46,625 nt of DNA from a virus. Shown here in pieces: positions 1-46,625 of the stretch. Both the position numbers and the translations under genes were made by a program. The stretch covers positions 1-46,625 of IMG/VR virus record IMGVR_UViG_3300047462_000143. The stretch is one strand, 5' to 3'. The notes beneath the pieces were generated by a model that saw only the letters and a program-made list of their open reading frames with translations, was not told where the DNA came from and did no database searches. The number at the start of each line of letters is the position of its first letter. Position 1 is the first letter of the stretch.

Positions 1-126
1 CGATCCGCGATCCGCGATCCGCGATCCGCGATCCGCGATCCGCGATCCGCGATCCGCGATCCGCGATCCGCGATCCGCGATCCGCGATCCGCGATCCGCG
101 ATCCGCGATCCGCGATCCGCGATCCG
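1..126. repeat. Heptamer tandem repeat (CGATCCG)18 at left end
   Basis: Eighteen perfect, uninterrupted copies of the 7-base unit CGATCCG form the left contig end and stop at base 126. Such a tract cannot be bridged by short reads, so it probably explains why the contig ends here; true copy number is unknown. It lies downstream of the last gene of the leftward small-gene operon. A different heptamer, GGCGCGT, closes the right end. Seven-base satellites are unusual in phages; short heptameric repeats are known from cyanobacterial chromosomes. An assembly artefact cannot be excluded. Confidence 0.95.
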
Positions 127-158
127 CTGCGAGTCTGATCGATCCTGGTCAGTCAAGC
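127..158. other. Short gene-free spacer next to left repeat
   Basis: Thirty-two bases between the heptamer tract and the stop codon of the first leftward gene. I see no terminator hairpin or other clear signal in it. Confidence 0.5.
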
Positions 159-326
159 TCATTCCGCCTCCTCCCTGCTTCGCGCCAGCGCTTCCGCTCC
201 GGCCTCGGTGATATGGACATGGCCATCCTCGATCCGGATTAGGCCGCGGTCCTCCATCAGCGCAAGTTCAGCCAATAGGTCGTCCTCACTGCTGAACAGC
301 CGCTCTGCAACCTCTCTTACCTTCAT
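159..326 (-). CDS. Small winged-helix-like protein, 55 aa
   Basis: Unknown family. The sequence starts MKVREVAERLF and has the look of a compact winged helix: two helices, then a helix ending EDRGLIRIEDG and a short beta wing (GHVHITEAG). DNA binding is therefore plausible but not shown. I chose the ATG at 326, not an earlier in-frame start, because it overlaps the stop of the preceding gene as ATGA and is preceded by a GGGAGGG ribosome-binding site. It is the last gene of a tightly overlapping leftward operon of small phage genes. No paralogue is seen in the window. Confidence 0.65.
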   Translation of the reverse strand: MKVREVAERLFSSEDDLLAELALMEDRGLIRIEDGHVHITEAGAEALARSREEAE

Positions 327-598
327 GCCGCCCTCCCTTCCACCAACCCCAGGCAAAGCTGCATCTCGTCCACCAGCGCCGCGGATCCACGCGCCGCGAT
401 CAGCAATTCCGCAACCTCATTGCACGCCGCCAGGCTCTCAGCCGTCGGGTAAATTCGTCGGACCCTGGACACCACTTCCAGCAATGCCGTGATCAATTCG
501 CGCCTGCATTCATCATGGGCGCGAAGATCAAATACCTTGGAAACCGCTCCAGCACTTGCGGGAACGCGGTTCTTATGCGATTTATGGGGTCTATACAT
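323..598 (-). CDS. Hypothetical protein, 91 aa
   Basis: Unknown function. Mostly helical, with Arg/Ala-rich segments around RRELITALLEVVSRVRRIYP and a second helix pair near the C-terminus. Its stop overlaps the next start by four bases. The start is uncertain: ATG at 598 is used here. A longer in-frame version from a TTG at 691 would run through the strong hairpin at 622-653, which makes it less likely. No clear ribosome-binding site is visible before either start. Confidence 0.5.
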   Translation of the reverse strand: MYRPHKSHKNRVPASAGAVSKVFDLRAHDECRRELITALLEVVSRVRRIYPTAESLAACNEVAELLIAARGSAALVDEMQLCLGLVEGRAA

Positions 599-621
599 GC
601 GAATCTGAGTGGGCTGAATTT

Positions 622-653
622 GCCCCGCAGCGGCTTTGCCTCCGCTGCGGGGC
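622..653. terminator. Strong GC hairpin, candidate terminator or attenuator
   Basis: A 12-bp perfect stem (GCCCCGCAGCGG paired with CCGCTGCGGGGC) with an 8-base loop. Neither side has a U-run, so it is not a textbook intrinsic terminator. It sits between the 24-aa ORF at 714-788 and the ATG at 598, where it could end the upstream operon or affect expression of the last two genes. Confidence 0.5.
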
Positions 654-713
654 GCTCTCTTATCTGCCCCGCGCGAGCGAGGCATCAACAAGCTGTGGTC
701 TATTGAGTGTTAG

Positions 714-788
714 CTATTGGTCATCGGCATCCCCCCTTTCATTGGCACCCGCTTCCCCCCGGTCCGGGTAAATCTTGATGGCTCTCAT
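714..788 (-). CDS. Tiny ORF, 24 aa
   Basis: A 24-codon frame (MRAIKIYPDRGEAGANERGD, four more residues, then TAG). The ATG overlaps the J-domain gene stop as ATGA and has an AAGGAGCGG ribosome-binding site, the same coupling used throughout this operon. The peptide is acidic and has no recognisable domain. It may be a real small protein or only a translation-coupled leader. Confidence 0.4.
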   Translation of the reverse strand: MRAIKIYPDRGEAGANERGDADDQ

Positions 789-1420
789 GCCGCCGCTCCT
801 TGGTTCTGTCGCGCCGTCGCCAACGCGATGTACTTGGCCTCTGACAGGGCCGTAAAAGCCTCATGGCTTCCGCCGGCGTCCGGATGAGCCGACTTAGCCT
901 TCTCACGCCACGCAGCCATGATTGCGGCCTCGCTTGCGCCAGGCTCGAGACCGAGCAGCTCCCAGCAAGACGGCCCGGTGCGATGTGGCAGAGCGGTGAA
1001 TCCCTCGAACGCTCGATCCAGGAGCTGAGAGCTTCCCCACCGTTCGATTCCGCGCAGCGCCTCGACGGTCTTCTGGATGGCTCGCATGTTCTTCCAAACG
1101 CGATCGTACTTATCGCACGCAAGGCAGACCGGCTTATCATTGCGGCGGAAGTACACGGCAACGCCGGGATCATCTGGCTCGCGAGAATTCGCCATCGGTT
1201 CACCGTCGCCGCGCAGCCGCACGTTAGTTGAGAGGACGATAAGATGACGGGCGCTCCACGCTCGCGCGTCTCTTCCCAGGACAAGTCGATTGACCTCCGA
1301 CAGCAACTCACGCCTTACCCGATCCGGCGTCCCGTCGAATTGACCGCCCTCGCGCAGATGCGCGGGCGTGCGCTTCCATCCCTGCGGCCACGAAAGAGGA
1401 TATGCCGGCTGTTCGCTCAC
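785..1420 (-). CDS. J-domain protein (DnaJ-like co-chaperone), 211 aa
   Basis: J-domains stimulate the ATPase of the host DnaK chaperone. The C-terminal third is a clear J-domain: CWELLGLEPGAS, helix II with REKAKSA, then the diagnostic HPD triad at residues 179-181 followed by a Gly-Gly loop and helix III. The N-terminal 120 residues are unknown and carry a CLAC motif near residue 99. The start is GTG at 1420, which overlaps the previous stop as GTGA and follows AAGGAGGT; an ATG much further upstream would overlap the neighbour heavily. Phages use host or own J-proteins in replication-complex remodelling or head assembly. The location in an early-type operon favours replication or takeover of host chaperones (inference). 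Confidence 0.85.
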   Translation of the reverse strand: MSEQPAYPLSWPQGWKRTPAHLREGGQFDGTPDRVRRELLSEVNRLVLGRDARAWSARHLIVLSTNVRLRGDGEPMANSREPDDPGVAVYFRRNDKPVCLACDKYDRVWKNMRAIQKTVEALRGIERWGSSQLLDRAFEGFTALPHRTGPSCWELLGLEPGASEAAIMAAWREKAKSAHPDAGGSHEAFTALSEAKYIALATARQNQGAAA

Positions 1421-1743
1421 GCGACCTCCTTCTTTTCCCAAATCCCGAAGCAAGTCCCCTTCACCTGGCTCGCGCGGATCGGCATCTCGCCGCCGGCGTT
1501 CATGTATTCCAGGAATCCATTGATCGAGGTACCCGTAAGCAGAGAAGTGATCTCCCCGATCCTGATCTTCTCCTGGCCGCTGCACCGGCGCCAATCGAGG
1601 AAATAGCAGCACCGCTCATCATCACCCTCCAATATCACCCCGTTCCTCGGGACAACGGATTGGATCGGCGCAAGTCCATCCTGGAACACCTTGTGAAAGG
1701 GATTCCCCGGCAACAAAGCGGCAAATGCGGTCGGCGTGCTCAT
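1417..1743 (-). CDS. Hypothetical protein, 108 aa
   Basis: Unknown. Starts MSTPTAFAALLPGNPFHKVF and contains a middle block with ERCCYFLDWRRC and an end rich in beta-forming residues (IRIGEITSLLTGTSINGFLEY). Small compact fold likely, no membrane segment. Start at 1743 is fixed by the ATGA overlap with the 46-aa membrane protein upstream. Its own stop overlaps the GTG of the J-domain gene. Confidence 0.65.
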   Translation of the reverse strand: MSTPTAFAALLPGNPFHKVFQDGLAPIQSVVPRNGVILEGDDERCCYFLDWRRCSGQEKIRIGEITSLLTGTSINGFLEYMNAGGEMPIRASQVKGTCFGIWEKKEVA

Positions 1744-1880
1744 GCGAAGGAAATGGCCAGCCAAACAACGAAGATTGCCGTGAGGCCGACGACCGCGGCC
1801 GCCGGCGTGAACCCGAGCCGTCGATATCCAATCACCCAAGCGATGGCCGCGAACGCCGCGCTAATCGATTCGATCATCAT
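1740..1880 (-). CDS. Small membrane protein, 46 aa
   Basis: A 46-residue hydrophobic protein with two probable membrane segments: SISAAFAAIAWVIGY near the N-terminus and a second helix ending AIFVVWLAISFA, separated by a short basic turn (RRLGFTP). It has ATGA overlaps on both sides, which supports translation. Phage proteins of this type may act in superinfection exclusion, as antiholin or in anti-defence roles, but nothing here decides between them. Confidence 0.65.
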   Translation of the reverse strand: MMIESISAAFAAIAWVIGYRRLGFTPAAAVVGLTAIFVVWLAISFA

Positions 1881-2140
1881 TCCGGCTCACCCCCTTCCTT
1901 TTCAACGGGATCCGCCATGTCCGCGATGGCGAACACGCACGACAGAGCAGCCTGGCGCAACGACTCCGCGGCGTCATCCAGGCATTCCTGGACGTTCTGC
2001 CATTCTTCCGCCCCAGGCCCGGACGGCTCCGCCTCGAGGATGTTCAGCCCCACTCCCATGTCGCGGACCGCATCCGCCACGCACGCCCGGACCTGCGCGA
2101 TCCGTTCCTCGATCGGCATCGATCTCGCGAACTCGTTCAT
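1877..2140 (-). CDS. Hypothetical acidic protein, 87 aa
   Basis: Unknown helical, acidic protein (starts MNEFARSMPIEERIAQVRAC). The middle reads as amphipathic helices, with a C-terminal acidic tail (DPVEKEGGEPE). Four-base overlaps with both neighbours place it firmly in the operon. No motif suggests an enzymatic function. Confidence 0.65.
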   Translation of the reverse strand: MNEFARSMPIEERIAQVRACVADAVRDMGVGLNILEAEPSGPGAEEWQNVQECLDDAAESLRQAALSCVFAIADMADPVEKEGGEPE

Positions 2141-2310
2141 TTGCCATCCTCCTTGATGATCTCGCTGTAGCGAATAACGCGGTCCCGGAGGAAACTGGCA
2201 AACGCGATCTCGGCCTCCAAGGGCGCGAATTCCTGCTGCTTCGCATCCAGGATTAGCTTGCGCTGCGCAAGGTCCCCCGAGGCCGTGATTTCCAGCGTGA
2301 TACGGATCAT
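2137..2310 (-). CDS. Hypothetical protein, 57 aa
   Basis: A 57-codon frame starting MIRITLEITASGDLAQRKL, charged and helical after a short beta strand. Its ATG overlaps the stop of the 62-aa gene upstream, its stop overlaps the ATG of the 87-aa gene downstream, and AGGGAGGA lies at good spacing before the start. Function unknown. Confidence 0.6.
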   Translation of the reverse strand: MIRITLEITASGDLAQRKLILDAKQQEFAPLEAEIAFASFLRDRVIRYSEIIKEDGK

Positions 2311-2495
2311 GTAATCGTCCTCCCTTTCGTCGGATGAGCTTTCACCGAACTAATCACCTGCACCTTCACAATCGCATTGATCCGCTCCAGGAACGATTCA
2401 CTTACTCGCGAAGCAGGCCAATGCGGCCGATGGGCCTGCCGAACCTCCAGCGCCAATTTCCTTACCGCCGCCTGATTGATGAGAGACGCGCTCAT
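2307..2495 (-). CDS. Small basic protein, 62 aa
   Basis: Basic, helical protein with a C-terminal stretch ending SSVKAHPTKGRTIT after a helix SRVSESFLERINAIVKVQV. The overall look (helix, long helix, basic C-terminus with a His-Pro-x-x-Gly-x-T tail) recalls small phage proteins of possible histone-like fold, but I cannot confirm that. ATGA overlap at both ends. Confidence 0.55.
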   Translation of the reverse strand: MSASLINQAAVRKLALEVRQAHRPHWPASRVSESFLERINAIVKVQVISSVKAHPTKGRTIT

Positions 2496-2875
2496 ACGAT
2501 GATCACCCCCGCTTTCCAGTTCGCGAGCGCCTCGTAAGCTTCCCCGACTGACTTACAAACGAGCTGGAACCGCAGTCCCTTTCCCTCCTCGTAAACCAGG
2601 CCGCCGGCGCCGCGCGTGGCGCGGGGCCATTTGAAGATGCAAGCGGCCACCGTCGGCATGTCCTCGTACAGCGCGTCCAGCTTCTCCTGGAGGGGTTTGA
2701 GCGCCTCATCACTCCAGGGCGATAGATCGCTGTGAAATCCCCAGTATTCCTCGCCCGTCGGCACGACCAGGAGGAGAGGCCTCGCCAGGATTCCCACTCC
2801 GTCCTCGGGAACGCTGTCCCTGACGATCACCGTCGGCTTTTCGTACCCGGACTCGATGAACAACTTCGCCTTCAT
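2492..2875 (-). CDS. Hypothetical protein, 127 aa
   Basis: Unknown alpha/beta protein. N-terminal beta strands (KAKLFIESGYEKPTVIV), an aromatic loop EEYWGFHSDLSPW, a helix LKPLQEKLDALYEDM, and a C-terminal strand-helix-strand ending AGVIIV. No catalytic motif is recognised. Overlaps both neighbouring genes by four bases. Confidence 0.65.
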   Translation of the reverse strand: MKAKLFIESGYEKPTVIVRDSVPEDGVGILARPLLLVVPTGEEYWGFHSDLSPWSDEALKPLQEKLDALYEDMPTVAACIFKWPRATRGAGGLVYEEGKGLRFQLVCKSVGEAYEALANWKAGVIIV

Positions 2876-3618
2876 TCCGCCCTCCCTTCAATCAGATACT
2901 CCGCGTCCGCCGGCATCCGCATGAGGCGTTGATTCCCCTCAGTCCCGCCGGCGAGCGTGAAATAGAACACCGGAACGCAATCCTCGTACGACGGGTTGCA
3001 TTCGTACCGGCCCGGGACCTGCGTATCGTCCGGGAGCACCAGGGTGATGCCGTAGCCGCAATGAACATCCCGGCGCCCGAGCCAATGCCGGAACCCGCTG
3101 CACTCGTGCTCGAGCCGAAGCCGATCCGTCCGCGGGAAGCGCTTCTTATCCGACGGCTTGGTAGCAAACTCGGCATCCGCAGGCAGCGCAATCGTCTTCT
3201 CCGTGCTCCGGCTTAACCTGAAGGTGAATTTGTTCTCGTTGCCGAGGGTGCCCGTAATGGTCGTATGAAACGCGAGCTGGAGATGAACCACGGGGTTCGA
3301 GCCATCGACCTCGCACCAGGAGACCTGCTCGATCGTGCGCGTGCCGCGTTTCGCCCGAAGCAACGCGGACAGTTCCGCGCTCCACGCATCCCGGCAGGCG
3401 TCGATCAGCGCGTGCCTCTCCTCCCACTCGAGGTCCTCGATCTTCTCCCGCGCCGATTCAAAGGAGCGCTCCCGCTCGGTCACGTCGTCCCAATAGTGGG
3501 GCTTCCATTCCGCGCCCCATCCCGCGGCCTGTTTCCTGGCGATAGTCTTGCCGAGTTCAACCCATCCGCTCGCATCGAGCGCGGGGTCGGTCGTCGGCTG
3601 GTTTGGCGTGTCAGTCAT
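2872..3618 (-). CDS. Hypothetical protein, 248 aa
   Basis: Unknown function. Residues 30-90 are helical and charged (ERERSFESAREKIEDLEWEE). The second half is probably beta-rich, with HWLGRRDVHCGYGITLVL and a final acidic strand. Instead of a normal Shine-Dalgarno site, its start is preceded at 20 nt by copy 1 of the CGGG-N9-CCCG leader hairpin shared with three genes near 41 kb. That suggests common control with the right-end early region. Confidence 0.65.
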   Translation of the reverse strand: MTDTPNQPTTDPALDASGWVELGKTIARKQAAGWGAEWKPHYWDDVTERERSFESAREKIEDLEWEERHALIDACRDAWSAELSALLRAKRGTRTIEQVSWCEVDGSNPVVHLQLAFHTTITGTLGNENKFTFRLSRSTEKTIALPADAEFATKPSDKKRFPRTDRLRLEHECSGFRHWLGRRDVHCGYGITLVLPDDTQVPGRYECNPSYEDCVPVFYFTLAGGTEGNQRLMRMPADAEYLIEGRAE

Positions 3619-3635
3619 TATCAGTTTGCCAGTTT

Positions 3636-3658
3636 GGTCGGGTTGTCTCTTCCCGGTT
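3636..3658 (-). promoter_or_regulatory. Leader hairpin element, copy 1
   Basis: Minus strand reads AACCGGGAAGAGACAACCCG followed by ACC. The CGGG and CCCG arms (3652-3655 and 3639-3642) enclose exactly nine bases. Twenty bases separate it from the ATG at 3618. Same element as at 40643, 41340 and 41506. It overlaps the stop codon of the upstream HTH gene, so it is probably an RNA element or operator within the operon. Confidence 0.6.
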
Positions 3659-3968
3659 ATGCTGCTTTCAGGAGAGCGCGCCCCTTAAGCTTCTTCTCGC
3701 GGGCACGCTCCAAAATTTGACTTAGGAAATAGCGGGGATTCGTAGCCCCGAACGCTGTTGACTTATCGAGTCCCCATTGCACAGCCTGGTCCCGCAGCGT
3801 CCGAGGCGTCACTTCCAGGATCGCCGCCGCGACCTCCGGCGTCAGCAACTCGAACCGGGCCACAATCGCATCCGCGATCCGGTCCACCAGGCGTTCGCTC
3901 GTCAGCAGCTCCTCGGCCGCCGCGGCCACGCCCGCGATCACCAGGTCCTCCGGTATCTCGATCTTCAT
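3657..3968 (-). CDS. Helix-turn-helix protein, 103 aa (possible excisionase or regulator)
   Basis: The segment LLTPEVAAAILEVTPRTLRD (about residues 41-60) is a good HTH, followed by QWGLDKSTAFGATNPRYF and a basic C-terminal helix ending KLKGRALLKAA. This is MerR/excisionase-like in layout: a DNA-binding HTH, a wing with an aromatic pair and a basic tail. It lies next to the RHH gene and about 1.2 kb from the integrase gene start. A role in excision or early gene control is an inference. Start ATG at 3968. Confidence 0.6.
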   Translation of the reverse strand: MKIEIPEDLVIAGVAAAAEELLTSERLVDRIADAIVARFELLTPEVAAAILEVTPRTLRDQAVQWGLDKSTAFGATNPRYFLSQILERAREKKLKGRALLKAA

Positions 3969-3998
3969 ACGGTTTGGCGTCCGTCGAGTGAGAGCTGG

Positions 3999-4190
3999 CT
4001 ACGCGGCGAGTTGATTGCCTTCCTGGTCCTTCACAGCCCTTTCGAGCCGGGAAACGATGAAAGCGCTGCGCGAGCGGCGCTCTGCCTTGGCGAGCCTGTC
4101 GATCTTCTCCAGGAGATCGGGTGGCAGGCTCGAAATCGTAATTTGGACCAGCTCCTCCTCGGAGGTCGCTGATGGGTTTTCGGTCGTCAT
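3999..4190 (-). CDS. Ribbon-helix-helix (CopG/Arc-type) repressor, leftward member
   Basis: A 63-aa RHH DNA-binding protein: beta strand VQITISSLPPDLLEKIDRLA (residues about 15-34), then the turn ERRSRSAFIVSRLERAV. RHH dimers bind operators with the paired strands. It is a paralogue of the divergent plus-strand gene at 4275: both have VQI(T/S)IS, a P-x-x-LL helix and RSRS followed by a helix. I prefer ATG at 4190 to an in-frame ATG at 4217, because the latter lies between the TTGACA at 4222-4227 and the direct repeats and would fall inside the promoter. The pair could form a Cro/CI-like or Arc/Mnt-like switch. Confidence 0.75.
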   Translation of the reverse strand: MTTENPSATSEEELVQITISSLPPDLLEKIDRLAKAERRSRSAFIVSRLERAVKDQEGNQLAA

Positions 4191-4202
4191 GCGTAAAGCC
4201 GT

Positions 4203-4258
4203 ATCACGGCCCATCACGGCCTGTCAATAAAAAATGATGGCATTTAATGGAAATCATT
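4203..4258. promoter_or_regulatory. Divergent control region with repeats
   Basis: Between two divergent RHH genes. ATCACGGCC occurs twice in direct repeat at 4203-4211 and 4213-4221 (10-base period, one helical turn). An inverted repeat AATGAT/ATCATT spans 4233-4238 and 4253-4258. On the minus strand TTGACA (4227-4222) looks like a -35 box, with a poor -10 (GATACG) about 17 bases further. RHH proteins often bind such repeats. The region is more AT-rich than its surroundings. Confidence 0.6.
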
Positions 4259-4274
4259 GATAACGGTTACGGCC

Positions 4275-4601
4275 ATGGGGAAAAAAAGCCACGAACGGGC
4301 CAGCGAACAGGTCCAGATCAGCATCTCAATGCCGAAATCGCTCCTCGCCCAGGTCGATAACCTCGCCTCGGCCGATGGCCGGAGCCGTTCGAACTGGATC
4401 GTCAGGAAGCTCGAGGCGGCCATCGACGAAGAGTTGCGTCAAAAAAACATCGCTATTCTCCCGGCCGTTGCCGATGCGGAAGACCCCTCTTCCTCCAAAG
4501 TTGCCGAATCTCCGGACGCTCCCGGCTCTCATCGGTTACCGAAAACTCGCGCCGCGATCCGCGGAATGGTCGCAAAGGAAAATCCACGCTCCAAAGCCTG
4601 A
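4275..4601 (+). CDS. Ribbon-helix-helix regulator, rightward member
   Basis: A 108-aa protein starting MGKKSHERASEQ. Residues about 13-55 form an RHH domain: QVQISISMPKSLLAQVDNLA, then RSRSNWIVRKLEAAIDEEL. The C-terminal half is low-complexity and Pro/Ser-rich, ending in a basic tail. First gene of the only rightward operon (regulator, secreted protein, integrase), so it is a candidate lysogeny regulator. ATG at 4275 chosen; a TTG at 4257 is in frame but overlaps the inverted repeat. The ribosome-binding site is weak. Confidence 0.75.
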   Translation: MGKKSHERASEQVQISISMPKSLLAQVDNLASADGRSRSNWIVRKLEAAIDEELRQKNIAILPAVADAEDPSSSKVAESPDAPGSHRLPKTRAAIRGMVAKENPRSKA

Positions 4602-4606
4602 CCTAT

Positions 4607-5203
4607 ATGATCAAGAAAATCATACTCTCATTAGTCATTTGCTTACTCATCGCCCCGGCATCGTTCGCCCAGGACGCATCGAGCGCTCCATTCCAGCAGC
4701 AGGCCCTCAAGGAATTTCCACAGCTTGGCCAGTGCGGCTCAGAGTTCAACAAGCGGTTCCTCGATCGAGCGAAGAGCCTCCGCGCGGCAAACGATCCTCT
4801 TATGACGAGGGCGGACTGGCCGCTAATGCTCGCAAGAGAGATAGCAATGGAGGTGGCCCCGAACGCCGGTGCCGCACAGGCTGAAGCCGATAAAGCGGCC
4901 TCCGACCACCTGGCTAGCGCGGTTACCATTTTCGGAACTGTCTCCTCAAAGGTTGCGGCCGGCTTGATCATCAATATCCACATACCCGCGAAATTTGAAT
5001 CCAGCGGCGAGGATTTCGACGGGACAGCCGTTTTGACTGGAAACCCCAAGGAGTCCGAACTGGCCGAGGGAGATAACATTGGTTCCCCCAGCCTCGGCGT
5101 TCTAGCTTACAGAGACGGCACTTACGAAGACGGCGTTTCATCCCTCCGTCGATATCGGTTCATCGCATTTCGGAAAATCGGCGATCCCGCGGACCCGAAC
5201 TGA
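4607..5203 (+). CDS. Secreted protein, 198 aa (lysogenic-conversion candidate)
   Basis: N-terminal signal peptide: MIKK, hydrophobic core IILSLVICLLIAPASFA, cleavage likely after SFA. The mature domain has one visible Cys (LGQCGSEF), helical segments up to residue 110 and a beta-rich C-terminal half. Family not recognised. It starts six bases after the RHH regulator and its stop overlaps the integrase ATG (TGATG), so it would be expressed with the lysogeny genes. That fits a prophage-expressed envelope protein, for example for superinfection exclusion or host fitness (inference). Confidence 0.65.
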   Translation: MIKKIILSLVICLLIAPASFAQDASSAPFQQQALKEFPQLGQCGSEFNKRFLDRAKSLRAANDPLMTRADWPLMLAREIAMEVAPNAGAAQAEADKAASDHLASAVTIFGTVSSKVAAGLIINIHIPAKFESSGEDFDGTAVLTGNPKESELAEGDNIGSPSLGVLAYRDGTYEDGVSSLRRYRFIAFRKIGDPADPN

Positions 5204-6498
5204 TGTCCTCCCGTCGCAAGCTCCCTACTGGCGTCCCCGCGTCCCTCAAATTCGGAAGCGTCAGCTTCCGCGTTTTCACAACGAAGGAGGGGCGTTTCGG
5301 CTTTCGTTACAAGTCCGGCTCATCCTGGAAGCAGGCTATTCGGTCCGACCTGCGGCACCTCCGCGCGGACGCAGAGCGGATCGCCCTCAGCATCACGAAC
5401 GCCGAAACCGAGGCCCTGGACGTGGACGCAAGCGACCGCCGCATCTACGTGGCCGCCCGCGAGGTCCTCGCACCAATGGGCGTTGACGTCGACCGCGCGG
5501 CGCGGATCCTCCGGGATGCGGCCGACGCCGCCGGCGGCGTTGATCGCATCGTCGAGGCGTGCAAATGGTTCGGCCGCGTCCAGCCGACAGCCGCAGCGGT
5601 CCAGGTCGCCGTCGTCATCGAGGAATATATCCGCAAACTGAGGAGCGATGGACAGAGCGCCATTTACATCGAAAAGATGGAGGCTGATCTCGAGGCATTC
5701 TCCGCCGCCTTCCCGCGCGAAATAGCCTCCTGCCGCACGAAGGAAATTGATGATTGGCTTTTATCCCGCGAAGTGGGGCCGCGCCGGCGCCGCAACCTCC
5801 TCGGCAAAATCGTCAGCCTGTTCAACTTCGCGCGCCGGCGCAACTATCTGCCCGAGACCCTCAAGACGGAGGCTGAGAAAACCACCCGTCCAAAGGTGCC
5901 GCGCGAAGCCCCCAAAATCTATTCGCCCGACGAACTCAATCTCCTCATCGTCCAATGCTACCAGGAGCCGGACGCGCGTTACGGGAGAAAGGGGTATGAG
6001 GATTTTGTGGCTCCCCTCGTCATCGGCGCATTCGCCGGCCTTCGCTGGGCAGAGATCCAATCCCTCGACTGGCAGCGCGACATCCTCTGGGACGAGGGAT
6101 ATATTTCCGTGGGCGACGAAAACAAAACCGGCCATCGCCAGCCGCCCATCCATCCCAACCTGGCCAAGTGGCTCGCCCCCTATCGGGGACGAATGGGAGC
6201 CGTCTGCCCCTTCGCGCGTCCGGACAACATCATCCGGCGGCTCGGGATGCGGGCCGGCCTTCCCGTCGGCGGACGGCGGTACGCCAACGCCTTGCGCCAC
6301 AGTTACGTCAGCTATCGAATGGCCATCACCAAGAACGCCCCTCTGGTAGCCGAGGAGTGCGGCCATTCCATCTCCGAGCTGAAGAGAAGCTATCTTCGGC
6401 GCCAGCTCGAGGCCGCGGCTCGGAAGTGGTTTGCCATCGAGCCCGGCGAGGCCGCGAACGTCATTCCTCTCCCGTTCAGCATTGCCACGACCCGCTAA
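5203..6498 (+). CDS. int: Tyrosine recombinase integrase
   Basis: 431-aa site-specific recombinase for integration and excision. N-terminal half: arm-binding and core-binding region (residues about 130-215, IEEYIRKLRSDGQSAIYIEK and following). Catalytic domain: Arg281 in GAFAGLRWAEI, Lys308 in DENKTGH, Arg365 in NALRHSY, His388 in CGHS, and tyrosine at 397 in KRSYLRR. The usual His of the HxxR box is Asn362 here. Stop lies about 60 bases before a tRNA-Ser 3' fragment, the likely attP. The start overlaps the previous stop. Confidence 0.95.
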   Translation: MSSRRKLPTGVPASLKFGSVSFRVFTTKEGRFGFRYKSGSSWKQAIRSDLRHLRADAERIALSITNAETEALDVDASDRRIYVAAREVLAPMGVDVDRAARILRDAADAAGGVDRIVEACKWFGRVQPTAAAVQVAVVIEEYIRKLRSDGQSAIYIEKMEADLEAFSAAFPREIASCRTKEIDDWLLSREVGPRRRRNLLGKIVSLFNFARRRNYLPETLKTEAEKTTRPKVPREAPKIYSPDELNLLIVQCYQEPDARYGRKGYEDFVAPLVIGAFAGLRWAEIQSLDWQRDILWDEGYISVGDENKTGHRQPPIHPNLAKWLAPYRGRMGAVCPFARPDNIIRRLGMRAGLPVGGRRYANALRHSYVSYRMAITKNAPLVAEECGHSISELKRSYLRRQLEAAARKWFAIEPGEAANVIPLPFSIATTR

Positions 6499-6560
6499 TG
6501 GATTTTGCTACACCTTTGCTTCGTTCCGGGCGGACCCCTGCGGAGCCCTAATGAATACAA

Positions 6561-6610
6561 GCGGTGAGGGAGGGATTCGAACCCTCCAATACGTCAGCCG
6601 GTATTCCTCA
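6561..6610 (-). other. tRNA-Ser 3' fragment, candidate attP core
   Basis: On the minus strand this reads as the 3' part of a tRNA-Ser: a long variable arm with stem ATAC/GTAT, a T-arm with TTCGAAT between GGAGG and CCTCC, then acceptor CTCACCG. It lacks an encoded CCA. The D-arm, anticodon loop and 5' acceptor strand are missing, so it is not a functional tRNA. Phage integrases commonly use tRNA 3' ends, and attP carries such a copy to restore the gene. Phage genes on both sides make this attP, not attL or attR. Core limits are approximate. Confidence 0.75.
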
Positions 6611-6631
6611 AAACGCACTCGATTCGCCGAT

Positions 6632-6856
6632 TTACTCTGGAGACGGGCGATGCTCGCAATGAACGGATGGCGCGTGGCGGCGTTTCGCGGAAAAGATTTT
6701 GCTCCGTTTTGCTTCACTTCCGGACCGCAGAAGCCGGACCTGGCAAAGCAGGATGAGGATGAGGAGACGCGCGAACGGGCAGGTAATCGAAGGGAGCTGG
6801 GCCTCGATCCACTTGAGATCGGCGTTGCTCACGCGGCCGGAAATCTTGGACTTCAT
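6632..6856 (-). CDS. Small protein with one membrane segment, 74 aa
   Basis: Starts MKSKISGRVSNADLKWIEAQ. The ATG overlaps the stop of the GH75-like gene (ATGA). A hydrophobic helix FARLLILILLCQVRLL lies near residues 28-43, followed by a basic tail rich in Arg, Lys and His. Ends just before the attP tRNA fragment. With the endolysin candidate directly upstream, a lysis-associated role (for example a small holin or pinholin) is possible, but the basic tail could equally be non-functional. Confidence 0.5.
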   Translation of the reverse strand: MKSKISGRVSNADLKWIEAQLPSITCPFARLLILILLCQVRLLRSGSEAKRSKIFSAKRRHAPSVHCEHRPSPE

Positions 6857-7449
6857 AGGCGAATGAGCGGGTAGGTGACGCCGTTCACGATCGCCGGTGT
6901 TCCTGGATGAAGGGTGTAGTAGAACTTGAGCCGCTGGTCGCCGCCGTTCCGCGGATCGGGATCGACGCCGAGGGCGATGTTGGCGGCGCTGGACAGTTCC
7001 CCGACTCGGGGCCCCACATCGCCAACGAGGGCGACCACCGAAAGGCCGTTGGAGAGGTTCTGGACCGTCGCCGCGGCTCCGAGGAGGATTCCCTTGCACC
7101 GGCGCCGTAGCGAGCGTGGTACGACGACGTAGGGCACCTTTTGCGCATCGAGGTAACGGCGTGGATCCCAGATCGGGAACTGCGGCCACTCGTACGACGT
7201 GGTCGAAACGTAGGCGCCCGGCTGAGGGTCGTCGGGTCCTTGGATGTAGGGCTTGCCGTTGGGATCGAGTGCGATCCCGCACCAGTTGCCCTGGCCGTCC
7301 TGGGCGTCGGCGAGAGTGTCGCGGCCGGTGTTGCCTGGCGTGTAGGCATCCGGGTCCCCGTCGTCGTCATCATTGGCCGCGGCCGTGAACGTGATCGAGA
7401 GGTCGGGCCACTGGTAAATGGCGACCCCTCCGCTTAAACCGAGGAGCAT
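6853..7449 (-). CDS. GH75 chitosanase-like protein, endolysin candidate
   Basis: 198 aa. The order of motifs fits glycoside hydrolase family 75: YTPGNTGRDTL near residue 36, a Trp loop GNWCGIALD, YLDAQKVPYVVVP (99-111), and the active-site block VALVGDVGPRVGELSSA with Asp144 and Glu151 in the places of the family acid residues. GH75 enzymes cleave chitosan; in a phage lysis region the target would be cell-wall glycan (inference). No signal peptide, so it would need a holin or other export. An ATG with GGGG close upstream is used as start. Alternative: a tail-associated hydrolase. Confidence 0.65.
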   Translation of the reverse strand: MLLGLSGGVAIYQWPDLSITFTAAANDDDDGDPDAYTPGNTGRDTLADAQDGQGNWCGIALDPNGKPYIQGPDDPQPGAYVSTTSYEWPQFPIWDPRRYLDAQKVPYVVVPRSLRRRCKGILLGAAATVQNLSNGLSVVALVGDVGPRVGELSSAANIALGVDPDPRNGGDQRLKFYYTLHPGTPAIVNGVTYPLIRL

Positions 7450-7471
7450 TCCCCGGAACGGGTGTCAACGG

Positions 7472-7702
7472 TTACGCAGCCTGCCGGAACTTGCGCCGAT
7501 ATCCAAGCTCCGGGTGCAGCTCCTCGCGACGCCGGCGATGCGCCCAGGTATGCCCGTTTCCGTAGGCGCGCTTGGCGTCCGGATGCTTCGGATCAAAACC
7601 CAGGCTTCGGCAGTACCAGGACCACGGCTTGCGGCTCGGGCTTTCGTCGATATGCCACACCCGCGAGATCGTAAGCAAAAGGTGGTAACTGTCTGCGATC
7701 AC
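7472..7702 (-). CDS. Hypothetical basic protein, 76 aa
   Basis: Starts at a GTG that overlaps the glycosyltransferase stop (GTGA). Sequence is rich in Trp, His and Arg (KPWSWYCRSLGFDPKHPDAK, then HRRRREELHPELGYRRK). No family recognised. Likely translated by coupling to the upstream gene, and could be an accessory to it. Confidence 0.5.
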   Translation of the reverse strand: MIADSYHLLLTISRVWHIDESPSRKPWSWYCRSLGFDPKHPDAKRAYGNGHTWAHRRRREELHPELGYRRKFRQAA

Positions 7703-8664
7703 TGGTCGATGGAGTCTTCGTTGCGGCTCCGGAAATATGCCTGAAGCTTGTCCCTCAGTTCAATGCTGCGGAGGTCGCCATGGTCCACGAGCTGATAAAG
7801 CCCCTGGCTATCGCGTTTGATATCGTTCAAGGGATCGTATTGCAGATCGCGAAGAATCTTCCAGCGGTCCAGGTACCCGCGCCGGCTTTTGCTTCCGTGC
7901 CAGGAATGGAACACGGCGGTCGGGACGAAGCCAATGTTCCGGCGAACGTGACGCTCGGCGCGCTGCTGCCAGCGGTCCACTTCCGCGAGGTAGTGAGGGT
8001 GCATAGCCGGATTGATGAAATCCCGGCCGCGTCCGATCAGCGCGCGTGCCATGAGCTGGTCGCCGCTCCCCAGGATGGCGATATCGAGCAGGCCGCCCAA
8101 GGCGTCGATGGCTTCGCGACGGGCAGCCCATGCGTAGCCGGGATGCCATTCCGCCGGCGAGCGATACCCGCCGTCATAGTCCCATTCGACAAGGCCATTA
8201 CGGTAGGAGAACGCGAAGCCGGCCTCGTCCGAAATGACGCTATGGTCCGGCCCGAGGTCGTGCGCGCGGGAGAACATCTGCACGATCGGGAAATGCTGCA
8301 ATTGCTGGATCGTCTCCTGGACCCAATCCTGGCGCGAGAACTTCACATCCGCGTCCACCCACGCAACCCACTTCCAATGGGGGTCGATCTTACAGAGATG
8401 CGCGAGGCCCGCGTTGATGAGGTTTTCCTTCAGCCAGATTTCATGCGATCCCCGGAGCTGAAGGTGATTCTCGTTCAGCCGGTCGGTAATCGCGTGGGGG
8501 CGATCCCCGAAAGCGGCTTCTACGACGATGAGCTGCGCGCCGGAGTCGCGCACGTACTTCTGAAACTCCTCGAAGAGTTCATACCGGGAATGATACCGGC
8601 AGGGATTTGAGATAACCGCAATGACGTACAGCGGATCGTTGATCGGAGTGACTGTCGGGCGCAT
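7699..8664 (-). CDS. GT-A type glycosyltransferase-like protein, 321 aa
   Basis: Begins with a Rossmann-like strand PLYVIAVISNPCRYHSRYEL, a nucleotide-sugar-binding start common in GT-A enzymes. WVDADVKF (residues 102-109) supplies the metal-binding DxD (Asp104, Asp106). Downstream segments PGYAWAARREAIDALGG and ILGSGDQLMARAL match acceptor-site patterns of this type. Acceptor unknown: host surface glycan (serotype conversion) or a virion protein are both possible. It lies among late genes, next to the lysis genes. Confidence 0.75.
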   Translation of the reverse strand: MRPTVTPINDPLYVIAVISNPCRYHSRYELFEEFQKYVRDSGAQLIVVEAAFGDRPHAITDRLNENHLQLRGSHEIWLKENLINAGLAHLCKIDPHWKWVAWVDADVKFSRQDWVQETIQQLQHFPIVQMFSRAHDLGPDHSVISDEAGFAFSYRNGLVEWDYDGGYRSPAEWHPGYAWAARREAIDALGGLLDIAILGSGDQLMARALIGRGRDFINPAMHPHYLAEVDRWQQRAERHVRRNIGFVPTAVFHSWHGSKSRRGYLDRWKILRDLQYDPLNDIKRDSQGLYQLVDHGDLRSIELRDKLQAYFRSRNEDSIDQ

Positions 8665-8691
8665 GGTCTGGCGAAAGTAAAAGTAAGTGGA

Positions 8692-9435
8692 TTAGTGGAG
8701 CTGAGAGAGATCGGACTGGAGTTGAGCGAGGCGGAATCCGGCGGGATCGAGGCCGTTTTGCTCGATGAAGTCCGTCGAAATGACGGCGTAGGCTTCATCG
8801 CAATACCGATAGAAGAATGACCAGGTCATCTTCTTCAGCGCGCCCCAGGTGACGCACGTCAGATATTCATCGTCGTAGTCCAGGACCGGCACGGCATGGC
8901 CTCCCCAGACGCCGCCGTCGTTGTTGCCGGCATTCCACCAGGTCTGTTGAGTCTGGGCGCTCACGGGCAGTGTTACGCCGATATACAGACCCCCGAACAG
9001 CGCGATAGCCTGCTCGACTTCCTTATGGCTCTTGGGATTCACCGCGACGAAGGCGAGAATCTTGCGGCCGGCGATTCCGGCATTCTTCCAGGCATTCAGG
9101 ACATCGAGTTCGACGCCGCCCTGGTCCGTGCTGGGATTGCCCGGAACATATCCGTCGATCGACTCGTAAGCATCGAGCGCGTCCGCATCGGTCGGGGTGA
9201 AGGAGCCGCCGGCGTTGGCGGTCCAGGCCATATCCAGGTGAAGGGCGGCGGCGATGGTGCAGTCCCCGAGCTGGTCATTGAGCAGCATCCCCCACGGCTG
9301 CTTTACCGCGGGCGACCAGGCTTTCGCGCGCGGCGCCGGCGGAAGCTCCGCGGCGAGATAGCGCGCGAGGCAAAGGGTGCGCGAGTCGCGCTTGATGGCT
9401 TTGCGGCCGAGCCGCATTTGCGAGTGATCGGTCAT
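8692..9435 (-). CDS. Papain-fold cysteine-peptidase-like protein, 247 aa
   Basis: LNDQLGDCTIAAALHLDMAW (about residues 51-70) looks like a catalytic Cys box (GDC), GGHAVPVLDYDDEYL has the His, and TWGALKKMTWSFF follows as the usual aromatic Trp-Gly segment. This architecture occurs in phage and bacterial proteins annotated as C1/C39-like. No signal peptide is visible. It could cut peptide cross-links at lysis or process virion proteins; the location between glycosyltransferase and lipoprotein favours lysis. Activity is untested. Confidence 0.6.
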   Translation of the reverse strand: MTDHSQMRLGRKAIKRDSRTLCLARYLAAELPPAPRAKAWSPAVKQPWGMLLNDQLGDCTIAAALHLDMAWTANAGGSFTPTDADALDAYESIDGYVPGNPSTDQGGVELDVLNAWKNAGIAGRKILAFVAVNPKSHKEVEQAIALFGGLYIGVTLPVSAQTQQTWWNAGNNDGGVWGGHAVPVLDYDDEYLTCVTWGALKKMTWSFFYRYCDEAYAVISTDFIEQNGLDPAGFRLAQLQSDLSQLH

Positions 9436-9448
9436 AGTAAGAATCCGG

Positions 9449-9778
9449 TTACGGAACTGTGCATTCGCCAGCGAGCCGGGCCTCGGCTTTGAGGACGACG
9501 TAGGTCGCTTGCGCCTGGCTCAGGTGAAATTTCTTTCGCACGGCCGCAATGGCCGACGGCTCAGCTTTCGAGAAATCGGGGCCTGTGATGGCGTTCCCCG
9601 CGGTATCGTGGCTCGTCAGGTAAGCCTCGAGGAAACTGACCGCGAAATTCTCGATATCCCCGATGACCGATTGCGTGCTCGGGCTGTTCAGCCAGGTATT
9701 GAAGTCGGCCTGTTCGACGGCTGTGCAGCCGGCGAAGCAGAGGAGAGCGGCGGCGAGGACGAGGCGAAAAGGCTTCAT
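9449..9778 (-). CDS. Lipoprotein, 109 aa (outer spanin candidate)
   Basis: Signal sequence MKPFRLVLAAALLCFAGC with a lipobox ending in Cys18 predicts lipidation and anchoring in the envelope. The mature part is short, helical and Ala-rich with a C-terminal Cys. The gene overlaps the membrane protein at 9775 by four bases. A lipoprotein next to a holin-like membrane protein and lysis hydrolases fits an outer-membrane spanin, but there is no overlapping inner-spanin gene, so that is only a suggestion. Confidence 0.6.
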   Translation of the reverse strand: MKPFRLVLAAALLCFAGCTAVEQADFNTWLNSPSTQSVIGDIENFAVSFLEAYLTSHDTAGNAITGPDFSKAEPSAIAAVRKKFHLSQAQATYVVLKAEARLAGECTVP

Positions 9779-10269
9779 GGCTTTGAAGAACTGTCAACCG
9801 GCGCATTGACTCCCGGAATCGGAATGCCGGAAGGCGAATCAACCGGAGCATTTTGCGGCCCCGGCATGAACTGCTTCACGAACGGGCTGCGCATGAAATA
9901 GAAGAAGCAGGCGACAAGGCCGGCCGTCCACGCGCTGTGCCAGAGCTTCGGGAGCCCGGTGCTCCAATTGTAAGTAGCCGGGTCGGATACGGCGTTATAG
10001 ATCGTGACGATCGCGCCGCCGATGAACGCGGCCGCCAGCCCCTTCAGCCAGGGAAGCGCGTTCTTCAGGAAGCCATCTACGGCCGCGCGAATTTGAGGCG
10101 GCGCGTGCGCATCGAGGAGATGGCTGTAGATGACCAGGACGCCGGCGGTGATGCCGACCAGGCCGGCGACGCGCGTGATGAGCGTGTCGATGTTCACGCC
10201 GGCTACGACGGCACCCCCTACGGCTACAATGGCGGCGCTCGCCGTCGGCTGACTCGATGATGTGGTCAC
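9775..10269 (-). CDS. Multi-span membrane protein, holin candidate, 164 aa
   Basis: Three or four hydrophobic segments: near residues 10-25 (weak), 35-50 (GLVGITAGVLVIYSHLL), 72-95 (LKGLAAAFIGGAIVTIYNAV) and 110-125 (AGLVACFFYFM), with a Pro/Ser-rich C-terminal tail. Size and position among lysis genes suit a holin. GTG start at 10269. Upstream gap carries TTGACA at 10283-10288 (minus strand). Confidence 0.55.
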   Translation of the reverse strand: MTTSSSQPTASAAIVAVGGAVVAGVNIDTLITRVAGLVGITAGVLVIYSHLLDAHAPPQIRAAVDGFLKNALPWLKGLAAAFIGGAIVTIYNAVSDPATYNWSTGLPKLWHSAWTAGLVACFFYFMRSPFVKQFMPGPQNAPVDSPSGIPIPGVNAPVDSSSKP

Positions 10270-10302
10270 GCCACGGTTAGGCTGTCAACGGAGCGGACGC
10301 CC

Positions 10303-10896
10303 CTATTGCGCGGACGCCTTTTGCATCAGCGAGATAGCTTCCGAGAGATGTTCCGGGGTGTAGCCGTCGCGGTCGATTTCCTTCTGAATTCTGGCGCGCC
10401 CGGCATCGAGCCAGTTGCCTCCGAACTTCTTGGGGGCCGCGGCGGGAGATGGATTCAGGAATGAGCCAACGCGCTGCCAGCCGTCCACGTCGGCGAGGAA
10501 CATCGCAATACTCACCTGGTTCAGCTTGGCGGGATCCAATTGGGCGACCAGGGCGGATATCGCGGCCGGGTTGCCCTGCAGCGCCGCGACCACCCGGGCG
10601 ATCTGGCCAGGATTGAGCTGCGCAACGAGCGCGGACAAGGATGCCGGCTTGTCGGCGACCGCGGCTATGACACTCGCGATCTGCCCGGGCGTGAGCTGCG
10701 CGACCGCAGCCTCGATCCGGGCCGGACTCGGCGCCGGAGCCGCAAGCGCGGCGACCAGACCTGCGGAGATCGGCGAGAGCGTCCAGGTCGTCTGCGCCGG
10801 CGTGATGACAGTAACCGGCGTCTGATCCACGTCGGCGTCATCCGCCATTGCGACGGATGACGCCACCAGGAGAGCCAAAATGACCGCCAGCTTCAT
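10303..10896 (-). CDS. Secreted protein with repeated LxPGQIA motif, 197 aa
   Basis: Signal peptide MKLAVILALLVASSVAMADD. The mature domain contains three near-identical Leu-rich repeats of about 24 residues around QLTPGQIASVI, QLNPGQIARVV and QLDPAKLNQVS. The C-terminal third is helical and charged. Start ATG at 10896 overlaps the stop of the preceding secreted-protein gene (TGATG). Second of three consecutive signal-peptide genes. Function unknown; an envelope or virion-surface role is possible. Confidence 0.6.
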   Translation of the reverse strand: MKLAVILALLVASSVAMADDADVDQTPVTVITPAQTTWTLSPISAGLVAALAAPAPSPARIEAAVAQLTPGQIASVIAAVADKPASLSALVAQLNPGQIARVVAALQGNPAAISALVAQLDPAKLNQVSIAMFLADVDGWQRVGSFLNPSPAAAPKKFGGNWLDAGRARIQKEIDRDGYTPEHLSEAISLMQKASAQ

Positions 10897-11957
10897 CAGT
10901 TGCCGGTCTGCAATTCCGCGATGGTGAAGGGCTTGCCCTGGCTCTGTGCGCTCACGAAGGCGTTCGCTCTCACCAGGTTCCCGTCCATGTTCCTGAGCCA
11001 CTGGGCAACAAAGGCAGTCGCGTTGTTGAGCCGCGGTCCGGACGGCGCTGTCGCAAAAAGCCGGACTGCGGTCTTCAGAGCGTCCAGGTTATTGCCCGCG
11101 ACGCCGTCATTGAGCGCAGTAACCCATGGCGAACCGCCAATAAAAGTAACCTGCGGAAGCGGCACGGCCGCCAGCGGATTCGTTCCCTGACCGTCCTTCT
11201 GAAACTGGATGAAGGCATTCGCGCGCACCAGGTTCATATCCAGAGATCGAAAGGCGGAACTCACCGCGTCGATGCCGGCCTGCGTGTGCTGAAAGCTGTG
11301 CATTTCGTAAACCAGTTTCGCCCACGACAGCACATCCGGAGAGCGAAGCGCCTCCTTCGACTCCAGCGTGATCGCCACCGCGCCGTCGCCCCACCTGCCG
11401 AGATGGTACCCGATTACCGGAGCCGCGGTCGAGATCGCGCCGGCAAAATCGCCCGCGGTAAACTGCGCTCGGGCTTGCTGCACGACCAGGTCCGAGTATT
11501 TGCTCTTCGCGGCGGCGACCTGCGTCCAGGTAAATAACGTCGAGCTGAGCAGCGGGGAAAGGTAACTGATCTTGTCCGCCGGTACCGGCGTTGCATCGAC
11601 CTTGAAATTGACCGCCGCCCAATAGAGTCCGCCGATTTCGTTGGCATCGATCACAAGCCCGGAGAGCGTTGGATCGGCGAGGACCTGGCTATCGAGATTC
11701 GGGAAGGCATTCAAAAGGTTGATGACCGGGCGCGCATTCAGCATGAAGAGCAGCGCGTACCTTTTCGACGGTTCATCGGTACCGCTCGTGAGAACGGCAT
11801 CCGCCAAATGGAGGCGCTGCGGGATCGAGAGCTTGGGATCGTTGTAAGTCCCCGTGCGCAGGTCCGGCGTCGGCGACGCAACCTTAGCCTGTGAATTACC
11901 CGCGAACGCGACCAGGCTGAGGATCGCGGCGGCCAATAGGTGTTTTGTTTTTTGCAT
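10896..11957 (-). CDS. Secreted protein, 353 aa
   Basis: Signal peptide MQKTKHLLAAAILSLVAFAGN followed by QA, a typical cleavage site. The mature region is helical with tetratricopeptide-like spacing and two similar segments, NLVRANAFIQFQK and NLVRANAFVSAQS, near the C-terminus, an internal duplication. An upstream in-frame ATG at about 11975 (MHRRHF) overlaps the 14-bp palindrome at 11966-11979. I therefore use 11957, preceded by the repeated 19-bp element. Function unknown. Confidence 0.6.
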   Translation of the reverse strand: MQKTKHLLAAAILSLVAFAGNSQAKVASPTPDLRTGTYNDPKLSIPQRLHLADAVLTSGTDEPSKRYALLFMLNARPVINLLNAFPNLDSQVLADPTLSGLVIDANEIGGLYWAAVNFKVDATPVPADKISYLSPLLSSTLFTWTQVAAAKSKYSDLVVQQARAQFTAGDFAGAISTAAPVIGYHLGRWGDGAVAITLESKEALRSPDVLSWAKLVYEMHSFQHTQAGIDAVSSAFRSLDMNLVRANAFIQFQKDGQGTNPLAAVPLPQVTFIGGSPWVTALNDGVAGNNLDALKTAVRLFATAPSGPRLNNATAFVAQWLRNMDGNLVRANAFVSAQSQGKPFTIAELQTGN

Positions 11958-11965
11958 AAAATGGC

Positions 11966-11979
11966 GTCGATGCATCGAC
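11966..11979. promoter_or_regulatory. Palindrome GTCGATGCATCGAC, copy 1
   Basis: Perfect 14-bp palindrome within a 19-bp sequence (GGCGTCGATGCATCGACTT) that recurs at 33911-33929. Here it lies about 8 bases before the ATG at 11957 of a secreted-protein gene. A likely protein-binding site (operator or recombination core). Confidence 0.6.
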
Positions 11980-12591
11980 TTAGTTATCGAGCTGCTTCCA
12001 GGCTGATCCGTTCCAGCCCATGAAGTGATGAGAGCCCGAGTCAAAATAGATTTGGCCGGCTGCCGGCGATCCGGGAGCGGTCCCAGGATTCAAAGTGATC
12101 GAGGAGAGCTGCACTGTTGATCCGGTCCAGGTAAGTACCGGCGTCACGCCGTCCTCGGCAACGAGCTGGCGATGGACTGGATCAACCGAGATATGACCAT
12201 GAACCTTCCCGGTATTATCCAGGAAGCCACCGGGAAGAGATAATGCGCCGTCGCCCCAGGTGATTAGCCAATTGTCTCCGGAGAGCGCCAGGCATCCTCC
12301 AACCTGCATCACCGGCGTCGTGGACGTTGTCTCCAGGGACGACTGCACAAGCACTGTCGGGGAGGTCGCGATCTCGCCGCCGGCCGTGCCGCTGCGCGCG
12401 ATCGTAACCGCGGGAGAATTGAAATGCGTGTCCTGGTCGAACATGCCGGCAGACGCGCCGGATTGGGAATACCCAACCAGCGGCGCGTCGCCGGTCCCGG
12501 TAGCGAAGAAGACTTGCTGCGTATACCATTCGCCGGCCAGTGCGGCCGAGACGGCGCAGACGCATATCAAAGCGAAGAGAGGTAGTTTCAT
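11980..12591 (-). CDS. Secreted protein with tail-fibre-like C-terminus, 203 aa
   Basis: Signal peptide MKLPLFALICVCAVSAALA then GEWYTQQ. The C-terminal segment PAAGQIYFDSGSHHFMGWNG resembles the end of many phage tail fibres (glycine/aspartate-rich, aromatic Gly-Trp). It lacks a clear coiled coil. Either an exported adhesin-like protein or a virion fibre with an odd N-terminus. Start ATG at 12591 lies two bases after the stop of the sigma-like gene. Confidence 0.5.
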   Translation of the reverse strand: MKLPLFALICVCAVSAALAGEWYTQQVFFATGTGDAPLVGYSQSGASAGMFDQDTHFNSPAVTIARSGTAGGEIATSPTVLVQSSLETTSTTPVMQVGGCLALSGDNWLITWGDGALSLPGGFLDNTGKVHGHISVDPVHRQLVAEDGVTPVLTWTGSTVQLSSITLNPGTAPGSPAAGQIYFDSGSHHFMGWNGSAWKQLDN

Positions 12592-12593
12592 AA

Positions 12594-13715
12594 TTAAGCC
12601 GCGAACTGTTCGTCGACCTCGGCTTCTTCCGCGCGGGGTTCCCAATTCGAATCCTCCATGAAGAGTTCCATCGAGACCGTCGGTTCAGACCTGCGGCGCC
12701 GCAGCTCGTGAAGCGCCTCGAATCTCGTAATCACCGCGAGCCAGGAAGTGAACTTGCCTTGATAGTGATACTTGCCTGCCGCGGCGAGGTTCCAGATTTT
12801 GACGAATACCTTCTGCGCCATGTCCTCGGCGTCCGCATGGCAATGAAGGATGCCGAGGGCGATGTGGATCGCGAGGCCCTGGTATTGCCGCAGAAGCGCC
12901 TGGAAGGCCTCAGCGTCGCCGCGACCCGTCCGCTGCATCAGCAAATGATCGGGGTCCGTGATCTCGCGCTCGATGGCGAAAGCATCCGTGGACGGCTGGC
13001 ACTTGGTAAGGACAGTCACTCTCTGCCCAAGGCGTTCCTCGTGCGCCATTACGGTCCCGTCGAGCGTGTAACTCGTGCCAGCGGCCGGACAAATTTTCCG
13101 GCAGCCGTTCCATTGAAAGAGGTTGCCGGCGTCGTCCACCAGGCGAGCGATGAATGATACAATGCCCGACGGGCGCCGCTTCGTTTCCACGAAATCAATT
13201 ACCTTCAGCTTCAGGTTGTAGAGCCGAAATCCCACGGCGCCGGCGTATTGCTTGCCAATGCCAGCGGCGATCTCTTTCGCGCGGATCATCCCCGCGGCGT
13301 GGCTATCCAGGACCGATTCGCAGTCGCGCCGGCTGAGGAATCCGATCTTGAGGAATCTCGCCAGGATCGCCCGCTGAGGCGAGTTTGCCGGATAGACATC
13401 CTGGATGTGATCGAGAGCTGCCTTCAATTCCGGGCGCTTCGCGAGAAACCGCCTGCATCGCGGAGTCGCCGAGGCAAGATCGACAGCCAGGTCCGCCGTG
13501 TCCCGGATACGGTTCTTGCTCGTCCGGAACGTACAGGTCCCGGGATGCGTCGCGCTTCTACCACACCCACAACGGATGTCGCCCAACGTCCGGCGAATCT
13601 TCGTCACCATTCCTGGGGAAGTTGCCGTGATGGTCCTGATCTCGCGAATGGTTCGCCCTTCGAGCAACATTGCGCGGACGCGGTCCAGGCGCTCCTCGAT
13701 GCCCGGCCGATTCAT
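12594..13715 (-). CDS. HTH protein fused to sigma-70 region 2, 373 aa
   Basis: Three parts. Residues about 1-50: HTH (RAMLLEGRTIREIRTITATS) followed by a cysteine cluster RCGCGRSATHPGTC. Residues about 120-250: unknown region, possibly beta-rich. Residues about 254-354: a sigma-70 (ECF-type) region 2: GDAEAFQALLRQYQGLAIHI, DAEDMAQKVFVKIWN, then TSWLAVITRFEALHELRRRR. No region 4 follows; the protein ends in an acidic tail. Such a protein might contact RNA polymerase through region 2 while the N-terminal HTH binds DNA (inference). Start uncertain: ATG at 13715 taken; an in-frame TTG at 13778 overlaps the fibre gene. Confidence 0.75.
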   Translation of the reverse strand: MNRPGIEERLDRVRAMLLEGRTIREIRTITATSPGMVTKIRRTLGDIRCGCGRSATHPGTCTFRTSKNRIRDTADLAVDLASATPRCRRFLAKRPELKAALDHIQDVYPANSPQRAILARFLKIGFLSRRDCESVLDSHAAGMIRAKEIAAGIGKQYAGAVGFRLYNLKLKVIDFVETKRRPSGIVSFIARLVDDAGNLFQWNGCRKICPAAGTSYTLDGTVMAHEERLGQRVTVLTKCQPSTDAFAIEREITDPDHLLMQRTGRGDAEAFQALLRQYQGLAIHIALGILHCHADAEDMAQKVFVKIWNLAAAGKYHYQGKFTSWLAVITRFEALHELRRRRSEPTVSMELFMEDSNWEPRAEEAEVDEQFAA

Positions 13716-13744
13716 GCGCCTACCCAGGGCGTCCACGCTTTTGA

Positions 13745-14560
13745 CTATTCCACCCAACTCGCTGTCTCCTTTTTCCAATGAGCGCCATCGAACCCGCCGA
13801 GAAAGATAAAGCTCCTGACGGTGGCATCAACGTTCGTGAGCGTCTGGATCAACGTTCCCTCGGTGCTGCCGTCATAGATATTAACGGTTCCGTTGACTGC
13901 GGCCGCGAGGTCGATAGGGATTCTCAGCAGCGCGCCGGCAAGGACATTCTCGGGGCTCAACGTTATATTCGCAACGAACGCCCCTGATCCCGCCTCGATG
14001 GTCAACGGGAAACGGCCGTTCAGCCACGGGCCTTCCGCCTCAACAATTGTTGTCCCGGCCGCGCTCAAGGCGAGGTAGGGCTCCGACCAGGCCAGCGCGT
14101 CGATTGCTGCGGCGATCGCGGCATTAAGCTGCGTGGTTGTCGGGTAGCTTGGGCCGCCCGACGTGGACGCCCCTGGGCCGATGATCGGCGGCTGGACGAA
14201 GAACGGGATATCGCTGGAAACGAATCGCTGGCCGTCCACCGTCCACGCGACCTCGGCCTTGATCGAGAGCTGGACGTTCCCGGCAATCGCGCCCATCAGC
14301 CGCGTATCGTTCAGATCGACGAAGCCGGCATAGGAGTTCCCGGCCGCTGCCGAGAATTCGTCCGTATAGGCGAGGATCCCGCTCGACGGCGCCGCTGCCA
14401 GCCGCATCCCATATTCGATCAGGAATCCTTCGGCGAGCGAGACGGGAGAGCCCGTGGCATCCTGGAAGTACAATTCCAGCGGACAAAGCCCTCCGGCCTT
14501 CGGGATCGGCGTCCCGGAAAGCGTCGCGGCGAGGGTGTCGGTATTGATGGTGATTTGCAT
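13745..14560 (-). CDS. Tail fibre or baseplate protein, 271 aa
   Basis: Beta-rich protein with Ala/Gly/Thr-rich strands; N-terminal MQITINTDTLAATLSGTPIP, a central linker with TQLNAAIAAAIDALAW, and a C-terminal domain with NIYDGSTEGTLIQTL. Low-complexity composition and the place between the Ig-like fibre genes and the lysis region fit a receptor-binding or baseplate component. Family not identified. Confidence 0.55.
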   Translation of the reverse strand: MQITINTDTLAATLSGTPIPKAGGLCPLELYFQDATGSPVSLAEGFLIEYGMRLAAAPSSGILAYTDEFSAAAGNSYAGFVDLNDTRLMGAIAGNVQLSIKAEVAWTVDGQRFVSSDIPFFVQPPIIGPGASTSGGPSYPTTTQLNAAIAAAIDALAWSEPYLALSAAGTTIVEAEGPWLNGRFPLTIEAGSGAFVANITLSPENVLAGALLRIPIDLAAAVNGTVNIYDGSTEGTLIQTLTNVDATVRSFIFLGGFDGAHWKKETASWVE

Positions 14561-14585
14561 CGGTCAGGACGACGGAAGACGAGTG

Positions 14586-15668
14586 TCAATGGTCGGACGG
14601 GTCGGCGTCCGCCAGACGCTCAGTGATGGTGATTTGGAAGGGCGCGCTACGCGCGGTCTGGCCATTGCGCAGAACTGCGAGCTGGCAGACAAGAGAGAGA
14701 ACGGCAGGCTGGCCGGCGCCCGGATCGGGAAGGGCGTTGAGCGCATCCCGAATGGGAAGGGCATCAAGGTCAAGCGTCATCAGGTAATAATTGCCGCCGG
14801 TGACCGCCGTCAGCGCCGCGGATCCCGCCACCGACTGGCTGATGATCGGAGGCGAATCCGCGTCCGTACACGCCGCGAACCAGATCGTGGTCGCGTCGTT
14901 GACCTGGGCGGGAGTGAGAAGAAGGATCGCCAGCTTGCAGGTATCGCCTTGGAAGAACGCAAGGCTCGCGCCCTGCGCGGCGCCGCCGGCGGAAGCCATA
15001 TATGAGCTGGTGACTCCGCGCCCCCGGAGGTCGAACTGGAGGTCCGTCAGGGAAAGGTCGCTCGTCAGCCAGCCCGTTTGCAGCCCTGAGGCGGCGGCGA
15101 CCGCAGCCGCGGTGACCGATAGCGCGACGGGTACAGGCACGGAATTGCCGGCCGCGTTCGAGGCAATGATCTCGAATATATAGTTTCCCGCCGCAGCTAC
15201 GGTGCCGGAGAGAATCCCTGTGCCGGCTGCGAGCGCGAGGCCGGCAGGGAGATTATTCGCAGTCCATGACGTGGGCTCATTGGTCGCGTAGAACTGATTA
15301 TTGATCTCCGCTCCCGCGACCGCCGCGGCCAGCACGATGCAGCCGGTGTCGCTGGCGTTCCCAAATGGATAGGCAGGCGTTACCAGGATCACCGGCACCA
15401 GGGCGGCGTCCTCGCCGCCGGTAGCCTCGGGCGGGCTCACCTCGAGGTAAACGAACATCGGCGCCGAGTACCCGGCCGCGTTGGTCGCCGTCAGTTGAAA
15501 CGAATAGACGCCAGGCGCCGCGATCGTGCCGGAGATCGTTCCAGTAGCCGCATTGAGCGCGAGACCGGCCGGCAAATGATCGGCACTCCAGGAGGTCGGG
15601 TTATTCGTCGCCTCCATCTCGAAGGTGAACGGCACCCCGGCGATGATGATGTTCGGGAAATCCGGCAT
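14586..15668 (-). CDS. Ig-like (He_PIG) tail protein, 360 aa
   Basis: Two Ig-like repeats: ATNNPTSWSADHLPAGLALN, then a second with NEPTSWTANNLPAGLALAAG, each followed by the TGT(I/L)SGT turn typical of putative-Ig (He_PIG) domains. The C-terminal half has a different fold ending in a Gln/Thr-rich strand. Shares its repeat type with the larger fibre gene immediately upstream. Start ATG at 15668, three bases after the upstream stop. Stop TGA overlaps a TTGACA box. Confidence 0.65.
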   Translation of the reverse strand: MPDFPNIIIAGVPFTFEMEATNNPTSWSADHLPAGLALNAATGTISGTIAAPGVYSFQLTATNAAGYSAPMFVYLEVSPPEATGGEDAALVPVILVTPAYPFGNASDTGCIVLAAAVAGAEINNQFYATNEPTSWTANNLPAGLALAAGTGILSGTVAAAGNYIFEIIASNAAGNSVPVPVALSVTAAAVAAASGLQTGWLTSDLSLTDLQFDLRGRGVTSSYMASAGGAAQGASLAFFQGDTCKLAILLLTPAQVNDATTIWFAACTDADSPPIISQSVAGSAALTAVTGGNYYLMTLDLDALPIRDALNALPDPGAGQPAVLSLVCQLAVLRNGQTARSAPFQITITERLADADPSDH

Positions 15669-15670
15669 GA

Positions 15671-17998
15671 CTATGAGATTGCTGTCACCGTCACCCACTC
15701 GCCGTCCTGGAGCGTTTGCTCCTCGGGAGGACTTCCCGGCGAGAAGCGCAGATAGGGTGTCACGTAGTAATAGCCGTCGGGATCGAGGATCGCGCCGCCC
15801 AGGCCGCTTCCCGACCCGCCGGAACCGGAACCCGAGGGCGGCTGCGCGATCTCCGTCCCCAAAGTGATGCTCTCGACGCCGGCGCTGCTCGTATTGTCAT
15901 ACGGTCCAAAGAGGATCACCGGCGGTTGCGACGGATCATTCGCCGGCGCCGGAACCGTGCTCGCATTCAGGGCGCCGGGACCTCCTCCCAGGAGGATAGC
16001 CTGGACCGGCGCATTCCCATCGAGCGCGGCGAATGGACCGCTCAGGATGACGGGGGCGCCCGTCGGCACGTCGTAAATTGTCAGGGTCAATTCCTCGCTG
16101 CCCGTTCCCAGGGCGTTCGTCGCGCTGATCGTGACCTCCGAGACCCCGATCGCCGTAGGCGTGCCGCTAATTACGCCGGTGGACGTGTTCACGCTCAATC
16201 CCGCCGGCAGCCCCGTGGCCGCGTAACTGGTCGGGCTATTGGTCGCGGTGATGTTGTAAGTGAATGCGACTCCTATCGTCCCAGCCGCGCTCGATGCGCT
16301 CGTAATCACAGGCGAGCCGCTCGCGATCGTGATAGTCAGCATTTTACTGCCAGTCCCCCTGGCATTGGTCGCGCTGATGGTAACGCTCGAAACGCCGGCA
16401 GCCGTCGGCGTCCCGCCGATCGCGCCGGTGGAAGTGTTCACGCTCAATCCCGCCGGCAGCCCCGTGGCCGCGTAACTGGTCGGGCTATTGGTCGCGGTGA
16501 TGTTGTAAGTGAAAGCAACGCCGATGCTTCCCACGGCCGTCGATCCGCTCGTAATCACAGGCGAGCCGCTCGCGATCGTGATAGTCAGCATTTTACTGCC
16601 AGTCCCCCTGGCATTGGTCGCGCTGATCGTAACACTCGAAACGCCGGCGGCCGTCGGCGTCCCGCTGATGACTCCGGTGGACGTGTTCACGCTCAGTCCT
16701 GAGGGCAAGCCGGAGGCCGCGTAACTTGTCGGGGTATTGGTCGCCGTGATCTGGTAATTGAATGCGACTCCTATCGTCCCAGCCGCGCTCGATGCGCTCG
16801 TGACGACTGGCGCCGGCGGCGAAACTGTAATGGTCAGCGTCTCGCTTCCGGTCCCTCCGGCATTGGTCGCGCTGATGGTAACGCTCGAAACGCCGGCAGC
16901 CGTCGGCGTCCCGCCGATCGCGCCGGTGGAAGTGTTCACGCTCAATCCCGCGGGAAGCCCCGTGGCCGCGAAGCTTGTCGGGGTATTGGTCGCCGTGATC
17001 TGGTAATTGAACGCGACTCCAATAGTGCCTGCCGCGCTCGATCCGCTGGTAATAGCCGGCGGCGAGACGTTCGCGATATTGATGACCAGATATCGCGGAT
17101 AAGTGATTCCCCCTTGGGTCGCCGAAATCGTTGCGAAGAACGTGCCTGCGGCCGTGGGCGTGCCGGTGATCTGGTTCGAGCCATTCAGCGAAAGGCCCGA
17201 CGGGAGACCCGAGGCCGCGACCGTGCCGGTGAAGGTGCGCCCGTTATTGCCAACCATTCCGCCGAGGTCGGCGGCGACAAGCATCCCGCCGATTGGATTG
17301 CCAACCTGGCCGGAAATAGAATCCGGAACCGCATCGTCAATGCAGGGAGTGAGCTGCGTTCCGGTCGCGATTACAGTGCCGTAGGTATTGTTCGCGCCGG
17401 CTGAGTCCGTTCCCGTGGTGATGACGGGCGGCGCGGTCGTAGCCCAAACCACATAGTAACGATGATTGAGGTAAGTATTTTCGCCGGCTACGCCTCCTAC
17501 CGCATTGATCCATCCGTAATAGATGTTCGAGTCGCCGCCCCGGACCGCGAAGAAGAAATCGGCATCGTCCCAGCCGTGTCCTTGGAAGATATCGGGATTG
17601 CTCCGCGGATTCGTGATCTTTCCAGGACCGCCGGTGATCCAGAAATCCGTTCCATCGCCGCTCAATCCTGGGGAGCCGCTGGTGGCCACCATCGGGCGTA
17701 CCTGCGCGGTGAGCGTGGCCGGCGCAGACGTGCCATCCGAATTCGTCGCGGTGATCGTCCCGAGAGTGACCGTCACTGGACTGTCGCTTCCGCCCAGGGA
17801 TGCCGGCAGCGGGCCAGTGAGAACCGTAAATACAGCCTCCTGCGGTCCTAAATAGGCGCCGACCGATCCGTATATCCCGGATGCCGGCGTGAAGCCGAAG
17901 CTTGTAGGATTATTCGTCGCCGCGATGACCGCCGAAAACGGCAGCCCAGCATCAATCACCGGCAGTGTCAGCGGCGTCTGTAGGACAGGGACGCTCAT
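15671..17998 (-). CDS. Large Ig-like repeat tail fibre, 775 aa
   Basis: N-terminal domain (1-130), then a unique region with DGTDFWITGGPGKITNPRSN, then about five putative-Ig (He_PIG) modules of 83 residues. Each reads like TGLPAGLSVNTSTGAIGGTP followed by TAAGVSSVTISATNA. C-terminal domain ends with DPDGYYYVTPYLRF. Such repeats lengthen fibres and may bind cell-surface glycans. The modules are nearly identical at DNA level, so the number may vary between isolates. Confidence 0.75.
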   Translation of the reverse strand: MSVPVLQTPLTLPVIDAGLPFSAVIAATNNPTSFGFTPASGIYGSVGAYLGPQEAVFTVLTGPLPASLGGSDSPVTVTLGTITATNSDGTSAPATLTAQVRPMVATSGSPGLSGDGTDFWITGGPGKITNPRSNPDIFQGHGWDDADFFFAVRGGDSNIYYGWINAVGGVAGENTYLNHRYYVVWATTAPPVITTGTDSAGANNTYGTVIATGTQLTPCIDDAVPDSISGQVGNPIGGMLVAADLGGMVGNNGRTFTGTVAASGLPSGLSLNGSNQITGTPTAAGTFFATISATQGGITYPRYLVINIANVSPPAITSGSSAAGTIGVAFNYQITATNTPTSFAATGLPAGLSVNTSTGAIGGTPTAAGVSSVTISATNAGGTGSETLTITVSPPAPVVTSASSAAGTIGVAFNYQITATNTPTSYAASGLPSGLSVNTSTGVISGTPTAAGVSSVTISATNARGTGSKMLTITIASGSPVITSGSTAVGSIGVAFTYNITATNSPTSYAATGLPAGLSVNTSTGAIGGTPTAAGVSSVTISATNARGTGSKMLTITIASGSPVITSASSAAGTIGVAFTYNITATNSPTSYAATGLPAGLSVNTSTGVISGTPTAIGVSEVTISATNALGTGSEELTLTIYDVPTGAPVILSGPFAALDGNAPVQAILLGGGPGALNASTVPAPANDPSQPPVILFGPYDNTSSAGVESITLGTEIAQPPSGSGSGGSGSGLGGAILDPDGYYYVTPYLRFSPGSPPEEQTLQDGEWVTVTAIS
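16080..17060 (-). repeat. 249-bp tandem repeats in fibre gene
   Basis: Four to five direct repeats of 249 bp with long identical blocks (the same segment recurs at 16260, 16509, 16758 and about 17007). Period equals 83 codons, so expansion or loss keeps the frame. A hotspot for recombination within the fibre. Confidence 0.75.
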
Positions 17999-18001
17999 CT
18001 A

Positions 18002-20389
18002 TCAGGTGATTTGCGCCGTCGCGTTCGCGAGGCTCAGGGAAACTGTGCCCCTTGGATCGACAACATCGTTCTCCGTGTCGAACCAGACGAGCCTCGCGCG
18101 GATTGCGAAGTTGGCGCTGTCCGGAACCGCGTTGGCTCCCGTCCAGGTGCCGTATAGGTTCTGGCTCGCGGTCAGGATATTCAGGACGCTCCTGGTGACA
18201 TTGGCGCCGAAGTGATGCGTGATCGTGTCCTTGGTCAGGATAACCCGCTGCTGAAGGAGAGGCGTCGCGTTCCAGGTGATCGCGTAGAGGTTCTCGGTCG
18301 CCGGCGAGGGATCGGTCTGGCTCGGGGCGTCCCCGACCTCGATCACGACCATGTATTGCCCGCGCGTGCAGGCATTGAGCAGGGCGAGCGACAGATCGAA
18401 TTCGAGCGTGAACGTATCGCCCGGCAGGAGCATCTGCTCGTTCACGAAGAGGAGGAACAGCTCCTGGTCCATCTCCGACGGGAAATAGGTGTCCGTGCTG
18501 CCGGCCTTGTAAACCGGGTACCAGAGCCGCCCGTCGCTCGCGGCATAGCCTCCAGCCGTCAGCCACGCGCTGTCGAGCCCGTAGCCGCCCGGCAGCCGGA
18601 TCGCGGCGCCGGTGTTATTCTTGATGACGACGCCGGCATTGGCCGTCGGATCGGCAAGAGGGAGCGCGGTGAGCGACGTAACTTCGGCGACGTCCTGGGC
18701 GGGAGGGAGCGCGGCAGGCCGCGAAAGCGAGGAAGCCGCGGGAGCGCCTCCGGTGCCGCTGCTCGACGCGCCCGAGGCCGATGCCACGATGTGCCCGGGG
18801 TAAAGCAGCGTCAGCGGCGGGATGGTGAACATCGCCGTGTTGCCCGAGCTGGTCCCATTGATGCCCGGCGTGACGCCCGTCGGGAGCAGGCTGGTGATGT
18901 AATTGATCGCCGCCCCGATTTCATCGAGCGCATCCTGGAGGCCGGTGACCTGGCCGATGGTCACCATCAGCCCCTCGACAAACGCTGCTATGGGCCCCGC
19001 GGTGCTAATGACGACGCCAAGGGCGTTCTCGGCCGGCGGCGTCGTTCCGCCCGGGAAGGTGATGTTCACCGAGTTCAGGTCCGGATACTCGAGCGTATAG
19101 CCGCTGTCCGGGATTCGGATCCCGCCGGTCATGTTCTGGCGCACCGTGCAATGCAGGGAATCTGTCCCCAGGCCGTGAGCGATGTTGAACGAAAGGCTCG
19201 CGCCGTCCCCGATCGCGCACACGTAGAATTGCTGGCCGGTGATGACCTGGTCGGGATTGAACGGGACGTAACTCCGCGCCGTCGGCGGCGTGATCCAGTC
19301 GATATCCGGGACAGTCTCCAGTTCGCTATAACCCTGCTCGCGCGTGATCGTGACCGGGACCTGGAAGAGCGTCACCAGCTCCGCCGGCACGTCCGGATCG
19401 GAAGCGTCCGTCCCGTCCGCGCAGACCTCGGCCCGCACTTCGAAGGTGAAAGCCGCCGTCGGCGATGCGCGCAGCGCGGCCGCCACGCCAGGCGTATCGA
19501 GATCGAGGGTGAAGTTGAGATCGCCGGGCGCGAAGCTGTTGACGGAGACCTGGATGAGCGGCTGCGGCGCGCTCGAAAGCGGCCCGACGAATTCAATATA
19601 GACCACCTGCGCTTCCGGATTCGTCACGGAGAACCGCGTCACCCCGTCGGTGAACATCCCGTTCAGAGCCGCCGCGATGTCAGACGGCGCAGCCGACGTG
19701 CCGATAAGCTGGGAGCTTTGGAAATTCCAAATGAGATAGTAAGTGCCGTTGAACGCCGCCGGCACCGCCAGCGATTGCACCTCGTTCGTATCGACAATCG
19801 TCTCGCCATCGCCCGCGCTTCCCACGCGAACTTCCGCGATGCTCGGCGCCGGCGCGAGCACCCGGTCAAAGGTGCTCGTGAACGCGACGGGCGAAACAAT
19901 GAACCTCAGCTCATGCCACCAAACCCCATTGACCTGATAGGCGCGCCACCGTGCAAAGCTTGTCGGGAAGAGCGTGTTGGTCGCCACCGTCAGCTCCACC
20001 GCGCTTCCGGAATTGAACTTCACCAGCCAGCAGCACACCGCCGGCGCAAGGACCACCCCCACGGCCGGGATCCCGCTGATCGCGGAGATCGCCGACTTGA
20101 CCTGGTCAACGGTCATCCCGACCGCTATCGGATTCGAGTTCGAGCCGGCGAATGCCAGCACCGCCTGACCCTTTGCCGGCGGATTTAGGACAGTCCCGAT
20201 CGAGGCCGTCAGCGTCCGGACGTTGAGCGTGCCGTCGATGACGGCGCCGGTGGAATCGACATCAAGCGGCTTGAGGACGAAATCAACCTGGTCGCCCTGG
20301 ACGAGCACCGGCATTTCCGCCTCTGAGCCGTCAGGCCCGGTGAACTGCTTTTTCGGAAGAAGGCTATAGACAGTGATCTTGCTGGCCAC
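18002..20389 (-). CDS. Large tail or baseplate structural protein, 795 aa
   Basis: Starts MASKITVYSLLPKKQFTGPD (GTG start). Mostly beta-rich; includes FNIAHGLGTDSLHCTVRQNM around residues 400-420 (typical of fibre or baseplate domains) and a coil ALDEIGAAINYITSLLPTGV near 500. The C-terminal 150 residues (TFTLEFDLSLALLNAC onward) may form a receptor or cell-binding domain. Position after baseplate genes and before the Ig fibre supports a central fibre or tip protein. Confidence 0.65.
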   Translation of the reverse strand: MASKITVYSLLPKKQFTGPDGSEAEMPVLVQGDQVDFVLKPLDVDSTGAVIDGTLNVRTLTASIGTVLNPPAKGQAVLAFAGSNSNPIAVGMTVDQVKSAISAISGIPAVGVVLAPAVCCWLVKFNSGSAVELTVATNTLFPTSFARWRAYQVNGVWWHELRFIVSPVAFTSTFDRVLAPAPSIAEVRVGSAGDGETIVDTNEVQSLAVPAAFNGTYYLIWNFQSSQLIGTSAAPSDIAAALNGMFTDGVTRFSVTNPEAQVVYIEFVGPLSSAPQPLIQVSVNSFAPGDLNFTLDLDTPGVAAALRASPTAAFTFEVRAEVCADGTDASDPDVPAELVTLFQVPVTITREQGYSELETVPDIDWITPPTARSYVPFNPDQVITGQQFYVCAIGDGASLSFNIAHGLGTDSLHCTVRQNMTGGIRIPDSGYTLEYPDLNSVNITFPGGTTPPAENALGVVISTAGPIAAFVEGLMVTIGQVTGLQDALDEIGAAINYITSLLPTGVTPGINGTSSGNTAMFTIPPLTLLYPGHIVASASGASSSGTGGAPAASSLSRPAALPPAQDVAEVTSLTALPLADPTANAGVVIKNNTGAAIRLPGGYGLDSAWLTAGGYAASDGRLWYPVYKAGSTDTYFPSEMDQELFLLFVNEQMLLPGDTFTLEFDLSLALLNACTRGQYMVVIEVGDAPSQTDPSPATENLYAITWNATPLLQQRVILTKDTITHHFGANVTRSVLNILTASQNLYGTWTGANAVPDSANFAIRARLVWFDTENDVVDPRGTVSLSLANATAQIT

Positions 20390-20416
20390 AGCCCCATTGA
20401 TTGTGTCAACGGGCCT

Positions 20417-20587
20417 TTACGGTGTCTCGTAGGCCGTTTTCCCGTCGGGAAGGATCGGGTCCTGGTCCGCGCCGAAGAATGACGCATCGAACGAGATCGC
20501 CGTGAACGGGAAGTCCGGCTCGAGCTGCTCGACCTGTTGCTCTGCCAGGAGCGCGGCGAGCCGGTTCTGATTCGGGTCAAGGCTCAT
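20417..20587 (-). CDS. Small protein, 56 aa, tail region
   Basis: A 56-codon frame (MSLDPNQNRLAALLAEQQVE and on, ending TAYETP). It sits between two structural genes. Short helix followed by an acidic, Phe-rich stretch. Size and place suit a small tail-completion peptide, but nothing proves it. GC pattern matches neighbours. Confidence 0.55.
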   Translation of the reverse strand: MSLDPNQNRLAALLAEQQVEQLEPDFPFTAISFDASFFGADQDPILPDGKTAYETP

Positions 20588-20602
20588 ACAGATGCAGCCG
20601 TG

Positions 20603-21625
20603 TCACACGGTCCAGTAGATACCCGTTGTCGTCGCGGCGTTCAGGTACGCGAGGAGCTGATTGTAGTCGTCGTTGATCGGATCGAGCAGGCTGGCAATGA
20701 GTCCGTCGGCCACGCCGCCCGCAAGCCCGGTCACGAGCGAGAGATTCGAAGGCGGCGTATAAGAGCCGCCGTTCGAGACCTGGTGCGCCACGTTCCAGAA
20801 AAGATTGTGCTTCGGATAAATCTGGAAGGTGGCGTCCGGGGGATCGTCCTCGTTGGCGTTGGGAGGCGACAGCGCGTAAACGGTGCCGATGAGGATATCA
20901 TCGCTGTTCGGCTGCACGTAGGCGCCGCTGAGGATGTCCGAGGGATCGGGCGGCGGATTGGGAACGTACTTCGTTTCCGGCAATATCTGGTTCTGCGGGT
21001 TGTTCGCGAAGTAAGCGTTTTCGAAAGTGGTATCGAAAGTGATTGTCCCGTCGGGCTCGACCGTCGGCGACGTGGACGAGCTGATGACCGGCGTCGAAAG
21101 AATTACGTCGCCGGCCCAGAGCTGGCGGGTGCGCGTAGGATCGGGGAGCGTCAGCTTCGCGCCGGTACCAGGATCGGGCGGCACGACGCCGAGGCTCGCG
21201 AAATACGACGGGTAGCCCTCGCCGGGCGTGTTGATGAGATCGCCGGCGTCGTCCGTGGTAAGACCTCCCTGGATCAGGCTGCGCCAGGCGAGCGCAAATT
21301 CCGGCCGTACCGGATCGGTAAGCGGTACCCACGTCAGCACGGGCTTTCCTCCGGCAGCCGGCGCTCGCAATGTCTGGATTACGCAATCCGTCCCATTCAC
21401 GAATCCAGGCTCGACCCCGCACATCCATTGCTGGCTCCCAGGGTCCCAGCGCGGCAGGAGCTGAAAGGGATGGCGCCAGGAATAGGACGGCACGGCCGTA
21501 ACCATCCGCTCCCTCCCGCCATTCACGCGCCGCAGCTTGCAATTCTGTCCCTCGAGTGCGTAGCAGGTGCGCAGGTCGGCGACCAGCGCGTTCCAGGCGG
21601 CGGCGGGGATCATCGGGACTTTCAT
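20603..21625 (-). CDS. Tail tip/structural protein with WNAL module, 340 aa
   Basis: N-terminal block MIPAAAWNALVADLRTCYAL, then LRRVNGG, is shared with the 21648-22286 protein (ITPQKWNALKAAVAELRLRA and LRRITG). This marks a common attachment module. The rest is a beta-rich body. Start ATG at 21625, preceded by CCCCTCTACTTCC; a similar CCCTCTACTTC lies before the scaffold start at 33007. Confidence 0.6.
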   Translation of the reverse strand: MKVPMIPAAAWNALVADLRTCYALEGQNCKLRRVNGGRERMVTAVPSYSWRHPFQLLPRWDPGSQQWMCGVEPGFVNGTDCVIQTLRAPAAGGKPVLTWVPLTDPVRPEFALAWRSLIQGGLTTDDAGDLINTPGEGYPSYFASLGVVPPDPGTGAKLTLPDPTRTRQLWAGDVILSTPVISSSTSPTVEPDGTITFDTTFENAYFANNPQNQILPETKYVPNPPPDPSDILSGAYVQPNSDDILIGTVYALSPPNANEDDPPDATFQIYPKHNLFWNVAHQVSNGGSYTPPSNLSLVTGLAGGVADGLIASLLDPINDDYNQLLAYLNAATTTGIYWTV

Positions 21626-21632
21626 GGAAGTA

Positions 21633-21649
21633 GAGGGGAGATTCCCCTC
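21633..21649. repeat. Iteron-like palindrome, single copy
   Basis: GAGGGGAGATTCCCCTC, one mismatch from the 17-bp iteron repeated in the replication gene at 45122-45246. It starts at the stop codon of the 212-aa gene and lies 8 bases before the next ATG. Six-bp GAGGGG/CCCCTC stem with a short loop. Could be a stray binding site, a hairpin between tail genes or a chance match. Confidence 0.5.
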
Positions 21650-22286
21650 AAGCCGCGTAAAAGAAATGGCGGGCGGCACCGGCGCCCGGGCGATATGCGA
21701 GACGCCACTGGAGATTGAAAAATTCGATCTGGAAGAGATCGACTGCGCCGCTCGAGCGTTTGATCAACATCGCAAGCGGGTGGAGTGCCTGGTTCCCGGG
21801 GATCGCGGGCGATCCGCCATTCGTCACCGGCCCTCCCGATCCCGGGATCGCCTTGGCATCGAGCGAAGCGACCTGGACGGCCTCGATGGTGCCAATGGTG
21901 AGCTTCGAGGTTGCGGTGAGAAGCAGCGCGATCCAGCCGCGTCCGTCGGTACCTACCTTCGGCGTGCTGAATTGCAGGACCGGCTGAGGAACATTGTTTG
22001 CCGAGTCGCCGCTGATCGGCACACCGTTGATTGTCGGCTCGATGCTCGCATTCACGAAGCCCTGGCTGATCTTTGCGCCCTGCCCCGGAAGGAGCGTCAC
22101 CGCGAACCGCCCCACGAACGGACCGCTGGTATCATCAAAGGAAATCGTGGTGGCCACCCCGGTGATGCGCCGGAGCCGGACGTTGTACCCGGCCCGCAGC
22201 CTCAACTCCGCGACCGCGGCTTTCAGCGCGTTCCATTTCTGCGGCGTGATGTCCTCGCCCGGCCGAGCTTCGAGTTCCTCGTACAT
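21648..22286 (-). CDS. Tail structural protein with WNAL module, 212 aa
   Basis: N-terminus KWNALKAAVAELRLRAGYNV followed by LRRITG parallels the start of the 340-aa protein. Then beta strands with many Gly/Thr residues. Short size fits a baseplate or tip component; the shared module suggests both bind the same partner. Start ATG at 22286 follows GGAGG. Stop overlaps a hairpin identical in type to the replication iterons. Confidence 0.6.
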   Translation of the reverse strand: MYEELEARPGEDITPQKWNALKAAVAELRLRAGYNVRLRRITGVATTISFDDTSGPFVGRFAVTLLPGQGAKISQGFVNASIEPTINGVPISGDSANNVPQPVLQFSTPKVGTDGRGWIALLLTATSKLTIGTIEAVQVASLDAKAIPGSGGPVTNGGSPAIPGNQALHPLAMLIKRSSGAVDLFQIEFFNLQWRLAYRPGAGAARHFFYAA

Positions 22287-23036
22287 TTAACCTCCGAGCT
22301 GGCCCTTGCTGTAAACGTCAGTATTCCACCCGGCCGGTCCAGACATCATCCAACGCAGCGTGACCTGGATCACGTTGCCACGGAGAACGATCTTCGGCGC
22401 GAGATAAAGCCAGTTACGGGTTTGCGCGCCGGCCGGAAGCTGGAAATTCCCGATGCCTGGCGGACGGGACACAATCGCTCCGATCCCGAGGAACCAGCTT
22501 GGAAGGATGCTCCTGGAGGCGAAGCTCTGCTCATAGGTCGCACCGACGGCGAGATAGCTTTGCGTACCGTAGAGCGGGTTCGGCGTGTTGGCTGTCGTCT
22601 GGTTCTGGCCCGAGAGAGGATTGGTCTGCGGAGCCGCCGGCAGGAACTGCGCAAATTCCTTCTTGATTGGGTCCCAACCGTACTTTGTCCCTATGCCGAT
22701 TGCGGCCTTGGTATCTCCGAAAGCCGGGTGGCTCTGGATTGGATCGTCGCTCATCGTGACATCGAGCGAGAACGTCGTCGTATCCGACGCGAACGTGTAA
22801 GTATCGCTCGCGCCGTCGAAGAGAAAATCGACTTTATACCCGCCTTCCTCGCTCTGGGCGATTTGCCGCCCGACGCATGGCAACCCGAGGCTGTTCAGAT
22901 CGGAAGGGAAAAAGCTGTAAGCATCTATGATGTTACTAACCCAATAAGGTATTTTGAGGCTGACAATGCCGTGGCGGTCCACACCGCCGCCGGCGCCGAA
23001 CAATGCAAGCGGTGATCCCGAAGGTTGATAGCTCAT
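22287..23036 (-). CDS. Distal tail / baseplate-like protein, 249 aa
   Basis: Follows the tape-measure gene directly, the usual place of the distal tail protein. Beta-rich with NFQLPAGAQTRNWLYLAPKI near residue 200 and an Asn/Pro/Gln-rich linker near 145. ATG at 23036 overlaps the tape-measure stop. Family not verified; other tail-tip proteins remain possible. Confidence 0.55.
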   Translation of the reverse strand: MSYQPSGSPLALFGAGGGVDRHGIVSLKIPYWVSNIIDAYSFFPSDLNSLGLPCVGRQIAQSEEGGYKVDFLFDGASDTYTFASDTTTFSLDVTMSDDPIQSHPAFGDTKAAIGIGTKYGWDPIKKEFAQFLPAAPQTNPLSGQNQTTANTPNPLYGTQSYLAVGATYEQSFASRSILPSWFLGIGAIVSRPPGIGNFQLPAGAQTRNWLYLAPKIVLRGNVIQVTLRWMMSGPAGWNTDVYSKGQLGG

Positions 23037-25624
23037 TATGGATAGGCGAAAACGCCGGTGTTGATCTGCGGATTGCTGTCGGCCTTGATCTTCTTATTCA
23101 ACTCCTTGAGTTGATCGACCATGGTGCTCATCAGCGTGGACTGCTTCCGGCGTTCGGCCATCGCCGGATCGCCGCCACCGGCGCCGCCACCCCCGCCGAT
23201 CCGCCGCAACGCGCTCGCGGCCGGTGAGCCATCGCCCTTTAGGCTTTCCTCGAGGCTGGCCCGAGTCTCAGCAAGTTTCGACGCCTGATCCTTATCGACG
23301 CCGGCGCCCACCATCTCCTTGGTCAATTCGCCGACGCGCTTTTGATGGTCGATCTCTCGCATGGACTTGGTATCGCCGCGGGCCTCTGCAAGCAGCCGCG
23401 CGGAATCGAGCGCAAAATTCTGCTCGTACTCGCCGCGCTTCTTATTACGTAGCGCCCTCTCGCCGGCCTGTTCCGCCGCGGCGTCCTGGTCGGCATTCGG
23501 ATCGCCCTGCTTCCGCAGCTCCGCGATCCGCTGCTGCAGCTTCTCGGCATCCTCCAGCGCGGCAAGGTGCGTCTGGTCGCCGGCCAGCTCCGCCGCGATC
23601 CCTTCCATCTTCAGCGCGTGCGCGCGTTGCGCCGTCTGCGCCTGGACTGCGGCCTCGGCCTCGACTTCCTTCCGCGCCTCGGCTTCCGGATTGCTGACGC
23701 CGGCCTGGCGCAACTGCTTCGTGCGCTCGATGATCTTCTGTTCGCGCTCGAGCGATTCGATCAGCCGGGAGTTCCCGTCGAGTTCCGCTTTCAGGATAGC
23801 GATCTTCGCCGCCGCCGCCTGCGTCGTCTCGCCGGCCTCCTTGCGCTTCTTGTTGATTTCGTCGAGCTGCTCGCTCGCGTCGATCAACTGCTTGAGTTCC
23901 ACCAGCTCGTCATCGGACTTCTCCGGTTTGTCCCGCAGCTCTTTGATCTTCGCGGCGATCCAGTTTTCATCCGCACCCTGGACCGGCAACGAATTGAGAA
24001 CGTCCTGGCGCTGGTCATCCGCGCTATCCGAGCCCCGCTGCGCAATCGCCTGTTTCTTGTCGTAAGCATCGAGCAGCCCCGCCATTTCAGTCCGCAGCTT
24101 CGCGGCTTGCTGGGCGCTTTCCGCCAGCGCCTCCGCGCGGGCCTTCTCTTCCGCGCGCGCCCGCATCACCAGGTCTGGAATCTTCGACAGTTCCTTTTGC
24201 TGCAGGGCAATCGAGTCGGCCTGGATTTGCAGCCCTTGCGTGACGGTCGCTTTGCCCGAGTCATCGAGGTTCGCATAATCATCGTCGACGTGCTTGAGCT
24301 TTTCGTGGACGTCATCGAGTTGCTCGGCAAGGCTCTTCGCGGCATCCGTGCGGTCCTGCTCGCTGCTGACGTTGGCCAGCATCGCCGCGTTCCGCTTCAC
24401 CAGGTCCTCGGTCTCACGGTTCACCGCGTTCGACCCGCTGATCATAGCCTCCATCTGCGCCTGCTTCTCGAGCATCTTGCCGTAAATGAATGTCGCGGCC
24501 GTGAGCGCGATCCCGACCGGGCCGAACGCCGCGATGATACCTGCAGCCGCTTCACGCGCGGCCACCAGCATTCCCATGAAGGTTACCCGGGCGGTGGCGA
24601 GCAGCTCGAGGAGCGTGACGTTCTGCGCTTGAATCCGGATCGTAAGCAAATCCATCTGCACCCGCGCCTTATTAATCACCTGGGTCATCGTCATCATTCC
24701 AATGCCGGCAATCCGCGCGGATGTCCCGATCTCCGTAATGGATAACGTGAAGAGCCTGGCCTTGATGCTGTTCATCGCCATTGCTGCGCCGATGCCGATC
24801 AGGATGGGCGCCAGTTCCCGTGCCGCTGTGGCAAGACGCGCGGCGTCCTTCGCGGCGCCGCTGAGGGCGGACCCGATCGAAGCGCCGATCCCGGTAAAGT
24901 CCATCTTGCTCAGCTTCTCGAGGAATCCACCGTCAGCGAGGTTGCCCGCGATCGCCGCCGTGAATTCGAGCATCTTGGTTTTCACCCCATTGATGGCCAC
25001 CGCGAATTGATGGAACTTCTCGGCATTGGCCTCGAGAGTCTCGCCCAAGCCGCCCACCTGCTCCTTCGCGGTCTCGATGGCGTCCTTATCCATCAGCAGC
25101 GCGAGCATCTGGGCCCCGCGCTTGCCGAAGAGCTGCATCGCCAGGCCTGTCCGTTCCGAGGCATCGGAGATCCCGGCGAACGCTTTCTGAAGGCTGGTGA
25201 GCTGCTCGATGGCGGATTCGCTCCGGAGCTGGCTGATGCTCAGACCGAGGCGCTGGAAAACGCCGGTGGTATCGAGCCCATCCTCATTCGTCCCGGCGAG
25301 TGCCTTCTGCAGCCGGGCCAGCGGCATCTGGACGCCATCCGCACCCATGCCGCAATTCTCGAACGCCTGGCGAAGGACAACCAGGTCCCGGACCGGTTGC
25401 CCGGTCGCCAGGCTGAGGTCCTTCATCTCCGCGCCCAGGTCGACCGCCTCGCGCACTTTATCGACGGCTTCGGTTACCGTCTCGAATGCCTCCCGCAGGA
25501 ATGCAAGCTGGACCAGGGCGCTCCGGAATTGGCTCTTGACCCCTTCGACCGCCTCGTTGACCTGGCCGATGGCCCCGAGGAACTGGGCGCAATTAAGCTG
25601 GATGTCAGACCGTAGCTGTGCCAT
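23036..25624 (-). CDS. Tape-measure protein, 862 aa
   Basis: Longest tail gene; its length would set tail length. N-terminal coiled coil (LNCAQFLGAIGQVNEAVEGV), hydrophobic segments around residues 240-290 and 340-390 (AAAGIIAAFGPVGIALTAAT), then about 300 residues of charged coiled coil rich in Gln/Lys/Glu. The C-terminus has a Gly-rich spot and a tail with LKELNKKIKADSNP. Follows the chaperone and gp10-like genes. ATG at 25624. Confidence 0.85.
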   Translation of the reverse strand: MAQLRSDIQLNCAQFLGAIGQVNEAVEGVKSQFRSALVQLAFLREAFETVTEAVDKVREAVDLGAEMKDLSLATGQPVRDLVVLRQAFENCGMGADGVQMPLARLQKALAGTNEDGLDTTGVFQRLGLSISQLRSESAIEQLTSLQKAFAGISDASERTGLAMQLFGKRGAQMLALLMDKDAIETAKEQVGGLGETLEANAEKFHQFAVAINGVKTKMLEFTAAIAGNLADGGFLEKLSKMDFTGIGASIGSALSGAAKDAARLATAARELAPILIGIGAAMAMNSIKARLFTLSITEIGTSARIAGIGMMTMTQVINKARVQMDLLTIRIQAQNVTLLELLATARVTFMGMLVAAREAAAGIIAAFGPVGIALTAATFIYGKMLEKQAQMEAMISGSNAVNRETEDLVKRNAAMLANVSSEQDRTDAAKSLAEQLDDVHEKLKHVDDDYANLDDSGKATVTQGLQIQADSIALQQKELSKIPDLVMRARAEEKARAEALAESAQQAAKLRTEMAGLLDAYDKKQAIAQRGSDSADDQRQDVLNSLPVQGADENWIAAKIKELRDKPEKSDDELVELKQLIDASEQLDEINKKRKEAGETTQAAAAKIAILKAELDGNSRLIESLEREQKIIERTKQLRQAGVSNPEAEARKEVEAEAAVQAQTAQRAHALKMEGIAAELAGDQTHLAALEDAEKLQQRIAELRKQGDPNADQDAAAEQAGERALRNKKRGEYEQNFALDSARLLAEARGDTKSMREIDHQKRVGELTKEMVGAGVDKDQASKLAETRASLEESLKGDGSPAASALRRIGGGGGAGGGDPAMAERRKQSTLMSTMVDQLKELNKKIKADSNPQINTGVFAYP

Positions 25625-25633
25625 GATTTACGT

Positions 25634-25729
25634 GTGATTAAGGCCCTGTTTAATGGTGTGCTGCTTTACCTGGGAGTGGTTGCTCTTGGGGTTGTGGCTG
25701 TTGGTCTGTTCTGGGCTTTGGCTCTCTAA
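25634..25729 (+). CDS. Possible 31-aa hydrophobic peptide on plus strand
   Basis: In the only sizeable gap of the tail module (25625-25732), the plus strand encodes GTG-initiated IKALFNGVLLYLG, then VVALGVVAVGLFWALAL and TAA: one long hydrophobic helix. Opposite to all neighbours. No ribosome-binding site is seen. Could be a small toxin or lysis modulator, or chance. Nothing else is visible in the gap. Confidence 0.25.
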   Translation: MIKALFNGVLLYLGVVALGVVAVGLFWALAL

Positions 25730-25732
25730 TGG

Positions 25733-26473
25733 CTAAAAGCCTGAGCTTCTAGCCGCCTTCTCAATCAGGTAGTCGGCTTGTCGATTCATGGCCCCGGCCT
25801 GCATGTCCAGGGCGCTCTGGATTCGCCGCTCGAACCCCTCGACGTTCAGGTTCCACTCGACCGCATGGATAATGGAGATGCGCGAGACCCCTTCGTCTTC
25901 CTTCAGGTCCATGAGGATGATCCCGAACGCAGTGCCGATCTTTCGAATCCACGCCGGCAGCTTGACTCCCAACGCCTCGGCCGCCGCGTTCCAGCCGGCC
26001 GCGAGGAAACCGACCCGCTTTTTAAGGGACTTCCTCAGCGCATCGAGCTGATAGATATCGACGTAATAGGCCGCGCGCTGGCCGCGCGTCATGACCTTCC
26101 GGCCGTGGAAATCCTTCCGAGCCCGGCGCTCCTCATAGATTTTCTTCACATCGGGATAGAGCACCTTCGTCTTCACGAAGATCGGGCTCTTCGGCGTGTG
26201 CCCGAATACCTTCTTGACCTGGCGCCGCCCGATCCGAGGGCGCCCTTCAAAGACGGCATCGAGGTCCCGGTCGATGGAACGCTCGCCCGCGCGGCGCGCA
26301 TCGAGGCCGGTGCGGCCGCCGCCGGCGGGAGGCGTGATCGAGACCACCTTCTTGACGAAGTTCCCGGCGACCTGTTTCAGAAGGACGTTCGTCTCCTTTG
26401 GGACGATCCGCCGAAGCAGCTCGAGGCCGCGGTTGAACGCGGTCGCGTCGATATCGAAGACTTCATCCGCCAT
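25733..26473 (-). CDS. HK97 gp10-like tail/minor structural protein, 246 aa
   Basis: N-terminus FNRGLELLRRIVPKETNVLL then a basic region with GRRQVKKVFG and IYEERRARKDF. The layout (N-terminal helices, basic centre) resembles minor tail or head-tail proteins of the gp10 type. Located between the tail chaperone extension and the tape-measure gene. ATG at 26473 overlaps the chaperone T stop. Confidence in the exact family is low. Confidence 0.5.
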   Translation of the reverse strand: MADEVFDIDATAFNRGLELLRRIVPKETNVLLKQVAGNFVKKVVSITPPAGGGRTGLDARRAGERSIDRDLDAVFEGRPRIGRRQVKKVFGHTPKSPIFVKTKVLYPDVKKIYEERRARKDFHGRKVMTRGQRAAYYVDIYQLDALRKSLKKRVGFLAAGWNAAAEALGVKLPAWIRKIGTAFGIILMDLKEDEGVSRISIIHAVEWNLNVEGFERRIQSALDMQAGAMNRQADYLIEKAARSSGF

Positions 26474-26672
26474 AATCCTGGAGCAGCTTGTAAAACTGAT
26501 CTTCCGCCGGCGCGCTTGGGATCACCGTCCAATGGCCCTCCTCGCGCATGTCCGCGTGCTCATATTGAAGGAACCGCGTCAGAGGCAATCGCCAGGTCAG
26601 GAAGTCCTCATCCCAATTGGTAATCTTCGCCAACCTGAGAATGCGCGAGGCGATCCAGATTGGCTCTACGAG
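26463..26672 (-). CDS. Tail assembly chaperone, T extension (frameshift product)
   Basis: 69 codons read only after a -1 shift from the 26666 gene: LVEPIWIASRILRLAKITNW and so on, ending LLQDYGG. There is no start of its own at a suitable place; an upstream ATG in the same frame would give a nonsense N-terminus antiparallel to no known domain. In lambda the homologous GT product links major tail protein and tape measure. The stop overlaps the next gene. The fused product would be about 227 residues. Confidence 0.8.
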   Translation of the reverse strand, partial: LVEPIWIASRILRLAKITNWDEDFLTWRLPLTRFLQYEHADMREEGHWTVIPSAPAEDQFYKLLQDYGG

Positions 26673-27145
26673 TTTGGGGGCGGCGAGTCCGGTTTCACGC
26701 CTGGGGGCAGAGGCTTCGGCGTGATCTCGACCTTGGCGCTCGACAGCGGCGCGAGGATCGTCCCGATCTGCTCGAGCGCCCCGGCAAGCGCATCCATCGG
26801 CAATTCGTCCGCCCACGCCAGGACCGCCTCGCGGAAGAGCTGCTCGTTGAACGCTACGCGACGCACATGCGCCAGCGGCGCCGCATGGATGAAGATGAAC
26901 GCCAGCGCCTCCAGCTCCGCGTTACGCGGCTGCCGGCGTTTGATCATGGCGCCCGTCTTCGGGTCCGGGACCTCGATCTCCTCGCCCGTCGGGTTGATCA
27001 GCTCGTTCTTCGTCACGCCCAGGAGCGCGTAGCTCCCGGCCGAGAGCGGGCGCAGCGTGACGCCGGCGACCACCGGCGCGTCCGGCCGGATAAAGGCGGC
27101 GAGATTCGCGAAATCCCGTTCCGCCTGAGTTTGTTCCGTGCTCAT
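26666..27145 (-). CDS. Tail assembly chaperone G-type protein, 159 aa
   Basis: Mainly helical, acidic at start, with PDAPVVAGVTLRPLSAG and RQPRNAELEALAFIFIHAAP. Ends PGVKPDSPPPNS then TAG. Gene order (before a frame-shifted extension and the tape measure) and the slippery CCCAAAC just before its stop identify it as the upstream chaperone frame. It would be made in excess over the fused form. Confidence 0.75.
   Translation of the reverse strand: MSTEQTQAERDFANLAAFIRPDAPVVAGVTLRPLSAGSYALLGVTKNELINPTGEEIEVPDPKTGAMIKRRQPRNAELEALAFIFIHAAPLAHVRRVAFNEQLFREAVLAWADELPMDALAGALEQIGTILAPLSSAKVEITPKPLPPGVKPDSPPPNS
26672..26678 (-). promoter_or_regulatory. Slippery heptamer CCCAAAC (-1 frameshift site)
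   Basis: Minus strand in zero frame reads CCG CCC CCA AAC TCG TAG. C CCA AAC fits X XXY YYZ. After a -1 shift the codons become CCC AAA CTC and reading continues for 69 codons. Only two zero-frame codons, one the stop, follow the site. This is the classic layout of tail chaperone frameshifting. Confidence 0.8.
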
Positions 27146-27579
27146 TTGGTCAGCAGGGAAAGCAGCCCGTTCTTGGTTTTGGCGTCGGCGTTGAAAGGAA
27201 TCAGCGCGATCTTCTTCCCCTTCCGGATGAGCGCAAGCGGCACGTCGCGCTTCAAGTGATCTACAGCCCGGGTGTGGTTCTCGAAGGCTAGCTTCATATA
27301 CGCCAGCGGATGCTCGGGATTATTTTTGACCCAATCCGGATCATGCCAGGCGCGGACCATTTCCGATGTATCATACTGGCCGCACTCGCTCTTTTCCTTG
27401 AGCACCCAGATGGTCTCGCGGCGTTTGCTGCCGTTGGGCAATAACTCGCGTGTATCTTTGAACGGCTCCGCGAGCGGGATGCCGAGGGTAAGCAGGCACA
27501 CCATCATGATGGTGTTCGGGGATTGGAGGGGATCGGTGTCCACCTCGTTGATGCGAACGAACTTGTCGCCTTTTTGCAT
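27142..27579 (-). CDS. Hypothetical tail-region protein, 145 aa
   Basis: Helical protein starting MQKGDKFVRINEVDTDPLQS. Contains CGQYDTSEMVRAWHDPDW and a basic stretch LKRDVPLALIRKGKKIALIP. Stop overlaps the chaperone start by four bases. Position immediately upstream of the chaperone pair; a tail-assembly role is possible but unproven. Confidence 0.55.
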   Translation of the reverse strand: MQKGDKFVRINEVDTDPLQSPNTIMMVCLLTLGIPLAEPFKDTRELLPNGSKRRETIWVLKEKSECGQYDTSEMVRAWHDPDWVKNNPEHPLAYMKLAFENHTRAVDHLKRDVPLALIRKGKKIALIPFNADAKTKNGLLSLLTK

Positions 27580-27612
27580 AGTGATCTTGGGATTGAAAGC
27601 GGCGGTTGCCCG

Positions 27613-27849
27613 CTACGCCGGAGGTTTGGGAGCAGGCGGCGCTTCGCCGGCCAACGGGGCCAGCGCGGCAGCCATCGCGCCAAGGCACTCGATGCGCTCG
27701 CCATCCGTTGCGATGCTCTTCTCGAGCATGGTCTTGAACTGGCCCTCTTTCGCCGTAAGAAGCTGCTTCTTGTGGATCTCGAGGTTTTGCTCCAGGACGC
27801 GCTTTTCGCCGCGGATTTGAGCAAGCTTGCGTTTTGCGTGGGCGTTCAT
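27613..27849 (-). CDS. Small coiled-coil protein, 78 aa
   Basis: ATG at 27849 gives MNAHAKRKLAQIRGEKRVLE, a charged amphipathic helix with heptad-like spacing, followed by a Pro/Ala tail (AGEAPPAPKPPA). Between two tail genes. Could be a minor tail or assembly cofactor. Confidence 0.55.
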   Translation of the reverse strand: MNAHAKRKLAQIRGEKRVLEQNLEIHKKQLLTAKEGQFKTMLEKSIATDGERIECLGAMAAALAPLAGEAPPAPKPPA

Positions 27850-27856
27850 ATCGAGA

Positions 27857-28207
27857 TCAGGCAACGACGACCCATAGGAGCACCGGGGCGGTATCAGCCT
27901 TCGCGTAGATAGTGCCCGTCTTCGGAGCCAGGAAGACACCCTGCCCCGGCAGAATTTTCTGCGGGAAGCCGTTGAAGCTGCTATTCGCATCGATCTGGAC
28001 GAAATTCGCCGAGTCCAGGTTCTTGACGAAGAGCATCTGAGGGAGCGCGAGGTCGCCGAAATCGAGCGCGGCCGCCGTCGTGCCGGCGAGCTGCTCGGAC
28101 CCGGTGAAACCGTCGGCCTGGGCGTCCGCGTGGAAAGAGACCGATCCCGAGGCGGAGTTGCCGCCCTGGGAAACGCTGACGGAAAGACTGGCGCTGATTT
28201 CGTTCAT
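27857..28207 (-). CDS. Beta-rich structural protein, 116 aa
   Basis: Alternating strands with many Ser/Gly/Ala: SASLSVSVSQGGNSASGSVS, later VKNLDSANFVQIDANSSFNG and ILPGQGVFLAPKTGTIYAKA. This looks like a small beta-sandwich virion protein (tail decoration or tube-associated). ATG overlaps the stop of the preceding tail gene (TGATG). Confidence 0.55.
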   Translation of the reverse strand: MNEISASLSVSVSQGGNSASGSVSFHADAQADGFTGSEQLAGTTAAALDFGDLALPQMLFVKNLDSANFVQIDANSSFNGFPQKILPGQGVFLAPKTGTIYAKADTAPVLLWVVVA

Positions 28208-28533
28208 CAGAGTGAGGTTGCGTTCGGGTAATTCTCGAAGCTGTATTCCCAGCCGTCGAAGTCGTCGTTCTTCTCCATGTTCTTGAACGAGTTGATGACC
28301 GTGACGCCGCCGGTGATGCTGCTGACGCCGGGATCGCCGACGCCCACGGCCACGGTGCAGACGCCATGGCCCTTCACGCTGCCTTTGAAGGTCGGGTTGA
28401 ACGTGTGGACTTTCGCGACCTCCCCGTTGCTCCCCTTGAGTGCCTTGGTCTCGATCAGATCCTCGGTGTCCACCGCATCGATCAGGCTTCCGGAGTTGAG
28501 CGTTACGCCGAAGGAGACTTCGCTGGCAGGCAT
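28207..28533 (-). CDS. Candidate major tail (tube) protein, 108 aa
   Basis: Starts MPASEVSFGVTLNSGSLIDA; beta-rich with HTFNPTFKGSVKGHGVCTVA and a C-terminal EKNDDFDGWEYSFENYPNAT. The gene lies between the tail-terminator-like protein and chaperone genes, the usual place of the tube protein. It is short for a tube protein, so it could be a minor subunit. The start has AAAGGAAAAA upstream and follows a TTGACA box (28548-28553). Confidence 0.55.
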   Translation of the reverse strand: MPASEVSFGVTLNSGSLIDAVDTEDLIETKALKGSNGEVAKVHTFNPTFKGSVKGHGVCTVAVGVGDPGVSSITGGVTVINSFKNMEKNDDFDGWEYSFENYPNATSL

Positions 28534-28555
28534 ACCACTTTTTCCTTTGTCAAAG

Positions 28556-28963
28556 TCAGAGCGCGCCCTGGCCCGCGCGAATCCGCAGTTCGGCGACCCA
28601 ATGAAACCCTTCCTTGCGCGCGTCCCGGACGCCGAGATGGGCGCCATAGAAATGGACGCCGGCGATCTCCAGGCCCTTCCACGGCTGATTGTAGAGCAGC
28701 GTCGTAAGCGCATCGAACCAGGCCGCGTGCTGCGCGGCCGTAACATCCTCCGCGTGGGCGTGCAGCGTGACCGAAAGTTCCGCGGATGCGATCGCGCTCG
28801 ATCCGAGCGGCTTCAGTTGCACGCATTCCACCACGATGCACGGCAGCTCCCGTTCGCCGTCCTGGGTGGCCGCATAGACGTTCACGCCATCGAGCGCTTC
28901 CGGTACCGGCGCCGCGGTGATGAGTGCCACAACCGAGGCCTCGCTTAGAAGCAGCGTCATCAT
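28556..28963 (-). CDS. Tail terminator-like protein, 135 aa
   Basis: Alpha/beta fold: MMTLLLSEASVVALITAAPV, then GERELPCIVVECVQLKPLGS and SVTLHAHAEDVTAAQHAAWF. Fits small tail-completion (gpU / DUF3168-type) proteins that cap the tube at the head end. Overlaps the neighbouring connector gene by four bases. Confidence 0.55.
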   Translation of the reverse strand: MMTLLLSEASVVALITAAPVPEALDGVNVYAATQDGERELPCIVVECVQLKPLGSSAIASAELSVTLHAHAEDVTAAQHAAWFDALTTLLYNQPWKGLEIAGVHFYGAHLGVRDARKEGFHWVAELRIRAGQGAL

Positions 28964-29277
28964 TCGTTCACCCCTCCGAGGTAACAGGTGAAGGCCAGCT
29001 CGTCCGCGTCCACCTTGATGATGCGCCAGGCCTGCGTCCCGACCAGGATTGTCTTTTGCGCCGCCGGCGTCTCAGCGTCGACCGCGAACTGTGAAAGAGG
29101 AATGACGATCTGCCCGCGCGCCCGCTGCACCTTGCCGCCGATCACCAGCTCGAGTTCCGTCGCAAACGAATCAAAGACCCCGTTGTAATTCGTGCCGGCG
29201 TAAGTGCATCCCGTTCCGCCTATGATATCGAACGCCTGGCTGAACATCGAGCCAATGGCATCGTCGAACTGGCTCAT
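28960..29277 (-). CDS. Head-tail connector-like protein, 105 aa
   Basis: ATG at 29277 gives MSQFDDAIGSMFSQAFDIIG, then beta strands (VDADELAFTCYLGGVNE at the end). Size and place (after head genes, before terminator-like gene) match head-tail joining proteins of the FII type. Overlap with both neighbours. Confidence 0.5.
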   Translation of the reverse strand: MSQFDDAIGSMFSQAFDIIGGTGCTYAGTNYNGVFDSFATELELVIGGKVQRARGQIVIPLSQFAVDAETPAAQKTILVGTQAWRIIKVDADELAFTCYLGGVNE

Positions 29278-29744
29278 TTCTTGATGTGGGCTTTGGCGGC
29301 CTCTCCGTGGACGCGGCAAAAATCGAGAAGGTTCCGCGCCTTCGCGGGCGTCAGCAACTTAGGCACGATGTCCGCGAACCCTTTGACCGGAGAGTAAGTG
29401 ACCAGGCGATTGAAGAGTTCCCCGAACGCGATCCCGGCCAGCTTGCGAGCGCCGGCCTCTCGGGCCTCGAAGAACGCGGCCACCTGTTCATTCGTCGCCT
29501 TCTTCACTCCGGCCTTCTCGCAAAAATCCTCGAGCGCTTTCTTCGGATAAAGCTCGAAGGTCGGTTTCGGCGCCGAAGGCACGATCACCAGGAGCCGGCG
29601 CTCGCCGGTTTTGTCGAGGTACTCGCCTTCTCCCAGGGCGATCAGCGCGTCCGCTGCCACTTTTCGCTTCTCCTCGAGCGCCGCGATCTCCGCGTCGAGA
29701 TCGAGAATGGTGGAGACCAGGGCGGAATGTTCGGCAGTTTCCAT
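29274..29744 (-). CDS. Hypothetical helical protein, 156 aa
   Basis: N-terminal coiled coil LDLDAEIAALEEKRKVAADA, then a short beta hairpin and helices up to AKARNLLDFCRVHGEAAKAH. First gene after the terminator at 29762-29804; strong ribosome-binding site AGGGGAGGGGA. Role unknown; position suggests head completion or tail initiation. Confidence 0.6.
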   Translation of the reverse strand: METAEHSALVSTILDLDAEIAALEEKRKVAADALIALGEGEYLDKTGERRLLVIVPSAPKPTFELYPKKALEDFCEKAGVKKATNEQVAAFFEAREAGARKLAGIAFGELFNRLVTYSPVKGFADIVPKLLTPAKARNLLDFCRVHGEAAKAHIKK

Positions 29745-29761
29745 GATTCCCCTCCCCTGTC

Positions 29762-29804
29762 AAAAAAGAGACGCCCCGCGCGAATCCCCCATCCGCGCGG
29801 GGCG
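29762..29804 (-). terminator. Rho-independent terminator
   Basis: Minus-strand stem CGCCCCGCGCG / CGCGCGGGGCG (11 bp), loop of 11 bases, then TCTCTTTTTTG. It separates the capsid gene group from the connector and tail genes. Immediately beyond lies TTGACA (29758-29763) and the start of the 156-aa gene. Confidence 0.85.
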
Positions 29805-29827
29805 CTAACCCCCAAACAACAAAGTAA

Positions 29828-30100
29828 TCAGGTCGATTTGACCTTTGGCTTTTCTGCCCTCGGCTTTTTCGGAGGCCTCGCGGGCTCTTCCTTCTCCGCT
29901 TTCGGCAGCCGGCGTATATACTTTACGCACCCAGAATCGCTCTCCCAAATCTCAAGGGTATGAAACTCCGGGTGGAACTTTCCGCGCCGGATGACTTCCT
30001 TCAGCGCGTCGCGCTGCTTCCGGATCGGGACCTCCGGCCCTGCCACCAGGAGCGGAGTGCCACCCTCGTGCGGATAACCGAGTGTGATGGCGGTCCTCAT
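29828..30100 (-). CDS. Hypothetical protein, 90 aa
   Basis: Starts MRTAITLGYPHEGGTPLLVA with ATGA overlap to the head-fibre gene. The C-terminus is a Lys/Pro/Arg tail (PPKKPRAEKPKVKST). Small beta domain followed by a flexible basic tail; could bind DNA or capsid. Last gene before the terminator. Confidence 0.55.
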   Translation of the reverse strand: MRTAITLGYPHEGGTPLLVAGPEVPIRKQRDALKEVIRRGKFHPEFHTLEIWESDSGCVKYIRRLPKAEKEEPARPPKKPRAEKPKVKST

Positions 30101-31419
30101 GCCGAGCCTTTGATCAGGCCCTTCTGGACCAGCGCAGCCTGCAATTCGTTTACCAGGGCGGTGAGCTGAGCGATGGTCGCCGCATTCACGCCGCCAAGGA
30201 GGGTGGTCGCGCCAAAGCTCGCAACGGCGCTGGTGGTCGTGGTGGCCACGGCATTGCCGGCGGCCCCCGCCGTGATCGCCGTAAGCGTCACGGTTGTCCC
30301 CGCGCCGGCTGCCGTCGCGCTGGCATTCGCGGCCGTCCCGGTCGAGTACTCCGTCCCGATCCCCGATCCGCCGTTGATCGCAAGGCAAAGATTCACAATC
30401 GAGGCCGCGAGATTGGCTCCGATCAAGACCTGGTTCGCGACGGTCGGCCCTGTGCTCAGGGCCGTCTTGAAGGTGTAGGTGGTCGCGCCGACGGTCACCG
30501 TCTCGTTGTTCGCCACGTTGCCGGCCAGCGTCAGGGCGCCGGTGGCGGCCGCGAGATTGGTTCCCCCCGTGAGCGTGACCGAACCGAAGCTCGCCATGGT
30601 GCTCGTCTCGGTGGTCGGGATCGCATTGCCGCCTGCGCCCGCATCGGTCGCCGTGAGGGTGACGGTGGTCGAGCCGGCGACCGCGGCCACGGCCGGGTTA
30701 GCCGGAGTGGTCCCGCTATAGGCCGTGCCGGCGCCGCTTCCGGAGCCGATCGCCGCGCAAAGGTTGTCGATGGTCTCCGCGAGCGTCCCGGCGATCACCA
30801 CCTCGTTATCGACGGTCGGCGAGTCCACAAGCGCCGACACAAAGGTGTAAGTCACCGCGCCGATTGTAACGGTCTCGCCGTTCAGCGGATTGCCGGTGAA
30901 GGTCAGCGTGCCGCTCGATGCGGTGAGGTCCGTGCCGCCCGCGAGCGTGGCGGCGCCGAAGCTGGCTATCGTGCCGGTGCTGGTGGTGACGATCGCGTTG
31001 CCCGCGCTGCCAGGCGTGATGGCCGTCAAGGCTACGCCGGTTCCGGAGGCTGCGGCGGTGACGCTCGCGTTGGCAACGGTGCCCGTGCCGTAAGTGCTCC
31101 CCGCGCCGGCGCCGGCGGCGATGGCGCTGCAAAGATTCGCGATGGCCGCGGCTGCGTTCGCCCCGATCAACACTTCATTGGCCGCGCCCGTCAGAGTCGT
31201 CTTGAACGTGTAGGTGGTCGCCCCGATGGTGACCGTATCGCCGTTGGACGGTTTTTCGCTGAAGGTCAAAACGCCCGAGGCCGCGGTGAGCAGCGGGACA
31301 GCCGCCTGGACCGATCCGGCGCGTTGCGGTGTCGGGCCGGCGCCGTGGAACCCGACGCCCTGGTTCGGGTTGATTCCGAACTGAATGCCCGCGCCGGTCT
31401 CTCTGACTTGAGTGAACAT
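30097..31419 (-). CDS. Head fibre/decoration protein with three repeats, 440 aa
   Basis: Three repeats of about 123 residues, each with TLTFTGNPLNGETVTIGAVT, then an ANEVLIGA-type helix and ASFGATTLAGGT. C-terminal segment IAQLTALVNELQAALVQKGL looks like a trimerising helix. Such repeats occur in phage capsid fibres. Gene lies next to the major capsid gene. Stop overlaps the following ATG. Confidence 0.7.
   Translation of the reverse strand: MFTQVRETGAGIQFGINPNQGVGFHGAGPTPQRAGSVQAAVPLLTAASGVLTFSEKPSNGDTVTIGATTYTFKTTLTGAANEVLIGANAAAAIANLCSAIAAGAGAGSTYGTGTVANASVTAAASGTGVALTAITPGSAGNAIVTTSTGTIASFGAATLAGGTDLTASSGTLTFTGNPLNGETVTIGAVTYTFVSALVDSPTVDNEVVIAGTLAETIDNLCAAIGSGSGAGTAYSGTTPANPAVAAVAGSTTVTLTATDAGAGGNAIPTTETSTMASFGSVTLTGGTNLAAATGALTLAGNVANNETVTVGATTYTFKTALSTGPTVANQVLIGANLAASIVNLCLAINGGSGIGTEYSTGTAANASATAAGAGTTVTLTAITAGAAGNAVATTTTSAVASFGATTLLGGVNAATIAQLTALVNELQAALVQKGLIKGSA
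30185..31270 (-). repeat. 369-bp tandem repeats (three units)
   Basis: Similar blocks start near 30190, 30560 and 30929. Period about 369 bp (123 codons), diverged more than the 249-bp fibre repeats. Confidence 0.6.
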
Positions 31420-31437
31420 TTGTACAGTATCGGCGGT

Positions 31438-32475
31438 TTACTCGTCGCTTGAATCGGTGATGCGCTTGAGCTGAAGCGGATCGCCCTTCGCGTACCCGTA
31501 GCTGAACTCGATGATCCGCTTGGCGAGGTCGAAATCCGGAGAGCCCCAGGCGCGGTAGGTGAGCGTGAGGCCGGTCTGAGGATCGGTCACCACGCGATAA
31601 TCGGACAGCAGGGTCTTAACCTCCTCGGTAGGGGAGACCGGGCAGTTGGCAACCAGGATTCCGAACGGAGTCGCGGTGATGCCGCGCAGATTTTCGCCGT
31701 TGCTGGGGAAGTTCGGCACTTCCGCGGTATCGAACCCGGACACGTTTCCGATCAGGCCCTCGCGAAGAGTTGTGGTGCTGCCGCTCGCGTAAGCGAATTT
31801 CAACGCCGGGTCCTTGCGGAGATTGCCGCAGAACGTCGAATCCAGGACCATGAAGCGCCCGACGGTCGGCCAGTTGGCCTGGCTCAATTTGGTGCCGACG
31901 TCCGCGATGCTGTCGGTGTCCCACGCATCCGCCGTGGAATCCGCGATCGCAGCGCCGTAGTTGTCGTTCGTAACGACGCTGAGGATATCCGCGGTGACAT
32001 CGGCGGCAAGTTTGTCCGCCTTCTGGACCATCGAGGCGGCGAGCGTCTCGGCAGGCAACCCAAGGAGATCGGTCCAAGAGAAAGAGAGAGCTTGGTATTT
32101 GCGCTTCGTCAGCGGCACCGGAATCTTCTCGATGTTGAAATCTCCCTCGCTGTAGCCGGTATCGGGATCCCAGTCCTGGGAGTCACTTTCATCGAGGGGG
32201 ACGTACGGCACCAAGAGCGATTTATCGCGCGGCACCTCGGCGGCCTGAAAGACGTGGCTGAACATCGTGATCGGCGCCAGGCGGCGTTTGAATTGCACGA
32301 GGATGAGATCAAGCACTTTGTCCAGGCGAAGGCTCGCGTCGCCAGTGATGATGCAGAGGCAGGGCTGGAAGCCGGTCAGTTTAGTGACCGCGTTCAGGAA
32401 GACGCAGCCCATGCCGGCAACCAGAAGGAACGCGATGTTCGCGGCGCGGACCGCGAGAGATTTGAGGATGTTCAT
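31438..32475 (-). CDS. Major capsid protein, 345 aa
   Basis: HK97-fold capsid candidate: ALSFSWTDLLGLPAETLAAS, then ADKLAADVTADILSVVTNDN, SQANWPTVGRFMVLDSTF, and PSNGENLRGITATPFGILVA. The C-terminal YRAWGSPDFDLAKRIIEFSY and GYAKGDPLQLKRI fit the phage coat family related to P22-type coat. Unusual hydrophobic N-terminus: MNILKSLAVRAANIAFLLVA. Preceded by scaffold and protease genes. Confidence 0.85.
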   Translation of the reverse strand: MNILKSLAVRAANIAFLLVAGMGCVFLNAVTKLTGFQPCLCIITGDASLRLDKVLDLILVQFKRRLAPITMFSHVFQAAEVPRDKSLLVPYVPLDESDSQDWDPDTGYSEGDFNIEKIPVPLTKRKYQALSFSWTDLLGLPAETLAASMVQKADKLAADVTADILSVVTNDNYGAAIADSTADAWDTDSIADVGTKLSQANWPTVGRFMVLDSTFCGNLRKDPALKFAYASGSTTTLREGLIGNVSGFDTAEVPNFPSNGENLRGITATPFGILVANCPVSPTEEVKTLLSDYRVVTDPQTGLTLTYRAWGSPDFDLAKRIIEFSYGYAKGDPLQLKRITDSSDE

Positions 32476-32509
32476 AAATTAGTAAGTCGGCGTGTAAGTG
32501 GCGAATTGG

Positions 32510-33007
32510 TTACTTCTTCTGCGCAGCGTCCCAGGCCTTCGCGGCTTTCTGCAATTCCGCGCCCTTCTCCTTGCGCATCGTCGACTGCGTAATCGGGTCA
32601 GCCTTTTGATATTCTTCCCAAAGCGCGACATCGCCTCCGGCCTGGGCAGCATTGGCGTCCGGTGCCTTCTGGACTGGAGCGGCGCCGTGCCGCGCGGTTT
32701 CCTCCCTTGCGAGTTGTTCCGCGGTTTTCTGCGAGTCCTTCAGCGTGATGACTTGCTCCTCCGCCAGCGTGAGCTTCGTTTGAAGCGCACCCTTCTCGCC
32801 CTGGAGCGCGGTGACCTGGCCTTCCGCCGCGGTGAGCTTCGTTTGAAGCGCACCCTTCTCGCTCTGGAGCGCGGTGACCTGGCCCTCGGCCGCGGTGAGC
32901 TTCGTTTGAAGCGTGTTCCTCTCGGCTTCGAGGTCCGCGACGCGCTGCGTCAGTTCGGGAACGGTTGCCGGTTTTTCGCCGCCTCCGCCTGCGGCTTTGT
33001 CGGCCAT
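32510..33007 (-). CDS. Coiled-coil scaffold candidate, 165 aa
   Basis: Starts MADKAAGGGGEKPATVPELT and has three near-identical 21-residue coiled-coil repeats (LQTKLTAAEGQVTALQSEKG and so on), then an acidic helix-rich C-terminus with DPITQSTMRKEKGAELQKAA. Between the SppA protease and major capsid genes, the typical place of a scaffold. ATG at 33007 is preceded by CCCTCTACTTC. Confidence 0.75.
   Translation of the reverse strand: MADKAAGGGGEKPATVPELTQRVADLEAERNTLQTKLTAAEGQVTALQSEKGALQTKLTAAEGQVTALQGEKGALQTKLTLAEEQVITLKDSQKTAEQLAREETARHGAAPVQKAPDANAAQAGGDVALWEEYQKADPITQSTMRKEKGAELQKAAKAWDAAQKK
32760..32930 (-). repeat. 63-bp coiled-coil tandem repeat
   Basis: About three near-perfect copies of a 63-bp (21-codon) unit. 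It equals three heptads per unit and can change in number without breaking the frame. Confidence 0.75.
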
Positions 33008-33064
33008 GAAGTAGAGGGGCGAAAGGAAACGGGTTTTCCAGAACATAACGTCACGCGCAAATTG

Positions 33065-33907
33065 TCAAAACGAGTAGGCGATCAGCGCCTCGAGGGCCGC
33101 GAACGCATCGGTGCGATTCCCCACCTGGTCCACGATGCCGTTGGCTATTGCCTGCGATCCCGAAAACCATTGGCCCCGCATCGTTCCGTCATCGACCATC
33201 GGACGGTGAGACTGCACCCAGCTCGTGAACGCTGCGTTCAGCGATTCCGCGCGGCTTTGAAGGAATTCCTTCTCGGCATCGGTCATCGCCCGAAACGGAT
33301 TGCCCGTGGCTTTCAAATCCGATTGTTCGGGCGTGATGATATTGAACTTCACCCCGAAGCGCTCGAGCATCGCAGAGATATCCGGGAACATGGAAATCGT
33401 CCCGATCGAGCCGACGATCGCGCTGGGCGACGCCACGATGGCATTGCTTGCCGCGGCGAAGTAATAGGCCGCGCTCGCGCCCACAGTCTCGACGTAGGCA
33501 ACCACTGGCTTCTCCTGGGCGGCATCCTGGACGGCCTGCGCCGCCTCTGGAGCGCCGACCGCCGATCCGCCCGGGCTGGAGATATCGAGCAGGATCCCGC
33601 GCACCTGGTCATCGTCCACGGCCTGCGCCAGCTCCGTGATGAGATCGTTGTAATGGGTGTCGCCAAGGAGCTTGTCCACGTTCGTCGCGGTCCGGCTGAG
33701 AACCTCGTTTGCGTGAATGACCGCGATGCCCTGGTCGGAGACCTGGTACGGCCGGCGCGCGTTGACGAAGTCGGAGATCGAGAGCTGCCCCTCGGTCACC
33801 GGCAGGTTCATCCGCTCATCGAGGCGCTCGCGCCTGAGCAGCCACGCCGCCAGCGCCGGCGCGTAAACGCCGACGGGTTCACTGAGCAGGAATTCGGGGA
33901 TTCTCAT
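33065..33907 (-). CDS. SppA/S49-type capsid maturation protease, 280 aa
   Basis: Serine protease of the SppA/protein C type that trims scaffold and capsid. SSPGGSAVG (110-118), TVGASAAYYFAA with catalytic Ser145, and Lys199 in QSDLKATGNPF form the Ser/Lys pair. Followed by scaffold and capsid genes. Its ATG overlaps a 35-aa ORF. Stop TGA lies in a TTGACA box. Confidence 0.85.
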   Translation of the reverse strand: MRIPEFLLSEPVGVYAPALAAWLLRRERLDERMNLPVTEGQLSISDFVNARRPYQVSDQGIAVIHANEVLSRTATNVDKLLGDTHYNDLITELAQAVDDDQVRGILLDISSPGGSAVGAPEAAQAVQDAAQEKPVVAYVETVGASAAYYFAAASNAIVASPSAIVGSIGTISMFPDISAMLERFGVKFNIITPEQSDLKATGNPFRAMTDAEKEFLQSRAESLNAAFTSWVQSHRPMVDDGTMRGQWFSGSQAIANGIVDQVGNRTDAFAALEALIAYSF

Positions 33908-34011
33908 GATGGCGTCGATGCATCGACTTCTCTAAGCGCCTCGAAATCAGGGCATCCATCTCTCACGTGAGCGGTGGCTGCCCTGATTCCGTGGCATTTA
34001 CGAAACGTCAT
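33904..34011 (-). CDS. Small ORF between portal and protease, 35 aa
   Basis: 35 codons (MTFRKCHGIRAATAHVRDGC and so on) with ATGA overlaps to both the portal stop and the protease start. Basic, with two Cys. Its last codons contain the 14-bp palindrome GTCGATGCATCGAC (33914-33927). A tiny connector protein or a translation coupler. Confidence 0.45.
   Translation of the reverse strand: MTFRKCHGIRAATAHVRDGCPDFEALREVDASTPS
33914..33927. promoter_or_regulatory. Palindrome GTCGATGCATCGAC, copy 2
   Basis: Same 19-bp context (GGCGTCGATGCATCGACTT) as at 11964-11982. Here it is inside the 35-aa ORF, a few bases before the protease start. Identical context in two unrelated genes 22 kb apart suggests a binding site. 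Confidence 0.6.
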
Positions 34012-35591
34012 TTCTTCTTCCCCTTTTTGCCCGCGTCCTTGGGATCGGGTTTGTCGTCATCGTCCTCGCCCGGCTTCGGTTTCTTGCCCGGCTCATCATT
34101 GGCCAGGTCATCCGGGGCAGGCCCGGGCGCGGCCGTCGGGGCCCCGGCGCCGGCGCCAGGCATGCCGGCACGCCAGCGGTTCAACAGCCGCTCGACCTGT
34201 TCAGGCGTCGCGCCCTCCTCTTCGGCCATCTCCTCGAACTCGATCCATTCGCGGATCCATTGCCGCGTCTCCGGACGCCAATCCTTCCCGATCTTGTCAT
34301 AGATCGCGCGGAGATTCCGTGTGCCGTTGGCGAGCTGCGATATCTCCAGGAGTCCGTCCCGTCCGTTATCGACGGTGACGCGGCCCGGCTGCTGCCAGGA
34401 CATCGTATCCGCCCAGGTAGCATCATCCGGCTCCGGCAGCTTCTTCGTCTCGATCCGGTGCTGGAGGTAACGATAGGCGACCGGATCATTGAAGCGCGTG
34501 GCGAGGCCGTCGAAGGTGATGCCGAAGAGCAGATCGGCGCACGCAAGAATGAACCGCTGATTCGCGCCGCTGAGGTCCTTGGGGTTCCAGAGGAACTCAG
34601 CATGCAGCCCCAGGCTGGCAAAGACATTCGGGGCAATCTGGTTCGAGATGAACGGCGCGAGCTTCTCGTTCGGGCTGTTGCCGGTGACGAGCTGGACCTC
34701 TCCCTCTTGGCCAAGATAGGCGATGGCCCCAGGGAAAGCCTTCTCCAGGCCGCTCATATCGACGTCAGGATTTTGCCGCCGCTCTTGCTGCATGCCGTGC
34801 GGGCCTGCCTTCTTGATCGCGCTGAACGCGCCTTTGCCGCCGACCTTCGCCAGTTTTTTGACAGCAATCGCGAGCGTGGAGTGGGTCTTCGCGTGCTGGA
34901 AGACGAGGTTCTCAAGGTCGTGCCAGTCCACCAGGCGATTGATCACCGGGGCGAACGCGCTCTCCCCGCGGATTTGATTGATCGCAGTCGCCCGGTACCA
35001 GTGGACCATGTTGGCCGCGTCGATCAGCTCCCATCCCCGGTCATTATTTGTCCGGACGTAATAGCCGGTGGGATTGTTGAACTGATCGAGCTGAACCCCG
35101 TCGTATGCGTCCTTTCCGTCCTCCATCGTGGACGGCGTCAGCACTTCCATCGTATCCCAAAGCTGCCAGCACGGTTCACCATCCCAGCGAGGGTTTCGCG
35201 CCGCGCTCGCAAAGAACTCCCCGCGGAAGTAATGCTGCTCCACCGCCGAAAACTGCATGTCGTAGAAATTGCGGCGCCCGGCGATATCTATACGAGCCGG
35301 CGTGAGCGCGTACTTCTCGAAATCGGCAGCCGCCAGCCGGTTCCACTTCCGGTTCTTCGTGTTGAGCTGGAGTGAAACCCCCTTGCCGACGGCATGCCTG
35401 GCAATCGCCCTGGGCGCGTCCTTTACGAAGCCGAATTGCTGCGCCAGCCATTCAACGCGCCGTGTAATTTCACGGCGGGTAAAGTGATTGAGGTACTGCT
35501 TCGAGTCATACGGCAGCATGTAATAAATCTGCGTACGATCGTGCGAAGGGCGGATCGTCTCCCAATACCGAAGGAACGAGTTGAAAGACAT
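34008..35591 (-). CDS. Portal protein (lambda gpB-type), 527 aa
   Basis: Dodecameric gate for DNA entry. Features: helical wing (RREITRRVEWLAQQFG), aromatic core WELIDAANMVHWYRATAINQ, RGESAFAPVINRLVDWHDLE, and FISNQIAPNVFASLGL before the tail. C-terminus is Pro/Gly and then Asp/Lys-rich (DDDDKPDPKDAGKKGKKK), probably flexible. Gene order terminase, small protein, portal, protease is canonical. ATG at 35591. Confidence 0.85.
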   Translation of the reverse strand: MSFNSFLRYWETIRPSHDRTQIYYMLPYDSKQYLNHFTRREITRRVEWLAQQFGFVKDAPRAIARHAVGKGVSLQLNTKNRKWNRLAAADFEKYALTPARIDIAGRRNFYDMQFSAVEQHYFRGEFFASAARNPRWDGEPCWQLWDTMEVLTPSTMEDGKDAYDGVQLDQFNNPTGYYVRTNNDRGWELIDAANMVHWYRATAINQIRGESAFAPVINRLVDWHDLENLVFQHAKTHSTLAIAVKKLAKVGGKGAFSAIKKAGPHGMQQERRQNPDVDMSGLEKAFPGAIAYLGQEGEVQLVTGNSPNEKLAPFISNQIAPNVFASLGLHAEFLWNPKDLSGANQRFILACADLLFGITFDGLATRFNDPVAYRYLQHRIETKKLPEPDDATWADTMSWQQPGRVTVDNGRDGLLEISQLANGTRNLRAIYDKIGKDWRPETRQWIREWIEFEEMAEEEGATPEQVERLLNRWRAGMPGAGAGAPTAAPGPAPDDLANDEPGKKPKPGEDDDDKPDPKDAGKKGKKK

Positions 35592-35594
35592 GGG

Positions 35595-35879
35595 CTAGTC
35601 CGAGATGCGGGAGAAATCCAGCCGGGTGCAGGAGACGGACTTGTGGGCGACGAAATCGAGCGCCTCACGGCAGCATGCCGCGAATGTCACAGGGTCCATC
35701 CGCAGCTCCCGCGAGAAATTCTTCCCCCCCAGGCTTCCGCTGGTGATTGGCGCGATCTCACCGGAGCCGCTCGCGATCTTCGCCTTGGCCGCCGTCAGCA
35801 GCCCCTGCACCCAGGTCGTGTCGCCGTCCGCAGCCAGGATTTCCGCGATGAGATAGTCGGTGAGTTGAGGCGCGGTCAT
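35595..35879 (-). CDS. Small head-region protein (gpW-like position), 94 aa
   Basis: N-terminal helix QLTDYLIAEILAADGDTTWV, later GGKNFSRELRMDPVTFAACC with two Cys. Directly before the portal gene, the place of small head-joining proteins of the W type. Start ATG at 35879, 16 bases after TTGACA. Confidence 0.55.
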   Translation of the reverse strand: MTAPQLTDYLIAEILAADGDTTWVQGLLTAAKAKIASGSGEIAPITSGSLGGKNFSRELRMDPVTFAACCREALDFVAHKSVSCTRLDFSRISD

Positions 35880-35899
35880 CGCTTGCGCGGCCCCCTGTC

Positions 35900-35942
35900 A
35901 AAAAAAGACGCCGGCGTGTCGCTCGAAAGAGGCACGCCGGCG
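35900..35942 (-). terminator. Rho-independent terminator between terminase and portal genes
   Basis: Minus-strand stem CGCCGGCGTG / CACGCCGGCG (10 bp), 14-base loop, then TCTTTTTTTG. A TTGACA (35896-35901) begins within the T-run end. Separates the packaging genes from the head operon. Confidence 0.85.
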
Positions 35943-35971
35943 CGGTCGCCAAACCGAGAGGCGTCCGCCTG

Positions 35972-38050
35972 TCAATGCGTCTTCTTGGCCTCGGCCTCTT
36001 CCTCCTGGGCGGCCACCCACGCGCGGATCTCATCCAGTTGCTCCTCGATGGAATCGCGGAGGACCTCGTGTTCCTTCTCCGTATCCGCCAAATGGTTCGG
36101 GCCGCTCCTTACCCATTCCAGCTTACCATTTTTCTCCTCAGTCCGTTCAGCGGTCAGGTGGTTCTTGTAATCCTCGTCCGTGTTGGACGGGATGAACCAG
36201 AGAACCTTGCCCTCCTTGATAGCGTGGTAAAAGAGTCCCTGCTTGAACCAGTCGTCCCAATACCAAACCAGATCGAGCTTATCGTCGCGGTAATCGACCT
36301 GGGTCACGCGGATCGTGTTGCCGCGCAGGTGTTGCTGGCCGCCGCCCTTGCTCGCGCTGAAGACGTGGCTGTGCTTCATCACGAACTCGTAAACATTCTT
36401 ATCCTCCTTGGCCTCATAACCGGAGTCGACCAGGCCGCAGGTGACGCGGAACTTCGTGATCTCGCCGGTACCAGGATCGCGCCAGGAGTATTCATTGTAA
36501 CGCTCCCTCCCCAGGTCGCGGATGCTTTGCGCCGTGCCGCCCACCGGCAGCGGCTTGAGTCCCGCCATCTCCTCGATCTGTTCCCATGAAACCGCGGGAC
36601 CCCAATCGACGAGCGCCGACCACGTCGGCTGCTCAGGGTGGTCCCAAAGCACTCCCCAGGCGCGGATTGACCACCAGAAATTGCCGCTGACCATTCCGCC
36701 GACGTCGACCGTCATCGAGAGAATCTCCGGTTTTAGAGGGAGTTGGCCTTTGAGGTATGGTTTCGGGCATCGCTTCGCCGCCCGGTCGATATCGTCTTCC
36801 TTGATCGTCGTCGCGTGACGGATGAACGGCAGCCCCAGGGTAAGATTGTGGAACTTCCGCATCCTGGCCGCGTTGCCTTTGGCGAGGAGGAATTCCTTCG
36901 CGGCCGCTCCCCAGCTCTGTAACACAGAATAGAGCGCGCTGAGATGCGCGGAGACGTGATCCTTTGGAGCGCCGGGATTGTGTGGCCACCAATCATCCGC
37001 CGTCTGCGCCGCCGCAAGCATCCCGTTCAGATCGCTGCGGTCGATATCCTTCTCGCATTTGGCGCACTCATAAGTCGCGCCCTGGGCAACCGCCTCGATG
37101 TCGTAGCCTATTTTGATCTTCTCTATTTTGCCGGGCTCAATCTCGCGATCCTCGAAGATGGCGAATTGCTCGAACTTGATCCGTCCAGTCTTCTCCACCC
37201 TCTTCTCGCCGCGCGGAAGTAACTTCCCGTTTTCGTCGAAGGGAACTTCCTTTTCCTCATTCCAGAAGGTCAAACGCTGGCGATGGCCACAATGCGGGCA
37301 AGGAAGGTAACAATAATGCTGGCTGCCAAGTTTGAAGTTAGTCCAGATATCATCGAGTTCATTCTCCGGGGTGGAATTCCGAAGTATCAAGCGCGTGTGC
37401 TCGAATTGATTGGAACGCGCGATCGCTTTATCGGCGCTGGTGGCGTCTTTCTCAATCGAGGCCCGAAGCCGCACAGATTCGTTGAGGACCACCAGCTCCG
37501 CCTGAAACCCGTGTAAGTCGGCCTCAGCTCCGCTTCCGACCAGGCGAAGGAAGCACCCGCGGAAGAATTTCTCCAGGGCTGTCCAGGTCGTCTTGCTGAC
37601 AATAGCCTTTTCCCACGCCGGCGCGCACTCCCGGATGAAGGGATCGAGTTCCGTCCGGCTGAATTTCAGAGCCGACTTGCGCGTCGGATCGAGCCAGAGC
37701 ACGGGACCGCCGCACTTCTCCCCGATCCACCATAACACTATACAAATGGATAGTAGCGTTTTACCCGTGCGGACGCTCGAGCAGAACGTGAAGAAGTGGA
37801 CACCCGGCCGCTGCACCAGGTCGTAAAGGCCCCGGTAGATCGGGAACCGGTCCGTCTTCAGCGGTCCGGGGTTCGGGCTGCCGACGATCAGCGGGATCGA
37901 CACGTTGCCGGCATCGATCCACTCCCAGATGCGCTGCACCGGCCGCGCCCGCATCGTCGCCCGGATGATGCCGCAGAGCCACTGCCAGGCGTTGATATAC
38001 TCGCCTTGCGGTACTTCTGACTTACTTTCTTCGCCGCTTGGCAGGGACAC
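35972..38050 (-). CDS. Terminase large subunit (GpA-like), 692 aa
   Basis: DNA-packaging motor and nuclease. Walker A at SSVRTGKT (91-98), Walker B-like LVVLNESVRL with Asn before Glu, zinc motif CPHCGH near 250, and a second cysteine pair ECAKCEKD. The C-terminal nuclease domain has acidic residues in MTVDVGG and GLVDSGYEAKED. GpA-type terminases cut at cos sites. ATG at 38050 overlaps the small terminase end by 29 bases. Confidence 0.9.
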   Translation of the reverse strand: MSLPSGEESKSEVPQGEYINAWQWLCGIIRATMRARPVQRIWEWIDAGNVSIPLIVGSPNPGPLKTDRFPIYRGLYDLVQRPGVHFFTFCSSVRTGKTLLSICIVLWWIGEKCGGPVLWLDPTRKSALKFSRTELDPFIRECAPAWEKAIVSKTTWTALEKFFRGCFLRLVGSGAEADLHGFQAELVVLNESVRLRASIEKDATSADKAIARSNQFEHTRLILRNSTPENELDDIWTNFKLGSQHYCYLPCPHCGHRQRLTFWNEEKEVPFDENGKLLPRGEKRVEKTGRIKFEQFAIFEDREIEPGKIEKIKIGYDIEAVAQGATYECAKCEKDIDRSDLNGMLAAAQTADDWWPHNPGAPKDHVSAHLSALYSVLQSWGAAAKEFLLAKGNAARMRKFHNLTLGLPFIRHATTIKEDDIDRAAKRCPKPYLKGQLPLKPEILSMTVDVGGMVSGNFWWSIRAWGVLWDHPEQPTWSALVDWGPAVSWEQIEEMAGLKPLPVGGTAQSIRDLGRERYNEYSWRDPGTGEITKFRVTCGLVDSGYEAKEDKNVYEFVMKHSHVFSASKGGGQQHLRGNTIRVTQVDYRDDKLDLVWYWDDWFKQGLFYHAIKEGKVLWFIPSNTDEDYKNHLTAERTEEKNGKLEWVRSGPNHLADTEKEHEVLRDSIEEQLDEIRAWVAAQEEEAEAKKTH

Positions 38051-38951
38051 GCTTGCGGTTCGCCGTCAATTTGGCACTCTTGACCGGTGACTTTTTGGGC
38101 TTTCGTTTTTGCGGTGGCGCTGGCGGAACTGGCTCTTCGGCCTCTTCTGAGTGCTCTGGCGCGCATTGCGCGGGGAGAGATTCGGCGGCTTCGCCTGGCA
38201 AAGCGCGGCGTCCCATTCTCCGCAATACCTCGCGCACGCATCCTGCGATAGCCGTCGCGTCCTGGCCCTCGAGGGCGATCTCCCCTACGACCTCGGCAAT
38301 CAATTGCTCCTCCAGGAAGCGCGCGGCGTTCAGCCGCAAGAGAATCGTGTCTATCTCGCTTTGCAGCTTCGCCTGGACCACATGGATATCGCGGATCCCG
38401 ACCAGGAACCGCGCCGCACTTCCAGGAAGATGCGTGAGCGCCGTGCTGATGCCGGCGAGGAACTGCCCCAGGGCGACCTCGATATCCGAGGCAACCAGGA
38501 GCTTCCCATCCCCGCGCGCGATCCGGCGCTCGATCTCACGGCACGTCAGCTCCTCCCGGTAGGCTTTCCAGTCCCGGACCGATTTCGGGGCCCCGATCGC
38601 GTTTTCGTCCACCAGGTCCTCGTCCGCGCGAGCCAGGCCATGGTCGACCATCGCCTTCGCCCATGCCGTGACGTCATGCCGGCCGTCCGCCCGTGGCCGC
38701 GGGAGGAGTCCTATCAGATCGGGACGCTCCCGCCAGTTCTGGAGCGATTTTCGGCTGACGCCGAGGCGCTGCGCGAGATCGTCCCAAGTCTGGGCGAACG
38801 CGCTGGGCGCCGTGGCGCTCCCGCCGGTACGTGCCTGGGCGAGGAGCGCCTCCTCACGCGCCGTGAGGGTTTTGCCGGCGTTCAGCTTCCGGATGATGTT
38901 GGCGACTTGCTTGACCCGCAGCTTGTCAAGGTCCTCGGGCGATAGCTTCAC
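38022..38951 (-). CDS. Terminase small subunit, 309 aa
   Basis: HTH DNA-recognition domain WDDLAQRLGVSRKSLQNWRE, then a helical core with LTCREIERRIARGDGKLLVA and a basic C-terminal tail (KKSPVKSAKLTANRKRVPAK). Nu1-like: binds the packaging site and recruits the large subunit. GTG at 38951 as start. Large subunit gene follows directly. Confidence 0.75.
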   Translation of the reverse strand: MKLSPEDLDKLRVKQVANIIRKLNAGKTLTAREEALLAQARTGGSATAPSAFAQTWDDLAQRLGVSRKSLQNWRERPDLIGLLPRPRADGRHDVTAWAKAMVDHGLARADEDLVDENAIGAPKSVRDWKAYREELTCREIERRIARGDGKLLVASDIEVALGQFLAGISTALTHLPGSAARFLVGIRDIHVVQAKLQSEIDTILLRLNAARFLEEQLIAEVVGEIALEGQDATAIAGCVREVLRRMGRRALPGEAAESLPAQCAPEHSEEAEEPVPPAPPQKRKPKKSPVKSAKLTANRKRVPAKRRRK

Positions 38952-38970
38952 GCCTGGGAAGGGCTGTCAC

Positions 38971-39537
38971 CTATTCGAACCCGGGCAGATCGGCCTGTTT
39001 GCCCTGCCGAATGGCCCGTGCCTGCTCTTCGTAGGGATCGTCCAGGGCGGCCTTGTTCTCCAGATGGCTCCCGTGTTGCCAGAAGTGCCGCCACGCCCGT
39101 TTTGCGGCCCTCCCGCGCACGGTATGACGGTCCAGGGCGAAGTCGGGGATCGGGCGCGGATCGCGCCGGCCCTCGTACATCACCACCAGCGCATGGTCCA
39201 CCATCCGGCTCTTCCTGGAAGCCGCGAGGAAGAGAACCGCGTGGACCAGGAACAATCGCTCCGGGGCGTGCAGTGTGTCCTTCTTCCTACGCACGTCCAG
39301 CCAGCTCTGGTAAAGCGCCTGGATCGTCGCCGGCGCGAGCGGCTCTCCCAGCCCCACGTCCTCGCTCGCGATGATTCTGAGGCGTTTGAAGACGTATTCC
39401 CCGTACCCGGCCAGGTCGAGTTCCGTTGCCCAATAGAGCGCATCATCGGCGAGGCCGCGGCGGATGCATTTCTGCATCGCGCTCGCGACCTCCCCGCAGA
39501 TGTAGCCGCCGGGCGTGACCACCTGTGCGAACGTCAC
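38971..39537 (-). CDS. RarA/MgsA C-terminal domain protein, 188 aa
   Basis: Matches the C-terminal part of RarA (MgsA): ADDALYWATELDLAGYGEYV, then RIIASEDVGLG and LFLVHAVLFLAASRKSRMVD. Normal RarA carries this behind an AAA+ ATPase; here the ATPase is the next gene upstream (39534-40175), with ATGA overlap. A split clamp-loader-related machine for phage replication or repair is likely. Confidence 0.75.
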   Translation of the reverse strand: MTFAQVVTPGGYICGEVASAMQKCIRRGLADDALYWATELDLAGYGEYVFKRLRIIASEDVGLGEPLAPATIQALYQSWLDVRRKKDTLHAPERLFLVHAVLFLAASRKSRMVDHALVVMYEGRRDPRPIPDFALDRHTVRGRAAKRAWRHFWQHGSHLENKAALDDPYEEQARAIRQGKQADLPGFE

Positions 39538-40175
39538 GCGGCGACCTCCGTCTTTCGCACGGCCGCCGCGGCGGCGAACGCCTCAGCGTCCTCGATGCAC
39601 GCCCGCATGTTCACCCCTTCCGACGGGAGGCACCCGTCCGGGACCGCGCCCTGGGCGATGGCGAGGGAGGCACCGGCGGGAATCCGGAACTGCGTCCGAA
39701 GATACCGCCGCGCCTCCTCGATCGAAGGAGCGTCCACCCGGAAGGTTTTGAATCGGGTCTCCAGCCGCCCTTTCGATTCCGCCCTCAGCCTGCCGTAATT
39801 GTTCGTGCTGGCGAGGATGGCAAGCCCGTCGGGCATATAATCGAGGTAACTGAGCAGCTCCGCGCGGGCGCTGGAACTCGCCTCGTCCAATTCGTCAATC
39901 CTCTTCACCGTCCAGGACGAGAAGAGATTGCCGTAGCCGGCCCGCTGGCGCCATTCCCTGACCAGGTCAATCCCGAGGGACTGGCCATTCACCCGCTCGA
40001 CCGCGAACGGCGAGCCTGTGATTTCGGCCGCCAGCAGATCGAGCAGGTGGGACTTGCCGACGCCCGGATCGCCATGCGTGAGGATGGCCACGCTCCGGTG
40101 CCTCGAGGCGAGCACCCTGGCCGTCTCCAGGACGGAGACGGCAGGGCCAATGAGTGGGAGATCGAGGCGGATCAT
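39534..40175 (-). CDS. AAA+ ATPase, RarA/clamp-loader-like, 213 aa
   Basis: Walker A GDPGVGKS (residues about 34-41), Walker B region VKRIDELDE, sensor 1 ILASTNN, and LETRFKTF as a possible Arg-finger or box VII region. Lacks the RarA C-terminal domain, which is the next gene. ATG at 40175 overlaps the stop of a SymE-like frame. The pair probably forms one machine. Confidence 0.8.
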   Translation of the reverse strand: MIRLDLPLIGPAVSVLETARVLASRHRSVAILTHGDPGVGKSHLLDLLAAEITGSPFAVERVNGQSLGIDLVREWRQRAGYGNLFSSWTVKRIDELDEASSSARAELLSYLDYMPDGLAILASTNNYGRLRAESKGRLETRFKTFRVDAPSIEEARRYLRTQFRIPAGASLAIAQGAVPDGCLPSEGVNMRACIEDAEAFAAAAAVRKTEVAA

Positions 40176-40623
40176 ATCGGGCGGATGGTAATGCTGCCGG
40201 CCTCGACGTGGACCTGGACCTTGCAGCCCGTAGGGAAACCGGCTTCGGAAAGCCAGCGGCCCGAAAGGCGAAGGAACGGAACCACGGAGAAGCTCCAACG
40301 GTTGCGCCGGAAGAGCCCGGCTTCAATTTTGCAGTGTTTGACTGCAATTTGGGCACTACTTGGTCCCTAATTAGTACCATCGCGGCGAAGGCGAGTTCCT
40401 CCGGGCCGGCGAACACTTCCCGGGCGACCGCATTCCAGGGAGCGACCGATTTGCTGCGGTCGCCGAACCTGTAACGGTAATCGCCCGTCTTCTTGCACAC
40501 GTAGACTTCACCAGATGCCCAATCCTCGAAGGCCGGCGTAAGCTCCTCGAGGCGGCGCGCTGCGCGTACGAGTTTGTTGACTTTGATGAATCCGAGACTG
40601 CGGATTTTAGTGACTGGTTTCAT
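39967..40623 (-). CDS. Hypothetical protein, C-terminus uncertain (possible frameshift)
   Basis: Starts MKPVTKIRSLGFIKVNKLVR and runs well to LIRDQVV near residue 90. Beyond about 40366 the zero frame becomes nonsense and overlaps the AAA+ gene by 209 bases, while the -1 frame gives the SymE-like domain. I therefore suspect that the real product ends or shifts between 40366 and 40300. ATG at 40623 overlaps the stop of the 44-aa ORF; leader hairpin copy 2 lies 22 nt upstream. Confidence 0.5.
   Translation of the reverse strand: MKPVTKIRSLGFIKVNKLVRAARRLEELTPAFEDWASGEVYVCKKTGDYRYRFGDRSKSVAPWNAVAREVFAGPEELAFAAMVLIRDQVVPKLQSNTAKLKPGSSGATVGASPWFRSFAFRAAGFPKPVSLRAARSRSTSRPAALPSARYDPPRSPTHWPCRLRPGDGQGARLEAPERGHPHAWRSGRRQVPPARSAGGRNHRLAVRGRAGEWPVPRD
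40172..40366 (-). CDS. SymE-like frame without clear start
   Basis: Open from 40366 to TGA at 40172, whose ATGA overlap with the AAA+ gene supports translation. Encodes a SymE/AbrB-like domain: VVPFLRLSGRWLSEAGFPTG, then KVQVHVEAGSITI. No ATG, GTG or TTG precedes the domain in this frame. Either a rare start (ATT) is used, or it is joined by a -1 shift to the upstream gene starting at 40623. A sequencing error is also possible. Confidence 0.6.
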   Translation of the reverse strand, partial: GPSSAQIAVKHCKIEAGLFRRNRWSFSVVPFLRLSGRWLSEAGFPTGCKVQVHVEAGSITIRPI

Positions 40624-40754
40624 TTTTTCGAAATGCCTGTTTGGTCGGGGTGGCTCTTCCCGGTTTTGGTTTGTGTCCGAGGGATTGTCCCCCGAACGAG
40701 TAGAGTTTGGCTGCCGCCAGTCGTAACGTCGCGCGAAACCAACCCCTCAATCAC
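40620..40754 (-). CDS. Small ORF in repeated cassette, 44 aa
   Basis: GTG start at 40754 after GCAGGAAAA; begins IEGLVSRDVTTGGSQTLLVR and ends TGISKK with ATGA overlap to the gene at 40623. Its first half is similar to a 22-aa frame (SGRLVSRDVRGG) in the second cassette copy at 41547-41615. The hairpin leader is inside its coding end. May be a leader peptide. Confidence 0.4.
   Translation of the reverse strand: MIEGLVSRDVTTGGSQTLLVRGTIPRTQTKTGKSHPDQTGISKK
40643..40666 (-). promoter_or_regulatory. Leader hairpin element, copy 2
   Basis: Minus strand ACCGGGAAGAGCCACCCCG then ACCAAACAGGC. Arms at 40659-40662 and 40646-40649 enclose nine bases. It lies 22 nt before ATG 40623. Confidence 0.6.
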
Positions 40755-40781
40755 TTTTCCTGCGCCTGGCAGGGCCGCTGC
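40643..40781. repeat. Duplicated intergenic cassette, copy B
   Basis: About 139 bp between a stop codon and the leader hairpin, similar to 41506-41642. Shared: GCAGCGGCC(C/T)TGCCA just after the stop, AAAAGTGA, TTGGTTTCGCGCGACGT, and AAAACCGGGAAGAGCCA. Confidence 0.65.
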
Positions 40782-41105
40782 TCACGCAGGGTCGATGAGC
40801 ACCTGCAACCCGTCGGCGTACTGGCGCCGCAATTCCGGGGAGTCCGGCCGGCCGCCGCGCCATGTCTCATAATCCGCCGGCGTGATGCATATCCGCATAA
40901 CCCGGATCCCCCGCACCCGGAGAGCGCGCGAAATATAGGTGTTTACCTTCTGCTGCCAGGTCAGCACCCGGCGCGGGTAGAAAAAGCGGCAATCCTCGTC
41001 ATTCTGGAAAACGACGAGCTGCAGCTTGCGACCGTCGCCGCGATCGGGGAGTCGCGCCCTGGCAACCCAATCGTCAGCGGCGTCTTTGGCATTTTGGGCG
41101 CTCAC
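40782..41105 (-). CDS. Hypothetical protein, 107 aa
   Basis: GTG start at 41105 gives SAQNAKDAADDWVARARLPD. Alpha/beta with KLQLVVFQNDEDCRFFYPRR and RGIRVMRICITPADYETWRG. Unknown family. Stop is followed immediately by the repeated cassette. Alternative TTG at 41132. Confidence 0.5.
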   Translation of the reverse strand: MSAQNAKDAADDWVARARLPDRGDGRKLQLVVFQNDEDCRFFYPRRVLTWQQKVNTYISRALRVRGIRVMRICITPADYETWRGGRPDSPELRRQYADGLQVLIDPA

Positions 41106-41132
41106 GCCGGCAAATCTGGCGCGGCAGCGCAA

Positions 41133-41318
41133 TCAATCCAAGTCCGGAATCCAGTCGCTCACGTGCTTCCATTTATCGACGGTGCCGTCCTCCAGGGTAA
41201 CGGTGACCGCCTTTGTCCTCCTGTTCTGGGCTACCTTCCGGACTTTTTCTATCCTTCCCTCCCGGTAATAGCGGACGAGCAAAGCGTCCGGCAGCTTCAG
41301 CGCAATCTGATTTGGCAT
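41133..41318 (-). CDS. Small protein with beta fold, 61 aa
   Basis: MPNQIALKLPDALLVRYYRE then EKVRKVAQNRRTKAVTVTLE and DGTVDKWKHVSDWIPDLD. Small, basic in the middle, acidic C-terminus. Leader hairpin copy 4 lies 21 nt upstream of ATG 41318. Confidence 0.6.
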   Translation of the reverse strand: MPNQIALKLPDALLVRYYREGRIEKVRKVAQNRRTKAVTVTLEDGTVDKWKHVSDWIPDLD

Positions 41319-41485
41319 CTTTCAAGGCGCCTGTTTTTACGGGTCGGCTCATCCCGGTTGATATTGGCGGCGAGACTATGCCGGCCCGGGGCTCCGACGC
41401 GAGAACGAAAAACGCCCCGCAGCGGCGATTCTGAGAGGCGGAGGAGCTTTTGAAGCTTCTCGATTACTTGCTGCGGAGTCTGCAT
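41297..41485 (-). CDS. Short DUF2786-like protein, possibly degenerate, 62 aa
   Basis: N-terminus MQTPQQVIEKLQKLLRLSES resembles the start of DUF2786 proteins. The rest (PLRGVFRSRVGAPG and on) does not, and its 3' end overlaps leader copy 4 and the next gene, so it may be a truncated gene. ATG 41485 is favoured over GTG 41497: leader copy 3 then lies at 23 nt, as in the other genes. Confidence 0.4.
   Translation of the reverse strand: MQTPQQVIEKLQKLLRLSESPLRGVFRSRVGAPGRHSLAANINRDEPTRKNRRLERCQIRLR
41340..41359 (-). promoter_or_regulatory. Leader hairpin element, copy 4
   Basis: Minus strand AACCGGGATGAGCCGACCCG, arms 41353-41356 and 41340-41343, nine-base loop. 21 nt from ATG 41318. The most diverged copy, but arm and loop length are kept. 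Confidence 0.55.
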
Positions 41486-41505
41486 TGTATCTTGCACCGG
41501 TTTTT

Positions 41506-41528
41506 GGTCGGGTTGGCTCTTCCCGGTT
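41506..41528 (-). promoter_or_regulatory. Leader hairpin element, copy 3
   Basis: Minus strand AACCGGGAAGAGCCAACCCG then ACC. Arms 41522-41525 and 41509-41512. 23 nt from ATG 41485. Confidence 0.6.
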
Positions 41529-41642
41529 TTTAGTTAGCGCCCCTGGTCATCCAGGAACGAAAGGAGTTTCGCGCGCGCCGCCTCGTACGTCGCGCGAAAC
41601 CAATCGACCGCTCACTTTTGCCTCGCGTGGCAAGGCCGCTGC
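41506..41642. repeat. Duplicated intergenic cassette, copy A
   Basis: About 137 bp between the glycosyltransferase stop and the leader hairpin; similar to 40643-40781. Contains a 22-aa GTG frame (41547-41615, SGRLVSRDVRGG...) and an alternative frame ending AKLLSFLDDQGR. A short hairpin TTGCC/GGCAA follows the stop. Confidence 0.6.
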
Positions 41643-42356
41643 TTAGAAAGGAAGGTGCATCGTGATCTTTTGCGCCCCGGCATAATCACGCTTCCGCGTC
41701 CCGCTGAATCCGCCAGCGTGGAAGATATCGCCCCATTTCTTCCGGAGCAACTCGACGTCGCGCTTCTCTGTGATGGAAGTTCGGAAAGCGGCCTGCCCTC
41801 CCTTGCCGACGAAGGTTTCCTTTTGGCAGAAGGTGTACCTACAGTCTTTCACGCACATCCGGTGGGCAAAAGCATTCGCGGCCGCGATATCGAAATCATT
41901 CTTCGCCACGATCCTTTCGTCGAAGCGCAAACCATGACCGCGGCGGAATCCCATCGCGCACCCGTTGATATAGCCGGTCAACGCGATCGGCTTTAACCCG
42001 GTGAAGTACCGAAGGGCGCCATTGCTCGCCTCCCAGCCGAAATAGAACGCGCCCACGTCGCGCGCCAGGATGAACGTATTGAGGATGATCGCCTCGATGA
42101 GCCGGGGATCGCGGATCGTCGCCTCTTCGCCTCGTTCGACGAAACACCGCTGCACCGTCAGAATATCATCGTCCACGAAGACCACCGCCTCGTAATCGGA
42201 AAGCCGATCCAGGAGCCAGTTGAGCTTCGGCGTCAGGCCCTTAACGCTGTCGGGGTGGGTGATGAGCCGGTTTCCGCTGACCACGCGGCCGTAATCTCTC
42301 GATTGGCTTTGCGGCACGCACACCATCGCGCTTGGAATGAGGTCGTGCGTCGTCAT
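41643..42356 (-). CDS. GT-A type glycosyltransferase-like protein, 237 aa
   Basis: MTTHDLIPSAMVCVPQSQSR, then AVVFVDDDILTVQR with DDD at 62-64, GYINGCAMGFRRGHGLRFDE, and the end LLRKKWGDIFHAGG. This pattern fits phage glycosyltransferases, including some thought to sugar-coat DNA bases. The ParB-like gene overlaps its start. DNA modification is a possibility, not shown. Confidence 0.65.
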   Translation of the reverse strand: MTTHDLIPSAMVCVPQSQSRDYGRVVSGNRLITHPDSVKGLTPKLNWLLDRLSDYEAVVFVDDDILTVQRCFVERGEEATIRDPRLIEAIILNTFILARDVGAFYFGWEASNGALRYFTGLKPIALTGYINGCAMGFRRGHGLRFDERIVAKNDFDIAAANAFAHRMCVKDCRYTFCQKETFVGKGGQAAFRTSITEKRDVELLRKKWGDIFHAGGFSGTRKRDYAGAQKITMHLPF

Positions 42357-43086
42357 GGTCGCCGCCCTGGACATCGAGGGAATGACGATTTTGACGGATG
42401 GCCTCGAGGAACCGCTTGAACGGGATCGCGCGTCCGAGGCCGACGCCGGTCTTCTTGTAGCTGCGTTCGGTTTGGACGCCGCAGAGTGTCTGGAGGAAGA
42501 CGAAGTCCGATTCGTTCTCGGTGAAGACGAGCACATAGTCATAGCTTTCATGCAATTTGGCGGTGATGGGGAAGTCACCTTCCCGGGTGTCTGCGTCGGA
42601 GAGGAGCTTCTGCAATTCGTCCGACGAAAAAGCCGCGATGCTCAGGTCTTCCTCATCCATCTCCGAGAGCAACTTCGCCAGCTTGGCGTTATCCGTCAGC
42701 GCCTCTTCCGCCAGGCGGTTGTCCGCGAGCAGATCGCGCCGCTCCTCCGCGCGATCCTTGTAAGCCTGGTATTCGACCGGAATTTTCCAGCCGCGGCGTT
42801 TCGCCATGAGCCACGCGCCGTGCCCCCTGATAATGAAGCCGGAGAATTTGGACACCACGACCGGCTTCCTCCAGCCATTGCCGCGCCGCGTACCTTTGCC
42901 GGCGATGACGATCTCGTATTTCTCGAGCTGCTTCGGCGGATGGGAACGGTGCGCGTTGTCAGGATGCGGGGTCAGCTCCTCGGCATCGCAAATTCGGTCG
43001 AATTTGCAGTGCACGGGGATTCCGGAGATCTCGACCGGCTTTTTCCGGCCGGCCGCTAAATTTTCATGGGAACCTGTTTTTTTCAT
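42241..43086 (-). CDS. ParB/sulfiredoxin-like domain protein, 281 aa
   Basis: N-terminal ParB-like block: ELTPHPDNAHRSHPPKQLEK, then FIIRGHGAWLMAKRRGWKIP and AEERRDLLADNRLAEE. C-terminal region (YDYVLVFTENESDFVFLQTL) follows the acidic linker, like phage ParB-like proteins linked to DNA modification. ATG 43086 chosen; its 3' end overlaps the glycosyltransferase by 116 bases. Upstream gap contains an eight-base G run (43155-43162). Confidence 0.7.
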   Translation of the reverse strand: MKKTGSHENLAAGRKKPVEISGIPVHCKFDRICDAEELTPHPDNAHRSHPPKQLEKYEIVIAGKGTRRGNGWRKPVVVSKFSGFIIRGHGAWLMAKRRGWKIPVEYQAYKDRAEERRDLLADNRLAEEALTDNAKLAKLLSEMDEEDLSIAAFSSDELQKLLSDADTREGDFPITAKLHESYDYVLVFTENESDFVFLQTLCGVQTERSYKKTGVGLGRAIPFKRFLEAIRQNRHSLDVQGGDHDDARPHSKRDGVRAAKPIERLRPRGQRKPAHHPPRQR

Positions 43087-43209
43087 CACGCATACAAAAA
43101 CACTGAGAGTCGCCAAGACCCCTCCCTGGGGGCCTTGCCGTAAGAGATTCCTTAGGGGGGGGTGGCTGACCATAAAAACCATAATGGGGAAGTGTTTTTG
43201 AGGGTTTGG
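43087..43209. other. Intergenic region with G/C-runs
   Basis: Gap of 123 bases. Plus strand has GGGGGGGG near 43155-43162 and CCCCTCCCTGGGGG near 43120-43134 (a short hairpin is possible). AAAAACACTGAGAG lies near the ParB start. No clear promoter. The largest gap in the right-end leftward operon, so promoter or attenuation control is possible. Confidence 0.4.
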
Positions 43210-43746
43210 TCAGAGCTTTTCGTACAGCTCCACCCAAGGCGCTATACGCTGCTTGAGGATGGCCCTGTCCTGCGCCGGCCACTGCTCGACAGGACATTTC
43301 GAGAGCCGCGCATTCAGCTGATTGTGAGCCTGCACCAGGTGCGTGATGAATGATGCAGCGCCAGAGCTTTTGCTTTCGCCCGCGCCTGCTTCGAGTTCAG
43401 GTAACAACCCCGCAAGTCTATAAGCTTGCGTAACGCTATTAGCGTTCTCCAGGTCAGCACCTTTCTTATCCGCGAACTCTGCCAGTTTCATCCATCGCGC
43501 CGCTGTTGACTTAGGCAATTCAGGCAACTCTAGTTCCAGCCACTCGTACCAGTCGCCATGCTTCAACTCGCCTTTCTTAACCTTCAACCACGATCCAATA
43601 TCAACGATCTTCTTTAATGCCAACTGCACCATCGCCATCGTTTGATCCACATAGCCCAGCGCTTCTTTGATCCGTTCCCTCCAACTGGCCAGGTCATCCG
43701 CCGGCGTCATCACCTGGTCAATTGCGACTGCCTTAGCAACTGCCAT
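43210..43746 (-). CDS. DUF3102 protein, 178 aa
   Basis: Core: IGSWLKVKKGELKHGDWYEW, then LPELPKSTAARWMKLAEFAD and NANSVTQAYRLAGLLPE. This is typical DUF3102, found in phages and plasmids; function not established. ATG 43746 with GGGAGG seven bases upstream. Stop 123 bases before the ParB-like start. Confidence 0.8.
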   Translation of the reverse strand: MAVAKAVAIDQVMTPADDLASWRERIKEALGYVDQTMAMVQLALKKIVDIGSWLKVKKGELKHGDWYEWLELELPELPKSTAARWMKLAEFADKKGADLENANSVTQAYRLAGLLPELEAGAGESKSSGAASFITHLVQAHNQLNARLSKCPVEQWPAQDRAILKQRIAPWVELYEKL

Positions 43747-44362
43747 ATATCCTCCCAAGCATTCCGGTAAACGCCCACGGCTCGCGTGCTGGCCTGTTTC
43801 TCTTTCCACGTTGCCGATCCGCATACACTTTCCGCGTCCGCTCCTTTTTCATCCCTCGCGATGGCGGCAATCCCAAAGCCTCGCAAATTCTTATACACCG
43901 CTTGCTCACAGCCGCTTTGCCAACACCTTCGTCGCGCGCGATCTCCGTTTGGCTATCCGTCGTCAGCTCGAGCACAAACGCCATGCATCGCGCCTGCAGG
44001 CGGCAGTTATCCGCAGTCATCAATTCCGCCAAAAGCCGCGAAGTCATTTCCAGGTCCGCGCCACTCGGTTCAGCTCCGTCAAACAAATCCCTCAGCCGAT
44101 CCTCCTTCTTCGCCTCCTCGATCACGTCGACCACGATCTTTCCCAACATTCGCGTGATCAAATCCGGCGGCGCTCCGTGTTGCATCATCTGCGCCACTGC
44201 ATTATTCGACACTCGCGCCACCAGCTCCGTTGCCACATCGAGTGGCCCGTCGATATTCATTTCTGGCCAATGACTGGCTTCAGGACGGTCCGCGGCGTCG
44301 CGGAATGCTGGTGTGGCTAGGGTTGGCATCCGCTCCACAGATGCGCCGTTTGCAATCGTCAC
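43733..44362 (-). CDS. HTH protein, 209 aa
   Basis: GTG 44362 (GTGA overlap). Helical, with an HTH SQTEIARDEGVGKAAVSKRC near residues 145-165 and a basic C-terminal tail (KKERTRKVYADRQRGKRNRP). Probably a transcription regulator or small terminase-like DNA-binding protein of the replication operon. Confidence 0.65.
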   Translation of the reverse strand: MTIANGASVERMPTLATPAFRDAADRPEASHWPEMNIDGPLDVATELVARVSNNAVAQMMQHGAPPDLITRMLGKIVVDVIEEAKKEDRLRDLFDGAEPSGADLEMTSRLLAELMTADNCRLQARCMAFVLELTTDSQTEIARDEGVGKAAVSKRCIRICEALGLPPSRGMKKERTRKVYADRQRGKRNRPAREPWAFTGMLGRIYGSC

Positions 44363-44694
44363 GCAACGCATCCGCCGTGCGACTTGTCCCCAACTTGTCC
44401 ACAACCCACGGATTTTTGGCCGCTATTGCTTCCAACGCGGAAAAACGCATCCGCCACGCCATTCGACCTCACCCTCACAATCCTACCTTTTGGCCCGCGA
44501 TCCACATCACATTGCGGCATCCACTTGCTCCTCATCCGGCGCCGCATGGTCCGCGTCGTTATCCCGAGCCGCTCGCACAATTCCGCCGGCGTCTCCCACT
44601 TGCCGGGCATTTCCACCAAATAGCCGCGCTTGACCAGGTACATTACTGCCCAGGTCGTTGAATCTTCGCCGCTGGCTAGGGGACACCGGAACAT
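44359..44694 (-). CDS. HTH protein, 111 aa
   Basis: ETPAELCERLGITTRTMRRR (about residues 34-53) is a clear HTH, followed by basic residues RSKWMPQCDVDRGPKGRIVR. ATG 44694 used; MYLVKRGYLV at 44643 is an alternative. Another frame from ATG 44731 overlaps the initiator stop (ATGA) but shows no domain. Regulator candidate. Confidence 0.6.
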   Translation of the reverse strand: MFRCPLASGEDSTTWAVMYLVKRGYLVEMPGKWETPAELCERLGITTRTMRRRMRSKWMPQCDVDRGPKGRIVRVRSNGVADAFFRVGSNSGQKSVGCGQVGDKSHGGCVA

Positions 44695-44727
44695 CCGCCC
44701 CGCAGTCTAACAGATCGCCTATAATCT

Positions 44728-45804
44728 TCATAGCGCCAGAAAGCAGCGCATCACCCTTCCCAGGTCACGAGCCATCGATTGTGCCTTCACGAACACCCTT
44801 CCCAGCGGTGACGTAATCTTCTTTCCGAGCAACTTCTCCTCCTTCACTTCACCCACCGCTTCCCTGATCTGGAGCGGAAAATCGCGAATCCTGGCAACCC
44901 AGGTGCGACGGCAGGTTTCGTCCCTCAATTCCCCCTTCACGTCCAGTTCCTGGACCTCCGAGAAAATCCAGTTTTTCTCGCCATCCCGGAACTGGCGGCC
45001 GCAGGCCGCGCCTTTTCCCTGAGCCACAGCTCCCGATTCGCTCGAATCGAACGAATCGCCGATCTGTCGATCTGGCGAATCGCCGGGCGCGCACGCGGGC
45101 ACGCGGTTATCTACCGGCCGTGAGGGGAGTTTCCCCTCCAGGTCCGTTTTTAGAGGGGAGTTTCCCCTCCGGCTGAGGGGAGTTTCCCCTCCGGTCGAGG
45201 GGAGTTTCCCCTCCGGATTCCGGTCGTCGGTGGGGAATCTCCCCTCGACCGTCTCTGTCGCACCGCGACGTCTGAACCCTGCGGCAACCGCATTGGAAAT
45301 GGCAAGATCGGTTTCAGCAGCCACTTCGCCCATGGCCGCATCGAATCCGAACCCGCGCGCCTGGCAGATCGAACGCTCGATCCCAGGGATTTCCGGCCGA
45401 TGCACTCGCATTTCATGAGCCTGCTCGATATCCTCCATCGCCGCGCGGCCCTCCAGCGCGCGGCCGGCCGCTGCCAGCCTCGCCGCGCGCAACTCGATCC
45501 AAAGCCAGCCATCGTCCCGTTCCTCAATCGTCACCACCTGGAAACTCTCCAGCCGGCGCAACGCCAGCGCACAATCACTCTTGTCCATCGAGAGCGCTCG
45601 CGCCAGCGCCAGCCGATTCCGCACCCAAATTCCCAACCGTCCAGCGTCGAAGGTAAGTTCATTGAGCAGCGCCAGAACGCGCCGCATCTGATCGCTTACC
45701 CTTTCATGCTTGAAACCGCTGCCGACTTCCATTTCCAGGAATGCAGTCACCATCAGCGCGCGCCGCACGTCGCGGGCAATTGTGGGGAGATCGTACTTAC
45801 TCAT
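44728..45804 (-). CDS. Replication initiator-like protein with internal iterons, 358 aa
   Basis: N-terminal winged-helix region: RRVLALLNELTFDAGRLGIW, then LALARALSMDKSDCALALRR and QVVTIEERDDGWLWIELR. Residues about 186-228 are encoded by the GAGGGGAGTTTCCCCTC repeats (read as EGKLPS, GGETPL, RGNSPL). C-terminal domain begins EKNWIFSEVQEL and would bind the helicase or primase. Arrangement parallels lambda O, which carries its own origin. Start ATG 45804. Confidence 0.75.
   Translation of the reverse strand: MSKYDLPTIARDVRRALMVTAFLEMEVGSGFKHERVSDQMRRVLALLNELTFDAGRLGIWVRNRLALARALSMDKSDCALALRRLESFQVVTIEERDDGWLWIELRAARLAAAGRALEGRAAMEDIEQAHEMRVHRPEIPGIERSICQARGFGFDAAMGEVAAETDLAISNAVAAGFRRRGATETVEGRFPTDDRNPEGKLPSTGGETPLSRRGNSPLKTDLEGKLPSRPVDNRVPACAPGDSPDRQIGDSFDSSESGAVAQGKGAACGRQFRDGEKNWIFSEVQELDVKGELRDETCRRTWVARIRDFPLQIREAVGEVKEEKLLGKKITSPLGRVFVKAQSMARDLGRVMRCFLAL
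45122..45246. repeat. Iterons inside replication gene, candidate origin
   Basis: GAGGGGAGTTTCCCCTC at 45122-45138, 45153-45169, 45175-45191 and 45197-45213 is perfect in all four. A fifth, shorter form is at 45232-45246. Spacing 31, 22, 22 and 35 bases. Inverted symmetry GAGGGG/CCCCTC. Likely binding sites of the encoded initiator. No obvious AT-rich tract beside them. Confidence 0.8.
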
Positions 45805-46136
45805 AAATCGAACTCCTTTCGTTCCACCGCTTGGCGCCGGTCGAAGAACTGCTCTACCAGTTCTATCAACAACGGGTCGCGCCGCATGCTCAACTTTTTG
45901 CGGAGCTTCTGGAGGGCTTTATGTTCAATGACCCATATCTTCTGCCAGCTACATCCGCACCACGCCGCGATCTCGCGATAAGTGAGTGGCACACCTGGCT
46001 TCGCATGGTGCATCGCGAGCGCAAGCCCGAGATCAATGCGCTCATCGATCTGCTGTTGCGTCAGGCCCTGGAATTCAGGAGAGGTCGTCACCCATCGCCC
46101 GCTTACGTTCCATCCTTTTGCATTCCTCTTGCTCAC
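45801..46136 (-). CDS. Sigma-70 region-4-like HTH protein, 111 aa
   Basis: GLTQQQIDERIDLGLALAMH then LTYREIAAWCGCSWQKIWVI and EHKALQKLRKKL, a good match to the sigma-70 region 4 HTH. No region 2. GTG 46136 with GTGA overlap. Could be an anti-sigma or late activator, or function with the region 2 protein at 12594. Stop overlaps the initiator start. Confidence 0.75.
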   Translation of the reverse strand: MSKRNAKGWNVSGRWVTTSPEFQGLTQQQIDERIDLGLALAMHHAKPGVPLTYREIAAWCGCSWQKIWVIEHKALQKLRKKLSMRRDPLLIELVEQFFDRRQAVERKEFDL

Positions 46137-46480
46137 GCTGCCCTCCTCTTCTTTCCAACCCCGTTCTTACTCGCCGCATACGCCTTGATCTTCTCCACCG
46201 CCGCGCGCATCCCATCCAGGCCACTCGCATTCAAAAACGCATTCCTAATCTCCTCCGGCGCATGCTCCTTGCACGACCAGCAAAGCATCTCCTTGGTCCG
46301 CGCGTCGCAGACCACGCAATGATTCTTCGCATTGCGCGACTCACGCCGGCGCCGCTTGGTCCGCAGCTCCTCGATCTTTCTCTCAGCCGCGCGGCACGCC
46401 ATCTCTACCTCCGGCAATTCCTCGGCCCCGCGTTCACGAGCGAAGATGAGTAACTCAACGAGTGGCTCCAGCAAATTCAT
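46133..46480 (-). CDS. Zinc-ribbon-like protein, 115 aa
   Basis: CVVC and CWSC (residues about 55-71) form a four-cysteine zinc ribbon. A basic helix KKRRRRESRN type lies before and KNGVGKKRRAA ends the protein. Good ribosome-binding site GGGAGGGAGGG. First gene from the right end; promoter would lie in or beyond the repeat tract. Confidence 0.65.
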   Translation of the reverse strand: MNLLEPLVELLIFARERGAEELPEVEMACRAAERKIEELRTKRRRRESRNAKNHCVVCDARTKEMLCWSCKEHAPEEIRNAFLNASGLDGMRAAVEKIKAYAASKNGVGKKRRAA

Positions 46481-46491
46481 CCCTCCCTCCC

Positions 46492-46625
46492 GGCGCGTGG
46501 CGCGTGGCGCGTGGCGCGTGGCGCGTGGCGCGTGGCGCGTGGCGCGTGGCGCGTGGCGCGTGGCGCGTGGCGCGTGGCGCGTGGCGCGTGGCGCGTGGCG
46601 CGTGGCGCGTGGCGCGTGGCGCGTG
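46492..46625. repeat. Heptamer tandem repeat (GGCGCGT)19 at right end
   Basis: Nineteen copies of GGCGCGT and one extra base up to the contig end. Different from the left tract. Lies directly upstream of the right-end operon. Confidence 0.95.

Follow-up and report, generated by a model that had tools for sequence, protein, structure and literature searches.

Palindromic repeats within a phage gene as candidate intragenic iterons of a putative replication initiator outside known families

The window analyzed here, a 46,625-nucleotide stretch of viral DNA, includes an array of palindromes at positions 45122–45246 which probably represents the intragenic iterons and origin of a phage replication initiator that lies outside known families and is encoded by the open reading frame (ORF) at 44728–45804 on the minus strand. 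Judged from position and from comparison with relatives, the palindromes most likely are landing sites for the putative initiator protein itself. The description in the initial annotation of a lambda-O-like origin is well supported by these comparisons as a mechanism, but not as family membership.

Within the array, the 17-bp palindrome GAGGGGA-gtt-TCCCCTC (GAGGGGAGTTTCCCCTC), in which 7-bp arms flank three bases (7-3-7), occurs four times in exact form, at 45122–45138, 45153–45169, 45175–45191 and 45197–45213, accompanied by a partial copy with a single arm mismatch (GTGGGGA-atc-TCCCCTC; 45230–45246). The inventory of four perfect copies and one partial copy within one gene is as the initial annotation described. 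The distances between successive starts are 31, 22, 22 and 33 bases. Read on the gene strand (minus), the copies commence at ORF nucleotides 559, 592, 614, 636 and 667, fall in frames 0, 0, 1, 2 and 0, and encode the peptides EGRFPT, EGKLPS, GGETPL, RGNSPL and EGKLPS, respectively. As the copies occupy all three reading frames, the DNA and not the peptide is the repeating entity, which bears out the earlier proposal that it is the DNA that is conserved. When every site was counted on both strands, 12 matches to the motif with three or fewer mismatches were detected, compared to a mean of 0.19 and a maximum of two in dinucleotide shuffles of the whole window. The occurrence of four identical palindromes in three frames of one linker is far beyond chance. 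An 11-3-11 palindrome (CGATTCGCTCG-aat-CGAACGAATCG) at 45034–45058 adjoins the array. The copies in the window are not followed by a T-run and no intrinsic terminator was called there, and the count of DnaA boxes was no higher than chance.

The ORF that houses the array looks to be a real gene. The start is preceded by the ribosome-binding site AAAGGAG and displays an ATGA overlap with the preceding gene (45801–46136, minus strand), whose product resembles sigma-70 region 4. The G+C content by codon position follows the same pattern before and after the array, as in other phage genes, which suggests that a single reading frame runs through the repeats. The array corresponds to codons 187–229 of 358 and is positioned between the N- and C-terminal parts of the protein, in the first half of a segment (codons 181–294; 44923–45264, minus strand) that is predicted to lack regular structure with a mean pLDDT of 39. 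A structure model of the full-length protein was unusable (pLDDT 39). The N-terminal 126 residues (45426–45804) are proposed to form an iteron-binding domain: a single-sequence model of this part showed the order of helices and strands of a winged helix, but at a low pLDDT of ~51. Many winged-helix chains were tied near Z 5–6 in comparisons with this weak model, mostly repressors tied with initiators that included 4pt7, whereas Foldseek gave no match at E ≤ 0.001, and the model is too weak for a fold family to be named. Apart from a weak DnaD_N match of the N-terminal part (E 0.2), which is no proof by itself, the 358-residue protein has no family match in Pfam or PHROGs. Searches of viral contigs revealed nothing related to the full protein or its C-terminal part, and searches of phages and plasmids with the protein gave no hit at useful E-values. 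The C-terminal part (44728–45000), which may recruit a helicase or helicase loader, can be aligned with a syntenic protein in the contig designated L027, and the initiator function is proposed from the gene slot, which is occupied by replication genes in relatives.

Directly after the ORF is a gene for a small helix-turn-helix protein (44359–44694), and the conserved gene that was used as a slot marker for finding relatives is located at 43733–44404 (minus strand), next to a conserved DUF3102 gene (43210–43824, minus strand). Further along are a gene for a ParB-like/methyltransferase-type protein (42241–43182) and, distant from the ORF, a gene for an AAA protein (39534–40298). The ParB-like/methyltransferase-type gene adjoins a gene (41643–42578) whose product matches a TET-associated glycosyltransferase (TAGT; E 9e-9), and DNA modification is a possible role for the pair. 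Elsewhere, 785–1612 specifies a DnaJ-domain protein (PHROG 9210) whose low-identity matches come from phages with widely differing hosts and extend to archaeal viruses. The ends of the window are perfect 7-base tandem repeats, (CGATCCG)18 at 1–127 and (GGCGCGT)19 at 46492–46625, and therefore assembly probably ended in these repeats, possibly leaving part of the phage genome uncovered.

The layout of the array recurs, with a different palindrome, in the nearest relative in this region. This contig, L027, was found via the marker gene, which is 71% identical to that of the window, and it possesses a syntenic ORF upstream of the marker in the same order, from which it is separated by three genes, one for ParB and two small ones. 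The ORF is open at the left end of the contig and its N-terminal part is off the contig. The C-terminal parts of the L027 and window proteins show 28% identity over 68 columns, a similarity that no shuffle of 2000 reached (Smith–Waterman z 6.3), though among all local ORFs it has an E-value of ~0.07. The DNA of the L027 linker carries GTTGGTT-NNN-AACCAAC seven times at 50–450, including one copy with a mismatch in an arm, and four of the seven are at 22–24 nucleotide spacing. The palindrome was not detected outside the linker in the 22-kb contig, nor in the window. The palindromes of L027 and the window have identical 7-3-7 geometry and unrelated sequences. The 50 bp of lowest stability in the L027 contig (99.99th percentile) fall in the interval from copy six to copy seven, in line with an unwinding element.

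Twelve further contigs were recovered when the marker gene was used for another search, and the slot was read in part of these. In the distant relatives that were read, the slot upstream of the marker is occupied by replication genes. PHROG entries annotated as replication initiation protein were matched in the slot at E ~1e-51 in L040 and L042 and at 2e-5 in L039, whereas L041 specifies a replisome organizer and a DnaC-like loader, L035–L037 specify proteins of primase/helicase (DnaB/primase) types, and L025 encodes a DnaB-like helicase. The linkers of the initiators also carry repeats: GTAACGCT-ccc-AGCGTTAC plus AGCGTTAC in L040 and L042, CCATTAGGTT and its inverse in L039, GCTTGAA repeats in L043, and GGTTAACC in L041. 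In all of the initiator genes of L039–L043, the 40 bp of lowest stability within the gene coincide with or flank the repeats. The C-terminal parts in L039, L040/L042 and L043 are 67–87% identical, whereas the N-terminal parts are unrelated and the repeats differ by type, a pattern that would follow from recognition of the repeat by the N-terminal domain and joint exchange of the two. Counts of repeats should be viewed with caution, as 34 of 87 ORFs in the window reach three copies of some 7-mer and six reach four. Short repeats in three copies thus are common in ordinary ORFs, and weight is placed on position, palindromes and adjoining unstable tracts rather than on counts.

A sixth copy of the palindrome that the initial annotation overlooked, GAGGGGA-gat-TCCCCTC (GAGGGGAGATTCCCCTC) with both arms perfect, is situated at 21633–21649, ~23.5 kb from the array. 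It is 7 nucleotides ahead of the ATG (21625) of a minus-strand gene (20603–21625) in the structural region. This lone copy counts against the reading of the array as an intragenic origin. A close relative, G001, has the identical 17 bases at the counterpart position, and ~46 bases of the DNA just before this copy differ from those of the window. G001 is 90–93% identical to the window over most of its length, but lacks an 8.3-kb region that includes the gene and array; the counterpart of the 21633 copy is its sole perfect copy of the motif. At the junction in G001 (L014 2377–2958, corresponding to window positions 3899 and 42174), a glycosyltransferase-like gene is fused with the beginning of another gene, which points either to loss of DNA in a prophage or to a join made during assembly; G001 is therefore no test of the origin proposal. 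In another relative, the circular G002, a region that may be the initiator slot (L019:6902–7672) revealed neither similarity to the 358-residue protein nor repeats. A different repeated gene-start element, GGGAGCGGG or its complement, occurs at 16 places in G002 (L019 187–5944), many as palindromes of the form GGGAGCGGG-N7-CCCGCTCCC that end a few bases before the start codons of small early genes. A scan of 2.9 million viral contigs did not reveal the tandem motif of the window, and one genome scan detected it in only three unrelated bacterial genomes. The exact motif occurs in other viral contigs as lone copies, several of which are hairpins followed by T-rich DNA. A betaproteobacterial contig (L011 1659–1749) carries CGAGGGGATACTCCCCTCG three times in tandem at 37-nucleotide spacing, unrelated to the phage array.

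The position of the lone copy immediately ahead of an ATG would suit operators bound by a transcription factor, either the ORF product or a neighboring regulator, that controls early genes and the gene at 21625 with no origin involved. Winged-helix domains are common in regulators, the structure matches of the N-terminal part were mostly repressors tied with initiators, and G002 has a different palindrome ahead of many gene starts. However, the array is ~560 nucleotides into the ORF, mid-gene and away from a promoter, the slot in relatives accommodates replication genes and not repressors, and all seven copies in L027 are confined to the linker. Control of transcription consequently is viewed as an unlikely role for the array.

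The sixth copy and the dispersed palindromes of G002 also would be compatible with repeats of a small mobile or REP-like kind that landed in a permissive linker and are functionless there, as linkers tolerate insertions and no frame is closed by the repeats. This explanation is distinctly improbable: the tandem motif is absent from the viral contigs and confined to the three bacterial genomes noted above, and arrays of other sequence recur at the same linker position in relatives, with no copies outside the gene in L027. The ParB protein with an HTH_ParB domain that is encoded shortly after the array gene in L027 raises the prospect that the array is a parS-like centromere recognized by a partition protein. 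No such ParB is specified by the window, in which only the ParB-like/methyltransferase-type protein is evident, and the initiators of L039–L043 carry linker repeats in the same slot, making a centromere highly improbable.

If the array is the binding site of the initiator, the N-terminal winged-helix-like domain would contact each 17-bp palindrome and, given half-sites that are one helical turn apart, would probably do so as a dimer, and copies that are two to three turns apart could assemble one nucleoprotein complex. The DNA nearby then would open, and the C-terminal domain might recruit a helicase or its loader. No AT-rich or unstable tract is present beside the array in the window: the nearest unstable candidates rank at the 93rd to 95th percentile and are at least 140 bases away, and the sole candidate on the lambda-like side is a mildly unstable stretch at 44931–44980 (93rd percentile of the window) that is doubtful as an unwinding element. 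The O protein of lambdoid phages is reported to bind without the AT-rich region, which is nonetheless crucial for unwinding (PMC7466680). Thus, the gap in the window bears more on origin activity than on binding.

A tentative but reasonable possibility is that the window and L027 typify an undescribed initiator family with 7-3-7 iterons in its own linker and that, across the wider phage group, cassettes of N-terminal domain and iterons are exchanged onto conserved C-terminal domains. If so, the exchange would furnish a natural set of matched initiator-origin specificities, and the exchange of N-terminal domain and repeat on shared C-terminal domains would allow the evolution of initiator specificity to be studied directly. 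The analysis also offers candidates for the origin and the initiator of phages that lack annotation of either, and suggests a homology-free rule for phage origins, namely repeated palindromes in the linker of a gene in the initiator slot.

That an initiator gene can contain the origin is textbook knowledge for lambda (PMC7466680) and has been reported for SPP1 (PMC6316719). As in lambda O and ori-lambda, the putative iterons in the window are located mid-gene in linker DNA of the early region (PMC7466680), and the units are similar palindromes of ~17–18 bp, with a spacing of 20–24 bp in lambda. The lambda iterons correspond to codons 117–145 of O, 20–24 nucleotides apart, and adjoin an AT-rich tract, whereas the array in the window is without one. 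The proposed plan of the window protein, with DNA-binding domain, iteron-carrying linker and C-terminal domain, is that of lambda O. The part of the lambda-O-like proposal that is supported is that of iterons in the gene of their own initiator, which draws on position, the L027 layout and the recognized initiators in the slot. Membership of the lambda O family does not follow, as Phage_rep_O (PF04492) had no match in the record at E ≤ 10, pairwise comparison of the N- or C-terminal part with lambda O gave no similarity, and the AT-rich tract is missing. The helicase-loader gene P is directly after O in lambda, and is replaced in the window by the small helix-turn-helix gene. The initial annotation regarded the repeat as unlike known iterons, which is correct for the whole sequence. 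Nevertheless, the half-site GAGGGGA resembles GAGGGA of lambda, albeit in opposite order (TCCCTC-5-GAGGGA in lambda and GAGGGGA-3-TCCCCTC in the window), a resemblance that may be due to chance given the G-rich sequence. The layout of SPP1 gp38 and oriL also places origin repeats within the gene for the origin-binding protein, with a second binding region elsewhere in the genome (PMC6316719). The second site in SPP1 is a full repeat origin with its own AT-rich region ~13 kb away, whereas the window has one lone copy ~23.5 kb away. Among the relatives, the proteins of PHROG 2509 and 9474 (L039, L040, L042) gave no profile match with the 358-residue protein, their N- and C-terminal parts are unalignable with its own, and their repeats adjoin an unstable tract in contrast to the array in the window. 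Nonetheless, these proteins occupy the same slot and, like the window protein, carry repeats in the linker between the N- and C-terminal parts.
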